Source: Byssovorax sp. (lineage in GTDB: Bacteria; Myxococcota_A; Polyangia; Polyangiales; Polyangiaceae). From it: a stretch of DNA of 64,000 nt. Positions 1-64,000 of the stretch are shown here, one piece after another. Both the position numbers and the translations under genes were made by a program. The notes beneath the pieces are model-generated. The model saw only the letters and a list, made by a program, of their open reading frames with translations. It did no database searches and had not been told where the DNA came from. The DNA lies in the NCBI GenBank assembly GCA_025362495.1, contig JANYGI010000178.1:1-64000 (forward strand), in the 5' to 3' direction. Every line of letters starts with the position of its first letter. Position 1 is the first letter of the stretch.

Positions 1-638
1 CGCTTGTCGGGCGTCAGATCGTTGTTGCGCCAGTAATACTCGTTCTTCTTCTCGCTCGCGTCGGCGAAGCCGACCATCTGCATCTCGCCCTCGATGGCGA
101 CGGCGCCCTCGGGCACGACGTCTTTCTTCACGCACGAGAAGGTGATCACGGCCTTCTCGGAGGGCTTCATCACGCCGCTGAACAGGTTGCCGCTGCAAAC
201 CTGGTTGGGGTGGGTCTTGCCCGCCGAGTCTTTCACCTCGAGCTGCTTGCCGGCCTTGTCGTAGAAGTAGGCGACGAACTTCCCGAACAGGATCGTCGAC
301 GGCGACTTGTTCTGGACGCGGAACGACGGCCCGCCGTCGGTCATCTTGCCGTTCCACGAGACTTCCATCATCCGCGCGTTGCCCTTGGCGTCGCAGGGCT
401 TCGTCAGCGTCGCGTCGCCGGACGAGCCCGCGGGGCAGTCGTGGATCGGGCCCGTCGGGGCCGCGCTGACCACCGCCGTGGGCGTCGGCGCCGCGGAGGC
501 CGACACCACCGGCGGCGGCGTCGGCGCGGCGCTAGCGCTCGTCGCCGCGGGGGTCGCGTGCTCGTCGGAACAGCCACCGATCGCCAGGGCGATCGCGGCG
601 GTCATCAATGCTCTCGAAAAGGAGGTCGCGCTCGGCAT
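1..638 (-). CDS. Putative lipoprotein, 3' end outside window
   Basis: About 212 residues are visible; the C-terminus lies beyond base 1. The protein opens with a short basic segment and a hydrophobic stretch ending in the lipobox LAIGGC (Cys about residue 23), so it should be an exported lipoprotein. An Ala/Pro/Thr-rich linker follows (about residues 28-63), then a compact domain with a few cysteines. I do not recognise the domain. A second in-frame ATG at 605 would also leave a workable signal peptide, so the start is uncertain. It lies in the same direction as the vWA gene upstream, 107 bp away, and may be unrelated to it. Confidence 0.7.
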   Translation of the reverse strand, partial: MPSATSFSRALMTAAIALAIGGCSDEHATPAATSASAAPTPPPVVSASAAPTPTAVVSAAPTGPIHDCPAGSSGDATLTKPCDAKGNARMMEVSWNGKMTDGGPSFRVQNKSPSTILFGKFVAYFYDKAGKQLEVKDSAGKTHPNQVCSGNLFSGVMKPSEKAVITFSCVKKDVVPEGAVAIEGEMQMVGFADASEKKNEYYWRNNDLTPDK

Positions 639-745
639 GGCAGGCTCGCTGGTGGCGCTCGCCCTATCGCGAAGCGCGGATTTCGCGCACCGTACCGCGT
701 GCCCCTCCGGGGGATCAAGACTTCCCGACGCGCCTCGTCCCGCGG

Positions 746-2221
746 TCAGATCCGCTTCGTCCTCCCTCCACGGTCCTTTGCGGCCGGCGGCGGCGGCGGG
801 ACCAGGCCTTCCACGCTCCCCACGTGCCGCACCGGCCCGAGGCCGCCGAGCGCGCGGCCGACCTCGGCAACGCGCTCTTCGGTCTGGTTGCGACCGCGCA
901 TGTCACCCAGATAGCCATCCAGGGTGCTCGTCCCCTCCAGGATCGTCAGCGCGCCGAGCAACACATCGATGATCGATCGCGGATCGTCGATGCGCAGGAT
1001 CCGCTCGGCCGGGATCACCGTCGCCCACTGCTTCAGGATCACGTCGTCCGAGTACTGGGCATAAGGATCGTCGGCTCTGGCCGCGGGCGCGGGGCGCTTG
1101 GCCGCGGGATCGTGGTCGAACTCGTACACGACGACGTTGCTCGCCGGGCCGGTCTCGCCGCTCCGGGACACGGTGCCCTCGAAGTGCTTCACCTCGCCGC
1201 CGACCTCGATTTCGAGGCGAAAGTCGGTCGGCGTCTGGACAGGCTCCTTGAAGCCGTAGTTCTGCACCATGACGCGATAGCGGCCCTTCGGGGCGGTGCC
1301 CCTGGCCCAGCGCACGTTCTCGACCGGCTTCGCCGTCTCGCCCTGGATGTTCATGTCCACGTCGAGCCAGCCGCCGCAGGTCGACTTCTTGTGGCCGTAA
1401 AAGACCTCTTCGCCCGACGGCGGGATGACGTGGAGATCGAGATCGTTGCGGTTGTTCCAGAGGAGCGAGGCCCGGATGTCGACGTTGGCGTACTGGCCAC
1501 CTGCGGCCTCGACCCGGGTCTTGATCTCGGCGTCGATGTCGGCCTTGCGCTGCTCGATTCCCTTGTTCGGGTAGATGAAGAGCACGTGGAACTTCTCGTG
1601 GAGGCGGCGGAAGGCCTCGGCCGAGTCGAGATCGGCGGGGAGCTCGTCGCCGATGACGCGGCGGACCTGCTCGCGATCGACCTTCGGATAGAAGCCCTCG
1701 TCGCCGACGAAGAAGAAATACCCCTTCTTGCCGGTGCCTTTGGCGAGCCGCACGGCGTTGGTGCGCGAGTAGAAATAGGCGCAGAGCTCGTAGGACTCCT
1801 GCCCGGTGCCGCCGCCGCCCTCCTCGATCCAGACGCGCCCGAGGTTCTCGTCCATGCGGTTGTCGCCCTCGAACTGGCTCACCTGGAGGGGCGCCGCGTC
1901 GACGGTGGCGTCGCCGATCGCCGCGAAGCTGATACCCGGGTTGGGCACGTAGCCCTTGAGCTCGATCTGCCCCATCAGCATGGGAAGCTTCTCGTACATC
2001 AGCTTGGTGTCGTCACCGCGAGAGCGGGTGACGTCGAGCGCGACGACGATGGGCGTCTCGTTGTTGACCTCGCGCTTCTTGCCGAAGGGATCGAGCGCGG
2101 CGTGCACCGCCCGCCGCGTGGCCTCGCCGGCGCCGGGCGCGTGGGCGTCGAACGCGAAGGCGTCGGTCGTCGTCGAGCGGAACGTCTGCGCGACGTCTTG
2201 ACTGTAGAATCCACCACCCAT
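746..2221 (-). CDS. vWA-like domain plus DUF2135/YfaP-type domain protein
   Basis: A 491-residue cytoplasmic protein (no signal peptide). Residues about 55-225 look like a von Willebrand A fold: after a hydrophobic strand there is D63-V-T-R-S, a MIDAS-type D-x-T-x-S motif. Residues about 250-355 match the DUF2135/YfaP pattern (WNNRNDLDLHV...PSGEEVFYG...GGWLDVDMN). The C-terminus (about 390-491) is helical and ends in a Pro run and basic residues. A strong Shine-Dalgarno (AGAGGAG, about 10 nt upstream) supports the ATG at 2221. It starts 18 nt after the stop of the zinc-ribbon pseudokinase gene, so the two are surely co-transcribed. vWA proteins paired with kinase-like and zinc-ribbon proteins are typical of Ter-like stress or conflict modules. 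That role is an inference here. Confidence 0.8.
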   Translation of the reverse strand: MGGGFYSQDVAQTFRSTTTDAFAFDAHAPGAGEATRRAVHAALDPFGKKREVNNETPIVVALDVTRSRGDDTKLMYEKLPMLMGQIELKGYVPNPGISFAAIGDATVDAAPLQVSQFEGDNRMDENLGRVWIEEGGGGTGQESYELCAYFYSRTNAVRLAKGTGKKGYFFFVGDEGFYPKVDREQVRRVIGDELPADLDSAEAFRRLHEKFHVLFIYPNKGIEQRKADIDAEIKTRVEAAGGQYANVDIRASLLWNNRNDLDLHVIPPSGEEVFYGHKKSTCGGWLDVDMNIQGETAKPVENVRWARGTAPKGRYRVMVQNYGFKEPVQTPTDFRLEIEVGGEVKHFEGTVSRSGETGPASNVVVYEFDHDPAAKRPAPAARADDPYAQYSDDVILKQWATVIPAERILRIDDPRSIIDVLLGALTILEGTSTLDGYLGDMRGRNQTEERVAEVGRALGGLGPVRHVGSVEGLVPPPPPAAKDRGGRTKRI

Positions 2222-2239
2222 GTTTCAAACTCCTCTGGT

Positions 2240-3688
2240 CTAGACGTCGAGAGCCACGAACTCGTGAGATCCAAAGACCTCTTCACGCAGGTTGTCGAGC
2301 TGCTTGTACATGTCCCACGCGTCGCCGGGGCGCCCGAGGGCGCTCTCGACGACGAAGAAGCGGAGGAAGCGCTGGACCCGCGGATCGATGGAGTCGGGCA
2401 GCGCGTTCGTCGCGGGATCGCCGCCGGCCGCGTAGATCATCGATTTGCCGAGCGAGTAGAGATCCGAGCTCGGCAGAGGGGGCTTGTGGTTGCGGGCCTC
2501 GGGAGGGCCATAGTCCTCGTTGAGGCAGCGGAACGTCTGCCCCGTCTTCGCGGGCTCGACGATGGCCCACGACCAGTCGACCAGCCACACGTTGTGATCG
2601 TGGGGGCGAACGACGATGTGCGCCGGCTCGACGTTCCCGTGGAGGATGCCATTCGAGTGCGCCCAGCCGAGGACGCTGAGCACCCGCCGCATGATCCAGA
2701 TGAGGTGCCTTTGCGGGACGCCGCCGGGGAGGCGCTCGCGCAGCGTGCAGACGTCGAGCCCGTCGAGGCGCTCGAACACCGTGCCGGTGCGATCGTCCGC
2801 GGTGCGCACCTGATCGAGCACCACCGGCAGGTGCTTTTGCTGCGGGCTCGCCACGGCGGTGAGGCGCTGGAGCGTGCGGACCTCGGCCTGGATCAGATCG
2901 TTGTCGGCGGCGTCGTCAGCGAGCTTGAGCACCACCTCTGCCTCCCGGCCGGCCGCCGGCGGTGTTCGCGAGCCGCCGTAGACCGTCGCCAGATCGCCGC
3001 GCGCTACCACGCTCGTCATGCGGTAGGAGCCGCCCTGGGCCTTGACCTCGAAGTCGACGGGCGCGGGCGCCGCGAGGCTCGCGGAGGTTGCACTCGAGGC
3101 CTCGGCGCGCGTCGCGGGCGTGGAGCCGACGAGCGTGAGGCCGATGGGGCGCCACTCGCCGTCGGCGTCGGTGATCACGCCGCCGTCGGCGTCGACGCCG
3201 AACGTGCTCCCGCTGTTGTCGATCACGCGCGCGCCGCTCTGATCGATGTTGACCACCTGGACGCGGGGCGCGCCGCCGATGCGGAACTGGATGGCTTCGA
3301 GGCGATGCTCTCTCGTCGCGCCGTCGGCCTCGGCGCAGTGGAGCGCGCCCCGGAGCTCTTCGTAGCCGGCCATCGAGGGGACGACGAAGATCGAGATCAC
3401 CGACGTTTGCCCGGCGGCGAGCGGCGTCGCGGCCGCGCCCGTGAGCGCGCCGAGGGCGCCCGCGTCGCACCGGATCTCGAGGCGCGTGAGGGGCGCGAGA
3501 CCGAGGTTCTCCACGCGCAGACGGAGCATGCAGCGGGTGCCGACCTCGAAGCGCCGGAGCGTGACGAGATCGAGGCTGAGGCCGACGGCGATGGGGTGTG
3601 CCTCCGCAGGCCGCTCGGCTCCGCATTTGCCGCAAAACGCAGCCCCGGGGCGGATCGGATCGGCACATTTGGCGCACGTGGTGGTCAT
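2240..3688 (-). CDS. Zinc-ribbon, beta-sandwich, kinase-fold (probable pseudokinase) protein
   Basis: 482 residues. An N-terminal zinc ribbon has C5, C8, C19 and C22. A predicted beta-rich domain follows (about 35-150), then a low-complexity linker and a Ser/Thr-kinase fold (about 218-460). The kinase part keeps a degenerate Gly-rich loop (VVARGDLATVYGG), the beta-3 lysine (VVLK255) and a candidate helix-C glutamate (E269). The catalytic loop reads HGNVEPAHI (350-358) instead of HRDLKPxN, so the catalytic Asp is Asn. The DFG position reads VDWSW (370-374). Phosphotransfer is therefore doubtful and a scaffolding or nucleotide-sensing role is more likely. It is the first gene of a two-gene minus-strand operon and diverges (97 bp) from the SPFH/zinc-ribbon gene, which also starts with zinc ribbons. 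Confidence 0.8.
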   Translation of the reverse strand: MTTTCAKCADPIRPGAAFCGKCGAERPAEAHPIAVGLSLDLVTLRRFEVGTRCMLRLRVENLGLAPLTRLEIRCDAGALGALTGAAATPLAAGQTSVISIFVVPSMAGYEELRGALHCAEADGATREHRLEAIQFRIGGAPRVQVVNIDQSGARVIDNSGSTFGVDADGGVITDADGEWRPIGLTLVGSTPATRAEASSATSASLAAPAPVDFEVKAQGGSYRMTSVVARGDLATVYGGSRTPPAAGREAEVVLKLADDAADNDLIQAEVRTLQRLTAVASPQQKHLPVVLDQVRTADDRTGTVFERLDGLDVCTLRERLPGGVPQRHLIWIMRRVLSVLGWAHSNGILHGNVEPAHIVVRPHDHNVWLVDWSWAIVEPAKTGQTFRCLNEDYGPPEARNHKPPLPSSDLYSLGKSMIYAAGGDPATNALPDSIDPRVQRFLRFFVVESALGRPGDAWDMYKQLDNLREEVFGSHEFVALDV

Positions 3689-3785
3689 CGGCGACTGCCC
3701 TCGTGATACACGACGAGAGGCCGCGCGGTGAAGACCGACCGGGAATTTTTCCCTGGAATGCGGCTCCCCGCGTCACGGAGCACCG
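3689..3785. promoter_or_regulatory. Divergent intergenic region of the zinc-ribbon module
   Basis: This 97-bp gap separates the starts of the divergent pseudokinase (minus) and SPFH (plus) genes, so it should carry both promoters and any shared operator. On the plus side GGAG precedes the ATG at 3786 by about 6 nt. No clear -35/-10 pair or palindrome stood out. Confidence 0.5.
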
Positions 3786-6206
3786 ATGTCGAAGATGCCT
3801 TGCACGAGCTGTGGCCAGCCCAACGAGCCCGGCACCCGCTTCTGTACCCGCTGCGGTCACAACCTCGAACCGCGCGCCCACTGCCCGAGCTGCAACCACG
3901 CTCAGGCCGCGGGGAATCAGTTCTGCATGAGCTGCGGCGCGGCGATGGCGGGCGCGCGCTGGGAGCCGACGGATGACGGCGGCGCGGTGATCGGCGGCGT
4001 GTGGGAGCGCGGCGCGGACGAGCTGATCCGGCGCGTCGATCCCGAGGACTGCCGCACCTTCCTCGGCTCACGCACGGTGCGCGTGCCCCCGGGGACGATC
4101 GGCGTGGTGCTCGTCGACGGCCTCGTCGAGCGGATCTTGCCGCCGGGCGAGCAGACGAGCGTCTCGGTGTTCGAGCGGATCACCCGGTTTTTCTCGGGGC
4201 AAAGCGGTGATCGCACCGCGCTCTACCTCGTCGATCTGCGGCCTGTGCCCGTGCCCTTCGCGGTGCAGACGCGGCCCGACAAGAGCGGCGAGGCGGCGGA
4301 GACGCAGGTCGTCGTCTCGTTCAGCCTGCAGCGCGGCGACAAGGAGGGCATCGCCTCGTTCATCGCCAACGTGCTCGGCGCGCGCGCGGCGTACACGGCG
4401 CGCGATCTCTACGATCTGGTGCGCCCCGAGGTCAGCGCGCTCGCGACGCAGGCGCTGGAGCGGCTCGGGACGAGCGGCGCGTTCACCTACGACGCGGCGG
4501 AAGCCGCCATTCGCGTGGCGCTCGAGGCGCGGCTCGCGCGCTACGGATTCACGCTCGCCGTCACCGTCGCGCCGCTGACGACGACCACGAGCCTGAGCTT
4601 CTGCCTCGGCACCGGCGAGGCGCCCGAGGTGCGCCCGTGCACGAAGTGCAGCGCCGAGCTGCCGTCGTCGATGAAGTTCTGCGATCGCTGCGGCGCGCCT
4701 CAGCCGACGATGGTGAGCCCCGCGCGGGTGTGCTCGAAGTGCTCGACGCGCGTGGCCGCGAGCGACGGGTTTTGCAGCGCCTGCGGCACGATCTTCGTCG
4801 CGCCTCCGGCCACGGCGACGCCGCTCTTCACGGCCGACGGCGCCCGCGTGGAGATCGATCTCGTGGTGCGCGTGCAGGGCCAGCACGCCGACTTCACGGC
4901 CGAAAAGCTGGCGATCCCGCTCGTCGGGGCCGTCGCCGCGCACCTGCGCACCGTGACGTTCGCCGCGCTGGCGACGGCCGCGGGCTTCGCTGCGGCGGAG
5001 CAGGCGATCCGCGATGTCGCCGAGCAGGGCCTCGGGAGCTTCGGGCTCGTGCTGGTGGTCGCGGCGGTCGTCGACGTGCGCGACAAGCGCGGGCAGTGGA
5101 TCCTCGGCGCGCGGGCCGATCTCGCGCGCGCCCGCGACGAGGTGCTGCTCGGCCGCGAGTGGCTGAAGCAGCGCGCCGACGCCATCGATCTGGAAGAGCT
5201 GACGTTCGCGCAGAAGCTCGCGGCGCAGCGCGTGGAGCGTGAGGCGCGGCTCACGTCGCGCGCGGCCGAGCTCGAGGGCGGCCGTCGCGAGGCGGCGATC
5301 GTGGCCGACGACGCGTTCGGAAGAGATGAGGCGACGCTCGACGATCGCCGGCGGAGAGAGGCCCTGGAGGCCGCGCAGGCCGAGCTCGACAGCGCGCGGG
5401 CCGAGCGAGGCGCCTCGCGCGATCGCCGCGTCGCCGCCGCCGAGCAGTCGGTGGAGCTTGCAAAGAAGGCTTTTCGACGCGAAGGCGAGCTCGGCGATCA
5501 GGCCCACGCGGCGACGCTCGCGCGCGGCGCGCTCGATCTCGAGGCGGAGAAGCGCCGGCAAGCGATCGATCTCGGCTCGGAGGCGGCGCGGCGCGGCACC
5601 GAGGACGCGGCGCACGCGGCGCGGGCGCAGCGCGCCGTGGCCTTCGACGATCACGCGCGAAGAGCGCATCTGAGCGAGGAAATTGCGGCCGCAGAGCAGG
5701 CGCGAAAGCTGGCGAAGCTCGCGGCGATGGCCGAGCTCGATCGGAAGATGGCTGAAGAAGAGCACGCGCAGAAGCGCGAGCTGCGCGAGTCGCTCAAGGG
5801 CCTGTCGGAGCGCGAGATGATCGCCGCGCAGGCGACGGACCTCGCGAAGACCGAGGGCGGCGGGGCGGCCTGGGCCGCGGCGCTCGCGGGCGACGAGGCC
5901 CGGCGCGTGGCCGCCGAGCACGCGGCGAAGCTCGAGAACGTGATGGCGCAGCAGCTCGAGCGGCTCGAGCACCTGACGACCTCGGCGCTGGCGTCGGCCG
6001 CGCAGCGCGCCGGCGGCACCGATCACGTCTACGAGAGCTCGATGGAATCCATGGCGCGCGTGGCCGCGTCGCGCGCGGCACCGACGCCCGCGGTCGTCGC
6101 GGCGACGGTGACGGCCGCGCCGGGCACGGCTTGCAAGAACCCCGCGTGCCGCGCCGTGCTCGCTCCCGGCTCGCTCTTCTGCGGCACGTGCGGCGCGTCG
6201 CAATGA
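3786..6206 (+). CDS. SPFH-like coiled-coil protein with five zinc ribbons
   Basis: 806 residues. Two zinc ribbons sit at the N-terminus (C6/C9/C20/C23 and C33/C36/C47/C50). An SPFH/band-7-like domain covers about 60-280 (VPPGTIGVVLVDG..., followed by a helical segment of the flotillin type). Two more zinc ribbons lie at about 284-335. A second alpha/beta domain (about 345-440) resembles the end of an SPFH unit. A long Ala/Glu/Arg coiled coil covers about 445-750, and a fifth zinc ribbon ends the protein (CKNPAC...CGTC, about 783-803). No transmembrane segment is evident. SPFH proteins oligomerise at membranes; here ribbons at both ends suggest a large cytoplasmic scaffold. It faces the pseudokinase/vWA operon and is followed 16 nt later by the PurA paralogue. 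The exact function is unknown. Confidence 0.8.
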   Translation: MSKMPCTSCGQPNEPGTRFCTRCGHNLEPRAHCPSCNHAQAAGNQFCMSCGAAMAGARWEPTDDGGAVIGGVWERGADELIRRVDPEDCRTFLGSRTVRVPPGTIGVVLVDGLVERILPPGEQTSVSVFERITRFFSGQSGDRTALYLVDLRPVPVPFAVQTRPDKSGEAAETQVVVSFSLQRGDKEGIASFIANVLGARAAYTARDLYDLVRPEVSALATQALERLGTSGAFTYDAAEAAIRVALEARLARYGFTLAVTVAPLTTTTSLSFCLGTGEAPEVRPCTKCSAELPSSMKFCDRCGAPQPTMVSPARVCSKCSTRVAASDGFCSACGTIFVAPPATATPLFTADGARVEIDLVVRVQGQHADFTAEKLAIPLVGAVAAHLRTVTFAALATAAGFAAAEQAIRDVAEQGLGSFGLVLVVAAVVDVRDKRGQWILGARADLARARDEVLLGREWLKQRADAIDLEELTFAQKLAAQRVEREARLTSRAAELEGGRREAAIVADDAFGRDEATLDDRRRREALEAAQAELDSARAERGASRDRRVAAAEQSVELAKKAFRREGELGDQAHAATLARGALDLEAEKRRQAIDLGSEAARRGTEDAAHAARAQRAVAFDDHARRAHLSEEIAAAEQARKLAKLAAMAELDRKMAEEEHAQKRELRESLKGLSEREMIAAQATDLAKTEGGGAAWAAALAGDEARRVAAEHAAKLENVMAQQLERLEHLTTSALASAAQRAGGTDHVYESSMESMARVAASRAAPTPAVVAATVTAAPGTACKNPACRAVLAPGSLFCGTCGASQ

Positions 6207-6222
6207 TGGCGGCGCGGCGCGC

Positions 6223-7590
6223 GTGAGCGGCGGGCGGGCGCTCCTCGTCGTCGGCCTCGGGCTCGGCGATGAGGGCAAAGGCTCCGTCGTTGACGCCCTG
6301 GTACGACGTCACCAGGCGGCGACGGTGGTGCGCTTCAACGGCGGTCCGCAGGCCGCGCACCACGTCGTCTCGCCGGAGGGGAAGCTCCACTGCTTCTCGC
6401 AATTCGGCGCGGGGACGCTGGTCCCCGGCGTGCGCACGCACCTCGGGCGCTTCATGGCCGTCGATCCGCTCGCCCTCGCGCGCGAGGACGCGGCGCTGCG
6501 GGCGATCGGCGTGAGCGATGCTCTCGCGCGCCTCAGCGTCGATCCGCGCTGCGTCGTCGTCACGCCGGTGCACCGCGCGATCAACCGGATCCGCGAGCTC
6601 GCGCGGGGCGAGGCGCGCCATGGCAGCGTCGGCATCGGCGTCGGCGAGGCGCTGCTCGATGCGGAGAACGCGGCGCTGCCTTGCGTGCGCGTGGGCGACG
6701 CGCGCGATCCCGGGCGCCTCGGGGCGACGCTCCGCTTGCTGTGGCGGATGAAGATCGATCACGCCGAGCAGCTCGCCGCGCGCGGGAAAAACGCCGCGAT
6801 CGATCGCGAGCTGGCCTCGCTGCGTCGCCCCGAGCCGAATGAGCTGCTCGCGGCGTCGCTCGATCACCTGGTCCACGCGAGCGGCGCCTCGCTCTCCGAG
6901 GGCCCGGCCCTGGACGCCGGCAGAGTGACAGTCTTCGAGGGCGCGCAGGGCGTGCTGCTCGATCGCGATCACGGCTTCTTCCCCCACGTCACGCCGAGCC
7001 GGACCACCTTCGCCAACGCCGATGCTCTGCTGGCCGAGGCGCCGCGCGCCCTCGCGGTGACGCGGATCGGCGTGCTCCGGGCCTACGCGACCCGCCATGG
7101 AGAGGGCCCCTTCGTCACCGAAGACGCGGCGCTCACCGCGACGACTCCCGATCTCCACAACGGGGCAGCCGGCTTCCAGGGTGCCTTTCGCGTCGGCTGG
7201 TTCGACGTGGTCGCCGCGCGCTACGCCCTCCGCGTCGTGGGCGGCGTCGACTGGCTGGCGATCACCAACCTCGATCGTTTGGCCGGCCTGGCGCGCGTGA
7301 AGGTGTGCACGGCGTACGCGAGCGACGATGGTGGCGGGATCCTCCATGATTTGCCGATGAATTGCGGCGCACCAGCGATGTCGCCGGAGGCTGGCTCGGC
7401 GCTCACCCTGCTCCTGTCACGGTGCCGCCCCGTGTACACCGAGCTGCCCGGCTGGCGGTCGTCTGGCGATGTCGCGGCGAGCGCGTTCCTGCGCTTTCTG
7501 GAGTCGCCGGCGGCGCTGGGGACGCGCGTTGGAATGGCCTCGTGGGGGCCGCGCGCGGGGGACAAGGCTGCTATAGAGTGCTTGCAATGA
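6223..7590 (+). CDS. Divergent adenylosuccinate-synthetase (PurA) paralogue
   Basis: 455 residues, GTG start 16 nt after the SPFH gene. The PurA fold is clear: GDEGKG (15-20, with the Asp13-equivalent D16), an H46 equivalent of catalytic His41, FEGAQG (238-243), TRHGEGPF (290-297), GWFD and LPGW. Substrate-binding segments are strongly altered. The canonical GGxNAGHT is GGPQAAHH. The IMP-binding TTGRGIGPAY segment is GSVGIGVGEA. The aspartate/IMP loop GATTGRxRR is GAAGFQGAFR (314-323). The guanine-binding TKLD is TNLD. A housekeeping purA is expected elsewhere, so this copy probably couples a different nucleotide/amine pair, or binds without catalysis. It shares an operon with the SPFH gene and the downstream lipoprotein gene. 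Confidence 0.8.
   Translation: MSGGRALLVVGLGLGDEGKGSVVDALVRRHQAATVVRFNGGPQAAHHVVSPEGKLHCFSQFGAGTLVPGVRTHLGRFMAVDPLALAREDAALRAIGVSDALARLSVDPRCVVVTPVHRAINRIRELARGEARHGSVGIGVGEALLDAENAALPCVRVGDARDPGRLGATLRLLWRMKIDHAEQLAARGKNAAIDRELASLRRPEPNELLAASLDHLVHASGASLSEGPALDAGRVTVFEGAQGVLLDRDHGFFPHVTPSRTTFANADALLAEAPRALAVTRIGVLRAYATRHGEGPFVTEDAALTATTPDLHNGAAGFQGAFRVGWFDVVAARYALRVVGGVDWLAITNLDRLAGLARVKVCTAYASDDGGGILHDLPMNCGAPAMSPEAGSALTLLLSRCRPVYTELPGWRSSGDVAASAFLRFLESPAALGTRVGMASWGPRAGDKAAIECLQ
7571..7576 (+). promoter_or_regulatory. Possible -10 element (CTATAG) close to start
   Basis: CTATAG ends 10 nt before the ATG at 7587, inside the last codons of the PurA paralogue. It matches a pattern seen before many other starts in this window and could give the lipoprotein gene its own, nearly leaderless transcript. 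No -35 was identified. Confidence 0.35.
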
Positions 7591-8243
7591 CGATCCCCAC
7601 CTTCACTCGAGGCCGAGCGCGAGACCGACTCGCTCCTGTTCTTCTTGTTCTTCTGGCCCTGGCCACGGCCTCCGCCGCGGCCTGCGGTGGCAAAGGGGTC
7701 GTCGACGGAACCAGCGGCGGCACCGGCGGCGGGCAGGCGATGAGCAGCTCCAGCTCCGGCGGTGAGGCCACGATCTGCGAGGCATTCTGTGACGTCGAAG
7801 TCATGAATGGCTGCGAGAAGGATGTCTCGAGCTGCGTCGCCGGGTGCCAGGGAAAGCTCGAGAACGTGGGCATCTGCGCGGACGCGCTCACCGCACGTCT
7901 CGCCTGTGACGCCAAGGAGGAGGCGGGGACCAGCTTCTGCGCCGTGGATGGTCCACCCCCTTGCCCCGAGCTGGCGCAGGCGTTCGATGCCTGTGTCATT
8001 CCCGGCGCCGTCATCGGCGACTTGGACGAAATCTGCACCGTCGACTCGACCTGCCATTGCAAGGCGCATATCCCCGTGCTCGAGTTCGCCGTGGACTGCG
8101 CCGGCACCGATCCCGTCACGTGCACCTGCACGAAGAACGGGCAGGTCCTCGGCAGCTGCGCACCGCCGCAGAACATGGGCATGGATCTGGTGTGCGATGT
8201 CTTCGTCGGGTGCTGCGCGCAGACTTTCGCGCTGAATCACTGA
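7587..8243 (+). CDS. Cys-rich putative lipoprotein
   Basis: 218 residues. The ATG overlaps the stop of the PurA paralogue (ATGA), so translation is coupled. A signal peptide with Arg residues and a Leu/Ala core ends at a lipobox-like ASAAAC (Cys about residue 34). A Gly/Ser linker follows, then a domain with about 18 cysteines, including CxC and CC pairs, that should be disulphide-bonded. Such small Cys-rich lipoproteins are common in myxobacteria and rarely have a known function. Its place as third gene after an SPFH and a nucleotide-ligase-like gene is curious, but it may only share the transcript. Confidence 0.75.
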   Translation: MTIPTFTRGRARDRLAPVLLVLLALATASAAACGGKGVVDGTSGGTGGGQAMSSSSSGGEATICEAFCDVEVMNGCEKDVSSCVAGCQGKLENVGICADALTARLACDAKEEAGTSFCAVDGPPPCPELAQAFDACVIPGAVIGDLDEICTVDSTCHCKAHIPVLEFAVDCAGTDPVTCTCTKNGQVLGSCAPPQNMGMDLVCDVFVGCCAQTFALNH

Positions 8244-8317
8244 GGAGACGGCCGGCGGCGCGCGAGCGACTGCCACTCCGCGGCCCTGATCGCGGCGTGA
8301 GGCGATGACGGCGACGG

Positions 8318-8337
8318 TGGGGGCCGCGTGGCCCCCA
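8318..8337. terminator. Hairpin between convergent genes
   Basis: TGGGGGCC (8318-8325), a 4-nt loop, and GGCCCCCA (8330-8337) form a perfect 8-bp stem. It lies between the stop of the plus-strand lipoprotein gene and the stop of the minus-strand gene at 8357. There is no T tract on either side, so this is a weak or bidirectional terminator call. Confidence 0.5.
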
Positions 8338-8356
8338 TCAGGCCATCACGGCTCGT

Positions 8357-9970
8357 TCAAGGGCAGGTCGTGGCGAACGTCGCCACGAAGAGATCGGCCG
8401 CGCCGGCGTTCGTCATGGCGTTGCCGTCGCCGAGGTCGAGGGGAGTGCCGTACGAGCCGGCGACATGGACACCGGCGCTGTCGAGGCCGACGCCGCCCGC
8501 GGTCAGGAAGGGGTCCGTGGTGCCGAATCCTTGGCTCCAGAGGCCGTTGCCGTTCGCCGATTCGACCTTGGCGACGTAGATACCCTTGGTCGCGGTGAGC
8601 GGGCCGAGGCCGAAATCGACGTCTCCATCGAGCGTCCCCGTCAGCGCGAGGGCGCTGGTTCCATCGGTGGCGAAGCCGGTGATCGACTTCGCGCCCATGC
8701 CGAGGAACCCTTTGCTCCACGCCACCGTGGGGAAGTTGCCTGTGGGCTTGACTCCGACGAGGAAGAGGTCGTCGCCCTTCGACGTCAGCTTGGTCGCGCC
8801 GGCGCCGAGATCACCCGTGAAGTGCCCTGCCACGATCGGGACGCCGCCCACCACCGCGACGCCCTGCGCCACGCCGCTGCCTGCGAGGGCGATTGACCAG
8901 GGCGAAGAGCCGTTCTTGATCCCCGCCACAAAAGGCTCGTCGAGCGCGCCCGCGGAGTGCTGGAGCGTGTTACCACCCGAGGAGATCGAGAGCGTATCGC
9001 TCTTGAAGGCTCCCGCGATGACGAGGCCCCCCGCGCCGTCGAAGGTTACGGCGTTGATGACGTCGTCCGCCGCGCCGCCAAAGGCCTTTGCCGAGGTGAC
9101 ATTCCCGAGCGGATCGAGCACGGTCACGAAGATGTCGCGGCCACCACCCATCCCGGCACCAGGGGTGATGGGGCCACCCGGGGTGTGGAAGTCGACGGCG
9201 GTGTTCGCGTCTGCGTCGCCGGCGAGGGCGATTTGCCCGCCCGAGTCGAGGGCGAGGCTCACGTGGGCGCCCGTGGCGACGAACCCCGTGGCCCACACGC
9301 ACGCGCCGAGCGCGTCGAGCTTGACGACATAGAGGTTGTCGCGGGCGTCGAGCGGGGTCGGGCAGCCGGGGAAGGCCACCGGGCCTGCAAACGATCCTGC
9401 GATGACGGTCCCCCCGACATCGTCGTGGGCAGCAGCCCCGTAGCTCACCGGGAAGCGCTTGAGCGACACGGCCCCCCAGGCCTGGTCGACGTGGGCCACG
9501 AAGACGTTCGTGCCCGACATCGCGGTGACGCTGGCCGTCCCGATCGCGAGCGTGCCCGTGAAGTCGCCCGCAAAGAAGGTATCCGCGTTCGCGGCGACAT
9601 GGACGCTCTTCGCTACCTGATTGGCGGCGTCTCCATAATGGTGCTCCGCGCAGACGGAGACCGCGACCATTCCGCCGGTGCCCGAGGAGCTCGAGCTCGA
9701 GCTCGAGCTGGTGGTCGTCGTGCTCGTGGTGGTCGTCGTGCTCGTGCTGGTCGTGGTCGTGCTGGTCGTGGTCGTGGTCGTGCTGGTCGTGCTGGTCGTC
9801 GTCGATGCGGACGACGTGCTCGTCTCTCCACCGGCGCCGCCGCTTCCACCTTCGCCGCACGTCCCCAGCAGGGCACAACCGCTCGCGGTCTGGACGCAGC
9901 CCGCCGAATACGAGGCTCCGCCGAGCGCGGCGACCGATACTGCCGCGACCATCCACTCAAGCTTCTTCAA
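8357..9970 (-). CDS. Putative lipoprotein with Thr/Ser linker and beta-repeat domain
   Basis: 537 residues. The start is probably TTG at 9970, because AGGAG lies about 8 nt upstream; an ATG six codons in lacks such a site. A hydrophobic signal ends near SYSAGC (Cys about residue 25). A low-complexity Ser/Thr tract of about 45 residues leads into an approximately 430-residue domain of repeated short units (DAAGNVYVTG-like, for example ...GGAADDVINAVTFDGAGGLVIAGAF). These look like blades of a beta-propeller or SBBP-type repeat. It is likely an outer-surface lipoprotein. Only four cysteines lie in the mature part. Confidence 0.75.
   Translation of the reverse strand: MKKLEWMVAAVSVAALGGASYSAGCVQTASGCALLGTCGEGGSGGAGGETSTSSASTTTSTTSTTTTTTSTTTTSTSTTTTTSTTTTSSSSSSSSSGTGGMVAVSVCAEHHYGDAANQVAKSVHVAANADTFFAGDFTGTLAIGTASVTAMSGTNVFVAHVDQAWGAVSLKRFPVSYGAAAHDDVGGTVIAGSFAGPVAFPGCPTPLDARDNLYVVKLDALGACVWATGFVATGAHVSLALDSGGQIALAGDADANTAVDFHTPGGPITPGAGMGGGRDIFVTVLDPLGNVTSAKAFGGAADDVINAVTFDGAGGLVIAGAFKSDTLSISSGGNTLQHSAGALDEPFVAGIKNGSSPWSIALAGSGVAQGVAVVGGVPIVAGHFTGDLGAGATKLTSKGDDLFLVGVKPTGNFPTVAWSKGFLGMGAKSITGFATDGTSALALTGTLDGDVDFGLGPLTATKGIYVAKVESANGNGLWSQGFGTTDPFLTAGGVGLDSAGVHVAGSYGTPLDLGDGNAMTNAGAADLFVATFATTCP
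9684..9803. repeat. Simple-sequence tract encoding the Thr/Ser linker
   Basis: A run of GAGCTC units is followed by imperfect GTGGTCGTG/CTGGTCGTG units. On the minus strand it encodes a Thr/Ser-only linker in the lipoprotein above. The hexamer and triplet units keep the reading frame, so changes in copy number would alter linker length rather than switch the gene off. Confidence 0.8.
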
Positions 9971-10013
9971 GTTCGTGTCTCCTGTCCCCGCGCTGCCCGC
10001 AATCGATCAAGAA

Positions 10014-11045
10014 TCAGAACGTGCCTTGCACGAAGACGCCGCCCGCGCCGGGGGCGATCGAGGGCACCACGGCGACGGCGTGATCGCGCCCGCTGCTCTC
10101 CGACGGCCAGAGAGCGTAGGTGATGCTCCCCGCCAGCGCGGCGCCGGCCAGGATGAAGAGGCCCGTGCTGCCATTGAGATAGCCATCGTGCTTGGAGCGA
10201 GCGTCCTTGATGGCCTGACACGCCGTGGCGTTCGTCGTGCCCAGACAGGGCGACTTCGACCCCGTCTTGGTGGTGAGCGAGGCGAGGGTGTCGTCGGCCG
10301 TGGTGCCCTGGCTGCCGCCGGCGACGCGGAGCCCGAGGCCAGTGCCTGCGGCGACGAGGGCCACCCCGGCGAGGACGAAGACCGGCGCCCGCGACCGAGT
10401 CTCGTTGTAGGCGCCCTCATCGGCTCTCACGGGCGGCGGCTCGAGGTGGATCGTCGCGGAGCCGCCCTTGGTGACGTGGACGACCTGCTCCATCTCACCG
10501 ACGCTCGTCTTCTTGAGCGTGATTGTCACGTCGCCCGGCTCGACGAAGGCCTCGTAACGAAGGGGCGTGCGGCCGACGATCTGGTTCGCCGCGAACACGT
10601 CGGCGCCGTCGACGCTGGTCTGCACCGTCACGCCGCCGACCTGGGCGCGCGCCTGCTTGAAGAGGGCGTCGAGCCGCGCTCGCTCCGGCCCTTCTTGCTT
10701 GTCCTGGAGCACGGCGGCGAGGGCCCGGGCGGCGGGGACCCAGCGAGCGAGCTTGATGTCGCACTCGCCGAGGAGGGTGCCTGTCGTGGGATCCTTCTCG
10801 AGAGCCCAGGAGCTCTCCAGCACCGGCACGGCCTGCTCGCACTGACCCTTGTCGTGGAGCTCGGTACCGCGGTGGAGCATCTCCGTCGCCCGCACGTGCG
10901 GATCGCGCTTGGCGGCCATCTCGGCGGCCGCCTTGGCGGAGAGCTCCGCGGCCGTCGGCGTCGCCGGAGGCTGCGCGAACGCAGGGTTTACCCCGAGACA
11001 GGGCACGAGAGCACAGGCGGCGAGGAGAGAAAGGAAGGGGCGCAT
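10014..11045 (-). CDS. Exported TPR-like / PEGA-domain protein with two C-terminal membrane segments
   Basis: 343 residues from the ATG at 11045. A longer frame exists, but only this start puts a normal signal peptide (LSLLAACALVPCLG, cut near AFA) at the N-terminus. Helical TPR-like repeats cover about 35-145. A PEGA domain (about 150-210) carries the pattern VDGADVF...GRTPLRYEAFVEPGDVTITLKK. Hydrophobic helices lie near 240-262 and 308-328. Such TPR-PEGA proteins are abundant in myxobacteria, often near Ser/Thr kinases as here, and are thought to act at the envelope. Role unknown. Confidence 0.75.
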   Translation of the reverse strand: MRPFLSLLAACALVPCLGVNPAFAQPPATPTAAELSAKAAAEMAAKRDPHVRATEMLHRGTELHDKGQCEQAVPVLESSWALEKDPTTGTLLGECDIKLARWVPAARALAAVLQDKQEGPERARLDALFKQARAQVGGVTVQTSVDGADVFAANQIVGRTPLRYEAFVEPGDVTITLKKTSVGEMEQVVHVTKGGSATIHLEPPPVRADEGAYNETRSRAPVFVLAGVALVAAGTGLGLRVAGGSQGTTADDTLASLTTKTGSKSPCLGTTNATACQAIKDARSKHDGYLNGSTGLFILAGAALAGSITYALWPSESSGRDHAVAVVPSIAPGAGGVFVQGTF

Positions 11046-11156
11046 GGGCAGGGGGCGCGGAGCATAGGTTCTCCGTCCGCGCCGCGCCAAGCAAACACGT
11101 GAGATAAGCGGAAGAAGGGTAGACGCCGCAGACGTCGTCGCCGGAGAAGCCCAGGA

Positions 11157-11334
11157 GGCTGGTGTGAAACACCAGGCTCTGCTGCGGGCTCGGCCCGCAG
11201 GGGTAGCGCCGAAGGCGCGTAGGGGCGCAGCCCCTGGAAAACGGACGCGGTTTCCGCGGTCCGGCGCAGCCGGAGGCCGAAGGCCCGGCCCGAAGGGCCG
11301 TCGCGGAAAAGGTGGCTGGTGTTTGACACCAGCC
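11157..11334. repeat. 178-bp element with 19-bp terminal inverted repeats and internal hairpins
   Basis: The left end GGCTGGTGTGAAACACCAG (11157-11175) and the right end CTGGTGTTTGACACCAGCC (11316-11334) are inverted copies of each other with one mismatch, and each end folds on itself. Between them lie short perfect hairpins with 3-nt loops: 11182-11200 (8 bp), 11206-11218, 11221-11235, 11261-11273, 11275-11285 and 11286-11300. In addition, TTTCCGCG (11251-11258) can pair with CGCGGAAA (11302-11309) and enclose the last three. No ORF fits. It starts 2 nt after the kinase stop codon (minus strand). It could be a MITE/REP-like element or a structured 3' RNA; no target duplication was seen. Confidence 0.7.
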
Positions 11335-11336
11335 AG

Positions 11337-12794
11337 CTAGAGATCGCCGCCGACCACGCGTCCCGTCGGCGCCGTCTTCACCACCGCCGTGGCGGTGGCC
11401 GTCGGCGTCGTGGCCGTCTTCGTCTTCACGAGCGGACCACCGAGGCGCGCCGTGGGCGCGGCAGTTTCGATCGGCGCAGCCGTCGCCGTGACGACGGGCG
11501 TGGGCGCGGCCGTCGCCGTGAGCGCGACCGTCGGCGCCGCCGTGGGCTTCGCCGTCGGCGTGGTCGTGGCGACGGCGCTCGTCGTGGCCGGGACCACCGG
11601 CGCGGGCTTCGCCCCGAACAGGCGGTACGCACCGAAGGCGCCGGCCGCGACGAGGAGCACGCCGAGGAAGCCGACAGCCATCATCGCCCCGCTCTTGCGC
11701 GGCTGCGGCGCCGTCATCGCCAGGCCGTTCTGGGACGCCGCGAGCGGGCCGCCCGACTGCGCGAAGCCACCGCTCGGCGAGCTCTGTCCGAGGCCTGTCC
11801 CCGAGGCCGCGCCGCTGACGCCGAGCTGGCCCCCGAGATCGATCCCGCTGGCCATGCCCGGGTTGCTGAGCATGAAGCCCGGGGCGCTCGCGCGCATGCC
11901 CGGCGGGCCGTTGAGCACGCCGCCCATCCCGTCGGGCGCGGCCGTCATCAGCCACTGACCGACGGCCTGCTGGAACTCTTGCGCCGTCTGGAAGCGGCCC
12001 GCGGGATCGCGCACCATGGCCCGCACGATCAGCGCTCCGAACGCGGGATCGAGCCCCGGCGTCACCAGCTCGGCCGGCTCGCACGACTCGAGCGCGATCT
12101 TGAAGACCAGCTCGTTGAACGTCTCGGCGTGGAAGGGGACGCGCCCCGTGACCGCCTGGTAGATCACGACGCCGACCGAGTAGAGATCGCTGCGCGTGTC
12201 GACCTTGCCGCCGCGCGCCTGCTCGGGCGACATGTAGAACGGCGTGCCCATGACGGCGCCGGTGCGCGTCATGCTCATCTCGCTGTCGAGCGCGTTGAAC
12301 TTGCTGACGCCGAAATCGAGGACCTTCACGAAGTCCTTCTGGCCGCCCTTGCTGTTCATCAAGAACACGTTGTCGGGCTTGAGATCGCGGTGAATGATCC
12401 CGGCCGCGTGCGCCGCCGCGAGCCCCTCGAGGAGCTGATGGAGCAGGTGCCCGACCTCGTGCGGCGAGAGGCGCTTCTTGCGCTTGATGCGCTCCCCGAG
12501 GCTCTCGCCGTCGAGGTACTCCATCACCATGAAGCGGTCGCCTTCGGGCAGGTTGCCGAGATCGAGCACCTCGACGATGTGCTCGGAGCCGATGCGGCCC
12601 GCGGCCTGCGCCTCGCGCTCGAAGCGCTGCACGACGTCGGCCTTCGCGGCGACCGCGGCGTGGAGCACCTTGATCGCCACCTTGCGGTGGATGCGGACGT
12701 TCTCGCCTTCGTAGACGGCGCCCATACCGCCTTCGCCCAGCAAGCGGACGATGCGGTACTTCCCTTCGATCGTGTCACCAGGCTGCAGGCTCAT
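11337..12794 (-). CDS. Transmembrane Ser/Thr protein kinase (PknB type)
   Basis: 485 residues from the ATG at 12794; the frame is open further upstream but the kinase begins here. The cytoplasmic kinase domain (about 13-285) is complete: LLGEGGMGAVY, K42, HRDLKPDN (135-142), DFG (160-162) and MSPEQ. A Gly/Ser-rich juxtamembrane segment leads to one membrane helix (about 370-390). The outside part is only an Ala/Thr/Pro-rich tail ending RVVGGDL; there are no PASTA or other sensor domains. It is a tandem paralogue of the next kinase, which ends in nearly the same tail. It should phosphorylate cytoplasmic targets, possibly FHA proteins. Confidence 0.9.
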   Translation of the reverse strand: MSLQPGDTIEGKYRIVRLLGEGGMGAVYEGENVRIHRKVAIKVLHAAVAAKADVVQRFEREAQAAGRIGSEHIVEVLDLGNLPEGDRFMVMEYLDGESLGERIKRKKRLSPHEVGHLLHQLLEGLAAAHAAGIIHRDLKPDNVFLMNSKGGQKDFVKVLDFGVSKFNALDSEMSMTRTGAVMGTPFYMSPEQARGGKVDTRSDLYSVGVVIYQAVTGRVPFHAETFNELVFKIALESCEPAELVTPGLDPAFGALIVRAMVRDPAGRFQTAQEFQQAVGQWLMTAAPDGMGGVLNGPPGMRASAPGFMLSNPGMASGIDLGGQLGVSGAASGTGLGQSSPSGGFAQSGGPLAASQNGLAMTAPQPRKSGAMMAVGFLGVLLVAAGAFGAYRLFGAKPAPVVPATTSAVATTTPTAKPTAAPTVALTATAAPTPVVTATAAPIETAAPTARLGGPLVKTKTATTPTATATAVVKTAPTGRVVGGDL

Positions 12795-12901
12795 CGCGGA
12801 CTTCTCGGAAACTGGGGTGTGCCGGCCGGGAAACGCATGAATGCGGCCCGGCGTAACGGGCATACATACGCCCGACCCGCCTCGGACACCCCATGATACG
12901 G

Positions 12902-12950
12902 GGACGGGCGGGCCCGTCCAGAGATCATGCCGTCTTTCAGGGCTGAAAGA
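12902..12950. promoter_or_regulatory. Pair of 18-bp palindromes between the two kinase genes
   Basis: GGACGGGC-gg-GCCCGTCC (12902-12919) and TCTTTCAG-gg-CTGAAAGA (12933-12950) each have two perfect 8-bp arms around a GG spacer, 13 bp apart. They sit after the stop of the upstream kinase (13007) and about 110-155 bp before the start of the downstream one. They may be transcription terminators or binding sites for a dimeric regulator. Confidence 0.45.
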
Positions 12951-13006
12951 TCGCTGGGGGCCGTCCGCCGCTGCTGCACGGCGCTCTGCCCGTTCGCTCG
13001 GCGCGA

Positions 13007-14599
13007 CTACAGATCGCCGGAGACGACGCGCTTTCCCGTCGGCGATGGGCCCACGGGCCCTCCACCGAGTTTGCCTGTGCTCTTCGGCGCGACGCCGGTG
13101 GGCGCGGGGCGCGCGGTGGTGCCGGGGCGCACCGCGACGCCGACGGGATCGACGGGCGGCGCCACGGCGACCGGAGCGCTCGTGGGCTCGGTCGCGGCCG
13201 CCGAAGGCCTGGCCGGCGCGAGGACCGGTGTCGTCGCGATCGTGGTCGACGTCGCGACGATGGGCGCGGTCGGGCGCGTTGTCTTCCACTTGATCATCGC
13301 GACGACGCCGCCGCCGATCACCAGCACCGCGAGCAGCCCGCCGACGAAGGCCAGAGCGCCGCCGCCCTGCTTCGGCACCCTGTACGCCTCCTCGGGGAAC
13401 GCCGGCGCCCCGTTCCCCGGAGCCGGCATCGGAGCGAAATAGCCTTGATTTTGCGGCATTCCAGCGCTCTGCGCCGGCGGGGCCGTGGCCGCCTCGAAGC
13501 CGGGCGGCATCACCGGGAACGCCTGCGTCGACGGGGGCTCGCGCGGCGGCGGCGGCGCTTGCGGGGCGCCGGGCGCGGCCCATGGCCGCTGCGGCGCGGG
13601 CGCGCGAGGCTCCATCGCCACGGTGCGCGCGTTGTCGAGATCGAGCGACTGCGCGCCCGGCCCCGGCGAAGGATCCATCAGCATCGTCCCGCCGATACCG
13701 AACGAGCCAGGCATCCCCGGGCCGGCCGACACCGGGCGATCGAGCCAGTACATCAGGATCGACCTGAACTCTTCCGCCGTCTGGAAGCGCTCGCCCGCCT
13801 CGCGCGCCATCGCCTTGTGGATGATCGCCGTGAAGGCCGGATCGAGGTTCGGAACGAAGGACTCCACCGGCGGCGGCGACTCGAGCACGATGCGGAAAAT
13901 CAGCTCGTTGAACGTCTCGGCCGAGAACGGGACCTGGCCTGTGATGCACTCGTAGAGGATGACGCCGACCGCGTAGAGATCGCTCCGCGAGTCGATCCCG
14001 CGCGAGCCCTTGGCCTGCTCGGGCGACATGTAGTAGGGCGTTCCGAGCACGGCGCCGGTGCTCGTCATGCTCATCTCGTCGTTGAGCACGTTGAACTTCG
14101 AGACCCCGAAATCGAGGATCTTCACGAAGTCGACGCCGCCGGCTTTCTTGCCCGTCAGAGGGCAGAGATAGATGTTCGCGGGCTTGAGATCACGGTGAAT
14201 GATCTCGGCCTTGTGCGCCGCGCCGAGGCCTTCGAGGAGCTGGCAGACGATCGGTGTCGCCTCCTCGGGGGTGAGGCGCCCGCGCGATCGGATCCGCTGA
14301 TCGAGGGTGGTGCCTTCGAGGTACTCGAGGACCATGAAGCGCGAGCCGTCGGCGAGCTCGCCCAGGTCGAGCACCTCGACGATGTGCTGCGAGCCGATGC
14401 GCCCCGCGGCCTGGGCCTCGCGCTCGAAGCGCCGGAGCGTGTCGGCCTTCTCGGCGATCTGCGGGTGGAGGATCTTGATGGCGACGCGCCGCCGGATCCG
14501 CGTGTTCTCCGCCTCGTAGACCGCGCCCATCGCTCCCTCGCCGAGGAGGCGCACGATGCGGTACTTGTCGGCGTAGATTTGCCCGAGTGTGAGCTGCAT
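13007..14599 (-). CDS. Transmembrane Ser/Thr protein kinase (PknB type), paralogue
   Basis: 530 residues. The kinase domain (about 12-290) has LLGEGAMGAVY, VAIK, HRDLKPAN, DFG and MSPEQ, so it should be active. Its sequence is very close to the kinase encoded at 11337-12794 (for example the shared RRFEREAQAAGRIGS and HIVEVLDLG blocks), which indicates tandem duplication. A Pro/Ala-rich segment, one membrane helix (about 405-428) and an outer Ala/Pro/Thr tail ending KRVVSGDL follow. The gene diverges from the DUF1343 gene with a 95-bp gap. Confidence 0.9.
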   Translation of the reverse strand: MQLTLGQIYADKYRIVRLLGEGAMGAVYEAENTRIRRRVAIKILHPQIAEKADTLRRFEREAQAAGRIGSQHIVEVLDLGELADGSRFMVLEYLEGTTLDQRIRSRGRLTPEEATPIVCQLLEGLGAAHKAEIIHRDLKPANIYLCPLTGKKAGGVDFVKILDFGVSKFNVLNDEMSMTSTGAVLGTPYYMSPEQAKGSRGIDSRSDLYAVGVILYECITGQVPFSAETFNELIFRIVLESPPPVESFVPNLDPAFTAIIHKAMAREAGERFQTAEEFRSILMYWLDRPVSAGPGMPGSFGIGGTMLMDPSPGPGAQSLDLDNARTVAMEPRAPAPQRPWAAPGAPQAPPPPREPPSTQAFPVMPPGFEAATAPPAQSAGMPQNQGYFAPMPAPGNGAPAFPEEAYRVPKQGGGALAFVGGLLAVLVIGGGVVAMIKWKTTRPTAPIVATSTTIATTPVLAPARPSAAATEPTSAPVAVAPPVDPVGVAVRPGTTARPAPTGVAPKSTGKLGGGPVGPSPTGKRVVSGDL

Positions 14600-14694
14600 G
14601 GCGGGGCCACGAAGGTATCACGGCTTGTCGTTTTGGACGCACCCTCCGCGAAGTGGACCCGTCCGCGCGGACCGGGTAACAGCCGGGAGAACCC

Positions 14695-15903
14695 ATGGAA
14701 ATCGGCCTCGATCGCCTCCCGTCGCTCCCCCGCGTCCTCGCCCGGTTGAAGGGCGCGCGCGTCGGCGTCCTCGCGCACCCCGCGAGCGTGAACCAGAAGC
14801 TCCTGCACATCAGCGACGTGCTCCACGAGCTCGGCGTGAAGCCGTCGCTCTTCTTCGGCCCCGAGCATGGCTACGGGGGCGAGGCGCAGTACATGGTCGG
14901 CGTGGCCTCGGCGACCGACGAGCGCACCGGCGCGCCGATCTTGAGCCTCTACGGCGACCGTTTCGAGGACCTCTCGCCGCAGCCGGAGCACCTCGCGCAG
15001 ATCGACGTGCTGCTGATCGATCTCGCCGACATCGGCTCGCGTTACTACACGTTCATCTGGACGGCGCTGCTCGCCGTGCGCGCCGCGGCGAAGGCCGGAG
15101 TGCACGTGATCTTGCTCGATCGGCCCAACCCGATCGGCGGCGCTCCGGCCCGCGTCGAGGGCGCCACGCAGCTCCCCGGCTTCTGCTCGTTCGTCGGCCT
15201 CGAGGCGATCCCGATCCGGCACGGGCTGACGATCGGCGAGATCGCCGCGCTCTTCGCGGCGCGCGACGGCCTCGCGCTCGGCGCGGACGGGGTGCTCGAG
15301 ATCGTCGGCCTGCGCGGCTGGGATCGTGCTCTCCACGCCGACGCGTGGGATCGCCCGTTCGTGCTGGCCTCGCCCAACATGCCGACGTCGCTGACGACGC
15401 TGGTGTACCCGGGCGGGTGCCTGCTCGAAGGCACCAACCTCTCCGAGGGCCGCGGCACGACGCGACCGTTCGAGATCGTCGGCGCCCCGTGGCTCGACGG
15501 GCAAGCGCTCGCCGCCTCGCTGATGAAGCTCGGCCTCCCCGGCTTCGTCGCGCGGCCGCTGACGTTCTGCCCCACATTCGACAAGCACGCCGGCTTGATC
15601 TGCGGCGGCCTGCAGATCCACCCCACCGATCCCGAGAGTTTCCGCCCCGTCGCGACCTACGCCGCGCTGATCGCCCTGGCCCGACGGCAGACGCCCGCGG
15701 GCTTTCGTTTCCGCACCGAACGCTACGAGTACGTCGACACGATCCCGGCGATCGATCTGCTGTTCGGCTCGGACGAACCGCGGCGCGCGATGGAGTCGAG
15801 CCAGGATCCGCGGGCGATCGCCGAGGCCGCGAGCGCGCCCGATCCGGCCTGGCGCGAGGTGATGGCGACGGCGAACGCGCACGCGATGCGCGCCGGGATG
15901 TGA
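14695..15903 (+). CDS. DUF1343 / NamZ-like exo-N-acetylmuramidase family protein
   Basis: 402 residues. It matches the DUF1343 family across its length: FFGPEHGYGGEAQ, SLYGDRFEDLSP, DVLLIDLADIGSRYYTF, ILLDRPNPIGG, and a C-terminal IPAIDLLFGSD. The founding enzyme NamZ removes N-acetylmuramic acid from peptidoglycan fragments. No signal peptide is visible, so this copy would act in the cytoplasm, for instance in muropeptide recycling. GGGAG lies about 5 nt before the ATG. It is a single-gene unit that diverges from the kinase gene. Confidence 0.85.
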   Translation: MEIGLDRLPSLPRVLARLKGARVGVLAHPASVNQKLLHISDVLHELGVKPSLFFGPEHGYGGEAQYMVGVASATDERTGAPILSLYGDRFEDLSPQPEHLAQIDVLLIDLADIGSRYYTFIWTALLAVRAAAKAGVHVILLDRPNPIGGAPARVEGATQLPGFCSFVGLEAIPIRHGLTIGEIAALFAARDGLALGADGVLEIVGLRGWDRALHADAWDRPFVLASPNMPTSLTTLVYPGGCLLEGTNLSEGRGTTRPFEIVGAPWLDGQALAASLMKLGLPGFVARPLTFCPTFDKHAGLICGGLQIHPTDPESFRPVATYAALIALARRQTPAGFRFRTERYEYVDTIPAIDLLFGSDEPRRAMESSQDPRAIAEAASAPDPAWREVMATANAHAMRAGM

Positions 15904-16013
15904 TCGGCGTTGCCCGCGACGTCGAGATCGTACGACCTCGAACGAATGCGCCGCGTCGGTGACCGAGCGATGGGACGAGAGGCCTCGCGCGCGTGCTATG
16001 ACGGCCGACCAGC

Positions 16014-17624
<1,611 letters not shown>

Positions 17625-17635
17625 GCGCTCTCGCG

Positions 17636-19036
17636 CTACAGCGTGCAGACAGGGGGCCTCGTCTCGGGAGACCACCAGTTGCCCGACATCACGATCATGG
17701 ACATGAGCTGGATGGTGTCCTCGTAATAGCCCTGCGGGGGCGCCGCGGCGATCGCCGTCCACAGGGCGTCGAGCCAGGGCTGGTGGAGCTGGTCGGCCAT
17801 GGCGGCGACGCCGAAGGGCGCCACGAAGGCCATCGACAGGTAGCCCGACCCCGCGCTCGGCGTGCCGTCGAGCTGGTATCCCGAGCTGATCTTCAGCGGA
17901 TCACCGCCCGTCGCCCCCTCGATCCAGGCCGTCAGCGCCGTCAGCTCGCTCCTGGCGCGGTCGTCGCCCGAGACGAGGTAATCGGTGCCTATCCGCCACG
18001 GGACGCGGCAAGCATTGTAATCGTAGCTGCCAGCGCTGGAGCCTTGCAAGAGGCTCGCGGGGGCGGGCGCCGGGAGCGAGAGCGGGCTCACGATGAAGTC
18101 GGGGACCAGCCCTTTGCCAGAGCTGTAGAAGTTGCGGATCCAGGTGACCATGGCGTACGAGCTGTCGACCATGCCTGTCCAGATCGCCGCGTCGGTGACG
18201 GCGCCGAAGCTGCGGAAGTGATCGCCGATGACGTCCGACGAGCGCGTGGCGTCGTAGAATTGCCCGCTGCCCGGGCCCACCCAGTCGCCGAGGAGCACGT
18301 AGCGGTGCGACGCATCGAGCGCCTTGCTCTCGATGGCGCCGATGACCTTCCTGGCCTCGCCGAGATAGTCGATGTCACCGCAGCTACCCCACTGACGGTC
18401 GGCCAGCAGCAGCGCGAAGGCGATGTCGAGATCGCCGTCGGAGGCGCTGTTCTGGCCCTGCGCGTCGGCGCACGAGGTGTCTTGATACCAGGCCATCAGA
18501 TCGGGTGAAGCCAGGCTCGGGTGATCGCGAAAGAAGCGATAGAGCCCGTCGAAATGCTTCTTTGCGTGGGGATCGTGGCCCGCCATCAGCGCGGAGAGCA
18601 CCATCCCGTAGCCGTGCCCCTCGGACAGGCTGAGGTTGCCGCCCTGGAGGTTGGTCTTGACGTAATACCGCCCCTCCCCGCAGCCGGTCCCGAGGTAGCG
18701 CGCCCTCCACCCATCGTAGGTGCTCGCCGTCAGGGCGTCGAGCTGATCGCGACTGACCACCGCGGGAACGACGGAGTCCGCGGTGTAGCTGGTGAGGTGC
18801 GATCCGAAGGGCGTGGAGGGCGCCACGGCGTCTGCCCCGCCGCTCGCGTCGGTGTCGCCACCGCTGCTGCCGCCGACACCGGCGCCGACGCTCCCGCCGC
18901 CGACGCTGCTCGAAGCCACGTTGCCAGTCGAGGAGGCGCTCCCCTCCGCCGTCGATTGCGACGCGCCCGGGCTCGGCTCCGCCAGCCCGCAGCCGGACGC
19001 GAAAAACAAGGCAAACAATGGCGCGATTGCTCTCAT
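17636..19036 (-). CDS. Glycoside hydrolase family 8 lipoprotein (endoglucanase-like)
   Basis: 466 residues. A signal peptide ends at the lipobox FASGC (Cys16), then a Gly/Ser linker (25-70). The GH8 domain (about 78-460) shows the acid Glu in SEGHGYGM (E139) and the SASDGDLDIA block (198-206) with the catalytic/structural Asp residues. GH8 enzymes cut beta-1,4-glucans, chitosan or xylan; the BcsZ type trims cellulose during its secretion. No cellulose synthase genes are adjacent, so a surface degradative role fits as well. It converges with the sigma-54 activator gene, with 11 bp between the stops. Confidence 0.88.
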   Translation of the reverse strand: MRAIAPLFALFFASGCGLAEPSPGASQSTAEGSASSTGNVASSSVGGGSVGAGVGGSSGGDTDASGGADAVAPSTPFGSHLTSYTADSVVPAVVSRDQLDALTASTYDGWRARYLGTGCGEGRYYVKTNLQGGNLSLSEGHGYGMVLSALMAGHDPHAKKHFDGLYRFFRDHPSLASPDLMAWYQDTSCADAQGQNSASDGDLDIAFALLLADRQWGSCGDIDYLGEARKVIGAIESKALDASHRYVLLGDWVGPGSGQFYDATRSSDVIGDHFRSFGAVTDAAIWTGMVDSSYAMVTWIRNFYSSGKGLVPDFIVSPLSLPAPAPASLLQGSSAGSYDYNACRVPWRIGTDYLVSGDDRARSELTALTAWIEGATGGDPLKISSGYQLDGTPSAGSGYLSMAFVAPFGVAAMADQLHQPWLDALWTAIAAAPPQGYYEDTIQLMSMIVMSGNWWSPETRPPVCTL

Positions 19037-19048
19037 CGGGTCCCGGGC

Positions 19049-20080
19049 TCAGAGCACATGATCGAGATCGCCGTCGGCCCACACGTAATGCCAGCTCGCC
19101 GGATCGAGGAGCGTGGACAGGCGAGGGTGCTTGTCGGGCGCGAGGACCTGGAATCCCTTGCTCTCGCGCGGGAGAAACCCCGCGCAGACGAGATCGGTGG
19201 CGGCCGGGCTCCCGTCGGTGGTGATCGTCGTCAGCGCCTCGCCGCCTGCGGCGTTGGCGGCCCCGCGCAGCGTCGCGCTCCAGCGATCGCGAGGAGCGAG
19301 GAAGTCGACGAGGGCCACCATGGAGCCTTTGCGCTCCAGCGCGCAGAGGCCCACGACGGCGTCGCCCTCCAGCACCACGAAGCCATGCTGAGCGCGGCTC
19401 GGCGTGCGGAAGCGCCACGCGTACTGGGCTGGATCGCGCACGGGCAAGATGGCCGCCTTCAGCGCGGCCTCGGCGAAGACCGCGGCGACGCGGGGATCGG
19501 CCCCGTCGAGCGCCACGAGGCGCGTGCGGCTCTGCCCGCGGAGCGCGCCGCCGAGCCGGAAAATCGACTGGATCGGGCCGGAGCGGCCATAACGACGGAG
19601 GCGCGTTATCGCCCGCGAGCCGGCCCGCTCCAGGGCCCCGAGGTTGCTGGGCTCGGGCGCGCCGTACATGAACTCCACGCCTTCCCCCGCGCGGAGGTTA
19701 TCCTCCATCAGCGCGAGGCAAGCGCGGTGGAGCGCGGTCGCGACCCCGCGGCGGCGGTAGGCCGGACGCACGTAGCCGTCGCCGCCGATGGAGCCTGTGC
19801 GGACCTCTCCTCTCACCATCACCCGTCGAGGGAAGAGCGAGGTGAGCCCCATCGGCGTGCCGTCTTCGTCGTACGCGACGAACGTCACGGCCGGGCCGTG
19901 CGGGTTCCCCTCGTAAAGCCACGAGTGGCGGCGCGCGACGTCCGTCTCCGGGGTGTGCTCGGCGAGCAAGGCCAGCACAGTCGGGCGATCGCGCGCTTCG
20001 GCGCGGGCAATTCGGGCCGGGGGAGCGAGCATGCGCCGCACGAGGGCAAGCCGCGCGCCCGTCCCCCGGCAGGGGCTCAC
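19049..20080 (-). CDS. GNAT-family N-acetyltransferase
   Basis: 343 residues from a GTG at 20080 that overlaps the stop of the acyl-CoA dehydrogenase gene (GTGA), which argues for coupling. An ATG at 20032 would give 327 residues and begins nearer to the fold (IARAEARDRPTVLALL). The acetyl-CoA-binding region is seen around GSIGGDGYVRPAYRRRGVATAL (R/Q-x-x-G-x-A type). A second, weaker half follows, as in Eis-like or two-domain GNATs. Substrate unknown. Confidence 0.75.
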   Translation of the reverse strand: MSPCRGTGARLALVRRMLAPPARIARAEARDRPTVLALLAEHTPETDVARRHSWLYEGNPHGPAVTFVAYDEDGTPMGLTSLFPRRVMVRGEVRTGSIGGDGYVRPAYRRRGVATALHRACLALMEDNLRAGEGVEFMYGAPEPSNLGALERAGSRAITRLRRYGRSGPIQSIFRLGGALRGQSRTRLVALDGADPRVAAVFAEAALKAAILPVRDPAQYAWRFRTPSRAQHGFVVLEGDAVVGLCALERKGSMVALVDFLAPRDRWSATLRGAANAAGGEALTTITTDGSPAATDLVCAGFLPRESKGFQVLAPDKHPRLSTLLDPASWHYVWADGDLDHVL

Positions 20081-21804
20081 ACGATGTCGAACGGATAGGC
20101 GCGATCGGTGTACGCGCGGCTGGCCACGGCTTTCCGCAGCTCGTCGTCGTTGCGCGAGAAATCGTGGACGTTCTGCCGCAAACGCTTCTGCGCCGCGGTG
20201 GTGAAGATGCTGGTGAGATCGATCTCGCGGCGAGCGCCCTCCTCGCCCCGTCGCTCGATCGCCCGGGTCGTGCGCGCGATGCAGGAGGCGATGGCGAAGA
20301 GGTCTATCGACATCTCGGCGATCCGCTTCTGGGTGAACTGCATCTCGGCGATCTCTTTACCGTGCTTGCGGAGCACGAGCTCGGTGTTGCTGGCGAGCTC
20401 GCCGGTGAACTCCTCGAAGATCACCGCCTCGCGGCTCAAGAGCGGGTGCGCCCGCGTCAGCCGCTCCCGGCCGAGTACCGAGCGCGCCTTGCGGACGGCG
20501 AAGTCGCTGAGCAGGCCAAAGCCCTTGATCGGCTCGCGCATGGCCTTGACCACGTCGGAGAGGGCCTTGCCGGGGCCCTGCATGCCCGAGAGGGCGATGA
20601 AGCAGCGCAAGATCTCGTTGGTGCCCTCGAAGATCAGGTTGATCCGGGCGTCGCGCATCATCCGCTCGTACGGGTAGTCCTGCATGTAGCCGATGCCGGC
20701 GGCGATCTGGAGCGTGTCGTTGACGACGTACCACAGCGTCTCCGAGCCGAAGACCTTGCAGATCGCGCTCTCGAGCGAGTAGTCGCTGACCTTGCCGTCG
20801 ACGATGCCGGCGGTGAGGTACGTCATCGACTCGAGCGCGTAGGTCTGCGCGAGCATGGCGGAGACCTTGTCCTTGATCAGGCCGAACTCGCCGATGGCGC
20901 GGCCGAAGGCGCGGCGCTCGTTCACGCGCTCGAGGGCCAGCTTGAGCAGCACCTCGCACATGCCGAGCGAGCCCGAGGCGAGGCCGAGGCGCCCGCTGTT
21001 GAGGACTTCCATCGCCACCTTGAAGCCGCGGCCGACCTCGCCGAGCACGTTCTCCTTCGGGACCTTCACGTCGTCGAAGAAGAGCTCGGTCGTCGACGAG
21101 CCGCGGATGCCGAGCTTGTGCTCGTTGGGGCCGTTCTTCACGCCCATCCCGCGCTCGACGATGAAGGCGGTGATCTTGGGCTTCGCGCCCTCTTCCATCG
21201 ACGAGGTGCGCGCGAAGACGGTGAAGACGTCGGCGAAGCCGCCGTTGGTGATCCAGATCTTCGCGCCGTTGAGCACGTAGTGCGAGCCGTCCGCGGAGAG
21301 CTCGGCGCGGGTCTTGATCGCGGCGGCGTCGCTGCCCGCGGACGGCTCCGTCAGCGCGAACGCGGCCGTCCACTCGCCCGTCGCGAGCTTGGGCAGATAC
21401 TTGCGCTTCTGCTCGGGCGTGCCGAACAGGAGGATGCCCTTGAGGCCGATCGACTGGTGCGCGCCGAGGGTCACGGCGATGGAGCCGTCGAGCCCGCCGA
21501 CCTCTTGCATCACGCGCGCGTAGGCCGACGCCGAGAGGCCGATGCCGTCGTGATCGGTGGGAATTTGCAGGCCGAACAGGCCGAGCGACTTCAGCCCGTC
21601 CATCACCTCGGGCGGTATGGCGTGCTCGCGATCGATCTTCGCGGCGTCGACGTTCGCCGCGAAGTAGCGGCGCACGCTGTCGAGGATCATCGCGGTGTTC
21701 TCGCGATCGTCGCTCGGCAGCTCGGGGTACGGGAAGATCATGTCCTCGGCGATCACGCCGTGAAACAGGGCCTTCATGAAGCTCTGCTCGATCATGGGAG
21801 GCAT
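20077..21804 (-). CDS. Acyl-CoA dehydrogenase, very-long-chain/ACAD9-like
   Basis: 575 residues, longer than the usual 380-400 because of a C-terminal alpha-helical extension (about 430-575) like that of mitochondrial VLCAD and ACAD9. FAD-binding signatures LTEPSAGSDA (151-160) and WITNGG are present, with the catalytic base E393 in FEGTNEILR. It should carry out the first oxidation step on acyl-CoA. An AAGGA site lies about 9 nt before the ATG at 21804. The downstream GNAT gene is translationally coupled. No electron-transfer flavoprotein genes are close. Confidence 0.92.
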   Translation of the reverse strand: MPPMIEQSFMKALFHGVIAEDMIFPYPELPSDDRENTAMILDSVRRYFAANVDAAKIDREHAIPPEVMDGLKSLGLFGLQIPTDHDGIGLSASAYARVMQEVGGLDGSIAVTLGAHQSIGLKGILLFGTPEQKRKYLPKLATGEWTAAFALTEPSAGSDAAAIKTRAELSADGSHYVLNGAKIWITNGGFADVFTVFARTSSMEEGAKPKITAFIVERGMGVKNGPNEHKLGIRGSSTTELFFDDVKVPKENVLGEVGRGFKVAMEVLNSGRLGLASGSLGMCEVLLKLALERVNERRAFGRAIGEFGLIKDKVSAMLAQTYALESMTYLTAGIVDGKVSDYSLESAICKVFGSETLWYVVNDTLQIAAGIGYMQDYPYERMMRDARINLIFEGTNEILRCFIALSGMQGPGKALSDVVKAMREPIKGFGLLSDFAVRKARSVLGRERLTRAHPLLSREAVIFEEFTGELASNTELVLRKHGKEIAEMQFTQKRIAEMSIDLFAIASCIARTTRAIERRGEEGARREIDLTSIFTTAAQKRLRQNVHDFSRNDDELRKAVASRAYTDRAYPFDIV

Positions 21805-21865
21805 CGGGCGATCCTTTCGCGGGGTGGGCGCGCAGCTCGCGTGCAGGTAGCACGCCGGGGTCGCG

Positions 21866-23638
21866 TCAGGTCTTCTCGGGCGGCGAGGCGGCCGGAGGCG
21901 CAGGCGTCGCGGCCTTCGCGCTCTCGGGTGCGGTCGCCTCTTCGTCGGCCTTCGCGGGCTCGATCACCGCCGGCGGCAGCGCCAGCACGACGGGCTCGGG
22001 GGCCGGCGTCGCGGCCGCGGCGGCGCGCTGCTCGGCCTCGCGCTGCCACGGGTACTTGATGCGCCCGTGGTACATGTTCACGAGCGTCGAGGCCATGCGC
22101 CCCGTCATGGTGCGGAGGTCTTCGATCGTGAGCCCCGAGTCGTCGAGCTGGCCGGACTGCAGCTTGGTGAACATCACCTTCTGGACCATCTCCTCGAACT
22201 TCTTCTGCTCGGGCGGCCAGATGGTGCGCGACGCGGCCTCGATCGAGTCGACGAGCATCAGGATGGCCGTCTCCTTGGTCTGCGGCTTCATCCCCGGGTA
22301 GCGGAAGTGCTCCTGCGTGAGGCCCTTCGGGTTCCCCTGCTCGTTGCACTTGTGCCAGAAGAACTCGACCACCTGGGTGCCGTGGTGGGTGTAGCAAAAC
22401 TCCACCACCGGCTCGGGGATCCCACCGGCGCGGAGGATCTTCGCGCCCACGACGACGTGGGTCATGATCGCGTCGGCGGAGACGTCGGGGTCGAGCTCCT
22501 CGTGCGGTGAGCTCTCGCCGGGCTGGAGATTCTCGACGAAATACTTCGGCTGAACCGTCTTTCCGAGGTCGTGATAGTAGGCGCCGACGCGGGTGAGCAG
22601 CGCGTCGGCGTGGATGGCCGCGGCCGACGCTTCGGCGAGGTTGGCCATGGCGCGGGCGTGCTCCCAGCTCCCCGGCGCCTCGGCGGCCATCTTCTTCAGC
22701 AAGGGCTGCTCGAGGTCGGTGAGGTCGAGGAGCTTGTCGCGCGAGACGTGCCCCATGGCGCGCTCGGCCGGCTCGCGCAGCCCGCGCGCGAGGAACCCCG
22801 CGAGGACGCCGCCGCCGAGGCAGGCGAGAATGTTGGAGCTCAAACCTTGTGTGAGGTCCTCGAGCTGGAGGCGGCCCTCGAACACCGTGGTGAGGCAGAT
22901 GTACGCGAAGGCGCCGGTGAGGCCGGAGAACGTGCCCGCGATCAGCATCTGCCGCGGGTGGCGGCGATGGAAGAAGAAGAGCGTCGCCGAGATGCCGCGG
23001 GTGAGCAGCACCGAGAAGAGGATCACGTCGAAGCGGAGGAGCGACGCTGCGATGAACGCGACCGAGAGATCGACGATGAACGCGGTGCGCCGATCGAAGG
23101 CCAGGGCCACCCAGAGCGGGAGCGCGGCCATCGGGATCCAGAACTCGGGCAGCGGCGTGAAGAGGAAGATCAGCTTCGCCGCGACGACCGATCCGAGGAT
23201 CAGGAAGAGCAGCCCCACCTGCGGCCGGAGGAGCCGCACCCGGCTCTGCCCGAAGCGCCGGAGGTAGGCCATCAGCATCTGGCAGAGGATGAAATAGAGC
23301 GCGAAATAGCTGACGATCCGCGGTCCGCTCGGGGGCCTTCGCAGCGACTCGTAGGCGCAGGCGGCGCGGTGATCGTCGTTGTTGTCGTCGAGCAGCGTGC
23401 CGCGCGGGACGATGATCCGCGCGTGCTCGTACGAGACCTGGGAGTGCCCGGCGCGCGCGTCCTGGGTGATGCGCGGGCCATACGGGACCCGCAGCGTCAC
23501 CGGCGCAGGTGCCCCGAGCATCGGCGTCAGGGAGGAGACGAAGAGGTCGGCGAGGCTGACGATCGTGAAGAGCCCCGCGAAGAGGAGGCTCAGAACGAGG
23601 CCGGCGGCCGCCCCAGCTCGGACACGGGTACGAAGCAT
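21866..23638 (-). CDS. PgpH-like membrane HD phosphodiesterase (c-di-AMP hydrolase)
   Basis: 590 residues. One N-terminal membrane helix (about 12-34), a short outer segment (about 35-105), six or seven further helices (about 108-290) and a cytoplasmic HD domain (about 320-500). HD residues visible are H327, YYHDLGK (H356/D357), H394 and HH418-419. The order and motifs (NLAEAS, AYYHDLGK, YFVEN) match the 7TMR-HD family, whose member PgpH hydrolyses c-di-AMP to pApA. The outer domain is much shorter than in Listeria PgpH. The C-terminus is Ala/Pro/Glu-rich. It diverges (202 bp) from folP-cdaA-cdaR, which strongly supports a c-di-AMP role. Confidence 0.88.
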   Translation of the reverse strand: MLRTRVRAGAAAGLVLSLLFAGLFTIVSLADLFVSSLTPMLGAPAPVTLRVPYGPRITQDARAGHSQVSYEHARIIVPRGTLLDDNNDDHRAACAYESLRRPPSGPRIVSYFALYFILCQMLMAYLRRFGQSRVRLLRPQVGLLFLILGSVVAAKLIFLFTPLPEFWIPMAALPLWVALAFDRRTAFIVDLSVAFIAASLLRFDVILFSVLLTRGISATLFFFHRRHPRQMLIAGTFSGLTGAFAYICLTTVFEGRLQLEDLTQGLSSNILACLGGGVLAGFLARGLREPAERAMGHVSRDKLLDLTDLEQPLLKKMAAEAPGSWEHARAMANLAEASAAAIHADALLTRVGAYYHDLGKTVQPKYFVENLQPGESSPHEELDPDVSADAIMTHVVVGAKILRAGGIPEPVVEFCYTHHGTQVVEFFWHKCNEQGNPKGLTQEHFRYPGMKPQTKETAILMLVDSIEAASRTIWPPEQKKFEEMVQKVMFTKLQSGQLDDSGLTIEDLRTMTGRMASTLVNMYHGRIKYPWQREAEQRAAAAATPAPEPVVLALPPAVIEPAKADEEATAPESAKAATPAPPAASPPEKT

Positions 23639-23840
23639 CGAACCGATGAGGCCACCGCCGAGGGCGGGAGAAGCCGGATAGTGCCCGATCCGACAGGGTG
23701 CCGGGAGGCAGCGGCGCGACCCTAGCAGGTTCGACGGTCCGGGCGAACCCCTCGCCTCGGCCGTGCGGCTCGAACTCTTCGAAGAAGCGGAGCCTTCGTC
23801 GCCGATTGCCCAGCGGCGAGATAATTGCTACCCACAATCA
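23639..23840. promoter_or_regulatory. Divergent region between PgpH-like gene and folP-cdaA-cdaR
   Basis: This 202-bp gap should hold both promoters of the c-di-AMP turnover genes. On the plus side CTACCC (23828-23833) ends 7 nt before the folP ATG, in a locally AT-richer stretch. No riboswitch-like fold (for example ydaO type) was recognised. Confidence 0.45.
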
Positions 23841-24725
23841 ATGACTCCCCTGCGCGCGCTGCTCGATCGAAGAGAGCGCGTCGTGCTGATGGGCGTCCTC
23901 AACTGCACGCCGGACTCGTTCTCCGACGGTGGAATGTTCGGTGACGAGGCCGCCGCGCTGACACGCGCGAAGGCCCTCTTCGCGGCCGGCGCAGCGGTGA
24001 TCGACGTGGGCGCGGAGTCGACGCGACCCGGCTCGACGCCGGTGTCGGCGCGCGACCAGATAGCGAGGCTCGGCGGGATCATCCGCGCCATCGCCGCGAC
24101 GGGCGCGCTGGTGTCGATCGACACCACGCAGCCCGAGGTCGCGGAGTTCGCGCTCGGCGAGGGCGCCGTGGCGGTGAACACCGTGTCGCTCGAGCCGGCG
24201 GCCGAGCTCGGCGCGGTCGCCGCGCGCCACGGCGCCGCCCTCGTGCTGATGCACAGCCGCGGCTCGATGAGCGACATGGTCGGCTTCTCGGTCTATGCCG
24301 ACGAGGGCTACCGCGACGTGGTCGCCGAGGTGGGTCGCGAGTGGTCCGAGGCCGCGGGCCGCGCCCTCGCCGCGGGGCTGCCGCGCGAGAGCCTTGTGCT
24401 CGATCCGGGCCTTGGATTTGCGAAGAACGCGAAGCAGTCGGTCGCGATCTGCGCGCGCCTCGGCGAGCTCTGCGCCCTCGGGTTTCCGGTGCTCGTGGGG
24501 CCGAGCCGCAAATCGTTCCTCGCGCGCGTCGCTCTGCCCGAGGGCCCGCTCGCGCCGCCGGACGAGCGCCTCGGCGGCACCATCGCGGCCGTGCTCGCGT
24601 GCGTCGCGAAGGGCGCGGCGATCGCCCGCGTTCACGACGTCGCCGCGGTGGCGCAGGCCATCGCCGTCGACGAGGCGATCCACGGCGCGCCGCGCGGGAT
24701 CGATCCGGGGAGGCGTCATGCTTGA
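23841..24725 (+). CDS. folP: Dihydropteroate synthase
   Basis: 294 residues from the ATG at 23841. A longer open frame upstream would add a stretch unlike the family. Signatures: GVLNCTPDSFSDGG, DVGAESTRPGS, SIDTTQPEVAE, DPGLGFAKN and GPSRKSF (sulfa and pterin site). It joins p-aminobenzoate to dihydropterin pyrophosphate in folate synthesis, in the cytoplasm. It overlaps the start of cdaA by 8 nt. A folP-cdaA order is found in many delta-proteobacterial and related genomes, so this looks like a conserved operon. Confidence 0.95.
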   Translation: MTPLRALLDRRERVVLMGVLNCTPDSFSDGGMFGDEAAALTRAKALFAAGAAVIDVGAESTRPGSTPVSARDQIARLGGIIRAIAATGALVSIDTTQPEVAEFALGEGAVAVNTVSLEPAAELGAVAARHGAALVLMHSRGSMSDMVGFSVYADEGYRDVVAEVGREWSEAAGRALAAGLPRESLVLDPGLGFAKNAKQSVAICARLGELCALGFPVLVGPSRKSFLARVALPEGPLAPPDERLGGTIAAVLACVAKGAAIARVHDVAAVAQAIAVDEAIHGAPRGIDPGRRHA

Positions 24726-25977
24726 GGCCTTCTATCAGGGGCTCTATCGCCTCTTCGCGGCGCGCCCGCCGTGGCAGGTGCTGCGCGATCTCGCCGACGT
24801 CGTCATCGTGGCGTGGGTCATCTACCGCGCGCTCCTGGTGCTCCGCGGCACGCGCGCGATCCAGATGGCCGTCGGCCTCGGCATCGTGCTGCTGGTGTAC
24901 GTCGGCGCGAAGCTCTTCCACTTCATCACGCTGCTCAACCTGCTCTCGTGGTTGCTGTCGTCGATCGTCCTCATCGTCGTCGTCATCTTCCAGAACGACA
25001 TCCGCCGCGCCCTGATCCGCATGGGCGGCACGGCGTGGTTCACCGGCGGCCGCGAGCAGCAGTCGCGCGTGATCGACGAGGTCGTGGCCGCCGCGACCGA
25101 GCTCGCGCGTCACCGCATGGGCGCGCTGATCGCCTTCGAGCAAGACGCCAACGTGCTCGAGTTCGTCAAGAGCGACGGCATCCCGCTCGACAGCGTCGTC
25201 ACGCGCGAGCTGCTGGTGTCGCTCTTCGTGCCCGAGTCGGTGAACAAGCTCCACGACGGCGCTGTGTTGATCCGCGACCTCAAGATCGCGCGCGCGGGGA
25301 TCTTCTTCCCGATGCCCGACACCAAGATCCTCGACGCGCAGCTCGGCTCGCGGCACCGCGCGGCGCTCGGGATCACCGAGGAGACCGACGCGGTCGTCGT
25401 CGTCGTGAGCGAGGAGCGCGGGACGATCAGCTTCTGCTTCAGCGGCAACATCGTGTCGAACCTCGACGGGCAGTCGCTGCGGCACGCGCTGCTCGGGCTC
25501 TTCGGCCGCTCGGCGCGCAAGAAGGCGCGCGCCGGGGCGCCGACGAAGAAGGCCACGACGCCGGCCACCACGCCGGCGCGCACGCTGTCGTCCGACACTG
25601 GATCGGCGCAGAAACCGGCTCTTTCCGCGAAGATCCCGACCAGCCCGCTCGGCCGCGTCAACACCGCGTCGCTGCCCTCGGGGCCGACCGTGAAGACGCC
25701 GGTCGGGCACGAGGTCACCAAGCGCAACTCGCTGAGCACGCCGTTCGCGGCGCCCGCGTTCGAGGCGCCGACCGGCCCCGTGACGACGAAGTCGACCTCG
25801 ACGCCGATGCGATCGAGCACCGACGCGCCCGCGCCGACGAGCGCCGGTGGGCCGCAGTCGGTGCGCCGTCCGACGTTCATCCCCGCGGCGTCGCCGCCGC
25901 CCTCGAAGCGCCCCGGCAACGACGACGACGGCTCGTCCGGCGGCCAGGGATCGGCCCCCCCGAGCGACGACTCATGA
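24718..25977 (+). CDS. cdaA: Diadenylate cyclase CdaA with long C-terminal extension
   Basis: 419 residues. Three N-terminal membrane helices (about 24-42, 49-65, 70-92) are followed by a coiled segment and the DAC domain (about 112-265). The active-site motifs DGA (180-182) and RHR (212-214) are intact. It makes c-di-AMP from two ATP. The usual CdaA length is about 270; here residues 270-419 form an additional Lys/Ala/Pro/Thr-rich, probably disordered tail. Its ATG lies within the last codons of folP and its stop overlaps the start of cdaR (ATGA), so all three should be made together. glmM, often the next gene, is not here. Confidence 0.93.
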   Translation: MLEAFYQGLYRLFAARPPWQVLRDLADVVIVAWVIYRALLVLRGTRAIQMAVGLGIVLLVYVGAKLFHFITLLNLLSWLLSSIVLIVVVIFQNDIRRALIRMGGTAWFTGGREQQSRVIDEVVAAATELARHRMGALIAFEQDANVLEFVKSDGIPLDSVVTRELLVSLFVPESVNKLHDGAVLIRDLKIARAGIFFPMPDTKILDAQLGSRHRAALGITEETDAVVVVVSEERGTISFCFSGNIVSNLDGQSLRHALLGLFGRSARKKARAGAPTKKATTPATTPARTLSSDTGSAQKPALSAKIPTSPLGRVNTASLPSGPTVKTPVGHEVTKRNSLSTPFAAPAFEAPTGPVTTKSTSTPMRSSTDAPAPTSAGGPQSVRRPTFIPAASPPPSKRPGNDDDGSSGGQGSAPPSDDS

Positions 25978-26930
25978 CCGCGAAAGACGGGATCCGCGAG
26001 CAGATCCGCTCGGCCTTCGTCGACAACCTGGGCCTCAAGGCGCTCTCGGTCGGCGTGGCGATCGCGCTCTATGCGTTCATCCACGGCGCCGACAACGATC
26101 TGCGCACGCTGCCCGTCAACGTCGTCGCCGCGATGCCGCCGCCGTCGGCGAACCGGCAGCTCCTCACGCAGCTCCCCAACGAGGTGAGCATCACCCTCCG
26201 CGGCTCGCGCACCCAGCTCGACGCGCTCCGCACCGACGATCTCGGGAGCATCCGCCTCGACCTCAAGAGCGGCCGCGAGTCGACGATCGAGCTCGATCCC
26301 GACACCATCCCGTCGATGATCAACATCCCGATCGGCCTCGCCGTCGAGCAGGTGATCCCCTCGCAGATCAAGGTCCGCTGGGACGACGTGGTCTCGCGGC
26401 AGATCCCGGTGCAGGTCGCGCGCGCCGGCGATCCCGCGCCCGGCTTCCAGATGAAGGGCGCCATCGTCATCGATCCGCTCGAGGTGACGGCGAAGGGTCC
26501 GCGATCGATCGTCGACGTGATGCAGTTCGTCCGCAGCGCGCCCTTCGACGTGACGGCGCTGACCGAGGGCACCTACCGCCGCCCGCTGCCGCTCGACAAG
26601 CCGCCGAACCTGGTGTCGTTCGATCCCGAGAGCGTGATCGCCATGGTGGAGATCGGGCGCGAGCTGGTGACGAAGCAGTTCACCAAGCTCAAGGTCGAGG
26701 TGATCGGCGCGCCCCGCGCCACGACGAACCCGACGACGGTGACGGTGATCGTGACCGGCACCGCGGCCGACGTGAACGCTCTCTTGCCCGAGGCCATCGT
26801 CCCGCGCGTGGAGCCGAAGACGGCCGGCGACGACACCAGCAAGCCCGGCAGCGACAACCTCCCGGTGCTCGTCGAGCTGCCCCGCGTGCGCGCCACCGTC
26901 GAGCCGCCGAAGGTCGTCGTGAAGTGGTGA
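25974..26930 (+). CDS. cdaR: YbbR-domain protein CdaR, regulator of CdaA
   Basis: 318 residues, ATG overlapping the cdaA stop. One N-terminal membrane anchor (about 19-36, ...LGLKALSVGVAIALYAFIHG) is followed by extracytoplasmic beta-rich YbbR repeats, seen as recurring VSITLRGSRTQLDAL / VEVTAKGPRSIVDVM / VTVIVTGTAADVNAL-like units. CdaR binds CdaA in the membrane and tunes its activity in Firmicutes; the same is inferred here from the tight gene order. It is followed convergently by the BMP-type gene 10 bp downstream. Confidence 0.9.
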   Translation: MTAKDGIREQIRSAFVDNLGLKALSVGVAIALYAFIHGADNDLRTLPVNVVAAMPPPSANRQLLTQLPNEVSITLRGSRTQLDALRTDDLGSIRLDLKSGRESTIELDPDTIPSMINIPIGLAVEQVIPSQIKVRWDDVVSRQIPVQVARAGDPAPGFQMKGAIVIDPLEVTAKGPRSIVDVMQFVRSAPFDVTALTEGTYRRPLPLDKPPNLVSFDPESVIAMVEIGRELVTKQFTKLKVEVIGAPRATTNPTTVTVIVTGTAADVNALLPEAIVPRVEPKTAGDDTSKPGSDNLPVLVELPRVRATVEPPKVVVKW

Positions 26931-26940
26931 GCCGCGCCTT

Positions 26941-27969
26941 CTACCGAGCCGGGATCTTGATCTCGCCGCGGGCGATCCGCGCCGACAGCTCGGCCACGCG
27001 GGCCTTCACCGCGGCCGGGATCGCCGCGGCGTGCGGGCCTTCGCTGAGGTAGCCGACGCCGTCCTCGGCCACGCCGAACGAGCGCAAACCGCCCTTGAAC
27101 TCGCCCTTGGCGACCGAGACGATGGTGTCGAACACGGCGACGTCGCCGCGCTTGATCATGCTGGTGATCACGGTGCCCGGCATCTCGTCGTATTGATCCG
27201 AGTCGACGCCGATGCCCTTGGCGCCCATGTCGCGCGCGGCCTCGAACACCCCGTGTCCCGTCGTCCCGGCCGCGTGATAGACGATGTCGGCTCCGGCCGA
27301 GATCTGGCTCACCGCGAGGGCCTTTCCCTTCACCGGATCGCGAAAGGCTTCCGGCGTCGAGCCGGCATACGCCACGTGCACAGCGCACGTCGGGCAGACC
27401 TCGTGGACGCCGGCGCGATAGCCTGCCTCGAACTTGTGGATGAGCGGGATATCCATGCCGCCGACGAAGCCCACGTGGCCGGTCTTCGTCATCAGGCCCG
27501 CGACGGCGCCGACGAGAAACGAGCCTTCTTCCTCGCGGAAAGCGAGCGCGGCGACGTTGGGCGGGATCACGCCGTCGGGCCGCGGCGAGTAGTCGATGCA
27601 GGCGAAATTCGTCTTCGGGAACGCCGCCGAGACGACGTTGACGTCGCTCGAAAAGATGAAGCCCACGCCGATCACGAGGTCGAAGCCGCGCGCCGCGAAG
27701 AGGCGCATCGCGGCCTCGCGATCCTCGGCGCCGCTCGGCTCGAGCACCTCGGTGGTGACGCCGAGCTCGCGGGCCGCGCGCGAGATCCCTTCGAACGCCG
27801 CGTCGTTGAAGCTTTTATCGCCGCGGCCGCCGACGTCGAACACCAGGCCGACGCGCACGCGCGCGTAGGCCCCTTTGCCCGAGGGCTCCTCGTGGCGCGC
27901 CGGCAGCAGCGCCGTGAGGCCGGCGAGGAGGAACGTGGCGACGACGGCGCGGCGGAGCGGCAGCGACAT
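26941..27969 (-). CDS. BMP/PnrA-family substrate-binding protein
   Basis: 342 residues. It matches basic membrane protein (Med/PnrA/TmpC) nucleoside-binding proteins: GLVFDVGGRGDKSFND, FDLVIGVGF, GFVGGMDIPLIHKFEAGY, YHAAGTTGHGVFEAA, GVDSDQYDEMPG. The N-terminus is a signal-like hydrophobic segment (about 8-24) but has no lipobox cysteine, so it may be soluble in the periplasm. In other bacteria these proteins feed purine nucleosides to an ABC transporter, but no transporter subunits are adjacent. It begins 6 nt after the CDF transporter gene stop, so the two probably share a transcript. Confidence 0.88.
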   Translation of the reverse strand: MSLPLRRAVVATFLLAGLTALLPARHEEPSGKGAYARVRVGLVFDVGGRGDKSFNDAAFEGISRAARELGVTTEVLEPSGAEDREAAMRLFAARGFDLVIGVGFIFSSDVNVVSAAFPKTNFACIDYSPRPDGVIPPNVAALAFREEEGSFLVGAVAGLMTKTGHVGFVGGMDIPLIHKFEAGYRAGVHEVCPTCAVHVAYAGSTPEAFRDPVKGKALAVSQISAGADIVYHAAGTTGHGVFEAARDMGAKGIGVDSDQYDEMPGTVITSMIKRGDVAVFDTIVSVAKGEFKGGLRSFGVAEDGVGYLSEGPHAAAIPAAVKARVAELSARIARGEIKIPAR

Positions 27970-27975
27970 GGCGGG

Positions 27976-28953
27976 CTAGCTCGCGGCCTCGTCGGGGACG
28001 ACGCCGCGGAGATCACCGTGGCTGTCGGGCTCGACGAAGATCTTCTTCATGCGGGGCTGCTCGGCGCGGATCCTCCGCTCGATCTCGTTGATTGTGCGCT
28101 CCACCTGCTCGACCGTGAGCGCCGGCTCGAAGGCCACCTTCATCGCCAGGACGATGAAGTCCGGCCCGAGGTGCATCGTCAAGATCTGGGTGACGCTGAC
28201 GACGTCCTTCGTGCCCTCGGTGATCGCCCGCGTGCGCTGCTCGTCCTCGAGCGTGGCGCGCTCGCCGATGAGCAGGCTGTGCGTGTCGCGCGCGATGAGC
28301 ACGGCGACGACCATCAGCAGCACGCCGATGACGATCGATCCGATGGCGTCGAAGATCCCGTTGCCCGTGAACGCGGCGAGGCCCACGGCGATGAACGCGA
28401 TGGTGAGGCCGATCAGCGCCGAGATGTCTTCCATCAGCACGAGGGGGATGGTCGGATCCTTCCCCTCGAAGAGCGCTCGACCGACGTCTTTGCCCTTGTT
28501 TTCCAGGCGAAATTCCTTGAGCGCCACCGAGCACGAGTAGCCCTCGAGCACCGCCGAGAGGCCGAGGACGACGAGGCTGGTGAGCGGCCCGCGGCGGAAG
28601 CTCCAGAAGCTGGAGAGGTCCGGCACGTCGGGGTGAATCGCCTTGTGGATGCCCTCGTAGAGCGCGAAGGCGCCGCCGAGGCTGAAGAGCAGGAGCGCGA
28701 CGATGAACGGCCAGAAGTAACGCTCCATCGCCCGCCCGAAGGCGTAGCGATCGTCGCGCTTGAGCGCGAGCGTCACGCCGAGGAACAGGAGGCCTTGATT
28801 TCCCGTGTCGGCGAGCGAGTGAACGGCCTCCGCGAGCGTCGCGGTGCTGTCCGAGAGGTACGCCGCGACGAACTTGCAGATCGCGATCGCGAGGTTGGCG
28901 AAGAGCGCGGCGCGAATGACTTTGACGGGGTTGCCGCCACCGTGTCCGGACAT
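27976..28953 (-). CDS. Cation diffusion facilitator, ZnT9/SLC30A9-like
   Basis: 325 residues from the ATG at 28953. Six membrane helices and a C-terminal cytoplasmic domain are expected for a CDF metal/proton exchanger. Helix 2 carries HSLADTGNQ, the usual H/DxxxD metal site. Helix 5 carries VLMEDISALIG instead of HxxxD, followed by TGNGIFDAIGSI and THSLLIGE. These features closely parallel the human SLC30A9 (ZnT9) subgroup. The metal is not certain. GCTAAA on the plus strand, a -10 candidate for the minus strand, lies 9 nt before the start. It diverges from the SurA-like gene with 49 bp between. Confidence 0.9.
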   Translation of the reverse strand: MSGHGGGNPVKVIRAALFANLAIAICKFVAAYLSDSTATLAEAVHSLADTGNQGLLFLGVTLALKRDDRYAFGRAMERYFWPFIVALLLFSLGGAFALYEGIHKAIHPDVPDLSSFWSFRRGPLTSLVVLGLSAVLEGYSCSVALKEFRLENKGKDVGRALFEGKDPTIPLVLMEDISALIGLTIAFIAVGLAAFTGNGIFDAIGSIVIGVLLMVVAVLIARDTHSLLIGERATLEDEQRTRAITEGTKDVVSVTQILTMHLGPDFIVLAMKVAFEPALTVEQVERTINEIERRIRAEQPRMKKIFVEPDSHGDLRGVVPDEAAS

Positions 28954-29002
28954 CGCGCGAAGGCTAAACGATCCTGATGGAGGCGGGGTAGACTGCCGCT
29001 CG

Positions 29003-29716
29003 ATGTCGCCGCGTCCCCTCGCCTGCGCCGCCGCGCTCGTCGCTCTGCTGCTCGTCGGCGGGTCGGGCGCGCGGGCCGACGGGGCCGCAGGATCGCCTTC
29101 GATTCCAGGCGCGACGCTGCTCGATCGCGTCGTCGTGCGCTGGTCCGCGCCCGAGACGGGCGGCCCGGGGAAGCCGCAGTTCATCTTCGAGCGCGAGCTC
29201 GCCTTCGAGACGCGCCTCGAGGCGCTGAGCGATCCCGATCCCGATCCGGGCACGTACCCCGATCGCCACGTGCGGGCCGCGCTCGATCGCCACATCGCCG
29301 AGACGCTGCTGGCGAGCTTGCCCGTCACGCCGACGCCGGCGCCGCGCGAGATCGCCGCGCGCGCCGAGGCCGCGCGCGCCATCCTCGAGCAGCGGGTCCA
29401 CGGCCGCGATCGCCTGATCGCCGCCGCGGCCGCCGAGGGCCTCAGCTCGGACGAGCTCGACACGCTGCTGCGCCGCGAGGCGAAGGCCAGCATCTACCTC
29501 GATCGCATGGTCGCGCCGATGCTGGAGCCGAGCTCGGTGGAGCTGCGGGCGCTCCACCGATCCGGCACGACGCCCTTCAAGGATGAGGATTTCGACAAGG
29601 CCCAGCCCGCGCTCGTTCGCTGGTACGTGGGCCAGAAGCTCAGCCAGGCGATCGAGACGTTCTACCTGAACGCCCGCAGCCGCGTGACCCTGGTGATGAT
29701 CCGCAAGCCCCGATAG
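29003..29716 (+). CDS. Periplasmic SurA-N-like protein
   Basis: 237 residues. A signal peptide (ALVALLLVGGSGARA) is cut near residue 26. The rest resembles the N-terminal chaperone domain of SurA/PpiC-type foldases: LLDRVVVRW..., helical segments, then a C-terminal helix pair. No parvulin domain is present. It may be a stand-alone holdase-like factor; assignment is by pattern only. TAGACT (28989-28994) ends 8 nt before the ATG. Confidence 0.6.
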   Translation: MSPRPLACAAALVALLLVGGSGARADGAAGSPSIPGATLLDRVVVRWSAPETGGPGKPQFIFERELAFETRLEALSDPDPDPGTYPDRHVRAALDRHIAETLLASLPVTPTPAPREIAARAEAARAILEQRVHGRDRLIAAAAAEGLSSDELDTLLRREAKASIYLDRMVAPMLEPSSVELRALHRSGTTPFKDEDFDKAQPALVRWYVGQKLSQAIETFYLNARSRVTLVMIRKPR

Positions 29717-29721
29717 CGGAC

Positions 29722-30528
29722 CTACGCGCTGTCGCTGAGGTCGCTGCGGACCTCTTGCGAGGCCGGGGCGTCTTCTTCGTCGGTCACGCTGTGGTGCTCG
29801 GCGTAGTGCTGTTGCTGGCCGAGCGAGCGGGCCGCGCGGCGAGCCTTGAGGAACTCGGCGAAGGCCGTGAGCGTGTCGAGATCGCGCGGGCCGAGGGCGT
29901 CGGAGATCTCGCGCAGGTTGCGGCGGAGCATCTCGGCGCTCTTGCCGCGGCGGGGCTCGCGCGGCTCCTCGCGGAGGGGCTCGACGAGGGGCAGAGGAGC
30001 GGCCGGGGCCAGGGCCGGAGGCGCGCCGGAGGCTGTTTCAGTGCGTGACGAAGGCGCCTCGGGCACCCACATCGGGCGGGCGATCGGGTTCAGCGCGTGA
30101 GCGCTGAGCCAGGCTTCCATGAAGATGCGCAGCCGCTCGCTCCGGAACGTGAACCAGCGCTCGCGCTCGGGCGCGTAGGCCATGAGCACGTCTTTGAAGC
30201 GGCGAAATGCGCCCTTTCCATCGATCGCCTGGCCGAGCTTCGCCTGGAGGTCCGGGTCCTCCACCATGGGAATGTACCGCTCCATCCAGCGGTATTGCTC
30301 GCGTGAGCTCACCGGATCGATGCGGAGGTAGTTCGCGTCGGCGGCGATCCGCGCGTGCATCTGCGGATCGGCGACGCCATCGACCACGCGAAGAACGTCG
30401 CCGGTGACGAGGTGGAGGTAGGAGTGGACCTCGGGCGCGTTGTTCTCGAAGGCGTCTTCCAGCGCCTCCCAGTCGATTGGAATGTCGCGCACGGCGGCGC
30501 CGCCGGCGGAAGTAGTTTCGTTGGTCAT
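29722..30528 (-). CDS. UPF0158-family protein
   Basis: 268 residues from the ATG at 30528, chosen because GAGGAGG lies 4-5 nt upstream; an upstream in-frame ATG (30627) has no such site. The UPF0158 core covers about 15-150: IDWEALEDAFENN, YLHLVTGDV, SSREQYRWMERYI, GKGAFRRFKDVL, ERWFTFRSERL. A Pro/Ala-rich linker and a Glu/Arg-rich C-terminal helix pair are extra. The function of the family is not known. It converges with the SurA-like gene, 5 bp apart. Confidence 0.8.
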   Translation of the reverse strand: MTNETTSAGGAAVRDIPIDWEALEDAFENNAPEVHSYLHLVTGDVLRVVDGVADPQMHARIAADANYLRIDPVSSREQYRWMERYIPMVEDPDLQAKLGQAIDGKGAFRRFKDVLMAYAPERERWFTFRSERLRIFMEAWLSAHALNPIARPMWVPEAPSSRTETASGAPPALAPAAPLPLVEPLREEPREPRRGKSAEMLRRNLREISDALGPRDLDTLTAFAEFLKARRAARSLGQQQHYAEHHSVTDEEDAPASQEVRSDLSDSA

Positions 30529-30853
30529 GTCCTCCTCATCTTCATCGAACGACAGGACGCGGCGGGGGGCTAGTCCGCCGATCCGGGTCAAGGGCACAAG
30601 ATTCGATCGTGAATGCTCCGTCGTCATAGAACTTTACGCTGGTTGAGGCGGCTTGGGCTGAACTCTTGCAACATAAAGATGATTCCCACCGCAGGTAGTC
30701 GCGCACCCGTGCTCGTCGGTCGGACATTTTCATCGCCGCGGCCGACGACGCTCGCTCGCGCGCGCACGATCGCGACGCGCACCGCTCGGCTGGCACGGCT
30801 GGAGAGCGCCCCGCGATGAAGGGGCGCGTGGTGGGTTGGATGACGGTTGGAGC
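30529..30853. other. Non-coding gap, 325 bp
   Basis: This lies between the glpK stop and the UPF0158 start, both on the minus strand. It should contain the glpK terminator region and the UPF0158 promoter. The stretch about 30600-30680 is clearly AT-richer than its surroundings, as expected of a promoter. No ORF with coding character, tRNA or convincing hairpin was found. Confidence 0.4.
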
Positions 30854-32374
30854 TCAAACCTTCGCGGCGGGCGTACTCCGTGTTCGAGCGACAGCGTCCG
30901 ACCAGCGGCGGCGGTGCGCGCCGCGATCGTCGGCGCACATCGCGACGCGGAAAATACGCTCAACCCGGGACATGCCCGCGGCCTCGGCGACGCTGCCGAA
31001 GAGGCCGACGCCGACGCCCGCGAGCATCGCCGCGCCGCGCGCCGTCGACTCGAGCTCGGTGGGACGCTCGATGGTGATCGCGCCGATGTCGGACTGGAAC
31101 TGGATCAAGAGATCGTTCGCCGCGGCGCCGCCGTCGACGCGCATGCGCGCGAGCGGCTGGCCGAGATCGTCGGACATGGCGACGAGCAGATCGTTGACCT
31201 CGAGGGCGATGCCTTCGAGCGTCGCGCGCGCGAGGTGCGCCGCCGTGGTGCCGCGCGTGATCCCGCAGATCAGGCCGCGCGCGTCGGGATCCCAGTAGGG
31301 CGCGCCGAGGCCCGAGAGCGCGGGCACGAACGACACGCCGCCGCTCGTCGGCACCGTGCCCGCGAGCGCCTCGATCTCGCCTGCGCTCTTGATCACGCCG
31401 AGCCCGTCGCGGAGCCATTGCACCGCGGCGCCCGCGACGAACGCGCTGCCCTCGAGGGCGAACGCGACCTCGTCGCCGACCTTCCACGCGACGGTGGTGA
31501 GCAGGCCAAATCGACTGCGAATCGGCTGCGATCCGATGTTGGCGAGGATGAACGCGCCGGTGCCGTAGGTGCACTTCGCGTCGCCGACGCCGAAGCACGC
31601 CTGGCCGAAGAGCGCCGCCTGCTGGTCGCCGGCGATGCCGGTGATCGGGACGCCGTCGGGCAGCCCGGGGAAGCCGCGCGTCGTCGCGATCCGCTCGGCC
31701 GAGCCGACGATCTTCGGGAGCATCGAGCGCGGGACGCCGAAGAGCGCGAGCATCGCGTCGTCCCAGTCGAGCGTCGTCAGGCGCATCAGCAGCGTGCGCG
31801 AGGCGTTGGTCACGTCGGTCACGTGCACGGGCGCGCCCGAGGCCGCGTCGCCCGAGAGGCGCCACACGAGGAAGCTGTCGATGGTGCCGAAGCAGAGCTC
31901 GCCGCGGTCGGCGCGCGCGCGCGCCTCGGGAACGTTGTCGAGGATCCACGCCACCTTCGTCCCGCTGAAATAGGGATCGAGCACCAGGCCCGTCGTGGAC
32001 TCGACGACGTCTTCGTGGCCCGCGGCGCGGAGCTCGGCGCAGCGCGCGGAGGTGCGGCGATCTTGCCAGACGATCGCGCGATGGATCGCCTTGCCCGTGG
32101 CGCGATCCCACACGAGCGTCGTCTCGCGCTGGTTGGTGATCCCGATGGCCGCGATGCGCGCGCCGTCGACGTTCGCGGCCGCGAGCGCGCCCTTCACGGC
32201 GTCGATGACGCTCTGCCAGATGTCCTCGGGATCGTGCTCGACGCGGCCCGGTTCGGGGAAATGCTGACGGAATTCGTGCGTGGAGCGTCCGAGGGTGGTT
32301 CCCCGGGTGTCCATGACCAGCGAGGTCGTTCCTGTCGTTCCTTGATCAATCGCGAGGAGGAGGTCTGCCGCCAT
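30854..32374 (-). CDS. glpK: Glycerol kinase
   Basis: 506 residues from the ATG at 32374. FGGY-family signatures are complete: AIDQGTTGTTS (phosphate loop), GITNQRETT, IVWQDRRT, GIAGDQQAALFGQ, KCTYGTGAF and VDGGAAANDLL. It phosphorylates glycerol to sn-glycerol-3-phosphate for lipid synthesis or catabolism. No glpF or glpD is adjacent. The last about 15 residues are basic and variable. It diverges from the FHA-cyclase gene over 248 bp. Confidence 0.95.
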   Translation of the reverse strand: MAADLLLAIDQGTTGTTSLVMDTRGTTLGRSTHEFRQHFPEPGRVEHDPEDIWQSVIDAVKGALAAANVDGARIAAIGITNQRETTLVWDRATGKAIHRAIVWQDRRTSARCAELRAAGHEDVVESTTGLVLDPYFSGTKVAWILDNVPEARARADRGELCFGTIDSFLVWRLSGDAASGAPVHVTDVTNASRTLLMRLTTLDWDDAMLALFGVPRSMLPKIVGSAERIATTRGFPGLPDGVPITGIAGDQQAALFGQACFGVGDAKCTYGTGAFILANIGSQPIRSRFGLLTTVAWKVGDEVAFALEGSAFVAGAAVQWLRDGLGVIKSAGEIEALAGTVPTSGGVSFVPALSGLGAPYWDPDARGLICGITRGTTAAHLARATLEGIALEVNDLLVAMSDDLGQPLARMRVDGGAAANDLLIQFQSDIGAITIERPTELESTARGAAMLAGVGVGLFGSVAEAAGMSRVERIFRVAMCADDRGAHRRRWSDAVARTRSTPAAKV

Positions 32375-32622
32375 GATCACGGTGGGTACCGCGGCGACGA
32401 AGGCGCGGGAAGAGGCGGAAGAGCGGCTGTTCCCGCGCAAAAGGCGCCCGTCGGGGCGGCGCGCGCGTGCCCTCGTGCGCGCCGCGTCCGCCGTGGTGGC
32501 AGAAATTCGACGTTGTAAGCCCGGGCGACCTGAGTGAAGGTGAGCGCCTCAACCTCAACAGCCGGCAATTCACGGGCGAACGATTGTCCTGAAGCGCTGG
32601 TCTGGGTATCCTCCCGAAACCG
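32375..32622. promoter_or_regulatory. Divergent region glpK / FHA-cyclase
   Basis: 248 bp with no ORF of coding character. TATCCT (32607-32612) ends 10 nt before the plus-strand ATG, in line with the close-spaced -10 pattern of this window. No operator-like palindrome was recognised. Confidence 0.35.
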
Positions 32623-34662
32623 ATGGCTCGCCTGATCCTGCAGACCGCCGAAGGCCAGCAGGCGATCGATCTGCGACCGGTGAATTCGCTCGGGCGACAC
32701 CCGAACAATTCAATCCAGCTGCTCGATAAGATCGTCTCGAAAGAGCACTGCATCATCGAGCACCGCGGCGACCACTGGGTCCTGCGCGATCTCGGCAGCC
32801 TCAACGGGACGTTCGTGAACGCCGAGCGGGTCCGAGGCGAAGCTCCCCTGAAGCACGGCGACGAGATCTCGCTCGGCGCGACGAAGGGCAGCTTCAGCGA
32901 CGGCGGCCCGCCGGTGGCCTTGCCGGCGCTGAGCCCGGGCGTCGCCAACGTGCAGCCCGCGTGGCCCCAGCAAGCGCCGCCGACGCCCTCCGCGTCGCCG
33001 ATGGCGCAGTCCGCGCACGTGATGCCCGCGCCGCCGCAGTACGCGCGACCGGGCCCGCCGCAATCGCAGGCCGCGCCGTCCTCCGCGGTGCCGCCGACGG
33101 TGGCCTCGCCGCAGCAGCAACAGACGCCGTACCAGCCGTACAACCGGCCGCCGATGGTGTCCCCGGGGCAGCCTGGGCAGGTGTTGCCGGGGCAGCAGCG
33201 CCCGCCGCAGTACGCGCAGCAGCCGCCGCAGGGTGGCTACAACATGAACCCCAACCCGGGCGGCGGCACCATGCCGCTACGGCCGCCGACGGCGCCGATC
33301 GTCCCGGTGCGCCAGGGCCCGCCGGGGCACTACGTCGCCCACGGCACGCGCATCGATCTCAACGATCAGACGCGCCACATCGCCGGGCAAATAGCCGCCG
33401 GCGACAAGGGCTTCCTCCCGTACGAGCGCATCTCGGGCGACGGCACGCAGCTCAAGGCCGACTACGAGCGCCTCCGCCTCTCGCACGAGCTCTCGCGCGA
33501 GATCGCCGCCGAGCGCGACACGACCAAGCTCCTCGAGCGCATCCTCATCAGCGTCTTCAAGTTCATCCGCGCCGACCGCGGCGTGATCTTCTTGCAGGAC
33601 GATCACGGCGAGTACACCCCGCGCGCCATGCAGCGCCGCGACGGGACCACGGCGCCGATCAGCGTCTCGTCGACGATCTTGAACCACGTCGTGAAGGAGC
33701 GCGCGGCCGTCCTCACCCACGACGCGGCCATGGATTTCGCCAACTCCAAGGGCAAGAGCATGATCCTGAACCGGATCAGCTCGGCCATGGTCGCGCCGCT
33801 GCTGCACAACAACGAGGTGCTGGGCGTGCTGTGGCTCGACTCCGAGACGCTCGCGCAGTTCCAGGCCAAAGATCTCGAGCTCGTCACCGCCATCGCCAAC
33901 CAGGCGGCGATGTTCATCGAGATCAACATCCTCGCGAAGAAGGTCGAGAACGAGATCCTCACGCGCGAGCGCTTCAGCCGCATGGTGGCGCCGAACATCG
34001 CCGAGCGCGTGATGCAGGGCCTGCTCGAGGTGAAGCCCGGCGGTCAGCGCGTCGAGCAGTGCACTGTGTTCAACAGCGACATCCGCGGCTTCACCGCGAT
34101 GAGCGAGAACACCACGCCAGAGATGCTCGTCGAGATGCTCAACGAGTATTTCGAGGAGATGGTCGACACGCTGTTCAAGTACGAGGGCACCCTCGACAAG
34201 TTCATGGGCGACGGGATCATGGCCATCTGGGGCGCTCCCGTGGCGCACCCCGACGACGTCGTGCGCTCGGTCATGTGCGCGCTCGAGATGGGCGAGGTCC
34301 TCGGCCACTTCAACCGTCGGCGCCTCGAGAAAGATCTCCTGCCGCTCGCGGTCGGCATCGGCATCCACACCGGGCCCCTCGTCGCCGGCTACATCGGCAG
34401 CTCGAAGGCGCTCAGCTACACCGTGATCGGCGACGTGGCGAACACCTCGGCGCGCCTCTGCTCGGTGGCGCTCGCGGGGCAGATCGTGATCAGCGAGACC
34501 ACGCAAGAGCGGCTCGGCGGCCGCTTCGAGCTGGAAGAGCTCCAGCCGGCGAAGGTCAAGGGCAAGGAGAAGCCGCTGCGCATCTTCAACGTCCTGCGCC
34601 CGCGCCTCTCGGTCCAGGTCCCCGCGGGGATCTTCGGCACCGAGCCGACCAGCGTCACGTAG
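32623..34662 (+). CDS. FHA-GAF class III adenylyl cyclase
   Basis: 679 residues, cytoplasmic. An FHA domain (1-95) has GRHPNN, SKEHC and GSLNGTFVN, so it can bind phosphothreonine. A Pro/Gln-rich linker (about 100-235) follows, then a GAF domain (about 285-445). The class III cyclase domain is at about 480-650: metal-binding NSDIRGFT and MGDGIMA, LDKFMGDG with the purine-binding Lys, and YTVIGDVANTSARL with the Asp and transition-state Arg expected of an adenylyl cyclase. It probably makes cAMP under control of a Ser/Thr kinase and a small ligand. The two tandem kinases at 11-14.6 kb are possible partners. Confidence 0.92.
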   Translation: MARLILQTAEGQQAIDLRPVNSLGRHPNNSIQLLDKIVSKEHCIIEHRGDHWVLRDLGSLNGTFVNAERVRGEAPLKHGDEISLGATKGSFSDGGPPVALPALSPGVANVQPAWPQQAPPTPSASPMAQSAHVMPAPPQYARPGPPQSQAAPSSAVPPTVASPQQQQTPYQPYNRPPMVSPGQPGQVLPGQQRPPQYAQQPPQGGYNMNPNPGGGTMPLRPPTAPIVPVRQGPPGHYVAHGTRIDLNDQTRHIAGQIAAGDKGFLPYERISGDGTQLKADYERLRLSHELSREIAAERDTTKLLERILISVFKFIRADRGVIFLQDDHGEYTPRAMQRRDGTTAPISVSSTILNHVVKERAAVLTHDAAMDFANSKGKSMILNRISSAMVAPLLHNNEVLGVLWLDSETLAQFQAKDLELVTAIANQAAMFIEINILAKKVENEILTRERFSRMVAPNIAERVMQGLLEVKPGGQRVEQCTVFNSDIRGFTAMSENTTPEMLVEMLNEYFEEMVDTLFKYEGTLDKFMGDGIMAIWGAPVAHPDDVVRSVMCALEMGEVLGHFNRRRLEKDLLPLAVGIGIHTGPLVAGYIGSSKALSYTVIGDVANTSARLCSVALAGQIVISETTQERLGGRFELEELQPAKVKGKEKPLRIFNVLRPRLSVQVPAGIFGTEPTSVT

Positions 34663-34722
34663 CGCGAACGCGCCGACGCGGACGATCGACCGCGCGCGCC
34701 TTTCCCGCGGCGGCCCGCGGGG

Positions 34723-34728
34723 CTATAG
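34723..34728 (+). promoter_or_regulatory. Possible -10 element (CTATAG) before accA
   Basis: CTATAG ends 9 nt before the GTG start of accA, so a transcript started from it would have almost no leader. No -35 was assigned. Confidence 0.4.
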
Positions 34729-34737
34729 CCGCTCGCC

Positions 34738-35691
34738 GTGGCAGCGTTCGTCCTCCCCTTTGAAAGACCCGTCGTCGATCTCGTCGAGAAGGTGCGAGAG
34801 CTCCGCGCGCTCGCCGCCTCCGATCAGCGCTTCGAGCCCGAGCTCGCGCGGCTCGAGGAGAAGACCTCGCGCCTCGCCCGCGAGATCTTCGCCGACCTCA
34901 CGCCGATGCAGAAGGTCCAGCTCTCGCGGCACGCGAGCCGGCCCTACACGCTCGACTACGTGAAGCGCCTCTTCACCGACTTCGACGAGCTCAAGGGCGA
35001 TCGTCGCTTTGCCGAGGACGCGGCCATCGTCGCCGGGCTCGCGACCTACCACGGGCGCTCCGTCGTCCTCGTTGGCCACCAGAAAGGCCGCGGGACGAAG
35101 GAGAACATGAAGCGCAACTTCGGCATGCCCAACCCCGAGGGCTACCGGAAGGCGATCCGCATGTACGAGCTCGCCGACAAGTTCAACCTGCCGATCCTCA
35201 CGTTCATCGACACGCCCGGCGCCTACCCCGGCATCGGCGCCGAGGAGCGCGGGCAGAGCGAGGCCATCGGCGCGTCGCTAGCCGCGATGGCGCGCGCGCG
35301 CGTGCCGATCATCGCCACGATCATCGGCGAGGGCGGCTCCGGCGGCGCGCTCGCGCTCGGCGTGGCCAACCGCGTGCTCGTGCTCGAGTTCGGCTGCTAC
35401 TCGGTGATCACGCCCGAGGGCTGCGCGGCGATCCTGTGGAAAGACGGCTCGCGCGCTGACGAGGCCGCGGCGCGGCTCAAGATCACCGCGCCCGATCTGC
35501 TCCAGCTCGGCGTCGTCGATCTGGTCGTCGACGAGCCCACCGGCGGCGCGCATCAAGATCATGACGACGCCGCGGTGCGCCTCGATCGCGCGCTCTGGTC
35601 GCAGCTCACGGCCCTCGACGGGCTCTCGCCGGACGAGCTCGTCGACGATCGCTACAAGCGCTTCCGCGCCCTCGGCACCTTCGTCGCGTGA
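34738..35691 (+). CDS. accA: Acetyl-CoA carboxylase carboxyltransferase subunit alpha
   Basis: 317 residues, near the usual 319, with a GTG start. Family blocks are clear: FERPVVDLVEKVRELR (N-terminal helix), the MQKVQLSRHASRPYTLDY segment, GRGTKENMKRNFGMPNPEGYRKA, FIDTPGAYPGIGAEERGQSEAI and GEGGSGGALALGVAN. With AccD it moves the carboxyl group from biotin to acetyl-CoA in fatty acid synthesis. accD is not next to it. Confidence 0.95.
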   Translation: MAAFVLPFERPVVDLVEKVRELRALAASDQRFEPELARLEEKTSRLAREIFADLTPMQKVQLSRHASRPYTLDYVKRLFTDFDELKGDRRFAEDAAIVAGLATYHGRSVVLVGHQKGRGTKENMKRNFGMPNPEGYRKAIRMYELADKFNLPILTFIDTPGAYPGIGAEERGQSEAIGASLAAMARARVPIIATIIGEGGSGGALALGVANRVLVLEFGCYSVITPEGCAAILWKDGSRADEAAARLKITAPDLLQLGVVDLVVDEPTGGAHQDHDDAAVRLDRALWSQLTALDGLSPDELVDDRYKRFRALGTFVA

Positions 35692-35726
35692 TCGCCGCGC
35701 GCGCTCGACCGGCGCTTCGCGGAAGG

Positions 35727-35732
35727 CTATAG
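35727..35732 (+). promoter_or_regulatory. Possible -10 element (CTATAG)
   Basis: CTATAG ends 13 nt before the ATG of the small membrane protein gene, the same arrangement as before accA. Confidence 0.35.
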
Positions 35733-35745
35733 CCGGGCTCGCACC

Positions 35746-36156
35746 ATGGATCAGGCCAAGCTCTCGCGGGCCGCGCTCGCCCTGTCGTCGGCCATGGTCG
35801 CGTTCGCGATCATCCTCTGGGTGCAGTCCAAGTTCGACGGCGCCGATCGCAAGGCGGCCCTGGGGATCGTGCAGGAGTACCGCTCGAAGCAGGGGTCGAC
35901 GATCCCCGAGGTGCTCGATCGGAAGCACCCCGGCGCTGCGCCGACATGGTCGGTGGAGACGCAGTCGGCGTGCGAGCAGCACGAGCGCGTGCGCGCCGTC
36001 GTCGCGGGCGACACCTACGATTTTGCCGTCGACATCAACGGGCCCTCGATCCATCCGGCAAATCAAGCCGCGGAGAGCATCATCGCCGGCCTCGACGAGC
36101 CGCGCGCCGCGGGCAGCGCGAGCGCTCCCGGCGCCTCGGCGAAGGGCGCGCCGTGA
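35746..36156 (+). CDS. Small membrane-anchored protein, unknown
   Basis: 136 residues. An N-terminal membrane anchor (about 9-27, RAALALSSAMVAFAIILWV) is followed by an outer domain with TWSVETQSACEQHERVRAVV and a YDFAVDINGPSIHPAN block, ending in an Ala/Gly/Ser tail. One cysteine lies in the outer part. Not recognised. Its stop overlaps the GTG of the oxidoreductase gene (GTGA). Confidence 0.7.
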   Translation: MDQAKLSRAALALSSAMVAFAIILWVQSKFDGADRKAALGIVQEYRSKQGSTIPEVLDRKHPGAAPTWSVETQSACEQHERVRAVVAGDTYDFAVDINGPSIHPANQAAESIIAGLDEPRAAGSASAPGASAKGAP

Positions 36157-37127
36157 CGATCCGCGTCGCGCTCGTCGGCTGCGGCGCCTGGGGATCGAAC
36201 CTGCTCCGCGTGCTCGAGCAGAGCCCGCGCGCCGCGGTGATCGCCGTCGCCGATACGCGCGCTCTCCAGCGGCGCCACGCGCGCGATCTCTCGCCCGGCG
36301 CCGAGGTCGTCGCCTCGCTCGGCGAGGCCCTCGCGCTCGGCGTCGACGCGGTGGTGATCGCCACGCCCGCGCCCACCCACGCGACGCTGGCCATCACCGC
36401 GATGGACGCCGGCGCCGACGTGTTCGTCGAGAAGCCCCTGGCGATGACGATCGCCGACGCCGAGCGCTGCGCGCAGCGCGCCGAGGCGCGGGGCCGCATC
36501 GGCATGGTCGGGCACCTCTTGCGCTATCACCCGGCCGTCACGCGGCTCGTCGAGATCTGCCGCGGCGGCGCGCTCGGGCCGCTCGAGCACGTCGAGGCCG
36601 CGCGCCGATCGGTGAACGGCGATCGCTCGGCGTCGGCCCTGTGGACGCTGGGACCGCATGATCTGTCGGTGATCTCGGCGATCGATCCCGCCGCGATCGC
36701 CACCCTCGCCGCGAGCGGGCCGGCGAGCGGCGCCGACGCGCTCGTGAGCCTGACGCTGGAGACGGGGCTCTCGGCGCGGATCTCGCTCTCGCGCGCCAGC
36801 GCCGCAAAAGAGCGTCGATTCGCGGTGATCGGGCGCGATCACGCGGCGATCTTCGACGACGTGCGCGCCCCGGATCGCGTGCTCCTCGGCCGCCCGACGC
36901 GGCGCCGAGGGGCCCCGACCGAGATCGCCATCACCGGCGAGGCCACGGTCGCGTGGCACGAGCCGCTGGCCCTGGAGATCGATCATTTCCTTCGCTGCGT
37001 GGACGAGCGCACGCCGCCGCTCACCGGCTTCGGCGACGGCGTGATCGTGGTGCGCGCCCTCGCGTGGGCCGAGGCCGCGCTGCACCGGCGCGACGACGGC
37101 GCCGGCGATCTGGCGCCGCTCGCGTAG
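36153..37127 (+). CDS. Gfo/Idh/MocA-family oxidoreductase
   Basis: 324 residues. The Rossmann motif VALVGCGAWGSNLLRVL (about 5-21) binds NAD(P). VVIATPAPTHA and the EKPLAMT motif with the conserved Lys are typical of the family, as is the C-terminal alpha/beta domain (about 125-310). Members oxidise or reduce sugars and inositols; the substrate cannot be told here. Translation is coupled to the small membrane protein gene. It converges with the minus-strand flavoprotein gene, 6 bp apart. Confidence 0.88.
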   Translation: MTIRVALVGCGAWGSNLLRVLEQSPRAAVIAVADTRALQRRHARDLSPGAEVVASLGEALALGVDAVVIATPAPTHATLAITAMDAGADVFVEKPLAMTIADAERCAQRAEARGRIGMVGHLLRYHPAVTRLVEICRGGALGPLEHVEAARRSVNGDRSASALWTLGPHDLSVISAIDPAAIATLAASGPASGADALVSLTLETGLSARISLSRASAAKERRFAVIGRDHAAIFDDVRAPDRVLLGRPTRRRGAPTEIAITGEATVAWHEPLALEIDHFLRCVDERTPPLTGFGDGVIVVRALAWAEAALHRRDDGAGDLAPLA

Positions 37128-37133
37128 CGGCCT

Positions 37134-39179
37134 TCAGCGCACGGCGCGCGCGGCCTCGACCACGCGATCGATCCAGGCCTGTTCTGCCGCTTCGATCGGG
37201 GGATCGCGCGCGATCGTCGTCGCCAGCGGGCGCGGCCGCTGCGAGGCGTGACCGCGCAGCCAGGCCGAGGTGATCGCGCCGACGCGGCCGTGCATGCCGA
37301 GGAAGAGCGCGAAGAGATCGGGCCCGACGGCGCGACGCGGGGCCTTGCGGACCTCGAGCTCGGCGCCCGACGCAATCGTGGCAGTGAAGCCTGCCACTAA
37401 ATGGTCGACGGGATCGAGCCACGGATCGGGCGCGCCGTGAGCGCCGCTCGCGATCCACGCGTCGACGGTCGTGTCGGGCGCGGGCGCGTCGGGGCCGAGC
37501 GCGAGCGAGAGGCCAGCCGCCTGGAGGGCGCGCTCCACCTCCGCGAGGGTGGCCCTGCCGCTCGCGTGAACGAGCTGCGAAGCGGCGTCGATCACCGGCT
37601 GCGCGGGCGGCGGCGTGACGGGTCGACGCGCCGGCAGATCGCGCGGCAGGAGGTTCCCGGGGTTCATGATCGCCGCGGGATCGAGCACCTTTCGCAGCGC
37701 CTCGACGATGTCGACGCCGAGGCCGAGCTCGGCGCCAAGCTTGGGCGCCTTGCTGCGGCCGACGCCGTGATGGTGCGAGAGCGAGCCGCCCGCGGCGACC
37801 GCAGCGTCGAGCGCGGCGCGCCACGCGGCGTCGTACTTGGCCTCGGCCTCGGCCACCGTCGGCGCGCTGCCCGCGAACGTGAAGTAGATGCTGCAGCCGT
37901 CCGGGTACGCGTGGGAGAGGTGCGCCATCACGAACACGTGGCTCCCGAGCGCGGCGCGAACGCCGTCGTAAAGATCGCGCAGGCGCGACCAGGGCGCGGC
38001 CACTTCCATCGTGTCGCTGAAGGCGCCGGCCATGAACACCGGGGCTTGCCGGTAGCTGACGCTGTAGCGGTGCGAGAGCCAGTGGCGCGCCGGCTCTTCG
38101 CCGAGCGGCGTCGCCCCGTGGCGCGCGGCGATGGTCGCGGCGAGCGCGAGATCGAGAGCGCCCTGCCCCGCGGGGCCCTCGAAGATCATCACCAGCCGCG
38201 AGCCCTTGAGGACGCGCACGCCGAGCGCTTGCACCACGTCGTTGAGGAGCTTCGGCACGCGGAGAATGCTGCGCAGCGCGAGGCCTCCGGCGCCCGGCGT
38301 GTGGACCCTGGGCGCGCTCGCTTTCTTCGGCTTTTTCCCGGCCGATCGCGCGCGCTTCACCGAGCCCATCCTGGCGATGAACGAGTCGAAAGGATCGTAG
38401 AGGCGCGCGACGGCGGGGCGGAGGCCGATCTGGAACATGTCGCGCATCGCCGTCCAGCCGGCCTCGATCGTGGGGAACGAGTAGGCCCCGTAGGCGCGCT
38501 CTTCGGGCACGGGGTGGAGGCGGAGCGTGGCCGCGGTGATCACCCCGAGCACGCCCTCGCTGCCGATGAAGAGCGGGAGCAGATCGGGCCCGTGCGTGCG
38601 GCGATGGAAGCGCACGACCTCGCCGCGCCCGACGACGCATTCGAGGCAGGACACCATGTCTTCAATCTTGCCGTAGCGACCCGAGCACTGGCCGGCGCCG
38701 CGCGCCGCGACCCAGCCGCCGACCGTGGAGCAGAGGATCGACGACGGGAAATGCCCTGCGGAGAAGCCTTTCGCGTTCAGCTCCTCCTCGAAGCGGATGC
38801 CCATCGCGCCGGACTCGACCTCGATCGAGGGCACGCTCGCGTCGAGCTTGCGCCAGGTCGTGAGGCGCTTGAGGTCCATCACCACGGTGCGCGGATCGGG
38901 GAGGATGCCGCCGCAGACGCCCGAGCCCGCGCCGTAGGGCACGAGCGGCGTGCCGTGCTCGGCGCAGAAGCGCACGGCCGCGGCGACCTCGGCGATCGTT
39001 TGAGGCCAAACGATCAGGCCGGGCCGGTGCTCGGCGATGCGCCCCTCGGAGACGGCGAGGTGGTGGCGAGGCCAGAGATCGCGGGCGTAGGCGATCTGGT
39101 CGGGCGGCGAGGCGCTGCGCCGGAGCTCGGGGAGCGCCTCGGCGAACGTCGCCTCGAGCCCCGTGCCGCCTTCGTTCAC
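37134..39179 (-). CDS. Alkyl-DHAP-synthase-like FAD flavoprotein with extra C-terminal half-domain
   Basis: 681 residues; the GTG at 39179 overlaps the stop of the methyltransferase gene (GTGA). An FAD-binding PCMH domain covers about 50-225 (VPYGAGSGVCGGI, FPSSILCSTVGGWVAARGAGQCSGRYG). The FAD-oxidase C-terminal domain follows, and SHHHGVGRSKAPKL (H469-H471) matches the His triad of alkylglycerone-phosphate synthase. Residues about 535-681 look like the later half of another PCMH domain (GlcE-like), which is unusual. AGPS exchanges the acyl chain of acyl-DHAP for an alkyl ether. With psd upstream, a role in ether or phospholipid synthesis is likely; a glycolate/lactate-oxidase-like activity is the alternative. 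Confidence 0.85.
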   Translation of the reverse strand: MNEGGTGLEATFAEALPELRRSASPPDQIAYARDLWPRHHLAVSEGRIAEHRPGLIVWPQTIAEVAAAVRFCAEHGTPLVPYGAGSGVCGGILPDPRTVVMDLKRLTTWRKLDASVPSIEVESGAMGIRFEEELNAKGFSAGHFPSSILCSTVGGWVAARGAGQCSGRYGKIEDMVSCLECVVGRGEVVRFHRRTHGPDLLPLFIGSEGVLGVITAATLRLHPVPEERAYGAYSFPTIEAGWTAMRDMFQIGLRPAVARLYDPFDSFIARMGSVKRARSAGKKPKKASAPRVHTPGAGGLALRSILRVPKLLNDVVQALGVRVLKGSRLVMIFEGPAGQGALDLALAATIAARHGATPLGEEPARHWLSHRYSVSYRQAPVFMAGAFSDTMEVAAPWSRLRDLYDGVRAALGSHVFVMAHLSHAYPDGCSIYFTFAGSAPTVAEAEAKYDAAWRAALDAAVAAGGSLSHHHGVGRSKAPKLGAELGLGVDIVEALRKVLDPAAIMNPGNLLPRDLPARRPVTPPPAQPVIDAASQLVHASGRATLAEVERALQAAGLSLALGPDAPAPDTTVDAWIASGAHGAPDPWLDPVDHLVAGFTATIASGAELEVRKAPRRAVGPDLFALFLGMHGRVGAITSAWLRGHASQRPRPLATTIARDPPIEAAEQAWIDRVVEAARAVR

Positions 39180-41227
39180 GTGCGCTCGGTCCGCTCGGCG
39201 AGGACGATCAGGCGCGGCGACTCGGAGCCGAAGAACACGCCCGGGTGCGCGGGGTGGCCCGTCACCTCGACGACCTTGAAGCCGCACTCGTGGAGCATCT
39301 TGCCGAGCTCGTGGAGGGCGTAGAGGCGGATGTTGTAGTCGACCTCGCGGGCGCGGCCGTCCTCGAACATCACGGTGCGCTTCACGCGGAGGCGGCTCGT
39401 GAAGAAGTCGACGGCCATTTCATCCATGCAGACGCAGCCGTCGCCCTCGAACCACACGAGGCTCGGCTGGCGAGGCGCGACGTAGTCGTGGTTGATGACG
39501 TCGAGGAGGAGCATGCCGCCCGTGCGCAGCGCGCGGTGGATGCGCTGGAGGACGTTGACGTTCTTCTCGTCGTCGAAGTAGCCGAAGCTCGTCTGCCAGC
39601 AGTAGACGCCGTCGAAGGTGTCCTCGAAGGCCATCTCGCGCATGTCGCCTTGCAAGAAGTTGAGCTTCTGGCCGCGCTCCTGGGCCTCGTCGGCGGCGCG
39701 CGCGAGCATCGCGAGCGAGAGATCGTACCCGACGACGCTGTAGCCGCGGCTGGCGAGCTCGACGGCGTGCGCGCCGGGGCCGCACGCGAGATCGAGCATC
39801 ACCGCGCCCTTCTCGAGGCCGAGGCGATCTTCGATGAAGTCGCACTCGCGGCGCACGTGCTTGGGCTCGACGCGGTCCATCGTGCGGAGGTAGTCGTCGC
39901 CAAAAAGCTCTTCCCACCAGGGCTTTTGTCGCTTGCGCGGCGTCTCGGCGGGCGGGCCGGCCACGGGAGCTGCGACGGCCGCGGCGGGAGGCGTCGGCGT
40001 GCTGGCCGGAGGCGGCGGAGGCGTCGCGGGCGGAGGCGCGGCGGCAGCCAGCGGAGGCGTGGCGCTGAACGTCGCGATCGCGGCCGGAGGCGGGGGCGTG
40101 TTGACCGAGGTCGGCCCCGGCTCGATCGAGCTGCCGCGCTTGAGCGGCGGAGGCGGCGGCTTCTTCGGCGCTGTCGAGGCCGCGTCGAAGGGCGAGCTGG
40201 CCACGTCGGAGATGCGCTCCGGCTCGATCTCCTCGATCGCTTCGAGATCTTCCGGGCGGCTCTCGGCCTGGGCGCGCGCGAGGATGGCGCTCGACGGTTG
40301 CGTGTCGGGCTCGTCGTCTTCGAGAGCCTCGACCTCTTCGACGGCGGTGTCCGCAGGCGGCGCGACGACGGGCACAGCCGCCGTCAGTGGCACCTCTTCG
40401 AACGAGGGAGGCGTCATGTCGGTCCCGATGCTGATGATGCGCATCGGCCGGATGACGTCGTCGTTCGTGTCGAGCACCGCGAGCGACGCCGCGGGCGGGG
40501 CTGCCTCGATCGGCGGGGCGGCCTCGATCGGCGGCACGGATCGACGCGCTTCGACGGGCGGCGCGGGCCTCGGCACCGTCGGCGCGGCGGGCCTGGCTCC
40601 CTCGGTGGGGAACCCGTCGAGCCAGGGCGTGGAGCTTACCTGCGCGCGCGCCGGAGGGGGTGCGTCGATCGGCGGGGGCGCGGAGACACGATCCACCGAC
40701 TCGGCGGGGACGGCCGACTTCATCGGAACCGAGTCGTCGGGGATCTTCACCGTGCGCCGTGATTTGCGGCGAGCTGCGGCGATCGGATCGCTCGACGGCG
40801 ACGACGACGGCGCGTTCGGATCGTCGAGGAACGCCGGGATCGCGGGGGGCGGTCCCGGCGTCGCCCAGCCGACGTCGGTCTCGTCGAGCGCGGGGACGCT
40901 CGGCGGGGTCGACGCGCGCGACGAAGGCGCCGGCGTCGTATTCGTGGCAGGTGCGGCTGCCGCCATCGGTGCGGAGGGCGCGGCCATGAACGCATCCATC
41001 CCCGGCACGCGCGGCATCGGCGCCGGCGGCGGGATCGGCGCCGAGGGCGGCCCGGCCATCGCGCCGGGGAACGTCGGCTTGCGCGACGGAGGCGCGGCGC
41101 CCGACGGACGCGGGCGCGGCACCGCGGGCGGCGGCGTCAGCCGCGAGGTGGAAGCCACGTCGTCGTGCTCGCGGGCCAGCGCCGGCGGCACGGAGGGCGC
41201 GGAGTCACGCGGGGTCTCGTCGCTCAT
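39176..41227 (-). CDS. SAM-dependent methyltransferase with long Pro/Ala-rich N-terminus
   Basis: 683 residues. The first about 430 are low-complexity Pro/Ala/Ser/Glu and very likely disordered; short repeated pieces such as PPIEAAPPIEAAPP occur. The class I methyltransferase domain (about 435-683) has motif I VMLDLACGPGAHAVELA, then FLQGDMREM and a YDGVYC-like strand. Substrate unknown; a small molecule or lipid fits the setting. It overlaps psd upstream (ATGA, 41224-41227) and the flavoprotein gene downstream (GTGA), so all three form one coupled operon. Confidence 0.85.
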   Translation of the reverse strand: MSDETPRDSAPSVPPALAREHDDVASTSRLTPPPAVPRPRPSGAAPPSRKPTFPGAMAGPPSAPIPPPAPMPRVPGMDAFMAAPSAPMAAAAPATNTTPAPSSRASTPPSVPALDETDVGWATPGPPPAIPAFLDDPNAPSSSPSSDPIAAARRKSRRTVKIPDDSVPMKSAVPAESVDRVSAPPPIDAPPPARAQVSSTPWLDGFPTEGARPAAPTVPRPAPPVEARRSVPPIEAAPPIEAAPPAASLAVLDTNDDVIRPMRIISIGTDMTPPSFEEVPLTAAVPVVAPPADTAVEEVEALEDDEPDTQPSSAILARAQAESRPEDLEAIEEIEPERISDVASSPFDAASTAPKKPPPPPLKRGSSIEPGPTSVNTPPPPAAIATFSATPPLAAAAPPPATPPPPPASTPTPPAAAVAAPVAGPPAETPRKRQKPWWEELFGDDYLRTMDRVEPKHVRRECDFIEDRLGLEKGAVMLDLACGPGAHAVELASRGYSVVGYDLSLAMLARAADEAQERGQKLNFLQGDMREMAFEDTFDGVYCWQTSFGYFDDEKNVNVLQRIHRALRTGGMLLLDVINHDYVAPRQPSLVWFEGDGCVCMDEMAVDFFTSRLRVKRTVMFEDGRAREVDYNIRLYALHELGKMLHECGFKVVEVTGHPAHPGVFFGSESPRLIVLAERTERT

Positions 41228-42069
41228 CGAGCGACCTCGGTGGAGAGCGGCTCTCCCATGCGAACGCCCGGCGACGCGGGCCTTTGCCAGGTCGGCGTGA
41301 CGCCCTTCTCGACGAAGACCACCGCGGTAGACCCCATGTGGAAGATCCCGATCTCGTCGCCCCTGGCGACACTCTGGGCCGGCGCGATCACGTGCGTGCC
41401 GAGGGGCACGTCGTGCGCGTCGATCGCGCTCACGGTGATGCGTCCGACGATCATCGCGCCCACCATCACGACGGTGACGCGGCCTTGCGACTCGGTGTCG
41501 ATGACGATGGCGACGCGGCGGTTGATCGAGAAGAGCGAGGGGATGTGGCGCTCGCCGATGGAGTTGACGGGGTAGAGATCGCCCGGCAGCGATCGGATCA
41601 TCGTCACCTTGCCGGCGACGGGAGAGTGCACGCGGTGGTAGTCCCGCGGCGAGAGGTAGACGATCGCGTACTGCCCGCCCTCGTAGCGGGCGACCTCGGC
41701 CGGATCGCCGACGAGATCGGCGAGCTGGTAGTCGCGCCCCTTGATCTGGAACGTCCCGCCGGCGTGGACGGGCCCGAGGTCGTCGAGGCGGCCGTCGGCC
41801 GGGCTGACGATGGCCCCTGGCTCGGCGTTCACCGGCCGCGCGCCGTCGCGGAGCGCCCGGGTGAAGAAGGCGTCGAAGCTCTCGAACGCGCCGTCGGGGG
41901 CGACGGTGTCCCCGAGGTTCACGTCGTACGCCCGCACGTACATCTTCACGACCGCGTTGGCGACCGCTGGAGGGAGCGGAAGATCGCAGAGGCGCCCCAC
42001 TGCCCGCGTGATGCGAACTCGGGGCAGAACGCGGAGAATTTGGGCAGCGGCGTAGGTGGCTACGGTCAT
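41224..42069 (-). CDS. psd: Phosphatidylserine decarboxylase proenzyme
   Basis: 281 residues. Typical blocks: FFTRAL..GARPV, IVSPADGRL, YHRVHSPVAGKV, and a C-terminal self-cleavage site MGST (245-248; usually LGST). Cleavage before S247 would give a 35-residue alpha chain carrying the pyruvoyl group. The enzyme turns phosphatidylserine into phosphatidylethanolamine at the membrane. It is the first gene of a coupled operon with the methyltransferase and the AGPS-like gene. AAGG lies about 8 nt before the ATG. Confidence 0.93.
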   Translation of the reverse strand: MTVATYAAAQILRVLPRVRITRAVGRLCDLPLPPAVANAVVKMYVRAYDVNLGDTVAPDGAFESFDAFFTRALRDGARPVNAEPGAIVSPADGRLDDLGPVHAGGTFQIKGRDYQLADLVGDPAEVARYEGGQYAIVYLSPRDYHRVHSPVAGKVTMIRSLPGDLYPVNSIGERHIPSLFSINRRVAIVIDTESQGRVTVVMVGAMIVGRITVSAIDAHDVPLGTHVIAPAQSVARGDEIGIFHMGSTAVVFVEKGVTPTWQRPASPGVRMGEPLSTEVAR

Positions 42070-42368
42070 TTCAGGCCTTGCAGAATCGGAGGAATGCTAG
42101 GCCCCGGTCGGGACCGTGGTCAACGTTGCCGCTCTTCGCGGCCGACGTTTCGCCCGGCGGGCCGATTTGGAGCGATCCATCCCGCTCCGGCGCGGTCTCT
42201 TTTGGAGCGGGCGGGCCGGGGGCGCGCTCGTTTCTGGTGCGCCGATCACGTCGACGCCGGAGATCACGCTCGATCACGCGCCTTTTAGCCGACGGCACGC
42301 CGCTCGCAATGCCTCTCCTCGAACCGCGGGGGCGCTCCCCTCGCCGCTTCACAGAGGAGACAGAGGAC
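42070..42368. promoter_or_regulatory. Divergent region psd / MBL gene with competing inverted repeats
   Basis: 299 bp without a convincing ORF. GGAGCG (42169-42174) can pair with CGCTCC (42183-42188), and CCCGCTCC (42181-42188) can instead pair with GGAGCGGG (42204-42211). The two pairings exclude each other. The flanking TTTGGAGCG occurs twice, 34 bp apart, so these could be operator repeats or a leader switch. GGAG is found before the MBL ATG. Confidence 0.4.
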
Positions 42369-43220
42369 ATGCGCATCAAGTTCTGGGGTGTTCGCGGCAG
42401 CATCGCTTCGCCTGGTCCCGACACGGCCGACGTCGGTGGCAACACCAGCTGCGTCGAGGTGCTCTGCGGCACCACGCGCTTCATCCTCGACGCGGGCACG
42501 GGCATCCGCAAGCTCGGCGAGTCGCTGCTCGCGCAGGGCCCCGTCGACGCGACGCTGCTGCTCTCGCACCTGCACTGGGATCACATCCAGGGGCTGCCCT
42601 TCTTCGTGCCGGCGTACCTGCCGTCGACGAAGCTCACGATCGCGGGGACGGCCAACGGCGTGATGTCGCTCGGCGACGCGCTCTCGCACCAGATGACGGC
42701 GCCCGTCTTCCCGGTGCGCCTCGACGAGCTCGGCGCGCAGCTCTCGCTCCGCGAGATCAAGAACGGCGAGAAGTTCGACGTGGGCGAGGCCACGGTGCGC
42801 GTGGCCAAGCTCAACCACCCGGGCGGCGTGCAGGCCTACCGGATCGAGCACGAGGGCAAGGTCCTCGTCTACGCGACCGACACCGAGCACTACGCGTGCG
42901 TCGATCCCACGCTGCGGGCGCTCTGCGAGGGCGCCGACGTGCTCATCTACGACTCGCAGTACACGCCCGACGAGTACGCCGGCGTCACCGGCCGCTCCAA
43001 GGTCGGCTGGGGTCACTCGACGTACGTGGCCGGCTGCGAGCTCGCGAAGAGCGCGGGCGTCGGGCAGTACGTGCTGTTTCACCACGATCCGACGCGCAAC
43101 GACGCGGCCGTGATCGATCTCGAGCGCCGCGCGCAGCAGCTCTTCGCGCCCTCGATCGCGGCGCGCGAGGGCCTGGTGATCAGCCTCGACGACGCGGCGA
43201 GGTCGGCCTGGGCCGCGTGA
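42369..43220 (+). CDS. MBL-fold metallo-hydrolase
   Basis: 283 residues from the ATG at 42369. The N-terminus MRIKFWGVRGSIASPGP is characteristic of a stand-alone MBL family often found in myxobacteria. The metal motif SHLHWDHIQG (HxHxDH) is intact, with further candidate metal ligands in LNHPGG, YATDTEH and LFHHDP. The reaction is not known; such proteins include RNase Z-like and cyclic-nucleotide phosphodiesterases. The GAF/sigma-54 activator gene follows 41 bp later. Confidence 0.88.
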   Translation: MRIKFWGVRGSIASPGPDTADVGGNTSCVEVLCGTTRFILDAGTGIRKLGESLLAQGPVDATLLLSHLHWDHIQGLPFFVPAYLPSTKLTIAGTANGVMSLGDALSHQMTAPVFPVRLDELGAQLSLREIKNGEKFDVGEATVRVAKLNHPGGVQAYRIEHEGKVLVYATDTEHYACVDPTLRALCEGADVLIYDSQYTPDEYAGVTGRSKVGWGHSTYVAGCELAKSAGVGQYVLFHHDPTRNDAAVIDLERRAQQLFAPSIAAREGLVISLDDAARSAWAA

Positions 43221-43261
43221 TCGCCCGGGCCGCGGCTCCCCACCCCGACGAGGTCGACCCC

Positions 43262-44854
43262 ATGGAATCTGCGATCCGCGAGGTTTCGGTGACGCGGGCG
43301 CGGCGCCTCTCTATGCTGGAGCCTTCCCCGCTATCCATGTCGCGCCTGTCGCTGATCGTCGATCTCGCTTCGCTCCTCGCTCGCGAGGTCGATTTCGACA
43401 CGCTCCTCGGCACCGCCTGCGAGCGCCTCGCCCGCGCTCTCCGCGCCGACCGGGCCACGATCTGGATCGTCGACGCCGAGCACGGCGATCTGGTCACGCG
43501 CGTCGCCGTGCTGCCCGAGCTGCCCGAAGGCCTGCGCCAGCCGCTCGTGCGCGGCATCGCGGGGCACGTCGCGCTCACCGGCGACGTGGTCCGCGTCGAC
43601 GACGCCTCGCAAGATCCTCGCTTCGATTCCTCGACCGACAAGGTCACCGGGTACACCACGCGATCGATGCTCGTCGCGCCGATCCGCGAGGACGCACAGG
43701 CGCCGGTGCGCGGCGTCGTGCAGCTCCTGAACCGCGAGGACGGCGCCTTCGACGAAGAGGACGAGCAGTACCTCGTCGCGCTCGCGACGCAGCTCGCCCG
43801 CGCGCTCACGCTCACCACCTTGCGCGCGGCCGACGGCGGCGGCCCGGGCCTCGTCCTCCAGAGCACGTTCAACAAGATCGTCGGCCGCAGCGCCCCGATC
43901 CGCGCCGTCTACGAGCGCATCCAGCTCGCCGCGCAGACCGACGCGACGGTGCTCCTCCGCGGCGAGACGGGCACGGGAAAAGGCCTGTTTGCCAGGGCGA
44001 TCCACGTCAATTCGCGGCGACAGGCGCGGCCGTTCATCACCGTCGACTGCACGACGCTGCCCGCGCAGCTCGTCGAGAGCGAGCTCTTCGGTCACGAGCG
44101 CGGCGCGTTCACGGGCGCCGATCGCCGCGTCCCTGGCAAGGTCGAGCTGGCCGAAGGCGGGACGCTGTTCATCGACGAGATCGGCGATTTACCCCCGGAT
44201 ATCCAGGGCAAATTCCTTCGCTTCTTGCAGGAGCGCACCTTCGAGCGCGTCGGCGGACGGCAGACGTTGCGCGCCGACATCCGCGTCGTCGCCGCCACCC
44301 ACCGCGACCTCGAGCGCGCCGTCGCCGAGGGGCGCTTCCGCGAAGATCTCTACTACCGCGCTCGCGTCGTGGAGATCGAGCTGCCCCCGCTGCGCGCCCG
44401 CGGGGCCGACGAGATCGAGTCGCTCGCCCGGCATTTCGCCGATGTTTACGCCACGCGCTACGGCCGCCCGACGCCGCGCTTCGAGCCCGCGGCGCTCGTG
44501 GCGATCCGCGCGCACGCGTGGCCCGGCAACGTGCGCGAGCTCGAGCACTGGATCGAGAGCGCGATCGCCCTCGCGCCCGACGGCCGTGTCACCGCCTCGC
44601 ACCTGCCGCGCCGCGGGCCCGAGCTCCCCACCGACTCGGCCCGCCGCGAGAGCGCCGCCGCCGCGCCGCAACGCCCCGTCGTCGCCGAGCCGACCGCCGA
44701 GCACGCGATCACGATCCCCCTTGGTTTGCCGCTCGAAGAGGCCGTTCGCCTCTACGTCGACGCCACGGTGAAGGACTGCGACGGCAACAAGACCGAGGCC
44801 GCCAGGAGCCTCGGCGTCGGTCGCAACACCATCGGCCGCGCGCTGCGGCGCTGA
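43262..44854 (+). CDS. GAF-domain sigma-54-dependent activator
   Basis: 530 residues from the ATG at 43262; ATGs at 43313 and 43337 are alternatives and the last would still keep all domains. A GAF domain lies at about 40-185. The AAA+ domain has GETGTGKG (Walker A), GAFTGA, and FIDEIG (Walker B), so sigma-54 contact is expected. A Fis-type HTH ends the protein (GNKTEAARSLGVGRNTIGRAL). No receiver domain or FHA is present; the signal is read through GAF. It probably shares a transcript with the MBL gene. Confidence 0.9.
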   Translation: MESAIREVSVTRARRLSMLEPSPLSMSRLSLIVDLASLLAREVDFDTLLGTACERLARALRADRATIWIVDAEHGDLVTRVAVLPELPEGLRQPLVRGIAGHVALTGDVVRVDDASQDPRFDSSTDKVTGYTTRSMLVAPIREDAQAPVRGVVQLLNREDGAFDEEDEQYLVALATQLARALTLTTLRAADGGGPGLVLQSTFNKIVGRSAPIRAVYERIQLAAQTDATVLLRGETGTGKGLFARAIHVNSRRQARPFITVDCTTLPAQLVESELFGHERGAFTGADRRVPGKVELAEGGTLFIDEIGDLPPDIQGKFLRFLQERTFERVGGRQTLRADIRVVAATHRDLERAVAEGRFREDLYYRARVVEIELPPLRARGADEIESLARHFADVYATRYGRPTPRFEPAALVAIRAHAWPGNVRELEHWIESAIALAPDGRVTASHLPRRGPELPTDSARRESAAAAPQRPVVAEPTAEHAITIPLGLPLEEAVRLYVDATVKDCDGNKTEAARSLGVGRNTIGRALRR

Positions 44855-44892
44855 CTCGCGTAGATTCGCGGGCTCGCCCCCGGGAGAGCTTC

Positions 44893-45597
44893 ATGCCGCG
44901 ATCGATCACCCCGCCGCTGCTCGCGCTCGCGCTGCTGCTCGTCGCGCCGCGCGCGCGCGCGGAGGGCCCGAGCGACGCCGACGTCACGCGCCGTTTGGCC
45001 TTCATTTCCAGCACGCTGGAGGGCGGGACCGTCGCCGCCGATCGCTGGTGGTACGGCTGGTACGCGGGCTGGACGGCGCTGACGACGGGCGAGGTCGTGT
45101 TCGCGATCGCGGCCACCGATCGCGGCTTTCGCGTCGACAGCGCGGTCGGCGCGGTCTCGTGCTCGCTCGGCGTGATCCCGCTCGGCTTCCTCCCGTTCGT
45201 TCCCCGCACCGCCGCCGCGAGCCTGCGCACGCTGCCCGGCGACACGCCCGAACAGCGCCGCCGCAAGCTCGCCGCCGGCGAGAATTTGCTGCGCAAATCG
45301 GCCGAAACAGAGGCTTTCGGGCGATCGTGGCTCACCCACGCGCTCGGCATCAGCGTCTCGGTCGCGGCGGGCCTCGTCCTCGCGCTCGGCTACAAGCGGC
45401 CGGTCACCGGGACCATCAACATCGTCACCGGTATCGCGCTGACCGAGGCCCAGATCTTCACCCAGCCGACGGCCGCGATCGGCGCGTGGCGGTCGTACGA
45501 GCACGGCAATTTCGAGACACCTCGGGCTGCCACAAAGGTGCCGCGGTGGACGATCGTGCCGCAGCCCACCGGGATCGGGTTCGCCGCGCAATTTTGA
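44893..45597 (+). CDS. Exported membrane protein, unknown
   Basis: 234 residues. A signal peptide ends near ARA (about residue 22). Three or four hydrophobic helices follow (around WYAGWTALTTGEVVFAIA, CSLGVIPLGFLPFV, LGISVSVAAGLVLALGY and TINIVTGIALTEAQIF). The family was not recognised; the layout is typical of small myxobacterial inner-membrane proteins. GGGAG precedes the ATG by about 6 nt. Confidence 0.7.
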   Translation: MPRSITPPLLALALLLVAPRARAEGPSDADVTRRLAFISSTLEGGTVAADRWWYGWYAGWTALTTGEVVFAIAATDRGFRVDSAVGAVSCSLGVIPLGFLPFVPRTAAASLRTLPGDTPEQRRRKLAAGENLLRKSAETEAFGRSWLTHALGISVSVAAGLVLALGYKRPVTGTINIVTGIALTEAQIFTQPTAAIGAWRSYEHGNFETPRAATKVPRWTIVPQPTGIGFAAQF

Positions 45598-45652
45598 AGA
45601 AGTGCAGGGGTCGACCCTCGTCGACGCATCGCGGCGCTACCATCGATCCCCC

Positions 45653-46840
45653 GTGACACCCCTCCACATTTTCTGGATCGGCTCCGCTGCCGCCTGGCTC
45701 GTCGTCGTCCTCGCGGCGGGCATCCGTCGCAACCGCCTGTTCGCCATGTTCGCGGGCGTGCTCGTCGGCATTCACACGCTGATCTCGTGCGGCCTGGCTC
45801 GCCACGTCGGCCCTCTATTTCAGGTGTTCGCGGCGCTCCAGGCCACGGTCTACATCAACTACTTCTTCCTCTCGAAGCCGCGGATGCGGCCGTTCGCCTA
45901 CCGCGTGCTCCTCACGTTCCCGGCCTCGTTCTTTGCTGCGGCGACGCTGCTCGCGTTCCCGTGGGCGATCGCCGCGGCCTTCGGCCTCACGCCGCACGGG
46001 CTCTGGATCCCTTACGTCCTCGGCTTCGCCGGCCTCGCCGAGTCGCTCTACATGCGCCGCGAGGTCGTCGATCTCGTCGTCGATCGCGCCAACGTCGAGG
46101 GCCTCGTCCGTCACCCGCGATCGACGCCCCGCGAAGGGCGTCCACTCCGCTTCGTGCAGATCACCGATCCGCACCTCGGCCCGTTCATGCCGGTCTCGCG
46201 CCTGAAGGCGATCTGCCAGCGCGCCGTCGACGAGGCGCCCGATCTGGTGCTGCTCACCGGCGACTTTCTCACGATGGAATCGCAGGAGACGGTCGAGCAC
46301 CTGGCCGAGGCGCTGGCGCCGCTCCGGGCGCTCCCGGGCAAGGTCTTCGCGTGCCACGGCAACCACGATCACGAGGCGCCCGCGCTCGTCGCCGCGGCGC
46401 TCCAGCGGTCGGGCGTGAAGCTGCTCGTCGACGACGCGACGCTGGTCGAGACCGAGGCCGGCCCGGTGCAGATCGTGGGGATGGATTTCCACTTCCGCGG
46501 CCGCAAAGAGAAGATGGAGCGCGTCTGCGCCGAGCACCCGCGCGTGCCCGGAGCGCTGCGCCTCGTGCTCCTCCACGATCCGGGCGCGTTCCGCCATTTG
46601 CCGGTGGGCGAAGGCGATCTGGTGCTCGCGGGCCACACCCACGGCGGCCAGCTCGGGCTGCTCCGCTTCGGGATCCAGTCGACGATCATCCGTCTGTTCT
46701 CGGAGATCCCCGATCACGGGCTCTGGGCGCGCGGTCCCGATCGCCTCTACGTTCACCGCGGCACGGGGCACTACGGCTTCCCGCTCCGCCTCGGCGTGCC
46801 CGCCGAGGAGAGCGTCGTCCGCGTGCACGTGATGCCCTGA
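45653..46840 (+). CDS. Membrane-bound metallophosphoesterase
   Basis: 395 residues from the GTG at 45653, which opens directly onto the first membrane helix. Four helices lie in residues 1-130. The calcineurin-like domain (about 165-380) has ITDPHLGPF, LTGDFLT, CHGNHDHE, LLHDPG and AGHTHGGQ, a full set of metal ligands. It resembles YkuE/YaeI-type phosphodiesterases, some of which act on lipid precursors. The stop abuts the convergent vWA gene stop with no base between (TGATCA). Confidence 0.88.
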   Translation: MTPLHIFWIGSAAAWLVVVLAAGIRRNRLFAMFAGVLVGIHTLISCGLARHVGPLFQVFAALQATVYINYFFLSKPRMRPFAYRVLLTFPASFFAAATLLAFPWAIAAAFGLTPHGLWIPYVLGFAGLAESLYMRREVVDLVVDRANVEGLVRHPRSTPREGRPLRFVQITDPHLGPFMPVSRLKAICQRAVDEAPDLVLLTGDFLTMESQETVEHLAEALAPLRALPGKVFACHGNHDHEAPALVAAALQRSGVKLLVDDATLVETEAGPVQIVGMDFHFRGRKEKMERVCAEHPRVPGALRLVLLHDPGAFRHLPVGEGDLVLAGHTHGGQLGLLRFGIQSTIIRLFSEIPDHGLWARGPDRLYVHRGTGHYGFPLRLGVPAEESVVRVHVMP

Positions 46841-49363
46841 TCAGCGCAGGTGCGCGCTCGCCGCGGTCTCGAGCAGCATCGCGAGCACCAGCGGATCGCC
46901 GCTGCCGGTGCGTGATCCGGCGCTCGATCGCAGCCGCGCGAGGCGATCGGCGTCGCGCAGGAAGAGCGGCTCGTGCAGCGTCTCGGCCGCGGCGCGGAGG
47001 ATCGCTTCCCGCTCCAGCAGCAGCGCCGTCGCGCCGTCGCGATCGCCGCTTTCGATCCTCCACGAGGCCGCAGTGAGCGCCTCGCCGGCCGCGAAGCCCT
47101 GCACGGTGCGCGCGACCGAGGCGTCGATCGTCGCCGCGCTCGCCGCGTCGCCGTTCGCGAACGCGATCTGGATCGGGACCTCTTCGATCACGTTCTTCTT
47201 CGCGATCCGATCCTTGTACTTGAGCTCGATTCCCGCGACCGCGCGCCCTCCCGCGCCGGCCGGCACCTGGAGCTTGAAGAGCAGCGCGTGGGCGTCGGCG
47301 CGCGCGAACGCGGGGATGAAGAAGCGCATGCCGCCCTCGGCGTCGTCCTGCCGATCTTGCTTGATGTGATCGCGCGCCGCGGCCTGCGCGTCGGCCGCGA
47401 TCTCGGTGGTGCGCACCTTCGCGGCCTCGACCTCGCCGAGCCTGCGCGAGCCGTAGACGCGGAGCAGGCCGACGTCGGGCCTGAGGCGCACGCGCACCTC
47501 GACCGTCGTGGCGACCGGATCGAGCCGGCGATCGAGCTCGGTCGAGAGCGCGGGCGCGATCTGATCGGGATCGCGCAGGTAGTAATAGCCGCCGGCGCCG
47601 TCGTCGGCGATCGAGCTCATCAGCGCGCCGTCGTAGTCCGATCCGAGGCCGAACGAGCTGGTCTGGATCCCCTTCTGAAAGGCCTCGAGCGCGAGGTGCG
47701 AGAGGTTATCGCGGTCGGTGACGCCGAAGTTCGCGTGCCCGTCCGAGACCAGGAAAACCACGCGCACGGCGTCGTCGGGGATGCTCTTCAACGCGGCCTG
47801 CTCGTAGCCGAGGCGCAGCCCCTCGCCGATGTTGGTGCCGCCCTGCTCCTTGATGTTCGCGATGGTATCCTTGATCCACCCGCGCCGCGCGCCGACGGCC
47901 CCGTCGGGCACGATCAGATTGGCGTCGGTGGAGAATGTCACCAAAGAAAAATCGTCGGTGGGCGCGAGTCGATCGACGAGCGCGGCGGCGGCGGTTCGGG
48001 CCTTGCTGATCGACTCGCCCGCCATCGATCCGCTGACGTCGAGGACGAGGTGGACCGAGAGATGCGGCCGCGCCGCGGGGGCGATCGCGCTCGATCGCAG
48101 CGCGAGACGAACGTGAAATGTTCCGCCGCCCGGAGGCAGCGCGCCGCGCTCGAGATCGGCGCGCATCGCCAGCGCGTGGCCTTCGGGGACGGCGATATCG
48201 GGCGTGTAGCGCGCGCCGATGTCGCTCACGATCTCGCGCTCACCCGCCGGGACGATGCCGCGCGCGACCGCCGACTCGAAGGCCGCGAGGTGCCCGCCGC
48301 CCGGTCGGTACGTGGTCGCGAAGCGCCCGTTGGGATCGATGGTGACGTTCGAGGCTGCCACCAAAGAGGGAGGCGCCGCGCCGACGCCGACGCCGACGCC
48401 GCCTTGAGCGCCCCCGCTGACGCCGACGCCGCTGAGCCCGAGCCCAGCGCCCCCGCGACCCGCGCCGTGAACGCTGCCCAGACCCACGCCGTCGAGTGGA
48501 TCCTGCGGCGCGTTCGGATCCCCGCCGGCGCCCTGATTGAGCAGCCCGATCATCCCGAACTCGGCCGCGCTGCGGAGCGCTTCGCCGCGCGCGATGTGCG
48601 GATCTGCAGCGACGGCGGGCCCCATCACGCCGTAGCGCTTCGACGTCGACGCCTGGCCCATCGAGCCCTCTTCGCCGCGCGCGCGCACCCCCGTTCCGCC
48701 TTCGTTTTTCGCGTCCTCGGCGCCCTCTGCGACCTGCTCCGTCTCGCGCGCCTCCTGCTGTTTCTCGTCGACGTCCTGGAGCGCCGCCTGGATCGCGTAG
48801 AGCTGATCGGAGGAGATCCCCTCGAGATCATCGGCGGCCGGCGAGGCGGGGAAGCACGAGAGCGATCCGAGCAGGCCGAGGTGGAGCAAGCCCGATCCCA
48901 CCCAGAACGGGACGCTGCGCGTGCGGGGCCTGCGTAGATCGGCGATCGCCGGCGCCGGCTCGGCGGACGTGACGACGAAGACGAGGCCACCGATCTCGAG
49001 CCGCGCCGACGCGCCACGCGGCAGATCGACCAGCCGCGCGCCGTCGATGGGGGCGTAGGCGTCGGCGTGATCGATCATCTCGGCGACGCTGCGCGCCGGG
49101 CCGCCGAGGAGCTTCACGGTCCCGGTCATGCTGCGCACGATCACCAGCCGGATCGTGTCACCTTCACCTGCCACGAATAACGGAGCCCGCGCCACGCCGA
49201 GCGCCGACGCGGGGACGAAGCAGTCACACGCGGCGCCGCGCGATCCCGCTTCGCCCACGTGAAACGATCGGGATGGAGCGAGGTGCGCGACGTGGAGGAC
49301 CGACGCTCCCCACAGGATCCGAACCTCGATGCACGGGGCCGCCTCGTCCGATTTCGTCGCCAT
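46841..49363 (-). CDS. AgmX-like/FHA-like N-terminus fused to vWA domain
   Basis: 840 residues. An N-terminal FHA-like beta domain (about 10-135) of the kind found in AgmX/TonB-type myxobacterial proteins is followed by a single membrane helix (about 152-170), a charged helix (about 185-225), a motif EALRSAAEFGMIGLL (261-275) and a Gly-rich stretch (280-330). Then come a VIT-like spacer and a vWA domain with MIDAS D442-V-S-G-S and VSDGHANFG (about 435-620), and a C-terminal beta/helical part. vWA binds metal-dependent partners at the cell envelope. AgmX relatives take part in gliding; this fused form may link envelope and periplasmic partners. Confidence 0.82.
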   Translation of the reverse strand: MATKSDEAAPCIEVRILWGASVLHVAHLAPSRSFHVGEAGSRGAACDCFVPASALGVARAPLFVAGEGDTIRLVIVRSMTGTVKLLGGPARSVAEMIDHADAYAPIDGARLVDLPRGASARLEIGGLVFVVTSAEPAPAIADLRRPRTRSVPFWVGSGLLHLGLLGSLSCFPASPAADDLEGISSDQLYAIQAALQDVDEKQQEARETEQVAEGAEDAKNEGGTGVRARGEEGSMGQASTSKRYGVMGPAVAADPHIARGEALRSAAEFGMIGLLNQGAGGDPNAPQDPLDGVGLGSVHGAGRGGAGLGLSGVGVSGGAQGGVGVGVGAAPPSLVAASNVTIDPNGRFATTYRPGGGHLAAFESAVARGIVPAGEREIVSDIGARYTPDIAVPEGHALAMRADLERGALPPGGGTFHVRLALRSSAIAPAARPHLSVHLVLDVSGSMAGESISKARTAAAALVDRLAPTDDFSLVTFSTDANLIVPDGAVGARRGWIKDTIANIKEQGGTNIGEGLRLGYEQAALKSIPDDAVRVVFLVSDGHANFGVTDRDNLSHLALEAFQKGIQTSSFGLGSDYDGALMSSIADDGAGGYYYLRDPDQIAPALSTELDRRLDPVATTVEVRVRLRPDVGLLRVYGSRRLGEVEAAKVRTTEIAADAQAAARDHIKQDRQDDAEGGMRFFIPAFARADAHALLFKLQVPAGAGGRAVAGIELKYKDRIAKKNVIEEVPIQIAFANGDAASAATIDASVARTVQGFAAGEALTAASWRIESGDRDGATALLLEREAILRAAAETLHEPLFLRDADRLARLRSSAGSRTGSGDPLVLAMLLETAASAHLR

Positions 49364-49449
49364 CGTCCGCCCTTTCGCCCACGCCAACCGCGCGGCGCAG
49401 GACGGCCATGACAGTGCGGTCGCGACAACGTTCCCGCGTCGCGCGATCG

Positions 49450-51291
49450 CTACGGCTTCTCGGTCCCGGCCGCGGCGCGCGCGGTCCTGGGCGACTCGAG
49501 CGGGCGCCCCGTGATGTCGGTCGGCGGCGGCCGCTCGAGCAGCGAGGGGCCCGCGATCGGCAGGCTGAGCTCGAACACCGCGCCGCCCTTGGTGCCCTTG
49601 CGGTAGTCGATCTCGCCGCCGTGCTCGAACACGATGCGCTGACAGATCGCCAGGCCGAGCCCCGTCCCCTTCTCTTTCGTGGTCGCGTAGGGCTCGAAGA
49701 GACGCGCCTCCATCTCCTCGGGCACGCCGGGCCCGTTGTCGCGCACGACGATCCGCACGCGCTCCCCGGGCATCGGCCCGATCGTCACCACCACGCGCGG
49801 ATCGGGCCGCACCGCCGAGGCCGCGTCGAGCCCGTTCTGGATCAGGTTGGTGAGCACCTGGATCACCTGATCGCGATCGGCCGACACCATCGGGATTTTC
49901 TCGACGACGAGCTCGACCCGCGGGCCGCCGGGCGACTCGGCTCCATCCGGCGACGACGCATGGAGCGTGACGACCGAGCGCGCCACCTTGGCGAGATCGC
50001 ACGGCTCGGGGTTCGGCGCCGGCAGCCGGGCGAAGCGGGTGAACTCGTTGACGATGTTGGCGATGCGGTGCACCTCGCCGAGCACCGTCGCCGTGGCCTC
50101 CTCGAAGTACTCGTCGAAGGCTGGATCGTCGCGCATGCGCAGCCGCCGGAGCGTCTCCACCGCCGCGCGGATCGGCGCGAGCGGGTTCTTGATCTCGTGG
50201 GCGATCTGCCGCGCCACGTCGCGCCGCGCGTGGATCCGCTCGGTCGCGGCGACGCGCCGTCGCATCGTGGTCAGCTCGTCGATGGTGCGGTTGAACGACT
50301 CGGCCAGCGCGGCGATCTCGCTGCCGCCGCGCCCCTTCACGCGCTTGGGCTCGCCGGCGACGACCTCGCGGGTCTCGTGCGCGAGCGCGACCAGCGGCCG
50401 CGAGAGGCTGCGCGCGAGGATGAACGCGATCAGGAGCGCGAGCCCGATCGCCGTGGCGCCGGTGATCACGATCGATCGATCGAGCCTGGCGAGCGCGGTC
50501 TTGAGCTCGTCCTGCGGCACCGAGGCGACGACCTTGAGGCCGGACACCACGGTGAAATCGAGCGGCCTCACCACGACGTCGGCGCTGCTCTTCGGCAGGG
50601 GCGCGCCGGGATCGACGACGGTGAGCTTGACCCGGTACGCGAGGCCGACGCGATCGAGGATCTTGGCGATCTTGCGCGCGCCGACGAGGCCGACGCCGTT
50701 GTTCGGGCGCGCGCAGTGCACCTCCATGGTCGGCTCGGTGCCCACCGTCGTGGGGCGCAACCGCGGCGGCCCCGCGGGCAGCTTGATCAACGCCGCGAGC
50801 CGCGCGTCGCGCGTGCCGATGCGCGCCACGTCGACGGCCCCGAGGATCGCCCCGTCGGCGGTCACCAGCACGAGATCGTCGAGCCGGAGCGCGCTCGCCT
50901 GATCGGGGACGAAGTGACGGATCGCGATCCAGCGGCCGGGATCCAGCGCCTTGATGTCGCCCTTGACCCGATCGAGCTCGAGCTGCGCTTTGTCGACGAA
51001 GGTGTCGTGCTCGCACAGCGGCGAGAGCAGCCCGCGCAGCCCCTCGGCCTCCCACCCGAGCTCCTGGCTCACCCCGCTCGCGGCGGCCTCGATCCGATCG
51101 TTGAAATCGCTCTCGATGATCTCGCGCGATGCGTCACGCACCGACCAGCCGACCAGCGCGGTCGCGAGGACGGCGACGAGGCCAACGGCGAGCAGGAGGC
51201 GGACGGCGAGCGACACGGGAGGTGCCGGGATACTAGCCGCAGATCTGCGCCGGAACGCCCCGGCCTCGCGATCTCGTCCCGCCGATTGCAT
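49450..51291 (-). CDS. Sensor histidine kinase (orphan)
   Basis: 613 residues from the ATG at 51291; a GTG at 51216 would start right before the first membrane helix (VSLAVRLLLAVGLVAVLATALVGW) and is a good alternative. A periplasmic sensor covers about 50-265, then a second helix and a HAMP domain. The DHp box HEIKNPLAPIRAAVETL holds the phosphorylated His, and N (NLIQNGLDAA), G1 (DNGPGVP) and G2 (GTGLGLAI) boxes complete the ATPase. It belongs to the NtrY-like group. No response regulator is adjacent. It diverges from the small lipoprotein gene. Confidence 0.9.
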   Translation of the reverse strand: MQSAGRDREAGAFRRRSAASIPAPPVSLAVRLLLAVGLVAVLATALVGWSVRDASREIIESDFNDRIEAAASGVSQELGWEAEGLRGLLSPLCEHDTFVDKAQLELDRVKGDIKALDPGRWIAIRHFVPDQASALRLDDLVLVTADGAILGAVDVARIGTRDARLAALIKLPAGPPRLRPTTVGTEPTMEVHCARPNNGVGLVGARKIAKILDRVGLAYRVKLTVVDPGAPLPKSSADVVVRPLDFTVVSGLKVVASVPQDELKTALARLDRSIVITGATAIGLALLIAFILARSLSRPLVALAHETREVVAGEPKRVKGRGGSEIAALAESFNRTIDELTTMRRRVAATERIHARRDVARQIAHEIKNPLAPIRAAVETLRRLRMRDDPAFDEYFEEATATVLGEVHRIANIVNEFTRFARLPAPNPEPCDLAKVARSVVTLHASSPDGAESPGGPRVELVVEKIPMVSADRDQVIQVLTNLIQNGLDAASAVRPDPRVVVTIGPMPGERVRIVVRDNGPGVPEEMEARLFEPYATTKEKGTGLGLAICQRIVFEHGGEIDYRKGTKGGAVFELSLPIAGPSLLERPPPTDITGRPLESPRTARAAAGTEKP

Positions 51292-51325
51292 CGAACCCGT
51301 CGGGGCCCCGTCTCAGGAGCTGCAC

Positions 51326-51775
51326 ATGGTTCTTCCCCTGGCGAGGTCGATGATGAGCTCCACGAAGATCGCAGCGGCAATCGTGACGATGGCTTTCCTG
51401 ACGGGCTGCACGATGCGGACGCAGGCCCCGACCAGCACCACCGCGTACGATTTTTCGGAGCGCGAGGCCTACGGCCAGACCTTCGGTGCGTCGCCCACGT
51501 ATGCGGGCCAGGACACCTCGTGGACGACCTCGGCGCCAGCCCGCGCGGTCGTCGGTTCTCGCCAGTCGAAGTCGGAGGCCACCGAGGCCGCGCCGGCCAA
51601 GGCAAAGAACGCCGACGAGGGCACCGAGGGCAAATTCGGCTCGGTTCCTGCGACGGAATCGAGGGCAGAGATCGCGCCGTCCGCGCCGGCTCGGTCCGCT
51701 CCGAAGCCGGTCGCGACGCCTGTTCAACGCGGACAATCCCCCGCGTTGCCCGGCGCTGGCACCTCCAGCCACTGA
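51326..51775 (+). CDS. Small Ala/Pro-rich lipoprotein
   Basis: 149 residues; AGGAG lies about 7 nt before the ATG. A signal segment with a lipobox FLTGC (Cys about 28) is followed by a mature part rich in Ala, Ser, Thr and Pro and poor in ordered structure. Function unknown. It is followed by a strong terminator hairpin and is probably monocistronic. Confidence 0.75.
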   Translation: MVLPLARSMMSSTKIAAAIVTMAFLTGCTMRTQAPTSTTAYDFSEREAYGQTFGASPTYAGQDTSWTTSAPARAVVGSRQSKSEATEAAPAKAKNADEGTEGKFGSVPATESRAEIAPSAPARSAPKPVATPVQRGQSPALPGAGTSSH

Positions 51776-51794
51776 ATTCCACGCCCCCTCCTTC

Positions 51795-51830
51795 GAAGCC
51801 GGCGCGTCCTCTCGGGACCGCCGGCTTCTT
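51795..51830 (+). terminator. Terminator hairpin
   Basis: GAAGCCGGCG (51795-51804) and CGCCGGCTTC (51819-51828) form a perfect 10-bp stem, extended by an inner GTCC/GGAC pairing, with TT after it. It lies 20 bp after the lipoprotein stop. Confidence 0.75.
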
Positions 51831-51958
51831 GCGCTCCGGGCCCCAACACTTCTAGGCTCTCCGCGGGTTGGTCCTGCGGACGCCCTCCGCTGCGCTGCGG
51901 AAGGCGACGCAGGCGTCTCTCCCGGCGCAACGCCGGCCCCTCGGAGCCATCCGCACTT

Positions 51959-54097
51959 ATGAATCTCCGGCAGCTCGGCGCGCCCGCGGCCCTCATCCTT
52001 TTGATGGCCGCCGCTTTCGGCTTTCTCACCAAGGCAATCCCGGCCGAATACGTCTCGAACCTGTTCTGGGTCCTCGGGATCGTATCGATCGTATCGCTCG
52101 TCTACGTCGCGAGCCAGATGCCCCAGAAAGGGCCGGCGATCTCGCTCGGACCGCTGGTCGACGCGCTCAAGGCCGCCGGCCGCGGGAAGAAGCCGCGCGT
52201 GCCGGAAGACGCCGCGGGGGAGCTGGCCGAGGCCTACGACGAGATCGGCCGCGTCGCCAAGCGCAGCGCCGAGCTGACCGAAGAGGTCGAGCGCCTCGAG
52301 CAGCTCGGGCCGGGCACGCCGTCGATCGACGTCACCGCCCTCGTCGAAGCCGCGGGTCGCGCCGCGCAGGGCGAACGCGTGCGGGCACCGTCGGGCGCAT
52401 CGAGCGACGTCGCGCAGCTCTACGGCGAGCTCGCGCAGCTCGGCGAGCGCGTGAGCGAAGCCGAGCGCCGCGAGAAGACGGGCAAGGTCGATCTCCCGGC
52501 CATCATCGACGCCGCGACTCGCGCCGCGCAGGGCGAGCGCGTCCGGCCGCCGTCGGGCGCGTCGAGCGACGTCGCCGAGCTCTACGGCGAGCTCGCGCAG
52601 CTGGGCGAGCGCATCACCGAGGCCGAGCGCCGCGAGAAGACGAGCAGGATCGATCTGCCGTCGATCATCGACGCCGCGGCCCGCGCTGCGAAGGGCGAGC
52701 GCATCCGCGTCCCCGCTGGCGTGACGGCCGACGTGGCCGAGCTCTACGGGGAAATCACCGCCCTCGCCGAGCGCGTCGTCGACGCCGAGCAGCGCGAGAA
52801 GGCCCGCCGCAGCGAGCTCGCGGCCGCCGCGCAGGTGATCGAGGACTCGTTCCCGCGGCTCAACGAGGCCGTCACCAACGTGCTCTCGTCGAGCGAGCAG
52901 GCCACGGGGCACATCCGCGAGATGACGACGTCGCTCGCCAACATCTCGCAGTCGATCGAGACGCTCGCGTCGAGCGCGGAAGAGTCGAGCTCCAGCATCC
53001 TCGAGATGACGGCGACCAACGACGAGACGGCCGAGCAAGTCGGCGAGCTCGGGTCGAGCGTGCGCGAGACGGTGTCGTCGATCGAAGAGATGGCGTACTC
53101 GATCCGCGAGGTCGCCAAGAACGTCGACGCGCTCTCGCTCACGGCGGAAGAGACCAGCTCGTCGATGAACGAGATGGATGTCTCCATCGATCAGGTGCAG
53201 TCGAACGCCAACGAGACGGCGCGCCTCTCCGAGGAGGTCGCGACCGACGCCGAGAAGGGCGCCGAGGCCATTCTCAAGACGATCGGCGAGATCTACCGCA
53301 TCAAGGAGTCGAGCCAGGAGGCCGTGGCCGTCATCTCGAACCTCGGCTTTCGCATCGAGGCCATCGGGCAGATCTTGCAGGTCATCGACGACGTCGCCGA
53401 GCAGACCAACCTGCTCGCGCTCAACGCCGCGATCATCGCCGCGCAGGCCGGCGAGCACGGCAAGGGCTTCGCCGTCGTCGCCGACGAGATCAAGGATCTC
53501 GCCGAGCGCGCCGGCGGCAGCACCAAGGAGATCGCCGAGCTGATCAAGACGATCCAGAGCGAGTCGAAGAACGCCATCGCCGCCGTCGAGCGCGGCGCGC
53601 ACAACGTCGATCGTGGCGTCGAGGTCTCCAACGAGGCCGAGCGCGCGCTCAAGAAGATCCTCGAATCCTCGCAGAAGTCGACCAACATGGTCCGCGCGAT
53701 CGCCCGCGCCACGGTCGAGCAGGCCAAGGGATCGAAGCAGGTCACCGACGCCATCGGGCGCATCGCCGAGACGGTGCAGCAGATCGCGGCGGCGACGGCC
53801 GAGCAGGCGCGCGGCTCGGAGCTGATCATGAAGAGCGCCGAGAAGATGCGCACGATAACGCAGCACGTGGAGCGCTCCAGCCAGGAGCAAGCGCGCGGCG
53901 GACGCCAGATCACCGGGGCCATCGAGCAGATCTCGAACATGGTCAACAGCCTCAACGGCGCGCAGCGCACGCAGATGCGCGGCGGCGAGCAGCTCATCGA
54001 CACGGCGCGCCGCATCGAGGAGTCGGGGCGCAATCAGGAGCAGGCCGTGCGTCAGCTCATGACCGCGTCGGAGCGCCTGCGTCGCGCTGTCGCCTGA
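51959..54097 (+). CDS. Methyl-accepting chemotaxis-like protein with tandem HAMP-like units
   Basis: 712 residues. Two membrane helices (about 7-27 and 32-52) are joined by a very short loop, so there is no periplasmic sensor. Four HAMP-like units follow: a diverged one at about 63-116, then three at 124-177, 178-231 and 232-285 with an exact 54-residue period (each with DLPxIIDAAxRAAxGERxR ... [16 protein letters not shown]). The signalling domain is typical, with [29 protein letters not shown]-type hairpin, but the C-terminus carries no CheR/CheB pentapeptide. No che genes are adjacent. It probably senses something in the membrane or cytoplasm. Confidence 0.88.
52328..52813 (+). repeat. Three 162-bp tandem repeats encoding HAMP-like units
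   Basis: Three direct repeats, exactly 162 bp (54 codons) in period, inside the chemoreceptor gene. A more diverged copy precedes them (about 52145-52306). The close match of the second and third copies suggests recent duplication or gene conversion. Confidence 0.8.
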
Positions 54098-54155
54098 GCC
54101 ACTCCCCTCCGCTTCCTGTTGAACTCCCCCTCGTTTCTGCTTTGAAGGTCGCCTC

Positions 54156-55157
54156 ATGGCGGTGACGATCGTGGTGCGCGCGGGGGGCGAGGGCTCGCCG
54201 CTCTCCCTCACGCTGGACGCGCCGCGCCTCGTCATCGGCCGCGGCGAGGGATGCGAGGTCCGCCTCCCCGATCCGAGCGTGAGCCACCGGCACGCGTCGC
54301 TGCGGCAGCGCGGCGGCGAGTACCTGCTCGTCGACGAGGGGAGCACCAACGGCACGTACCTCGGCCCCGTGCGCTTGCCGCCGCAGACGCCGCGCGCCGT
54401 TCGCTCGGGCGAGCTGCTGCGCGTGGGCCGCATCTGGCTGGAGGTCCGCATCGAAGCGGCGATCGTGAAGGGCGGCGGCAGCGCCGCGAAGGAGCTCGCG
54501 CTCGAGCTGGTGACGCGCGGGCTCGCGGCCCAGGGCGAAGAGCCGTGGCCGCGCGTGACGGTGCTCGAAGGCCCCGACGAAGGGCGCTCCGTCACGCTGC
54601 GCGACGCGGCCCGCCGCTACGTGATCGGCCGCAGCAAAGAGGCTGATTTGCCGATGGAAGACGCCGCGACGGCGCGACGCCACGTGGAGATCGGGCGCAA
54701 GGGCGACGCCCTCGTCGTGGTCGATCTCGGGTCGACCACCGGCGCGCTGCTCGACGGTCAGCCGCTCGGCGTACGCGAGACGGTGTGGCGCGCGGGGCAA
54801 GAGCTCACCGTCGGGCAGAACGTCCTCGGCTTCGAGAACCCCGCCGCCCTCGCGCTGGCGGAGCTCGAGCGCAGCCCCGACGAGCAGATGCGCCCCGGCG
54901 ACGCGCCCGCGCAGCCCGGCAGCGCCAGCGATCCGCCCGCCGAGGAGACGCCCGCGCCGGACGCCACGAGCGCCGACGAGACGCCTCCGCCCGGCCTCGC
55001 CGACGACGAGCTCAGCGTGCCGATCCGCCGCGGGGGCGCCGCCGTCAAAGCCCCGCGCGAGGGCTCGTGGGGCGCGGTCGACGGCGCCGTCGGCGCGCTC
55101 GCGCTCGCGGTGATGGCCCTCAGCCTCGCGGCCGCCTGGTGGCTCTTCGGCCGCTGA
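54156..55157 (+). CDS. Double-FHA tail-anchored protein
   Basis: 333 residues. A first FHA domain (about 5-100) has VIGRGEGCEVRL, SVSHRHASL and GSTNGTYL. A second (about 130-230) has VIGRSKEADLPM, ARRHVEI and GSTTGALLD (the first Asn replaced). A Pro/Ala/Glu-rich linker leads to a single C-terminal membrane helix (about 312-331). It likely binds phosphothreonine peptides at the inner membrane, downstream of a Ser/Thr kinase. GAAGG lies about 8 nt before the ATG. It starts 58 bp after the chemoreceptor gene, so they may be co-transcribed. Confidence 0.88.
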   Translation: MAVTIVVRAGGEGSPLSLTLDAPRLVIGRGEGCEVRLPDPSVSHRHASLRQRGGEYLLVDEGSTNGTYLGPVRLPPQTPRAVRSGELLRVGRIWLEVRIEAAIVKGGGSAAKELALELVTRGLAAQGEEPWPRVTVLEGPDEGRSVTLRDAARRYVIGRSKEADLPMEDAATARRHVEIGRKGDALVVVDLGSTTGALLDGQPLGVRETVWRAGQELTVGQNVLGFENPAALALAELERSPDEQMRPGDAPAQPGSASDPPAEETPAPDATSADETPPPGLADDELSVPIRRGGAAVKAPREGSWGAVDGAVGALALAVMALSLAAAWWLFGR

Positions 55158-55173
55158 AACGGCTCGATCACGA

Positions 55174-55198
55174 CGATAGTGTCACAACGACACTATCG
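55174..55198. terminator. AT-richer perfect hairpin between convergent genes
   Basis: CGATAGTGT (55174-55182), a 7-nt loop, ACACTATCG (55190-55198). It is unusual here for its low GC. It sits between the stops of the FHA gene (55157) and the GYF-like gene (55218). It could end transcription from both sides or bind a regulator. Confidence 0.55.
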
Positions 55199-55217
55199 CT
55201 CGAAGCGGCGACGACGC

Positions 55218-56015
55218 TCAGCGGCGACGACGCTGGCCCGACTCGGCGTGGCGGCTCTTCGGCGGCATCGGCGCGGCGACCGGCGCGGGATCGATCGACG
55301 TCGCCTCGGGCAGCTCGCGCGACGTCGCCGCGCCCTCGAGCGCCTGCGTGACGGTGGGCTCGAGCGCGCTCGCGGGCCGCGACGCCGGCGGGTGCGCCAG
55401 GAACGTCGTCAGCATCGCCGCGGCGATCGCGCTCGCGGCGACCGCCGAGCCGAGGGCGACCCACTTGCCGCCGCCCGCGTTGGCGCGGCGCACCGGCACG
55501 TGACGGCGCGACGACTTCCGCGGCGGCGGCGCCGAGTCCGGGGGCGTGCGCACCTCGGGGTTCGTCGTCGCCTCGGCCGGCTCGACGCTCAGCTCGGGCG
55601 GCGCCATCGACGCGGTGGGCGCCAGCTCGAGCGCGCACGAGAGCTCGCCCACGCGATCGACCGGCGTCCAGCACTCCATCCCTTCACGCCACACCAGCAT
55701 GCTGCCTCCGATTTCGCCCTGCTCGATCGCCGCCCACAGATCGAACGTGGTGCGGGTGATCAACGTCGCGCCGAGATCCACGCACCACTCGAACGGCGGC
55801 GCCAGCGGCAGCTCCTCGATGACGGCGAGCGTCGCGGCGAAGCGATCGACGCCCGCGCCCGGCACGGTGGCCGCCGCGGATCGACCATCCGGCACCGGGA
55901 TCGTGCCGAGGTTCGCCCGCACGCCGGACGACGGCGGGCTCGCCTCGACGTCTTCCGCCAGCGCTCGCTCGCGATCTCGATCCGCAATTTCGAAGCACGC
56001 TTGCCCGTTGCTCAT
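55218..56015 (-). CDS. GYF_2-like single-pass membrane protein
   Basis: 265 residues from the ATG at 56015. Residues 85-123 (TLITRTTFDLWAAIEQGEI...LVWREGMECWTPV) resemble the GYF_2/DUF4339 fold, a peptide-binding domain. A Pro-rich linker, one membrane helix (about 184-207) and a Pro/Ala outer tail ending in Arg residues follow. Similar proteins are numerous in myxobacteria; role unknown. The divergent gene is the Cys-repeat lipoprotein, 155 bp away. Confidence 0.7.
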   Translation of the reverse strand: MSNGQACFEIADRDRERALAEDVEASPPSSGVRANLGTIPVPDGRSAAATVPGAGVDRFAATLAVIEELPLAPPFEWCVDLGATLITRTTFDLWAAIEQGEIGGSMLVWREGMECWTPVDRVGELSCALELAPTASMAPPELSVEPAEATTNPEVRTPPDSAPPPRKSSRRHVPVRRANAGGGKWVALGSAVAASAIAAAMLTTFLAHPPASRPASALEPTVTQALEGAATSRELPEATSIDPAPVAAPMPPKSRHAESGQRRRR

Positions 56016-56170
56016 GCGACGTCCCCGAGCCACCGGCGGCGCGCCTCTGCGCAACCGGTGAGAGGCCTGCGTTATCGAGGTTGTCGTCGTCGGGCCAAGA
56101 AAGAGGTCGCTTCCGACGCGTGGTTCCGATCCGGGCGCACCCGGGATACCCTCATGGTCCGGGGTGCTCC

Positions 56171-59074
56171 ATGATGTTGCGGTCGTCTTCGGCTTATTTC
56201 TTTCGATGCTTCACGCTGCTCTCGGCTCTCCTGTGGCTCGTCGCGCTGGGCGCGGGCTGCAGCCGATCGAACATCGATCCCGCTCCAGTCGGGCAAGGCG
56301 GGAGCGGCGGCTCCGTCACGACCACGACCACGGGAGCCACGATGTGCGCGTGCGGCGACGGCGTCTGCCAGGCTGACTGCGGCGAGAGCCCGGTGACGTG
56401 CCCGGGCGACTGCGGCTCGACCTGCGCCTGCGGTGACGGCATCTGCGCGCCGAGCTGCGGCGAGACCCAGCAGAGCTGCCCCGCCGACTGCGGCCAGGGC
56501 TGCGTCTGCGGCAATGGCATCTGCGAGCCCCAGTGCGGCGAGAACCCCAGCACCTGCAAGGACTGCGGCCAGGCCTGCGTCTGCGGCAATGGCCTCTGCG
56601 AGCCCCAGTGCAACGAAGGCCCGGACACCTGCCCTCAGGACTGCGGCGCTTGCCCGCCGAGCTTCTTCTGCGGCGACGGCGTCTGCATGTCCCAGTGCGG
56701 CGAGAACCCCAGCACCTGCCCGAAGGACTGCGGCGGCGGCTGCTTTTGCGGCAACGGCGCCTGCGAGCCCCAGTGTGGCGAGAGCTCGAGCACGTGCCCG
56801 AGCGACTGCGGCCCTCAGTGCATCTGCGGCAACGGGAAATGCGATCCCGGGTGCGGTGAAGACCCCAGCAACTGCCCCTCCGACTGCGGCGGACCGTGCC
56901 TGTGCGGCGATGGCATCTGCTCGTTCGCGTGCGGCGAGACGACGAACAGCTGCCCCGGCGACTGCGGCGGAGGGTGCCAGTGCGGCAACGGCGTCTGCGA
57001 GCCCCAGTGCAACGAGAACCAGAACACCTGCGCCGTCGACTGCCCGCAGGCGTGCCTCTGCGGCAACGGAGTCTGCCAGCCCCAGTGCGGCGAGACCAAG
57101 ACCAGTTGCCCCGGCGACTGCAACGCGCCGTGCGTCTGCGGCGACCTGCTCTGTCAGCCTCAGTGCGGCGAGACCCAGAACAGCTGCCCCAACGACTGCG
57201 GCTTCCCCTGCGTGTGCGGCGACGGCAAATGCCAGCCCCAGTGCGGCGAGAGCTCGATCAAGTGCCCTGCCGACTGCGGCCCGCAGTGCCAGTGCGGCGA
57301 CGGGAAATGCGATCCGGCCTGCGGCGAGACGGCGAACACCTGCCCGCAGGACTGCAATCAACCGTGCCTGTGCGGTAACGGCACCTGCCAGCCGATGTGC
57401 GGCGAGAACCAGAACAACTGCGCCGCGGACTGCGGCGGCGCCTGCGTGTGCGGCAACGGCGTCTGTCAGCCGATGTGCGGCGAGACCTCCGCGACGTGCC
57501 CCGGCGACTGCGGCCTGGTCTGCGTCTGCGGCGACAACAACTGCCAGCCCATGTGCGGTGAGACCCAGAGTAGCTGCCCGCAGGATTGCGGGATGGGCTG
57601 CGCCTGCGGCGACGGCAAATGCCAGGCGGGCTGCGGCGAGAACACCCAGTCGTGCCCGGCCGATTGCGGAAAGCCCTGCCTCTGCGGCAACGGCCTCTGC
57701 CAGCCCCAGTGCGGCGAGAGCTCGAGCGCCTGCCCGGCCGACTGCGGCCCCACCTGCCAGTGCGGAGATGGCCAGTGCAACGCCGCCTGCGGCGAGAACC
57801 CGAGCACCTGCACCCAGGACTGCGGCCAGCCCTGCATCTGCGGCAACGGCCTCTGCCAGGCCGGCTGCGGCGAGACCAACGCCGCGTGCCCGCAGGACTG
57901 CAATCAGCCCTGCGTCTGCGGCAACGGCGTCTGCCAGCCCGGCTGCGGCGAGTCGAGCGCCTCGTGCGCGGCGGACTGCGGCCCGGCGTGCGCCTGCGGC
58001 AACGGCACCTGCCAGCCCGCGTGCGGCGAGAGCCCCAGCACCTGTCCTCAGGACTGCGCCCAGGCCTGCGCCTGCGGCAACGGCACCTGCCAGCCCGCCT
58101 GCGGCGAGTCGGTGCTGAGCTGCCCGAGCGACTGCGCCGTGGCCTGCGCCTGCGGTAACCAGCTCTGCGAGACGGCCTGCGGCGAGACCTCGGCGTCCTG
58201 CCCGGGCGACTGCCCCTCGTGCCAGTGCGGCGACGGCAAGTGCAACCTCGCCTGCGGCGAGAACCACACCACCTGCGCCCTCGACTGCCCGGCCTCGTGT
58301 GCCTGCGGCGACGGCGTCTGCGCCCCGTCCTGCGGCGAGACGGTCCTCAACTGCGCGGTAGACTGCTCGACGACGTGCCAGTGCGGCAACTTCAACTGCG
58401 AGCCCCAGTGCGGCGAGGACACCTCGACCTGCCCGCAAGACTGCGGCTTCGCCTGCGCCTGCGGCGACTCCTTCTGCGACCCGAGCTGCGGTGAGACCAC
58501 CGCGACCTGCCCGCAAGACTGCCTCCAGAAGTGCACCTGCGGCGACTTCTTCTGCGACCAGAGCTGCGGAGAGAACGCGTTCTCCTGCCCGGGCGACTGC
58601 GCGCAGGCCTGCACCTGCGGCAACTTCATGTGCGAGCCGCAGTGTGGAGAAGACCAGATCTCCTGCCCCGGCGACTGCGGCATGGCCTGCGCTTGCGGCG
58701 ACGGCACGTGCAACCCGAGCTGCGGTGAGACCCCGCTCTCGTGCCCCGGCGACTGCGCCAAGATCTGCGCCTGCGGCAACATGTTCTGCGAGCAAAACTG
58801 CGGCGAGAACAGCAGCAACTGCCCCTCCGACTGCGGCTCCAGCTGCCTCTGCGGCGACGGCATCTGCGCCCCGGGCTGCGGCGAGAGCGGCATGAGCTGC
58901 CCGGCCGACTGCGCCCCGAGCTGCCAGTGCGGCAATGGTCAGTGCCAGCCGGCCTGCGGCGAGACCCCGTTCTCCTGCCAGCCGGACTGCTTCGGGCTCT
59001 GCATCTGCGGCAACATGCTCTGCGAAGCCAGCTGCGGGGAGAACCCGTTCAGCTGCCCCAACGACTGCCCGTAG
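56171..59074 (+). CDS. Lipoprotein with 35 six-cysteine repeats
   Basis: 967 residues. A signal peptide ends at the lipobox LGAGC (Cys30). From C59 to the end the protein is 35 consecutive copies of a roughly 26-residue unit, CxCGnGxCxPxCGExxxxCPxDCGxx, with cysteines at unit positions 1, 3, 8, 12, 19 and 23 (about 210 cysteines in all, some units lack one). Several units replace CGE by CNE or shift a Cys. Regular disulphides would make a long rigid fibre anchored in the outer membrane; metal binding is the other option. The unit resembles small bacterial Cys-rich repeats of myxobacterial surface proteins, but the copy number is striking. It has no obvious partner gene. Confidence 0.85.
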   Translation: MMLRSSSAYFFRCFTLLSALLWLVALGAGCSRSNIDPAPVGQGGSGGSVTTTTTGATMCACGDGVCQADCGESPVTCPGDCGSTCACGDGICAPSCGETQQSCPADCGQGCVCGNGICEPQCGENPSTCKDCGQACVCGNGLCEPQCNEGPDTCPQDCGACPPSFFCGDGVCMSQCGENPSTCPKDCGGGCFCGNGACEPQCGESSSTCPSDCGPQCICGNGKCDPGCGEDPSNCPSDCGGPCLCGDGICSFACGETTNSCPGDCGGGCQCGNGVCEPQCNENQNTCAVDCPQACLCGNGVCQPQCGETKTSCPGDCNAPCVCGDLLCQPQCGETQNSCPNDCGFPCVCGDGKCQPQCGESSIKCPADCGPQCQCGDGKCDPACGETANTCPQDCNQPCLCGNGTCQPMCGENQNNCAADCGGACVCGNGVCQPMCGETSATCPGDCGLVCVCGDNNCQPMCGETQSSCPQDCGMGCACGDGKCQAGCGENTQSCPADCGKPCLCGNGLCQPQCGESSSACPADCGPTCQCGDGQCNAACGENPSTCTQDCGQPCICGNGLCQAGCGETNAACPQDCNQPCVCGNGVCQPGCGESSASCAADCGPACACGNGTCQPACGESPSTCPQDCAQACACGNGTCQPACGESVLSCPSDCAVACACGNQLCETACGETSASCPGDCPSCQCGDGKCNLACGENHTTCALDCPASCACGDGVCAPSCGETVLNCAVDCSTTCQCGNFNCEPQCGEDTSTCPQDCGFACACGDSFCDPSCGETTATCPQDCLQKCTCGDFFCDQSCGENAFSCPGDCAQACTCGNFMCEPQCGEDQISCPGDCGMACACGDGTCNPSCGETPLSCPGDCAKICACGNMFCEQNCGENSSNCPSDCGSSCLCGDGICAPGCGESGMSCPADCAPSCQCGNGQCQPACGETPFSCQPDCFGLCICGNMLCEASCGENPFSCPNDCP
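56345..59071 (+). repeat. About 35 tandem 78-bp repeats
   Basis: These are the DNA units behind the Cys-rich repeat protein, about 78 bp each, diverged at the third and variable positions but with strong shared words such as CTGCGGCAACGG and GACTGCGGC. A few units are 3-12 bp longer or shorter. The high identity makes copy-number change by recombination likely. These are not CRISPR repeats, because the whole length is coding. Confidence 0.85.
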
Positions 59075-59535
59075 CCCCCGCGACACCCTCGCTCCTCGAG
59101 CCGAGCCCGCTCTCCTGCGCGGGGAGCCGGGCTCGCTCGAAACCCCTCTTCACTCCCCGTCACCTCGAGATCCGGATTTTCGTGCGCGCGCACGGCGGGA
59201 TCTCTCGCCCCTCTTTCACGATCTCCATCGCGAGAACGGAGAAGCGTCGATCGGCGTTGCGAGCGCGTCCGTGATCGATCACGCTACGCGGCTTATGCGC
59301 TTCGCTCGTCCACGATACAATCGCGGCAACCCGCGCTGCCACGAACCAGGACGCGAGCCCTCCGCGCGAGGACGTGGATCTGCGAGCGTGGCGAGCCCAC
59401 GGGCGCGGCGCCCCGGGGGCCTGGGCGTCGGCCCGCGATCAGACGGCCGAGGAGGCGAGTCGCGCCGCCGCCGCGATGTTCTGATCACGTCGGCGCCCGC
59501 CCGGGGCCATTCACCCCGGGCGCCCTCTTCCCACC
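59075..59535. other. Non-coding gap, 461 bp
   Basis: This lies between the Cys-repeat gene stop and the serS stop. No ORF with coding character, tRNA or repeat was found. It contains the hairpin at 59498-59522 and otherwise plain GC-rich sequence. Confidence 0.5.
59498..59522 (-). terminator. Hairpin after serS
   Basis: CGCCCGGGG (59498-59506), a 7-nt loop, CCCCGGGCG (59514-59522): a perfect 9-bp stem 14 bp past the serS stop on the minus strand. There is no T tract. Confidence 0.55.
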
Positions 59536-60834
59536 TCACCGCCCGCGGATGACCTCGCACCCCATGAACGGCCGCAGCACCTCGGGCACGACCACGTTCC
59601 CATCGGCTTGCTGGTAGTTCTCCAGAATGGCTATCAGCGTCCGCCCCACGGCGAGCGCCGAGCCATTCAAGGTGTGCGCCAGCCGCGCCTTCCCCTTCGG
59701 CTCCGCCCGATACCGGATCTGCGCGCGCCGCGCCTGGAAATCCCCGTAGTTCGAGCAGCTCGAGATCTCGCGATACTGGCCCTGGCCCGGCAAGAACACC
59801 TCGATGTCGTACGTCTTCTGCGCCCCGAAGCCCATGTCACCGGTGCAGAGCAAGCTCACGCGGTATGGCAGCTTCAGGCGCTTCAACACCTCTTCCGCGT
59901 GGCTCGTCAACAGCTCGTGCTGCGCGTCCGACGTCTCCGGCGACGTGAAGCGCACCAGCTCCACCTTGTCGAACTGGTGCTGGCGGATCAGGCCGCGCAC
60001 GTCGCGCCCGTGGCTCCCCGCCTCGCTGCGGAAGCAGGGCGTGTAGGCCGTGTACGCGACCGGCAGCTCGGCCCCGTCGAGGATCTCCTCCGCGTGCAAA
60101 TTGGTGACAGGCACCTCTGCCGTGGGGATCAGGTAGAGATCGAAGGCCTTCCCTTCATCGCTCTTCTGGGTCTTGAAGAGGTCTTCCTCGAACTTGGGGA
60201 GCTGGCCAGTCCCGTAGAGGGCCGTATCCTTCACCAGGAAGGGCGGCAGCACCTCGGTATAGCCGTGCTCGCGGGTGTGCAGATCGAGCATGAACGAGAT
60301 CAGCGCCCGCTCGAGGCGCGCCGCCGCGCCGAAGAGCACGGTGAAGCGCGCGCCGGAGATCTTGGCTGCGCGCTCGAAATCGAGGATGCCGAGGGCCGTG
60401 CCGAGCTCGACGTGCTCTTTCGGCGTGAACGCGAACGAGGGCTTCTCACCCCAGGTCCGCACCACCTGATTGTCCTCTTCGCCCTTGCCGACAGGCACCG
60501 ACGCGTCGGGCAGATTGGGCACGACGGCGAGGAGCTTCTGCACCTCGGCCTCGCACTCGGCCAGGCCCTTCTCGGCCTCCTTGATCTCGGTGGAGAGCCG
60601 CTTCAGCTCCTCGCGCTTCTCGGTGAACGCCGGCGACTTCTTGTCCGCCTTGGCCATCGCCTCGTTGGCGGCGTTGCGTTGCTGCGCCTTGGTCTCGACG
60701 GCGACGATCAGCTCGCGCCGCTTCTTGCCGAGCTCGGCGATCGGGGCGAGCGTCTCCGCCGCCGCGGCCGAGCGCCGGGTCAGCGCTGCCTGCACCTCGT
60801 CGAGGTGGTCCACCACATAGCGTAGATCGAGCAT
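59536..60834 (-). CDS. serS: Seryl-tRNA synthetase
   Basis: 432 residues. The N-terminal tRNA-binding coiled coil (about 28-105), class II motif 2 ([20 protein letters not shown], then FDKVELV) and motif 3 ([19 protein letters not shown]) are all present, with an ATP/seryl-adenylate pocket. It charges tRNA-Ser in the cytoplasm. GCTTAG (60842-60847 on the plus strand), a close-spaced -10 candidate for the minus strand, ends 7 nt before the start. Confidence 0.97.
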
Positions 60835-60880
60835 CTGCCGGGCTTAGTCGAGGAACGGCGCCGCGTCGACGGGGACGGCC

Positions 60881-61550
60881 TCAGGCGCGCGCCGCGAGGG
60901 CGGCGAGGGCCAGCTGCTGCACCCGCTTTGCGCGGTCCTTCGCCAGGCTGGTGAGCACGGCTGTCGTCTCGGGGCCGGGGATCTGCGTCAGGGCTTGGGT
61001 CAGCGCGTCTCGCCGCTTCGCGCCCTTCGTGGCCAGCGCGGCCACGATCTCCGGGACCGCGAGGAGGCCAAACCAGGCGAGCAGCCCGCCGAGGAGCTCG
61101 GTCGAGGCGTCGATGAGATCAGGAGCGCAAGGCTCGCAGTCGAGGCCCGAGACCCACCGCACCGCCGCGCGCACGACGAGAGGCAGCGGATCGTACCGGA
61201 AGTAAAACCACCCGCGCGACGTCCCGGCGAGGTAAATCCGGGCGCGGCGATTGGCAGGCCGCGCCGATGCGCTCCTCGGTCCGCTCGCTCCCGGAGTCGA
61301 AGACACACCGGACAGTGCCAGTCTTCGCCTGCTCCGCGAGGGCGCCAACGAGGGTCGTGGTGGGCTGGTAGCAGATGGCGCCCGCGAAGCCGTCGAACGC
61401 TATCGTGATCTCGCGATCGCCGAAGACGAAGGCCTCGGCGATCACCAGGGCTCCGTCGGCGGTCGCCCGCGCGAAGAGCTCTCTGGCGTTGGCCTCGGCT
61501 GCCGTGTCGGCGAAGCGGTACTTGCCCTTGAAGATCTGATGGGTCGACAT
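60881..61550 (-). pseudogene. Gene of unknown function split by an apparent one-base frameshift
   Basis: An N-terminal part (MSTHQIFKGKYRFADTA... to about residue 103) begins at the ATG 61550. After about 61245-61262 the frame turns into low-quality basic sequence, while the next frame continues as ARIYLAGTSRGWFYF and runs to a stop at 60881 with a HEAT-like helical C-terminus (EIVAALATKGAKRRDALTQAL...). The span is 670 nt, one base more than 223 codons, as expected for a single inserted base. It is either a sequencing error or a real inactivating change. Family not recognised. Confidence 0.6.
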
Positions 61551-61608
61551 GCGAGCGCCGTGAGACGAGGGCGAAGCGAGAGTTAATCCCGCCTCGCCCC
61601 GGGCCAGC

Positions 61609-64000
<2,392 letters not shown>

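What the first reader, a model, noticed from the sequence alone, without database searches (positions are those of the whole stretch)
746..7590. Zinc-ribbon / pseudokinase / vWA / SPFH module with a nucleotide-ligase-like partner
Two divergent units face each other across 97 bp: a zinc-ribbon pseudokinase plus a vWA-DUF2135 protein, and an SPFH/coiled-coil protein with five zinc ribbons plus a PurA paralogue. The shared zinc ribbons on both sides suggest one complex. vWA, kinase-like and zinc-ribbon proteins combine in Ter-like stress/conflict systems, but I do not know this exact set with SPFH and PurA. A membrane- or nucleotide-sensing defence or stress complex is a reasonable hypothesis.
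Basis: partly seen in the sequence, partly recalled or inferred. Interest (0 to 1): 0.75.

Follow-up and report, generated by a model that had tools for sequence, protein, structure and literature searches.

The report
Conserved pseudokinase–vWA–PurA-like cassette with SPFH
Four neighbouring genes in a myxobacterial-type genome belong to one undescribed gene system: a dead-looking kinase, a metal-site adaptor protein and an altered copy of a purine-making enzyme, a trio that recurs in many bacteria and phages, and here joined to a membrane-scaffold protein; what it makes or protects against is not known.

Summary
The four genes are real and belong together. The core is a zinc-ribbon or J-domain pseudokinase, a vWA protein and a PurA paralogue. 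PurA-likes flank the vWA gene in 163 of 165 retrieved loci from Actinomycetota, Myxococcota, Pseudomonadota and phages, about 190 mycobacteriophages among them; many actinobacterial copies add an NrtR-like Nudix regulator. The window carries a Myxococcota subtype. Its vWA has a DUF2135-like domain inserted, and the cassette faces an SPFH1–SPFH2–coiled-coil protein with five zinc ribbons. Six genomes hold close relatives of this SPFH protein, and all six hold all four genes; in four they are linked in the same divergent layout. Two of these, and a cassette-less SPFH locus, also carry a Peptidase_C25 (caspase-like) gene. The kinases lack the HRD aspartate. The PurA-likes keep GTP and catalytic residues (D13, H41, Q224, D333) but have rebuilt the aspartate pocket and lost R143, so they are probably active on other substrates. 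I found no published description in the open library. Best guess: a GTP-dependent PurA-type ligase making an unknown product, recruited by vWA and pseudokinase, anchored here by a flotillin-like scaffold. Defence is possible but untested; no PADLOC model identifies it.

The parts
746..2221 (-). vWA protein, 491 aa. vWA fold about residues 54-235 plus 392-465, with MIDAS motif DVTRS (D63, T65, S67); a DUF2135-like beta domain inserted at about 240-385. Family motifs PLQVxQFE, GGGGxxxESYEL, GYxFxxGDE.
   Evidence: DUF2135-inserted vWAs form one clade (SH-aLRT 97)
2240..3688 (-). Zinc ribbon (res. 4-25), Ig-like beta region (about 30-215), pseudokinase (about 217-425): beta3 Lys kept, HRD -> HGN, DFG -> DWS. 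482 aa.
   Evidence: SPFH-type kinases form one clade (SH-aLRT 99)
2222..2239 (-). 18-bp spacer with a Shine-Dalgarno-like sequence (AGAGGAG, minus strand) before vWA; kinase and vWA look co-transcribed
   Evidence: sequence
3689..3785 (.). 97-bp divergent intergenic region (presumed two-way promoter)
   Evidence: divergent layout conserved in G188, G199, G379, G264
3786..6206 (+). SPFH1-SPFH2-coiled-coil scaffold protein, 806 aa, five zinc ribbons: two N-terminal, two inside SPFH2, one C-terminal
6223..7590 (+). PurA-like (adenylosuccinate synthetase paralogue), 455 aa, GTG start; GTP and catalytic residues kept, Asp/IMP pocket altered

Best explanation
One functional system. SHOWN by comparison: pseudokinase, vWA and a PurA-family enzyme form a conserved cassette, and in a Myxococcota subtype it is coupled to an SPFH/zinc-ribbon protein. 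INFERRED: the PurA-like protein is an active enzyme that uses GTP to phosphorylate an oxygen on a purine-like substrate and replaces the phosphate with an amine, as PurA does with IMP and aspartate. Its substrates are not IMP plus aspartate, because the aspartate pocket and the IMP-phosphate arginine are rebuilt. The vWA protein (metal-dependent peptide binding) and the pseudokinase (nucleotide or peptide binding without ordinary phosphotransfer) act as adaptor and sensor that bring client or trigger to the enzyme. In the window type, the SPFH1-SPFH2-coiled-coil protein forms a flotillin-like oligomer, probably at the membrane, that clusters these partners through zinc ribbons; some relatives add a C25/caspase-like protease as a likely output. 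NrtR-like Nudix regulators in Actinomycetota suggest that expression follows a nucleotide or ADP-ribose-type signal.
For: 163/165 vWA loci have a PurA-like within 4.5 kb, 116 a detected kinase, 81 a Nudix gene. Order-wide, 18 of 21 PurA-paralogue genomes have vWA next door. Annotated examples: Tsukamurella and Rhodococcus plasmids, Allorhizobium pAtS4e, mycobacteriophage Tonenili. Four-gene subtype. PurA-likes split from housekeeping PurA at 100/100 with branch 1.92, and SPFH-type PurA-likes form one clade. Residues in 167 PurA-likes: D13, H41, E221, D333 invariant where aligned and Q224 in all but one; N38->Q, V273->H, T301->Q invariant or nearly so; Arg303 missing; R305->F/W; R143 lost. In PurA, R303 contacts the IMP ribose and aspartate (PMC8342488). 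Pseudokinase motifs. SPFH and vWA folds. C25 protease. NrtR wHTH.
Against: No biochemical or genetic data. No substrate identified. The 80 actinobacterial loci are mostly close relatives (Nocardia, Rhodococcus), so counts overstate independence. Pocket residues are read from an alignment, and the gap at R303 can slide by one or two positions. SPFH oligomerisation and membrane contact were not modelled, and no transmembrane or lipid-anchor segment was tested. The C25 protease is absent from the window's genome. The NrtR-like gene was not found beside the cassette in the Myxococcota loci scanned for it.
Confidence: 0.5

Rival explanations
1. Stress or phage-conflict signalling system: infection or envelope damage is sensed by the vWA, pseudokinase and SPFH proteins; the PurA-like enzyme makes a nucleotide signal; an effector such as the C25 protease responds.
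For: Zinc ribbons, vWA, inactive kinase, caspase-like and FGE domains are typical of the conflict systems in PMC7159879. C25 sits between SPFH and PurA-like in G188 and G199, and FGE-domain proteins with the same ZnR/Ig-like N-terminus sit beside the G075 SPFH gene.
Against: No PADLOC model identifies the components. In many Nocardia genomes the cassette lies near chromosomal housekeeping genes (secDF, apt and rel by sequence), unlike a defence island. No effector in the window. The cassette also occurs in lytic phages.
Confidence: 0.3
2. Nucleic-acid or nucleotide modification: the PurA-like enzyme modifies a purine (free nucleotide, DNA or tRNA), comparable to PurZ in 2-aminoadenine phages.
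For: PurA fold with intact GTP/catalytic core; frequent carriage by phages; loss of the 5'-phosphate arginine fits a different nucleotide or polymer substrate.
Against: Far below the PurZ model (40.8 bits, cut-off 300). No other base-modification gene recurs next to it. A vWA and a pseudokinase are not needed for known base modification.
Confidence: 0.2
3. Assembly-chaperone role: the vWA protein and (J-domain) pseudokinase are a metal or protein maturation factor like MoxR-vWA pairs, with the PurA-like protein as GTP switch or client.
For: vWA plus J-domain kinase in actinobacteria, phages and G047; an AAA_5 ATPase follows the vWA gene in G047.
Against: An AAA gene next to the cassette was seen in only two loci (G047 and Allorhizobium). 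Conserved D13/H41/Q224 argue for catalysis rather than a mere switch.
Confidence: 0.15

Closest known systems
Adenylosuccinate synthetase PurA (E. coli PurA, PDB 1ADE)
   Same: Fold over the whole length; P-loop, D13, H41, Q224, T239, D333, C-terminal GP
   Different: About 38% identity to housekeeping PurA; rebuilt aspartate loop (T301->Q, Arg303 missing, R305->F/W), R143 lost, V273->H, N38->Q; separate clade; genome keeps its own PurA
PurZ (2-aminoadenylosuccinate synthetase of Z-genome phages)
   Same: A PurA paralogue carried by phages
   Different: PurZ model score 40.8 against cut-off 300; different partners
GAP1-N2 GTPase-centric systems with ZnR-kinase, PP2C and vWA (Kaur et al. 2020, PMC7159879)
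   Same: Zinc-ribbon kinase with beta-rich domain next to a standalone vWA
   Different: Kinase there is described as active and comes with PP2C and GTPase/GAP1; here it is inactive by motif and comes with a PurA-like enzyme
MoxR-vWA and iSTAND/VMAP conflict systems
   Same: vWA component; C25/caspase-like and FGE domains nearby in relatives
   Different: No MoxR ATPase among the window genes; AAA seen only in G047 and Allorhizobium
Ter stress systems
   Same: vWA proteins with nucleotide chemistry as a theme
   Different: No TerB/C/D, TelA, PRTase or ATP-grasp match in the four proteins
YdjFGHI / YdjI SPFH-PspA system of B. subtilis (PMC8581546)
   Same: Bacterial SPFH protein working with partner proteins in envelope stress
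   Different: No PspA partner seen; long coiled coil, five zinc ribbons and a PurA-like partner here
Flotillin, prohibitin, stomatin, major vault protein
   Same: SPFH domains followed by long coiled coil
   Different: Only fold-level similarity; zinc ribbons inserted in SPFH2

Membership tests
PurA (adenylosuccinate synthetase) | Catalytic Asp13 and His41, Q224, GTP-binding D333 | tested here: met
   kept in essentially all 167 PurA-likes where aligned, incl. window
PurA (adenylosuccinate synthetase) | Aspartate/IMP pocket: T301, R303, R305, R143 | tested here: not met
   T301->Q, R303 missing, R305->F/W, R143 lost; housekeeping copies keep them
PurA (adenylosuccinate synthetase) | Score above the PurA equivalog cut-off | tested here: not met
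   178.9 against 395.55 (TIGR00184), 210.1 against 402 (NF002223)
PurZ | Score above NF038379 cut-off 300 | tested here: not met
   40.8 bits
Active Ser/Thr protein kinase | HRD catalytic Asp and DFG Asp | tested here: not met
   HRD Asp replaced (N/A/other) in all but at most one of 103 sequences; DFG Asp kept in the SPFH type (DWx) and most viral copies, Gly in most others
vWA domain | vWA fold with DxSxS-type MIDAS | tested here: met
   model Z about 15 to I-domains; DVTRS, D and S invariant
DUF2135 (PF09906) | Score above cut-off 22 | tested here: not met
   16.6 bits, best hit in the genome
SPFH / flotillin-like | SPFH/Band_7 fold followed by coiled coil | tested here: met
   window Pfam E 0.027 below cut-off, orthologue L274 5e-9 above cut-off; model Z 12 to stomatin SPFH
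Ter system | TerC/TerD/TelA/biosynthetic enzymes in the locus | tested here: not met
   no such Pfam match in the four proteins; rest of genome not tested
TerY-P / ZnR-kinase-PP2C-vWA triad | Active kinase plus PP2C phosphatase | tested here: not met
   kinase inactive by motif; no PP2C among the four genes
MoxR-vWA system | Adjacent MoxR AAA+ ATPase | tested here: inconclusive
   none among the window genes, but the contig ends left of the vWA; AAA_5 next to vWA in G047
YdjFGHI/PspA system | PspA partner gene | not tested
   no PspA search was run
Known anti-phage defence system (PADLOC) | Component models matched specifically | tested here: not met
   no specific match; only generic kinase hits for the pseudokinase

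The most novel reading that the evidence does not exclude
A new class of nucleotide-chemistry system: the PurA-like enzyme makes a previously unknown amino-conjugated purine signal or nucleic-acid mark under control of a vWA/pseudokinase sensor. In Myxococcota it is organised on a flotillin- or vault-like SPFH cage and can drive a caspase-like protease. Phages carry the cassette to make or intercept the same product.
Probability: 0.2. Interest if true: 0.9.

Novelty: categorically new. Interest (0 to 1): 0.66.

Why it matters
A gene cassette shared by hundreds of bacterial genomes and about 190 sequenced mycobacteriophages has no described function. Each phage member is at best labelled kinase, hypothetical protein or '2-aminooxy adenylosuccinate synthetase'. 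The conserved catalytic core with a rebuilt substrate pocket makes a concrete prediction: a PurA-type ligase with a new substrate. Mycobacteriophages and Rhodococcus are tractable, so the question can be tested directly. The SPFH subtype would link nucleotide chemistry to a membrane scaffold.

Tried and rejected
I first noted loss of the catalytic His (GGHNAGH -> GGPQAAH); mapping to E. coli mature numbering showed H41 is the second His and is kept in all aligned sequences, so 'dead enzyme' was dropped (the early notebook entry is wrong on this). PADLOC hits to PD-T4-6 and MkoA for the pseudokinase are generic kinase-fold similarity and were not used. The MTase_II near G379 is one isolated neighbour. 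Literature searches for PurA-like, vWA, kinase, NrtR, SPFH and vault combinations found no description; PMC10892097 merely lists such words in gene tables of Vi01-like phages. Looking for a conserved additional neighbour in actinobacterial loci gave only lineage-specific chromosomal genes. The full-length SPFH genome search failed and was repeated with its N-terminal half.

Full report
WHAT IS IN THE WINDOW. The window is the left end of contig C220 of an unnamed 10.8-Mb draft genome in 240 contigs. Four genes stand as described: vWA protein 746-2221(-), zinc-ribbon kinase-like protein 2240-3688(-), SPFH protein 3786-6206(+), PurA-like protein 6223-7590(+). Their codon-position GC is typical of real genes. 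The two units diverge from a 97-bp gap. The kinase-to-vWA spacer (18 bp) holds a ribosome-binding-like AGAGGAG. Left of vWA there is one small lipoprotein-like ORF and then the contig end, so anything further left is unseen.

DOMAINS. The vWA protein has no Pfam or NCBIfam match, but its model (pLDDT 75) matches integrin I-domains and other vWA proteins at Z 14-15 over 170-200 residues. The matching segments are residues 54 to about 235 and 392-465. The stretch between is a beta domain that weakly resembles DUF2135 (16.6 bits, cut-off 22, best hit in the genome). It is therefore an insertion inside the vWA fold. The family-conserved tryptophan of ordinary members reappears at W399, after the insertion. 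The kinase-like protein has an N-terminal zinc ribbon, an Ig-like beta region and a kinase fold. Across 103 relatives the HRD aspartate is replaced (HGN in the SPFH subtype, mostly HGA elsewhere), with one possible exception among viral copies. DFG is DWx in the SPFH subtype and GWS in most others. The beta3 lysine is kept in nearly all. The SPFH protein models as SPFH1-SPFH2 followed by a coiled coil from residue 442 to about 764, with ribbons at the N-terminus, inside SPFH2 and at the C-terminus. Best structural matches are prohibitin, stomatin, flotillin, HflK/C and major vault protein. The window's own Pfam Band_7 score is below cut-off, but its orthologue L274 passes (E 5e-9). The fifth ribbon and the pairwise CxxC motifs are visible in the sequence.

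THE CASSETTE IS WIDESPREAD. Searching the order for the PurA paralogue found 21 genomes with a copy clearly closer than housekeeping PurA; in 18 a vWA relative lies next to it. Nearly all of those read in detail have the order kinase, vWA (often two vWA genes), PurA-like on one strand. The same order is annotated in Tsukamurella and Rhodococcus plasmids, followed by a Nudix gene, in Allorhizobium plasmid pAtS4e, and in mycobacteriophage Tonenili. In 165 loci gathered with the vWA family, 163 have a PurA-like gene within 4.5 kb, 116 a detected pseudokinase and 81 a Nudix gene. These counts are not independent: the 80 genome loci are mostly Nocardia, Rhodococcus and relatives. About 190 mycobacteriophage records carry the PurA-like gene. 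The Nudix gene of Rhodococcus matches the NrtR winged helix weakly. NrtR relatives are known to sense ADP-ribose (PMC9503650). Pseudokinases of Rhodococcus, phages and G047 carry a J-domain-like N-terminus in place of the ribbon.

THE FOUR-GENE SUBTYPE. In 379 genomes of the phylum, close SPFH relatives (at least 52% identity) occur in five genomes besides the window's: G188, G199, G264, G295, G379. All five also have the kinase orthologue (47-57%), a DUF2135-type vWA (63-66%) and the PurA paralogue. The vWA family is present in only 42 of 379 genomes, so five hits in five would be expected with probability near 2e-5 if independent (my arithmetic). In G188, G199 and G379 all four genes are linked, with kinase-vWA on one strand and SPFH...PurA-like on the other, as in the window. 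G264 and G295 are split over contigs. Remote SPFH relatives (G075, G346, G361) lack the other three genes. G136 has kinase, DUF2135-type vWA and PurA-like in a row without SPFH, and G182 has a DUF2135-type vWA beside a standard operon; these look like intermediates. The subtype's PurA-likes, vWAs and kinases each form one clade (the kinase and vWA groups include the SPFH-less G047 copy), which supports joint inheritance. G188 and G199 add, between SPFH and PurA-like, a roughly 90-residue protein and a Peptidase_C25 (caspase-like) protein; the same pair follows SPFH in G075, where FGE-domain proteins share the kinase's N-terminal layout. For L274 the C25 assignment rests on homology to L273 and L064, since it has no Pfam match itself. 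The window's genome has no C25 relative.

THE ENZYME. The PurA-like family separates from housekeeping PurA with full support and a long branch (1.92 changes per site), and the genome keeps an ordinary PurA (C166). With E. coli mature numbering, D13 (base), H41 (acid), E221 and D333 are invariant where aligned, and Q224 in all but one; the window keeps all of them. N38 is Gln and V273 His throughout where aligned; T301 is Gln in nearly all. The R303-R306 stretch is one residue shorter and has lost Arg303, and R305 is mostly Phe or Trp. R143 is gone. In PurA, R303 touches the IMP ribose and the aspartate (PMC8342488); the roles given for D13, H41, D333 and R143 are from general knowledge of PurA. 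I read this as a working GTP-dependent enzyme with other substrates. The exact gap position in the loop is uncertain, and no substrate is proposed with confidence. The PHROG name '2-aminooxy adenylosuccinate synthetase' is a label, not a test.

MECHANISM. Shown: the co-occurrence, the folds, the residue pattern. Inferred: catalysis on an unknown substrate, an adaptor role for vWA and pseudokinase, scaffolding by the SPFH protein, and regulation by nucleotide-type signals. Defence is plausible by domain vocabulary (PMC7159879) but is not shown. No PADLOC model identifies the components, and in Nocardia many copies sit near chromosomal housekeeping genes.

NOVELTY. The library searched holds open-access papers only. 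In it I found no description of a pseudokinase-vWA-PurA system or of the SPFH subtype. Defining features of Ter, kinase-PP2C-vWA and PurA/PurZ families were tested and not met; MoxR-vWA is inconclusive. I rate it categorically new, with the caution that paywalled work could change this.

Noticed in passing
L098 4730-8197 (mycobacteriophage Tonenili); about 190 mycobacteriophage records: Lytic mycobacteriophages carry the whole kinase-vWA-PurA-like cassette near the terminase gene; PHROG labels are phrog_3043, phrog_2971 and phrog_1211.
   Followed up: partly
L097 11372-12019, L096 11407-12039: NrtR-like Nudix regulator with a degenerate Nudix box follows the PurA-like gene in actinobacteria.
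   Followed up: partly
L273 11680-13128, L274 5328-6779, L064 5511-7184: Peptidase_C25/caspase-like proteins next to SPFH genes; preceded by a roughly 90-residue DUF5818-like protein.
   Followed up: partly
L064 3174-5261, 10731-12590, 15148-16830: Three proteins combining zinc ribbon, short helical module, Ig-like region and (by Pfam for one, by sequence for the others) an FGE-sulfatase domain around a divergent SPFH gene.
   Followed up: no
L044 5042-5839 (G047): AAA_5 (dynein/MoxR-like) ATPase directly after the DUF2135-type vWA in a locus without SPFH or PurA-like; the vWA reading frame there looks broken in two.
   Followed up: no
L100 10324-16591 (Allorhizobium pAtS4e): Cassette sits next to AAA ATPase, DUF5682 and DUF4132 genes (Yeh-like cluster).
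   Followed up: no
Kuttervirus, Klebsiella and Caulobacter phages, phrog_1735: The inserted DUF2135-like domain alone has relatives in many phages that lack this vWA.
   Followed up: no
L294 740-6167 (G182): A DUF2135-type vWA beside a vWA-kinase-vWA-PurA-like operon, possibly an evolutionary intermediate.
   Followed up: partly
window 11337-14599: Two related Ser/Thr kinases in tandem with intact HRD/DFG motifs downstream of the cassette.
   Followed up: no
viral loci L216-L261: A divergent, mostly low-scoring viral group of vWA plus PurA-like, several without a detectable kinase.
   Followed up: no

Follow-up and report, generated by a model that had tools for sequence, protein, structure and literature searches.

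A putative PurA-fold ligase with rebuilt substrate pockets and its near-obligate vWA partner in large phages and some bacteria

The window, by which we mean the entire 64,000-nucleotide stretch of Byssovorax sp. DNA analysed here (contig JANYGI010000178.1), carries a PurA-like gene within a small module of genes (Table 1). This module is split in the window, with the vWA and kinase-like genes lying on the minus strand, and a divergent SPFH/zinc-ribbon gene being followed by the PurA-like gene. Together with an extra zinc-ribbon gene, the same layout is kept in genomes from two other Myxococcota families (G153 and, mirrored, G165). The kinase-like protein scores 431 bits against the kinase-like profile of the module, the seed of which includes this very protein, and the Band_7 match of the SPFH/zinc-ribbon protein is weak in the window and reaches 5e-9 in its homologue at locus L247. 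A first-pass annotation of this DNA had picked out the enzyme itself, though it missed the vWA partner, the kinase-like protein, and the SPFH/zinc-ribbon gene.

Table 1. Genes of the module in the window and active-site positions of the PurA-like protein (E. coli numbering refers to mature PurA)
Feature	Position	Strand	Remarks
vWA partner	746..2221	-	491 aa; N-terminus MGGGFYS; MIDAS-like DVTRS; inserted DUF2135-like beta domain
Zinc-ribbon protein with atypical kinase-like domain	2240..3688	-	HGN for HRD, DWS for DFG; Pkinase 4.2e-8
Zinc-ribbon/SPFH (Band 7) coiled-coil protein	3786..6206	+	Zn ribbons; directly upstream of PurA-like gene
PurA-like enzyme	6223..7590	+	455 aa; GTG start, 16 bp past end of preceding gene
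D16 (E. coli PurA D13), catalytic Asp, kept	6268..6270	+	D in 138/138 family; S in PurZ
Q43-A-A-H46: N38 replaced by Q, catalytic H41 kept	6349..6360	+	Q 136/138, H 138/138
V136 (E. coli T129, 5'-phosphate ligand), replaced	6628..6630	+	Family C 112, V 20, T 5 of 138; PurA T 26/26
EGAQG: E239 and Q242 (E221 and Q224), kept	6937..6951	+	138/138
H292 (E. coli V273), family-specific new His	7096..7098	+	Family H 138/138; PurA V 26/26
HNGAAGFQGAFR, replaced L-aspartate loop	7156..7191	+	T301 to Q, R303 deleted, R305 to F, R306 kept
TNLD: guanine-contact D351 (D333) kept, K331 to N	7264..7275	+	D in 137/138

That the PurA-like protein belongs to the PurA superfamily is evident from its match to the Pfam family Adenylsucc_synt (PF00709; 8.8e-70, 236 bits against a cut-off of 27, residues 9-415), and yet it falls well short of both NCBIfam equivalog cut-offs for purA (178.9 against 395.6 bits for TIGR00184 and 210 against 402 bits for NF002223). 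An AlphaFold2 model, for which the input included 76 family sequences, has a pLDDT of 93.3 and a pTM of 0.93, and its closest solved structures are PurAs, with ligand-bound E. coli PurA (PDB ID: 1cg4) giving a Z-score of 44.3 for 405 residues at 2.2 Å. PurZ structures lie below PurA at a Z-score of about 34. Retention of the PurA fold along with D16, H46, and the FEGAQG motif, as had been read from the sequence at first pass, is thus borne out by a model with a pLDDT of 93 and a Z-score of 44 to the E. coli enzyme, with all of these residues present. The lack of any other purA in the genome had been named beforehand as evidence against a paralogue with a changed substrate. In fact, the host genome (10.8 Mb in 240 contigs) does carry a second and ordinary purA (G000:C166:102419-103672), which scores 549 bits as compared to 235 bits for the PurA-like gene. 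While the Pfam match and the fold are what one would expect of an ordinary second adenylosuccinate synthetase with a relaxed sequence, this explanation is barely credible given the ordinary purA already in the genome, the scores far below the purA equivalog cut-offs, and the family-wide absence of R303 and R305.

To place the active-site residues, we aligned 138 family members (less than 62% mutual identity) with 26 ordinary PurAs and four PurZs, and numbered the columns by mature E. coli PurA; the family therefore has at least 138 non-redundant members. Apart from R303, the roles given here to the residues are those of established PurA enzymology. D13, K16, G17, H41, E221, and Q224 are unchanged in all 138 members, and nearly so are T239 (133), R306 (134), and D333 (137). 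On the other hand, N38, T129, R143, V273, T301, R303, and R305 are intact in each of the 26 PurAs and changed in the family. Accordingly, the window protein has the D13, H41, Q224, and P-loop K16 of a PurA, but not its ligands for the IMP phosphate (V and L for T129 and R143, the latter lost family-wide) or for L-aspartate (Q, a deletion, and F for T301, R303, and R305). At the aspartate loop, Gln occupies position 301 in 133 of the 138 members, the deletion of R303 is found in every one, and position 305 is Phe in 100 and Leu in 24. The signature of the vWA-linked family (Q38, H273, Q301, and the R303 deletion, with D13, H41, Q224, and D333 kept) is complete in the window protein. R303 contacts both the IMP 2'-OH and aspartate (PMC8342488).

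Much of this had been anticipated in the first-pass annotation, which described the IMP segment and the aspartate loop as replaced; they indeed read GSVGIGVGEAL instead of GTTGRGIGPAY and HNGAAGFQGAFRVGW instead of GATTGRxRRTGW. Its further claim that the TKLD motif is replaced holds for the lysine, which is Asn in the window protein and Cys or His across the family (and is also absent from two of the 26 ordinary PurAs), but was overstated, as the guanine-contact aspartate is kept. Decay, also discounted at first pass, can be rejected as the cause, since identical replacements are common to 138 non-redundant relatives in which the catalytic core is kept, a pattern far beyond chance. As the catalytic and guanine side is retained while both small-substrate pockets are remodelled alike across the family, the alignment argues that the family is under selection for a new specificity.

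Phylogeny points the same way as to the separateness of the family. In a tree of 88 proteins, a quick build with rows of uneven composition for which we rely on the main clades only, the family falls on a branch of its own (SH-aLRT 100), apart from the PurA (99) and PurZ (99) clades, and the window protein clusters with others from Myxococcota. Placement inside the ordinary PurA clade, which had been put forward as a ground for abandoning the idea of a changed substrate, is therefore not what the tree gives. Members of the family occur in large phages, Myxococcota, actinomycetes, and plasmids. In our Myxococcota census, they score at least 308 bits and ordinary PurAs about 250 bits and below, the exception being one divergent clade-B member.

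PurZ is defined by a Ser (Gly in archaeal forms) at the catalytic Asp position (PMC12884076). Here, the window protein has D16, and while Ser is found in all four PurZs of our alignment, Asp is invariant in the family, which agrees with the earlier remark that a PurZ-type Ser is lacking. The analogy drawn at the time with PurZ does not hold by descent, PurZ being a separate clade in which the window protein is not placed, and from the Asp at position 13 and the tree position we rejected identity with phage PurZ. Nonetheless, a PurZ-like enzyme might still make a modified purine deoxynucleotide for phage DNA, and persist in bacteria as a relic or toward the same end. The superfamily is the same, many members are from phages, and both PHROG 1211 and phage annotators use the PurZ-type name '2-aminooxy adenylosuccinate synthetase'. 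However, besides the residue at position 13 and the separate clade, the aspartate loop is lost in the family, whereas PurZ also uses aspartate; moreover, neither DatZ/MazZ nor DpoZ is among the recurrent neighbours, and the genes are chromosomal in Myxococcota. We consider such a role to be very unlikely. A 2026 survey of viral PurA homologues set apart 151 PurZ-group sequences, and in the sections consulted describes no vWA link for the remaining ones (PMC12884076). Separately, we noticed two more and even more divergent PurA-like genes (L039 and L040) in a genome from the same family as that of the window (G031), both of which are without a vWA partner; that at L040 has a GSSGKG P-loop and, like PurZ, carries Ser in place of the Asp.

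The more conspicuous property of the PurA-like gene is its company. Among viral contigs, a vWA gene is present in 78 of 80 loci found by a PurA-like profile scan, a PurA-like gene is present in 78 of 80 loci found by a vWA profile scan, and the four unpaired loci are all at contig ends. Searches of cultured phages gave identical groups for either protein (189 Mycobacterium, 10 Rhizobium, six Vibrio, and one Mycolicibacterium). Of 282 Myxococcota genomes, with related ones counted as independent, 28 have the PurA-like gene, 27 have the vWA gene, and 26 have both. No vWA gene was found near ordinary PurA at about 70 loci. The vWA protein is thus a near-obligate partner of the PurA-like enzyme. 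Nearly always, the vWA gene comes first and the PurA-like gene follows on the same strand, with a median gap of 12 bp. In the window, the vWA protein gives 365 bits to the family vWA profile, and its gene shares the locus with the PurA-like gene, although the two are divergent and 4 kb apart. One possible exception to the pairing is a 99% complete genome (G109:C135, locus L240) in which vWA and kinase-like genes are present and no PurA-like gene was detected.

The family vWA protein is typically about 320 residues long and has a vWA fold (integrin-type vWA domains by Foldseek, 7e-8) with a conserved DxTGS metal motif, and the MIDAS-like metal site is intact in the partner. It matches no Pfam or NCBIfam family and corresponds to PHROG 2971, annotated as 'unknown function'. 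At its start, the motif M-G-x-[GST]-x-[WYF]-[SD] opens the conserved block. Our search pattern demanded Gly at position 2 and so fixed its presence in 160 of 160 sequences; what is informative is that an ATG immediately precedes this Gly in 151 of 160 and that conservation is lost upstream. Locus L310 is the one apparent exception to this motif. The DUF2135-like beta domain is an insert seen in a Myxococcota sub-lineage of the vWA protein (the window protein, L038, L247, L248, and L232), with DUF2135 itself matching weakly in the homologue at L038, and phage forms are without it. A different insertion, in frame and of about 254 residues before a conserved FIGDE block, is carried by the vWA gene of Mycobacterium phage LifeSavor (L342:3001-4779) and of other cluster C phages. 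From its weak Hint/intein matches, this is probably an intein carried by some phages but not by others.

In the protein encoded by a third gene of the module, an atypical kinase domain (HGA or HGN in place of HRD) accompanies a J-domain-like HPD motif or a zinc ribbon. This gene is found in 49 of 80 and in 34 of 80 viral loci, and at many loci the kinase-like protein is either absent or has diverged strongly. In a search with PADLOC for anti-phage systems, the PurA-like, vWA, and SPFH proteins were unmatched and the kinase-like gene was hit by generic kinase models only, and with nothing specific returned we rejected a known defence system. Likewise, no Ter domains were seen among the subset of locus neighbours scanned.

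Beyond the module, certain neighbours recur. An NrtR-type Nudix gene adjoins it in Actinomadura, Streptomonospora, Herbidospora, Nocardiopsis, Methylobacterium, and several phages; regulators of this type sense ADP-ribose and control NAD genes (PMC9503650). Across the 80 PurA-anchored viral loci, we counted NAMPT at 11, NADAR at five, and an NMNAT-like gene at three, and recurrent neighbours also include TROVE/Ro60, RtcB, the HAD domain of RNA-repair proteins, a DNA/RNA-ligase-type protein, and an R2K ATP-grasp. Vibrio phage phiKT1024 has both NADAR and TROVE. In a reciprocal scan with the phage NAMPT protein, its own contig was the sole match. The link of the module to NAD or RNA repair is suggestive only, as these neighbours accompany a minority of loci and are in part restricted to certain clades, and it may be a loose one because large phages often carry such genes. 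Two other genes lie near the module in clade-B phages. A gene for an R2K-clade ATP-grasp, possibly a ligase, is found near the PurA-like gene (L269:7433-8185, where it comes directly after it, and 13 further viral loci), and another for a coiled-coil-like protein of about 123 residues without a Pfam match is found near the module (33 viral loci besides that of L277:5630-5998, where it immediately precedes the vWA gene).

Taking the residue pattern, the model, and the gene context together, we think it probable that the protein is a GTP-dependent PurA-fold ligase in which both small-substrate pockets are rebuilt, and that it serves as the enzyme of a module with the vWA protein as its near-obligate partner and a J-domain-like or kinase-like protein in many lineages. 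GTP would still phosphorylate a carbonyl oxygen of the acceptor, and an amine other than aspartate would then displace the phosphate. The loop, now shorter and neutral with Gln and Phe where PurA has Thr, Arg, and Arg, would suit a nucleophile that does not bear two carboxylates, and the loss of the phosphate ligands suggests an acceptor other than a plain 5'-mononucleotide. More speculatively, the vWA protein, in which a conserved Gly follows the Met, may present or supply the amine, and the acceptor could be tied to NAD/ADP-ribose or RNA-repair metabolism, as NrtR-Nudix, NAMPT, NADAR, TROVE, and RtcB recur beside the phage modules. A point against the ligase is that, in the window, the PurA-like gene lacks its vWA gene as an immediate same-strand neighbour. 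A bolder version would have GTP activate an oxo-purine or NAD-derived acceptor, which is then joined to the free N-terminal Gly of the vWA protein, the protein N-terminus replacing the alpha-amine of aspartate. We hold this to be improbable, though if true it would mean that giant phages and bacteria share a novel type of post-translational modification.

The main rival to a ligase is a GTP-driven switch or scaffold that performs no ligation and instead controls the vWA/J-domain-like pair much as a chaperone machine would, with the lost ligands reflecting a lost metabolic activity. The MIDAS-type vWA domain of the partner, the third protein with its J-domain-like HPD motif and an atypical kinase domain without the Asp of HRD, and the SPFH/zinc-ribbon neighbour in the window would all suit such a role, as would the fact that vWA proteins serve as cochaperones in other phage systems (PMC7824862). 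However, on the side of the acceptor pocket, Q224 and T239 persist and the family has acquired near-invariant residues of its own in H273 (138/138), Q38 (136/138), and Q301 (133/138), and since an unused pocket would be expected to drift, we find the switch doubtful.

As for its wider meaning, PurZ sets the precedent that a small change to PurA can rewrite genome chemistry, and here there is another branch of PurA, found in roughly 190 sequenced mycobacteriophages and many large phages, with an unstudied vWA protein as its near-constant partner. If the enzyme were to make a new nucleotide or modify a protein, it would add a metabolic or conflict system that annotation as adenylosuccinate synthetase currently conceals. 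With the cluster C mycobacteriophages, the PurA-like/vWA pair can be tested directly in a laboratory host that is safe to work with. A search of the literature linking PurA to vWA proteins, jumbo phages, NADAR, or NAMPT, with most subscription papers outside its coverage, gave no description of the pairing, and the gene module of this branch of the PurA superfamily, which is common to large phages and some bacteria, is apparently undescribed. The proteins themselves are already contained in PHROG 1211 and PHROG 2971 as far as phages are concerned, though the former lumps the PurA-like protein with other PurA homologues and the latter carries no assigned function for the vWA protein.

Among known systems, adenylosuccinate synthetase PurA from E. 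coli (PDB IDs: 1cg0 and 1cg4) is alike in fold (405 residues at 2.2 Å), P-loop D13 and K16, H41, Q224, and D333, whereas the family differs by the replacement or loss of T129, R143, V273, T301, R303, R305, and K331, and by having its own clade and a vWA partner. PurZ/PurZ0, the dGMP:aspartate ligase of Z-genome phages (PDB IDs: 6fm1, 7odx, and 7vf6), likewise belongs to the PurA superfamily, is common in phages, and has an altered substrate site; however, it has S13, falls in another clade, and has a lower structural similarity to the window model (Z-score of about 34). Lastly, MoxR-vWA and other vWA cochaperone systems resemble the module in having a metal-site vWA protein beside an NTPase, though here the NTPase is predicted to be a PurA-fold GTP-dependent enzyme and not a MoxR AAA+ ATPase.

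Follow-up and report, generated by a model that had tools for sequence, protein, structure and literature searches.

The cysteine-rich repeats of the TraA stalk are thought to form a disulfide-stiffened support that presents a recognition domain (PMC3325183, PMC12045341). The repeat modelled by TIGR02232 (myxo_disulf_rpt) is also short and cysteine-rich, and it is abundant in exported proteins of the genome studied here. Its consensus likewise has a start of the C-G-[DN]-G type. The LNR (PF00066) and LDL-receptor class A modules are small too, each with six cysteines and three disulfides. LNR sequences look similar to the repeat described below (G-x-C-D..C....C..D-C), and their disulfides pair C1-C5, C2-C4 and C3-C6. 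We compared these systems with a gene found in the window, that is, the whole stretch of 64,000 nucleotides that was analysed.

The repeat array and its gene

Parsing of the predicted protein into units (Table 1) confirmed the first-pass annotation, which had read it as 35 copies of a 26-residue unit with six cysteines, amounting to about 210 cysteines. The array accounts for 210 of the 212 cysteines, exactly six in each of the 35 units. The unit length is 26 residues in 30 of the 35 units, a few others being shorter by one or two residues and unit 5 reaching 30; the 78-bp period was recovered independently by TRF. The unit consensus is C1-x-C3-G4-[DN]5-x-x-C8-x-x-x-C12-x-E14-x4-C19-x-x-D22-C23-x3. 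Whereas loop and linker positions are variable, the cysteine frame is fixed: no unit in the window has lost a cysteine, and each of the 30 standard-length units keeps E14 and D22. Cysteine makes up 22% of the mature protein, which is also strongly acidic (105 Asp and Glu versus 13 Lys and Arg, net charge about -92). The protein ends one residue past the last cysteine and has no C-terminal domain. An ATG at 56174 provides an alternative start. Another repeat in the window lies inside a gene for an MCP signalling domain (51959-54097), where a 162-bp (54-aa) unit occurs in almost three copies at 52337-52801.

Table 1. Features of the repeat lipoprotein gene, in window coordinates.
Feature	Position	Strand	Basis
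Predicted lipoprotein gene, 967 aa + stop, 35 six-cysteine units	56171..59074	+	ORF, unit parsing, orthologs
Predicted signal peptide, residues 1-29, lipobox L-G-A-G then Cys30	56171..56257	+	sequence, orthologs
Predicted lipid-anchor Cys and Gly/Ser/Thr-rich tether preceding the array	56258..56344	+	sequence
Array of 35 units; unit 1 starts at 56345, unit 35 at 59000	56345..59071	+	unit parsing
Unit 5, 30 aa, wider spacing between Cys 1 and Cys 2 (CPPSFFCGDG)	56651..56740	+	unit parsing
Unit 24, one residue short	58145..58219	+	unit parsing, ortholog comparison

The lipobox at residues 26-30 was recognised as a lipoprotein signal, and in each full-length ortholog a lipobox in the corresponding position precedes C-[GS]-R-[ST]. 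The earlier description of the product as a lipoprotein thus appears sound, as far as a sequence signal can tell. In the loci that we collected (56258-56269 in the window; L008-L050), C-[GSA]-R was present at the lipid cysteine of 20/27 repeat lipoproteins versus 2/38 other lipobox candidates (Fisher p 5e-9, uncorrected for relatedness and with a rough selection of candidates). This motif is possibly a lipoprotein sorting signal.

The entire gene is spanned by an antisense open reading frame of 1004 aa (56072-59086, minus strand), which we considered as a rival gene. This frame is open in three orthologs (L009, L010 and L014), but it is broken in four others (L007, L008, L011 and L012), whereas the sense frame is conserved. 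In the closest pair of orthologs (L009 and L010), dN was 0.02 and dS 0.16, giving a dN/dS of about 0.14. The sense frame is therefore under purifying selection and, since orthologs of 31-37 units also exist in other genera, it is not a chance open reading frame. The GC3 of the sense frame is 0.94, and the antisense frame is probably a by-product of this high value.

Searches for a known family or fold

No model of Pfam or NCBIfam exceeded its cut-off, either with the whole protein or, in hmmscan, with 54 three-unit segments. Of the 89 places in the genome found with TIGR04201 (Myxo_Cys_RPT), the model of the TraA repeats, most were sub-threshold and none lay within 56171-59074; hmmscan of the protein and of the 54 segments gave no match to this model. 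For TIGR02232 (cut-off 20.8 bits), none of the 142 genome places is listed in the repeat gene; over 100 of them are above the cut-off, and this genome invests heavily in cysteine-rich exported repeats. PF00066 gave one sub-threshold place elsewhere in the genome and none in the repeat gene. Neither a TraA head domain (PA14-like or variable) nor a MYXO-CTERM tag was found in the repeat protein, and plasmid records gave no match. The literature on the motif or on such lipoproteins yielded just TraA-related work and a remark on high-cysteine proteins of Peribacteria. The view that no named family is involved is supported by the Pfam, NCBIfam, TIGR04201, TIGR02232 and PF00066 results, and a well-studied repeat family of known function was also looked for among PDB sequences and folds, with no match accepted.

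Two groups of matches were rejected. PDB sequence matches to zinc fingers (ZNF568, E 1.8e-6; Aart) follow cysteine composition and C2H2 spacing; they include no single strong stretch, and the protein bears an export signal. The sub-threshold Pfam matches to TIL, Keratin_B2_2 and RET_CRD, far under their cut-offs, likewise reflect cysteine composition.

AlphaFold2 models of units 12-17 and of three units reached pLDDT values of 66 and 69 and pTM values of 0.28 and 0.37. Both gave, with low to middling confidence, the same local picture, in which each unit has short helical turns at its P-x-C and P-x-D-C, and Foldseek returned no PDB match for either the six-unit or the three-unit model.

Orthologs and age of the array

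We scanned the contigs of the genome and 108 genomes of the family for orthologs. Full-length orthologs were found in other genera of Polyangiaceae, with 31 units in L007, 35 in L009, L010 and L011, 36 in L008 and L014, and 37 in L012. Between species, the number of units is nearly fixed (35 and 35 within one genus; 36, 36 and 35 within another). Even irregular units recur: long-spaced units like unit 5 are also present near the N-terminal end of L008, L009 and L014, and a short unit occupies the place matching unit 24 in L012 (unit 26), L008 and L011 (unit 25) and L009 (unit 26). An extra cysteine-rich stretch (about C-x-x-G-C-C...A-C-G-x-x-G-x-x-C) lies between tether and array in L007, L008, L009 and L011; it is missing from the window gene, L012 and L014.

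When the window array was aligned unit by unit with that of L012, the order of units scored z = 13.9 over shuffled order, aligned units being 65% identical versus 54% across all unit pairs. With the other orthologs the window array gave z = 4 to 8, and most pairs gave z = 4 to 16; the weakest signal was that of L007 with L008, L011 and L014 (z about 1.9). At the DNA level, the units of the window are on average 67% identical (69% for adjacent units, maximum 82%). This conserved order and the modest DNA identity indicate, on sequence comparison, that the array is old and fixed, with none of the look of a fast-changing VNTR. Conserved order together with the recurring short unit further indicates that many array positions carry their own ancestry, so that the array would already have been a long one before these genera diverged. 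The expectation of the first-pass annotation that the 78-bp units should vary in number between strains found no support: the units are divergent, and their number and order are conserved across genera (a between-species comparison).

These data also bear on a neutral expansion of tandem repeats without a set function. The patchy presence of the window type of array, found in about 6 of the 48 family genera searched, would fit such a process. However, the conserved order and number of units, the low dN/dS and the intact cysteines of all window units make it barely credible.

Three unit types on a common frame

A related protein was found in 47/183 genomes of the order at E 1e-20, and the unit profile matched in 47/377 genomes of a phylum sample at E 1e-15. 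Reading these related proteins, we distinguished three unit types built on a common frame, C-G-[DN]-x-x-C...E...C-x-x-D-C. Type A has four cysteines. Type B has six, with E-x-C after the glutamate and a cysteine after D-C-G. Type C, the type of the window, also has six, one before C-G and one before G-E. Compared with the window protein, four-cysteine repeat lipoproteins of Myxococcota (L020, L022, L025 and L034) have the same frame without the extra cysteine pair, and six-cysteine 'GETC' lipoproteins (L002, L042-L046 and L063) have the same frame with the extra pair placed elsewhere. In the searches made in the order and the phylum sample, type C was restricted to the family of the window protein. 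Relatives of the sister types are mostly lipoproteins with C-[GSA]-R at the lipid cysteine, and some end in a C-terminal cysteine-rich cap. One of them, L002, is a paralog from the same genome (C42:61357-62166) with nine type-B units and such a cap; a similar cap is present in L043 and L046.

Selecting type-C units by cysteine spacing as the sole criterion, we found G4, D/N5, E14 and D22 in 232/232 units, and 97-100% of type-A and type-B units retain the corresponding G, D/N, E and D. Because these residues are as fixed as the cysteines, a calcium site in each unit is possible on sequence grounds. The units could accordingly be calcium-dependent modules resembling LNR or LDL-receptor class A, forming a fibre or adhesin that binds calcium or is stiffened by it. 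This reading is compatible with a disulfide rod but makes calcium the working principle. It is favoured by the invariance of D/N5, E14 and D22 beside the cysteines in all three types and by the net charge, and six-cysteine LDL-receptor modules keep three disulfides within each module (PMC4500599). However, neither a Notch/LNR match nor any other calcium module of Pfam or the PDB was found at the gene, position 5 is Asn, a weaker ligand, in 64% of type-C units, and the predicted structures are too poor to reveal a site. We regard calcium as the working principle as a possibility worth keeping in mind, without expecting it.

Cysteine pairing

The three types differ in where the additional cysteines stand, and we surveyed 972 junctions between neighbouring units, drawn from 52 ORFs. 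About 40 junctions do not fall under the pairing pattern, their units being odd or their linkers longer than nine residues. A linker cysteine was present in 576/576 junctions in which the previous unit has the type-B cysteine (C17-type, 265 junctions) or the next unit has the type-C cysteine (C12-type, 311 junctions), and in 0/396 of the remaining ones. At the ends of arrays, a preceding cysteine was found in 10/10 first units of type C and a following cysteine in 16/16 last units of type B. This placement indicates that each pair of partner cysteines belongs to one unit. Contrary to the simple rule, two of the ten type-C last units have a following cysteine, and truncated loci may lie behind these two exceptions. 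Mixed arrays (L059, L061, L062, L063 and L067) contain both states in one protein and never break the rule, which is thus not only a matter of shared descent. Moreover, whichever way units are matched with each other, the number of cysteines after the anchor cysteine is even in 28/28 complete relatives (p 7e-9 if these were independent, although some, such as L009 and L010, are close).

Paired gain and loss together with even counts point, in the simplest reading, to a protein in which every cysteine is in a disulfide, with about 105 bonds in the window protein and a C1-C12 bond in each unit. Of the two roles first proposed for the protein, this pattern favours a disulfide-stiffened rod over a metal-storage fibre, as thiolate clusters need no pairing. 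In the latter role, the cysteines would stay reduced and hold Cu, Zn or Cd in metallothionein-like clusters, for thiol-based storage or buffering. The cysteine content and the single C-x-C pair per unit would suit such a fibre. Against it stand not only the pairing but also an export route that leads through an oxidising compartment, the genome being rich in DsbA-like proteins (eleven Thioredoxin_4 matches), the tie between the cysteine frame and the invariant non-thiol G, D/N, E and D, and the absence of metal-handling genes from the five neighbouring genes scanned. Metal storage therefore seems very improbable. One DsbA-like (Thioredoxin_4) match lies about 4.6 kb past the end of the window (G000:C220:68579-69004, minus strand), a linkage that is perhaps due to chance.

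Proposed function

We favour, with some confidence, a lipoprotein anchored in the outer membrane, with 35 disulfide-locked modules making up all of its mature part and forming a rod or stalk that is stiff and strongly acidic. The protein would be exported, lipidated at Cys30 and sorted to the outer membrane, as suggested by the lipobox and by serine, not aspartate, at position +2. DsbA-like enzymes would then oxidise it in the periplasm, forming three disulfides within each unit: C1-C12, as co-occurrence suggests, and two others among C3, C8, C19 and C23. The locked modules, joined by linkers of 3-4 residues, would extend from the membrane as a protease-resistant fibre, presumably exposed at the surface. 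The invariant [DN]5, E14 and D22 would stabilise each module, perhaps by coordinating calcium. A rod is suggested by the disulfides within units, the short linkers and precedent, not by the AlphaFold2 models, which would also allow compact or flexible arrangements of the units. The conservation of an ordered array across genera fits a rod of set length.

Lacking a head domain, the protein would have the rod as its working part, serving as a spacer, a coat or a scaffold contact within the envelope or from cell to cell. Neither a head nor a binding domain was found in the protein, nor a conserved neighbour beside it (none of the six neighbouring genes was found near orthologs L007-L011), so these give no pointer to a cellular role. 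Alternatively, the array could be a binding surface, the variable residues between the cysteines contacting a partner, in a surface adhesin or recognition receptor. Loop and linker positions do vary on a fixed frame, and TraA, itself a cysteine-rich myxobacterial surface protein, serves cell-cell recognition (PMC3325183). Yet no separate variable or lectin domain was found with Pfam or NCBIfam, and the dN/dS of close orthologs indicates constraint, not diversification; we consider an adhesin or receptor unlikely.

More tentatively, and at somewhat less than even chances, the protein may exemplify an undescribed repeat fold, with some 105 disulfides per chain, a fixed acidic (perhaps calcium) site every 26 residues and the form of an outer-membrane rod of defined length, in which the third disulfide was added in three ways (none, C1-C12 or C17-linker) to a two-disulfide frame across Myxococcota. 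The three variants of one frame amount to a clean natural experiment in disulfide architecture, in which sequences suffice to read the bond pairing, and a description of the family, absent from Pfam and NCBIfam, should be of use to annotators. Should the protein form a rod, it would stand out among exported bacterial proteins for the density of its cross-links. In that case it would also represent a new class of envelope component in bacteria known for complex social behaviour, and it might serve as a source of very stable rods whose length can be chosen.

Comparison with known systems

Among small six-cysteine modules, the repeat may differ from LNR in its pairing, since co-occurrence suggests a bond between the first and fourth cysteines, which would not fit the LNR pattern. 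The TIGR02232 model has 38 positions, whereas the units here mostly have 26 residues. TraA of Myxococcus xanthus (TIGR04201) is likewise a myxobacterial envelope protein with tandem cysteine-rich repeats. However, it has nine repeat elements in place of 35 units, and its cysteine spacing is different; moreover, TraA carries a PA14-like or variable head and a MYXO-CTERM tag, whereas the repeat protein is headless and has an N-terminal lipid anchor. The repeat protein would thus work like the stalk of TraA, but it is no TraA and presents no head. The family is unnamed, and it belongs to a kind already known, the cysteine-rich repeat surface proteins of myxobacteria.
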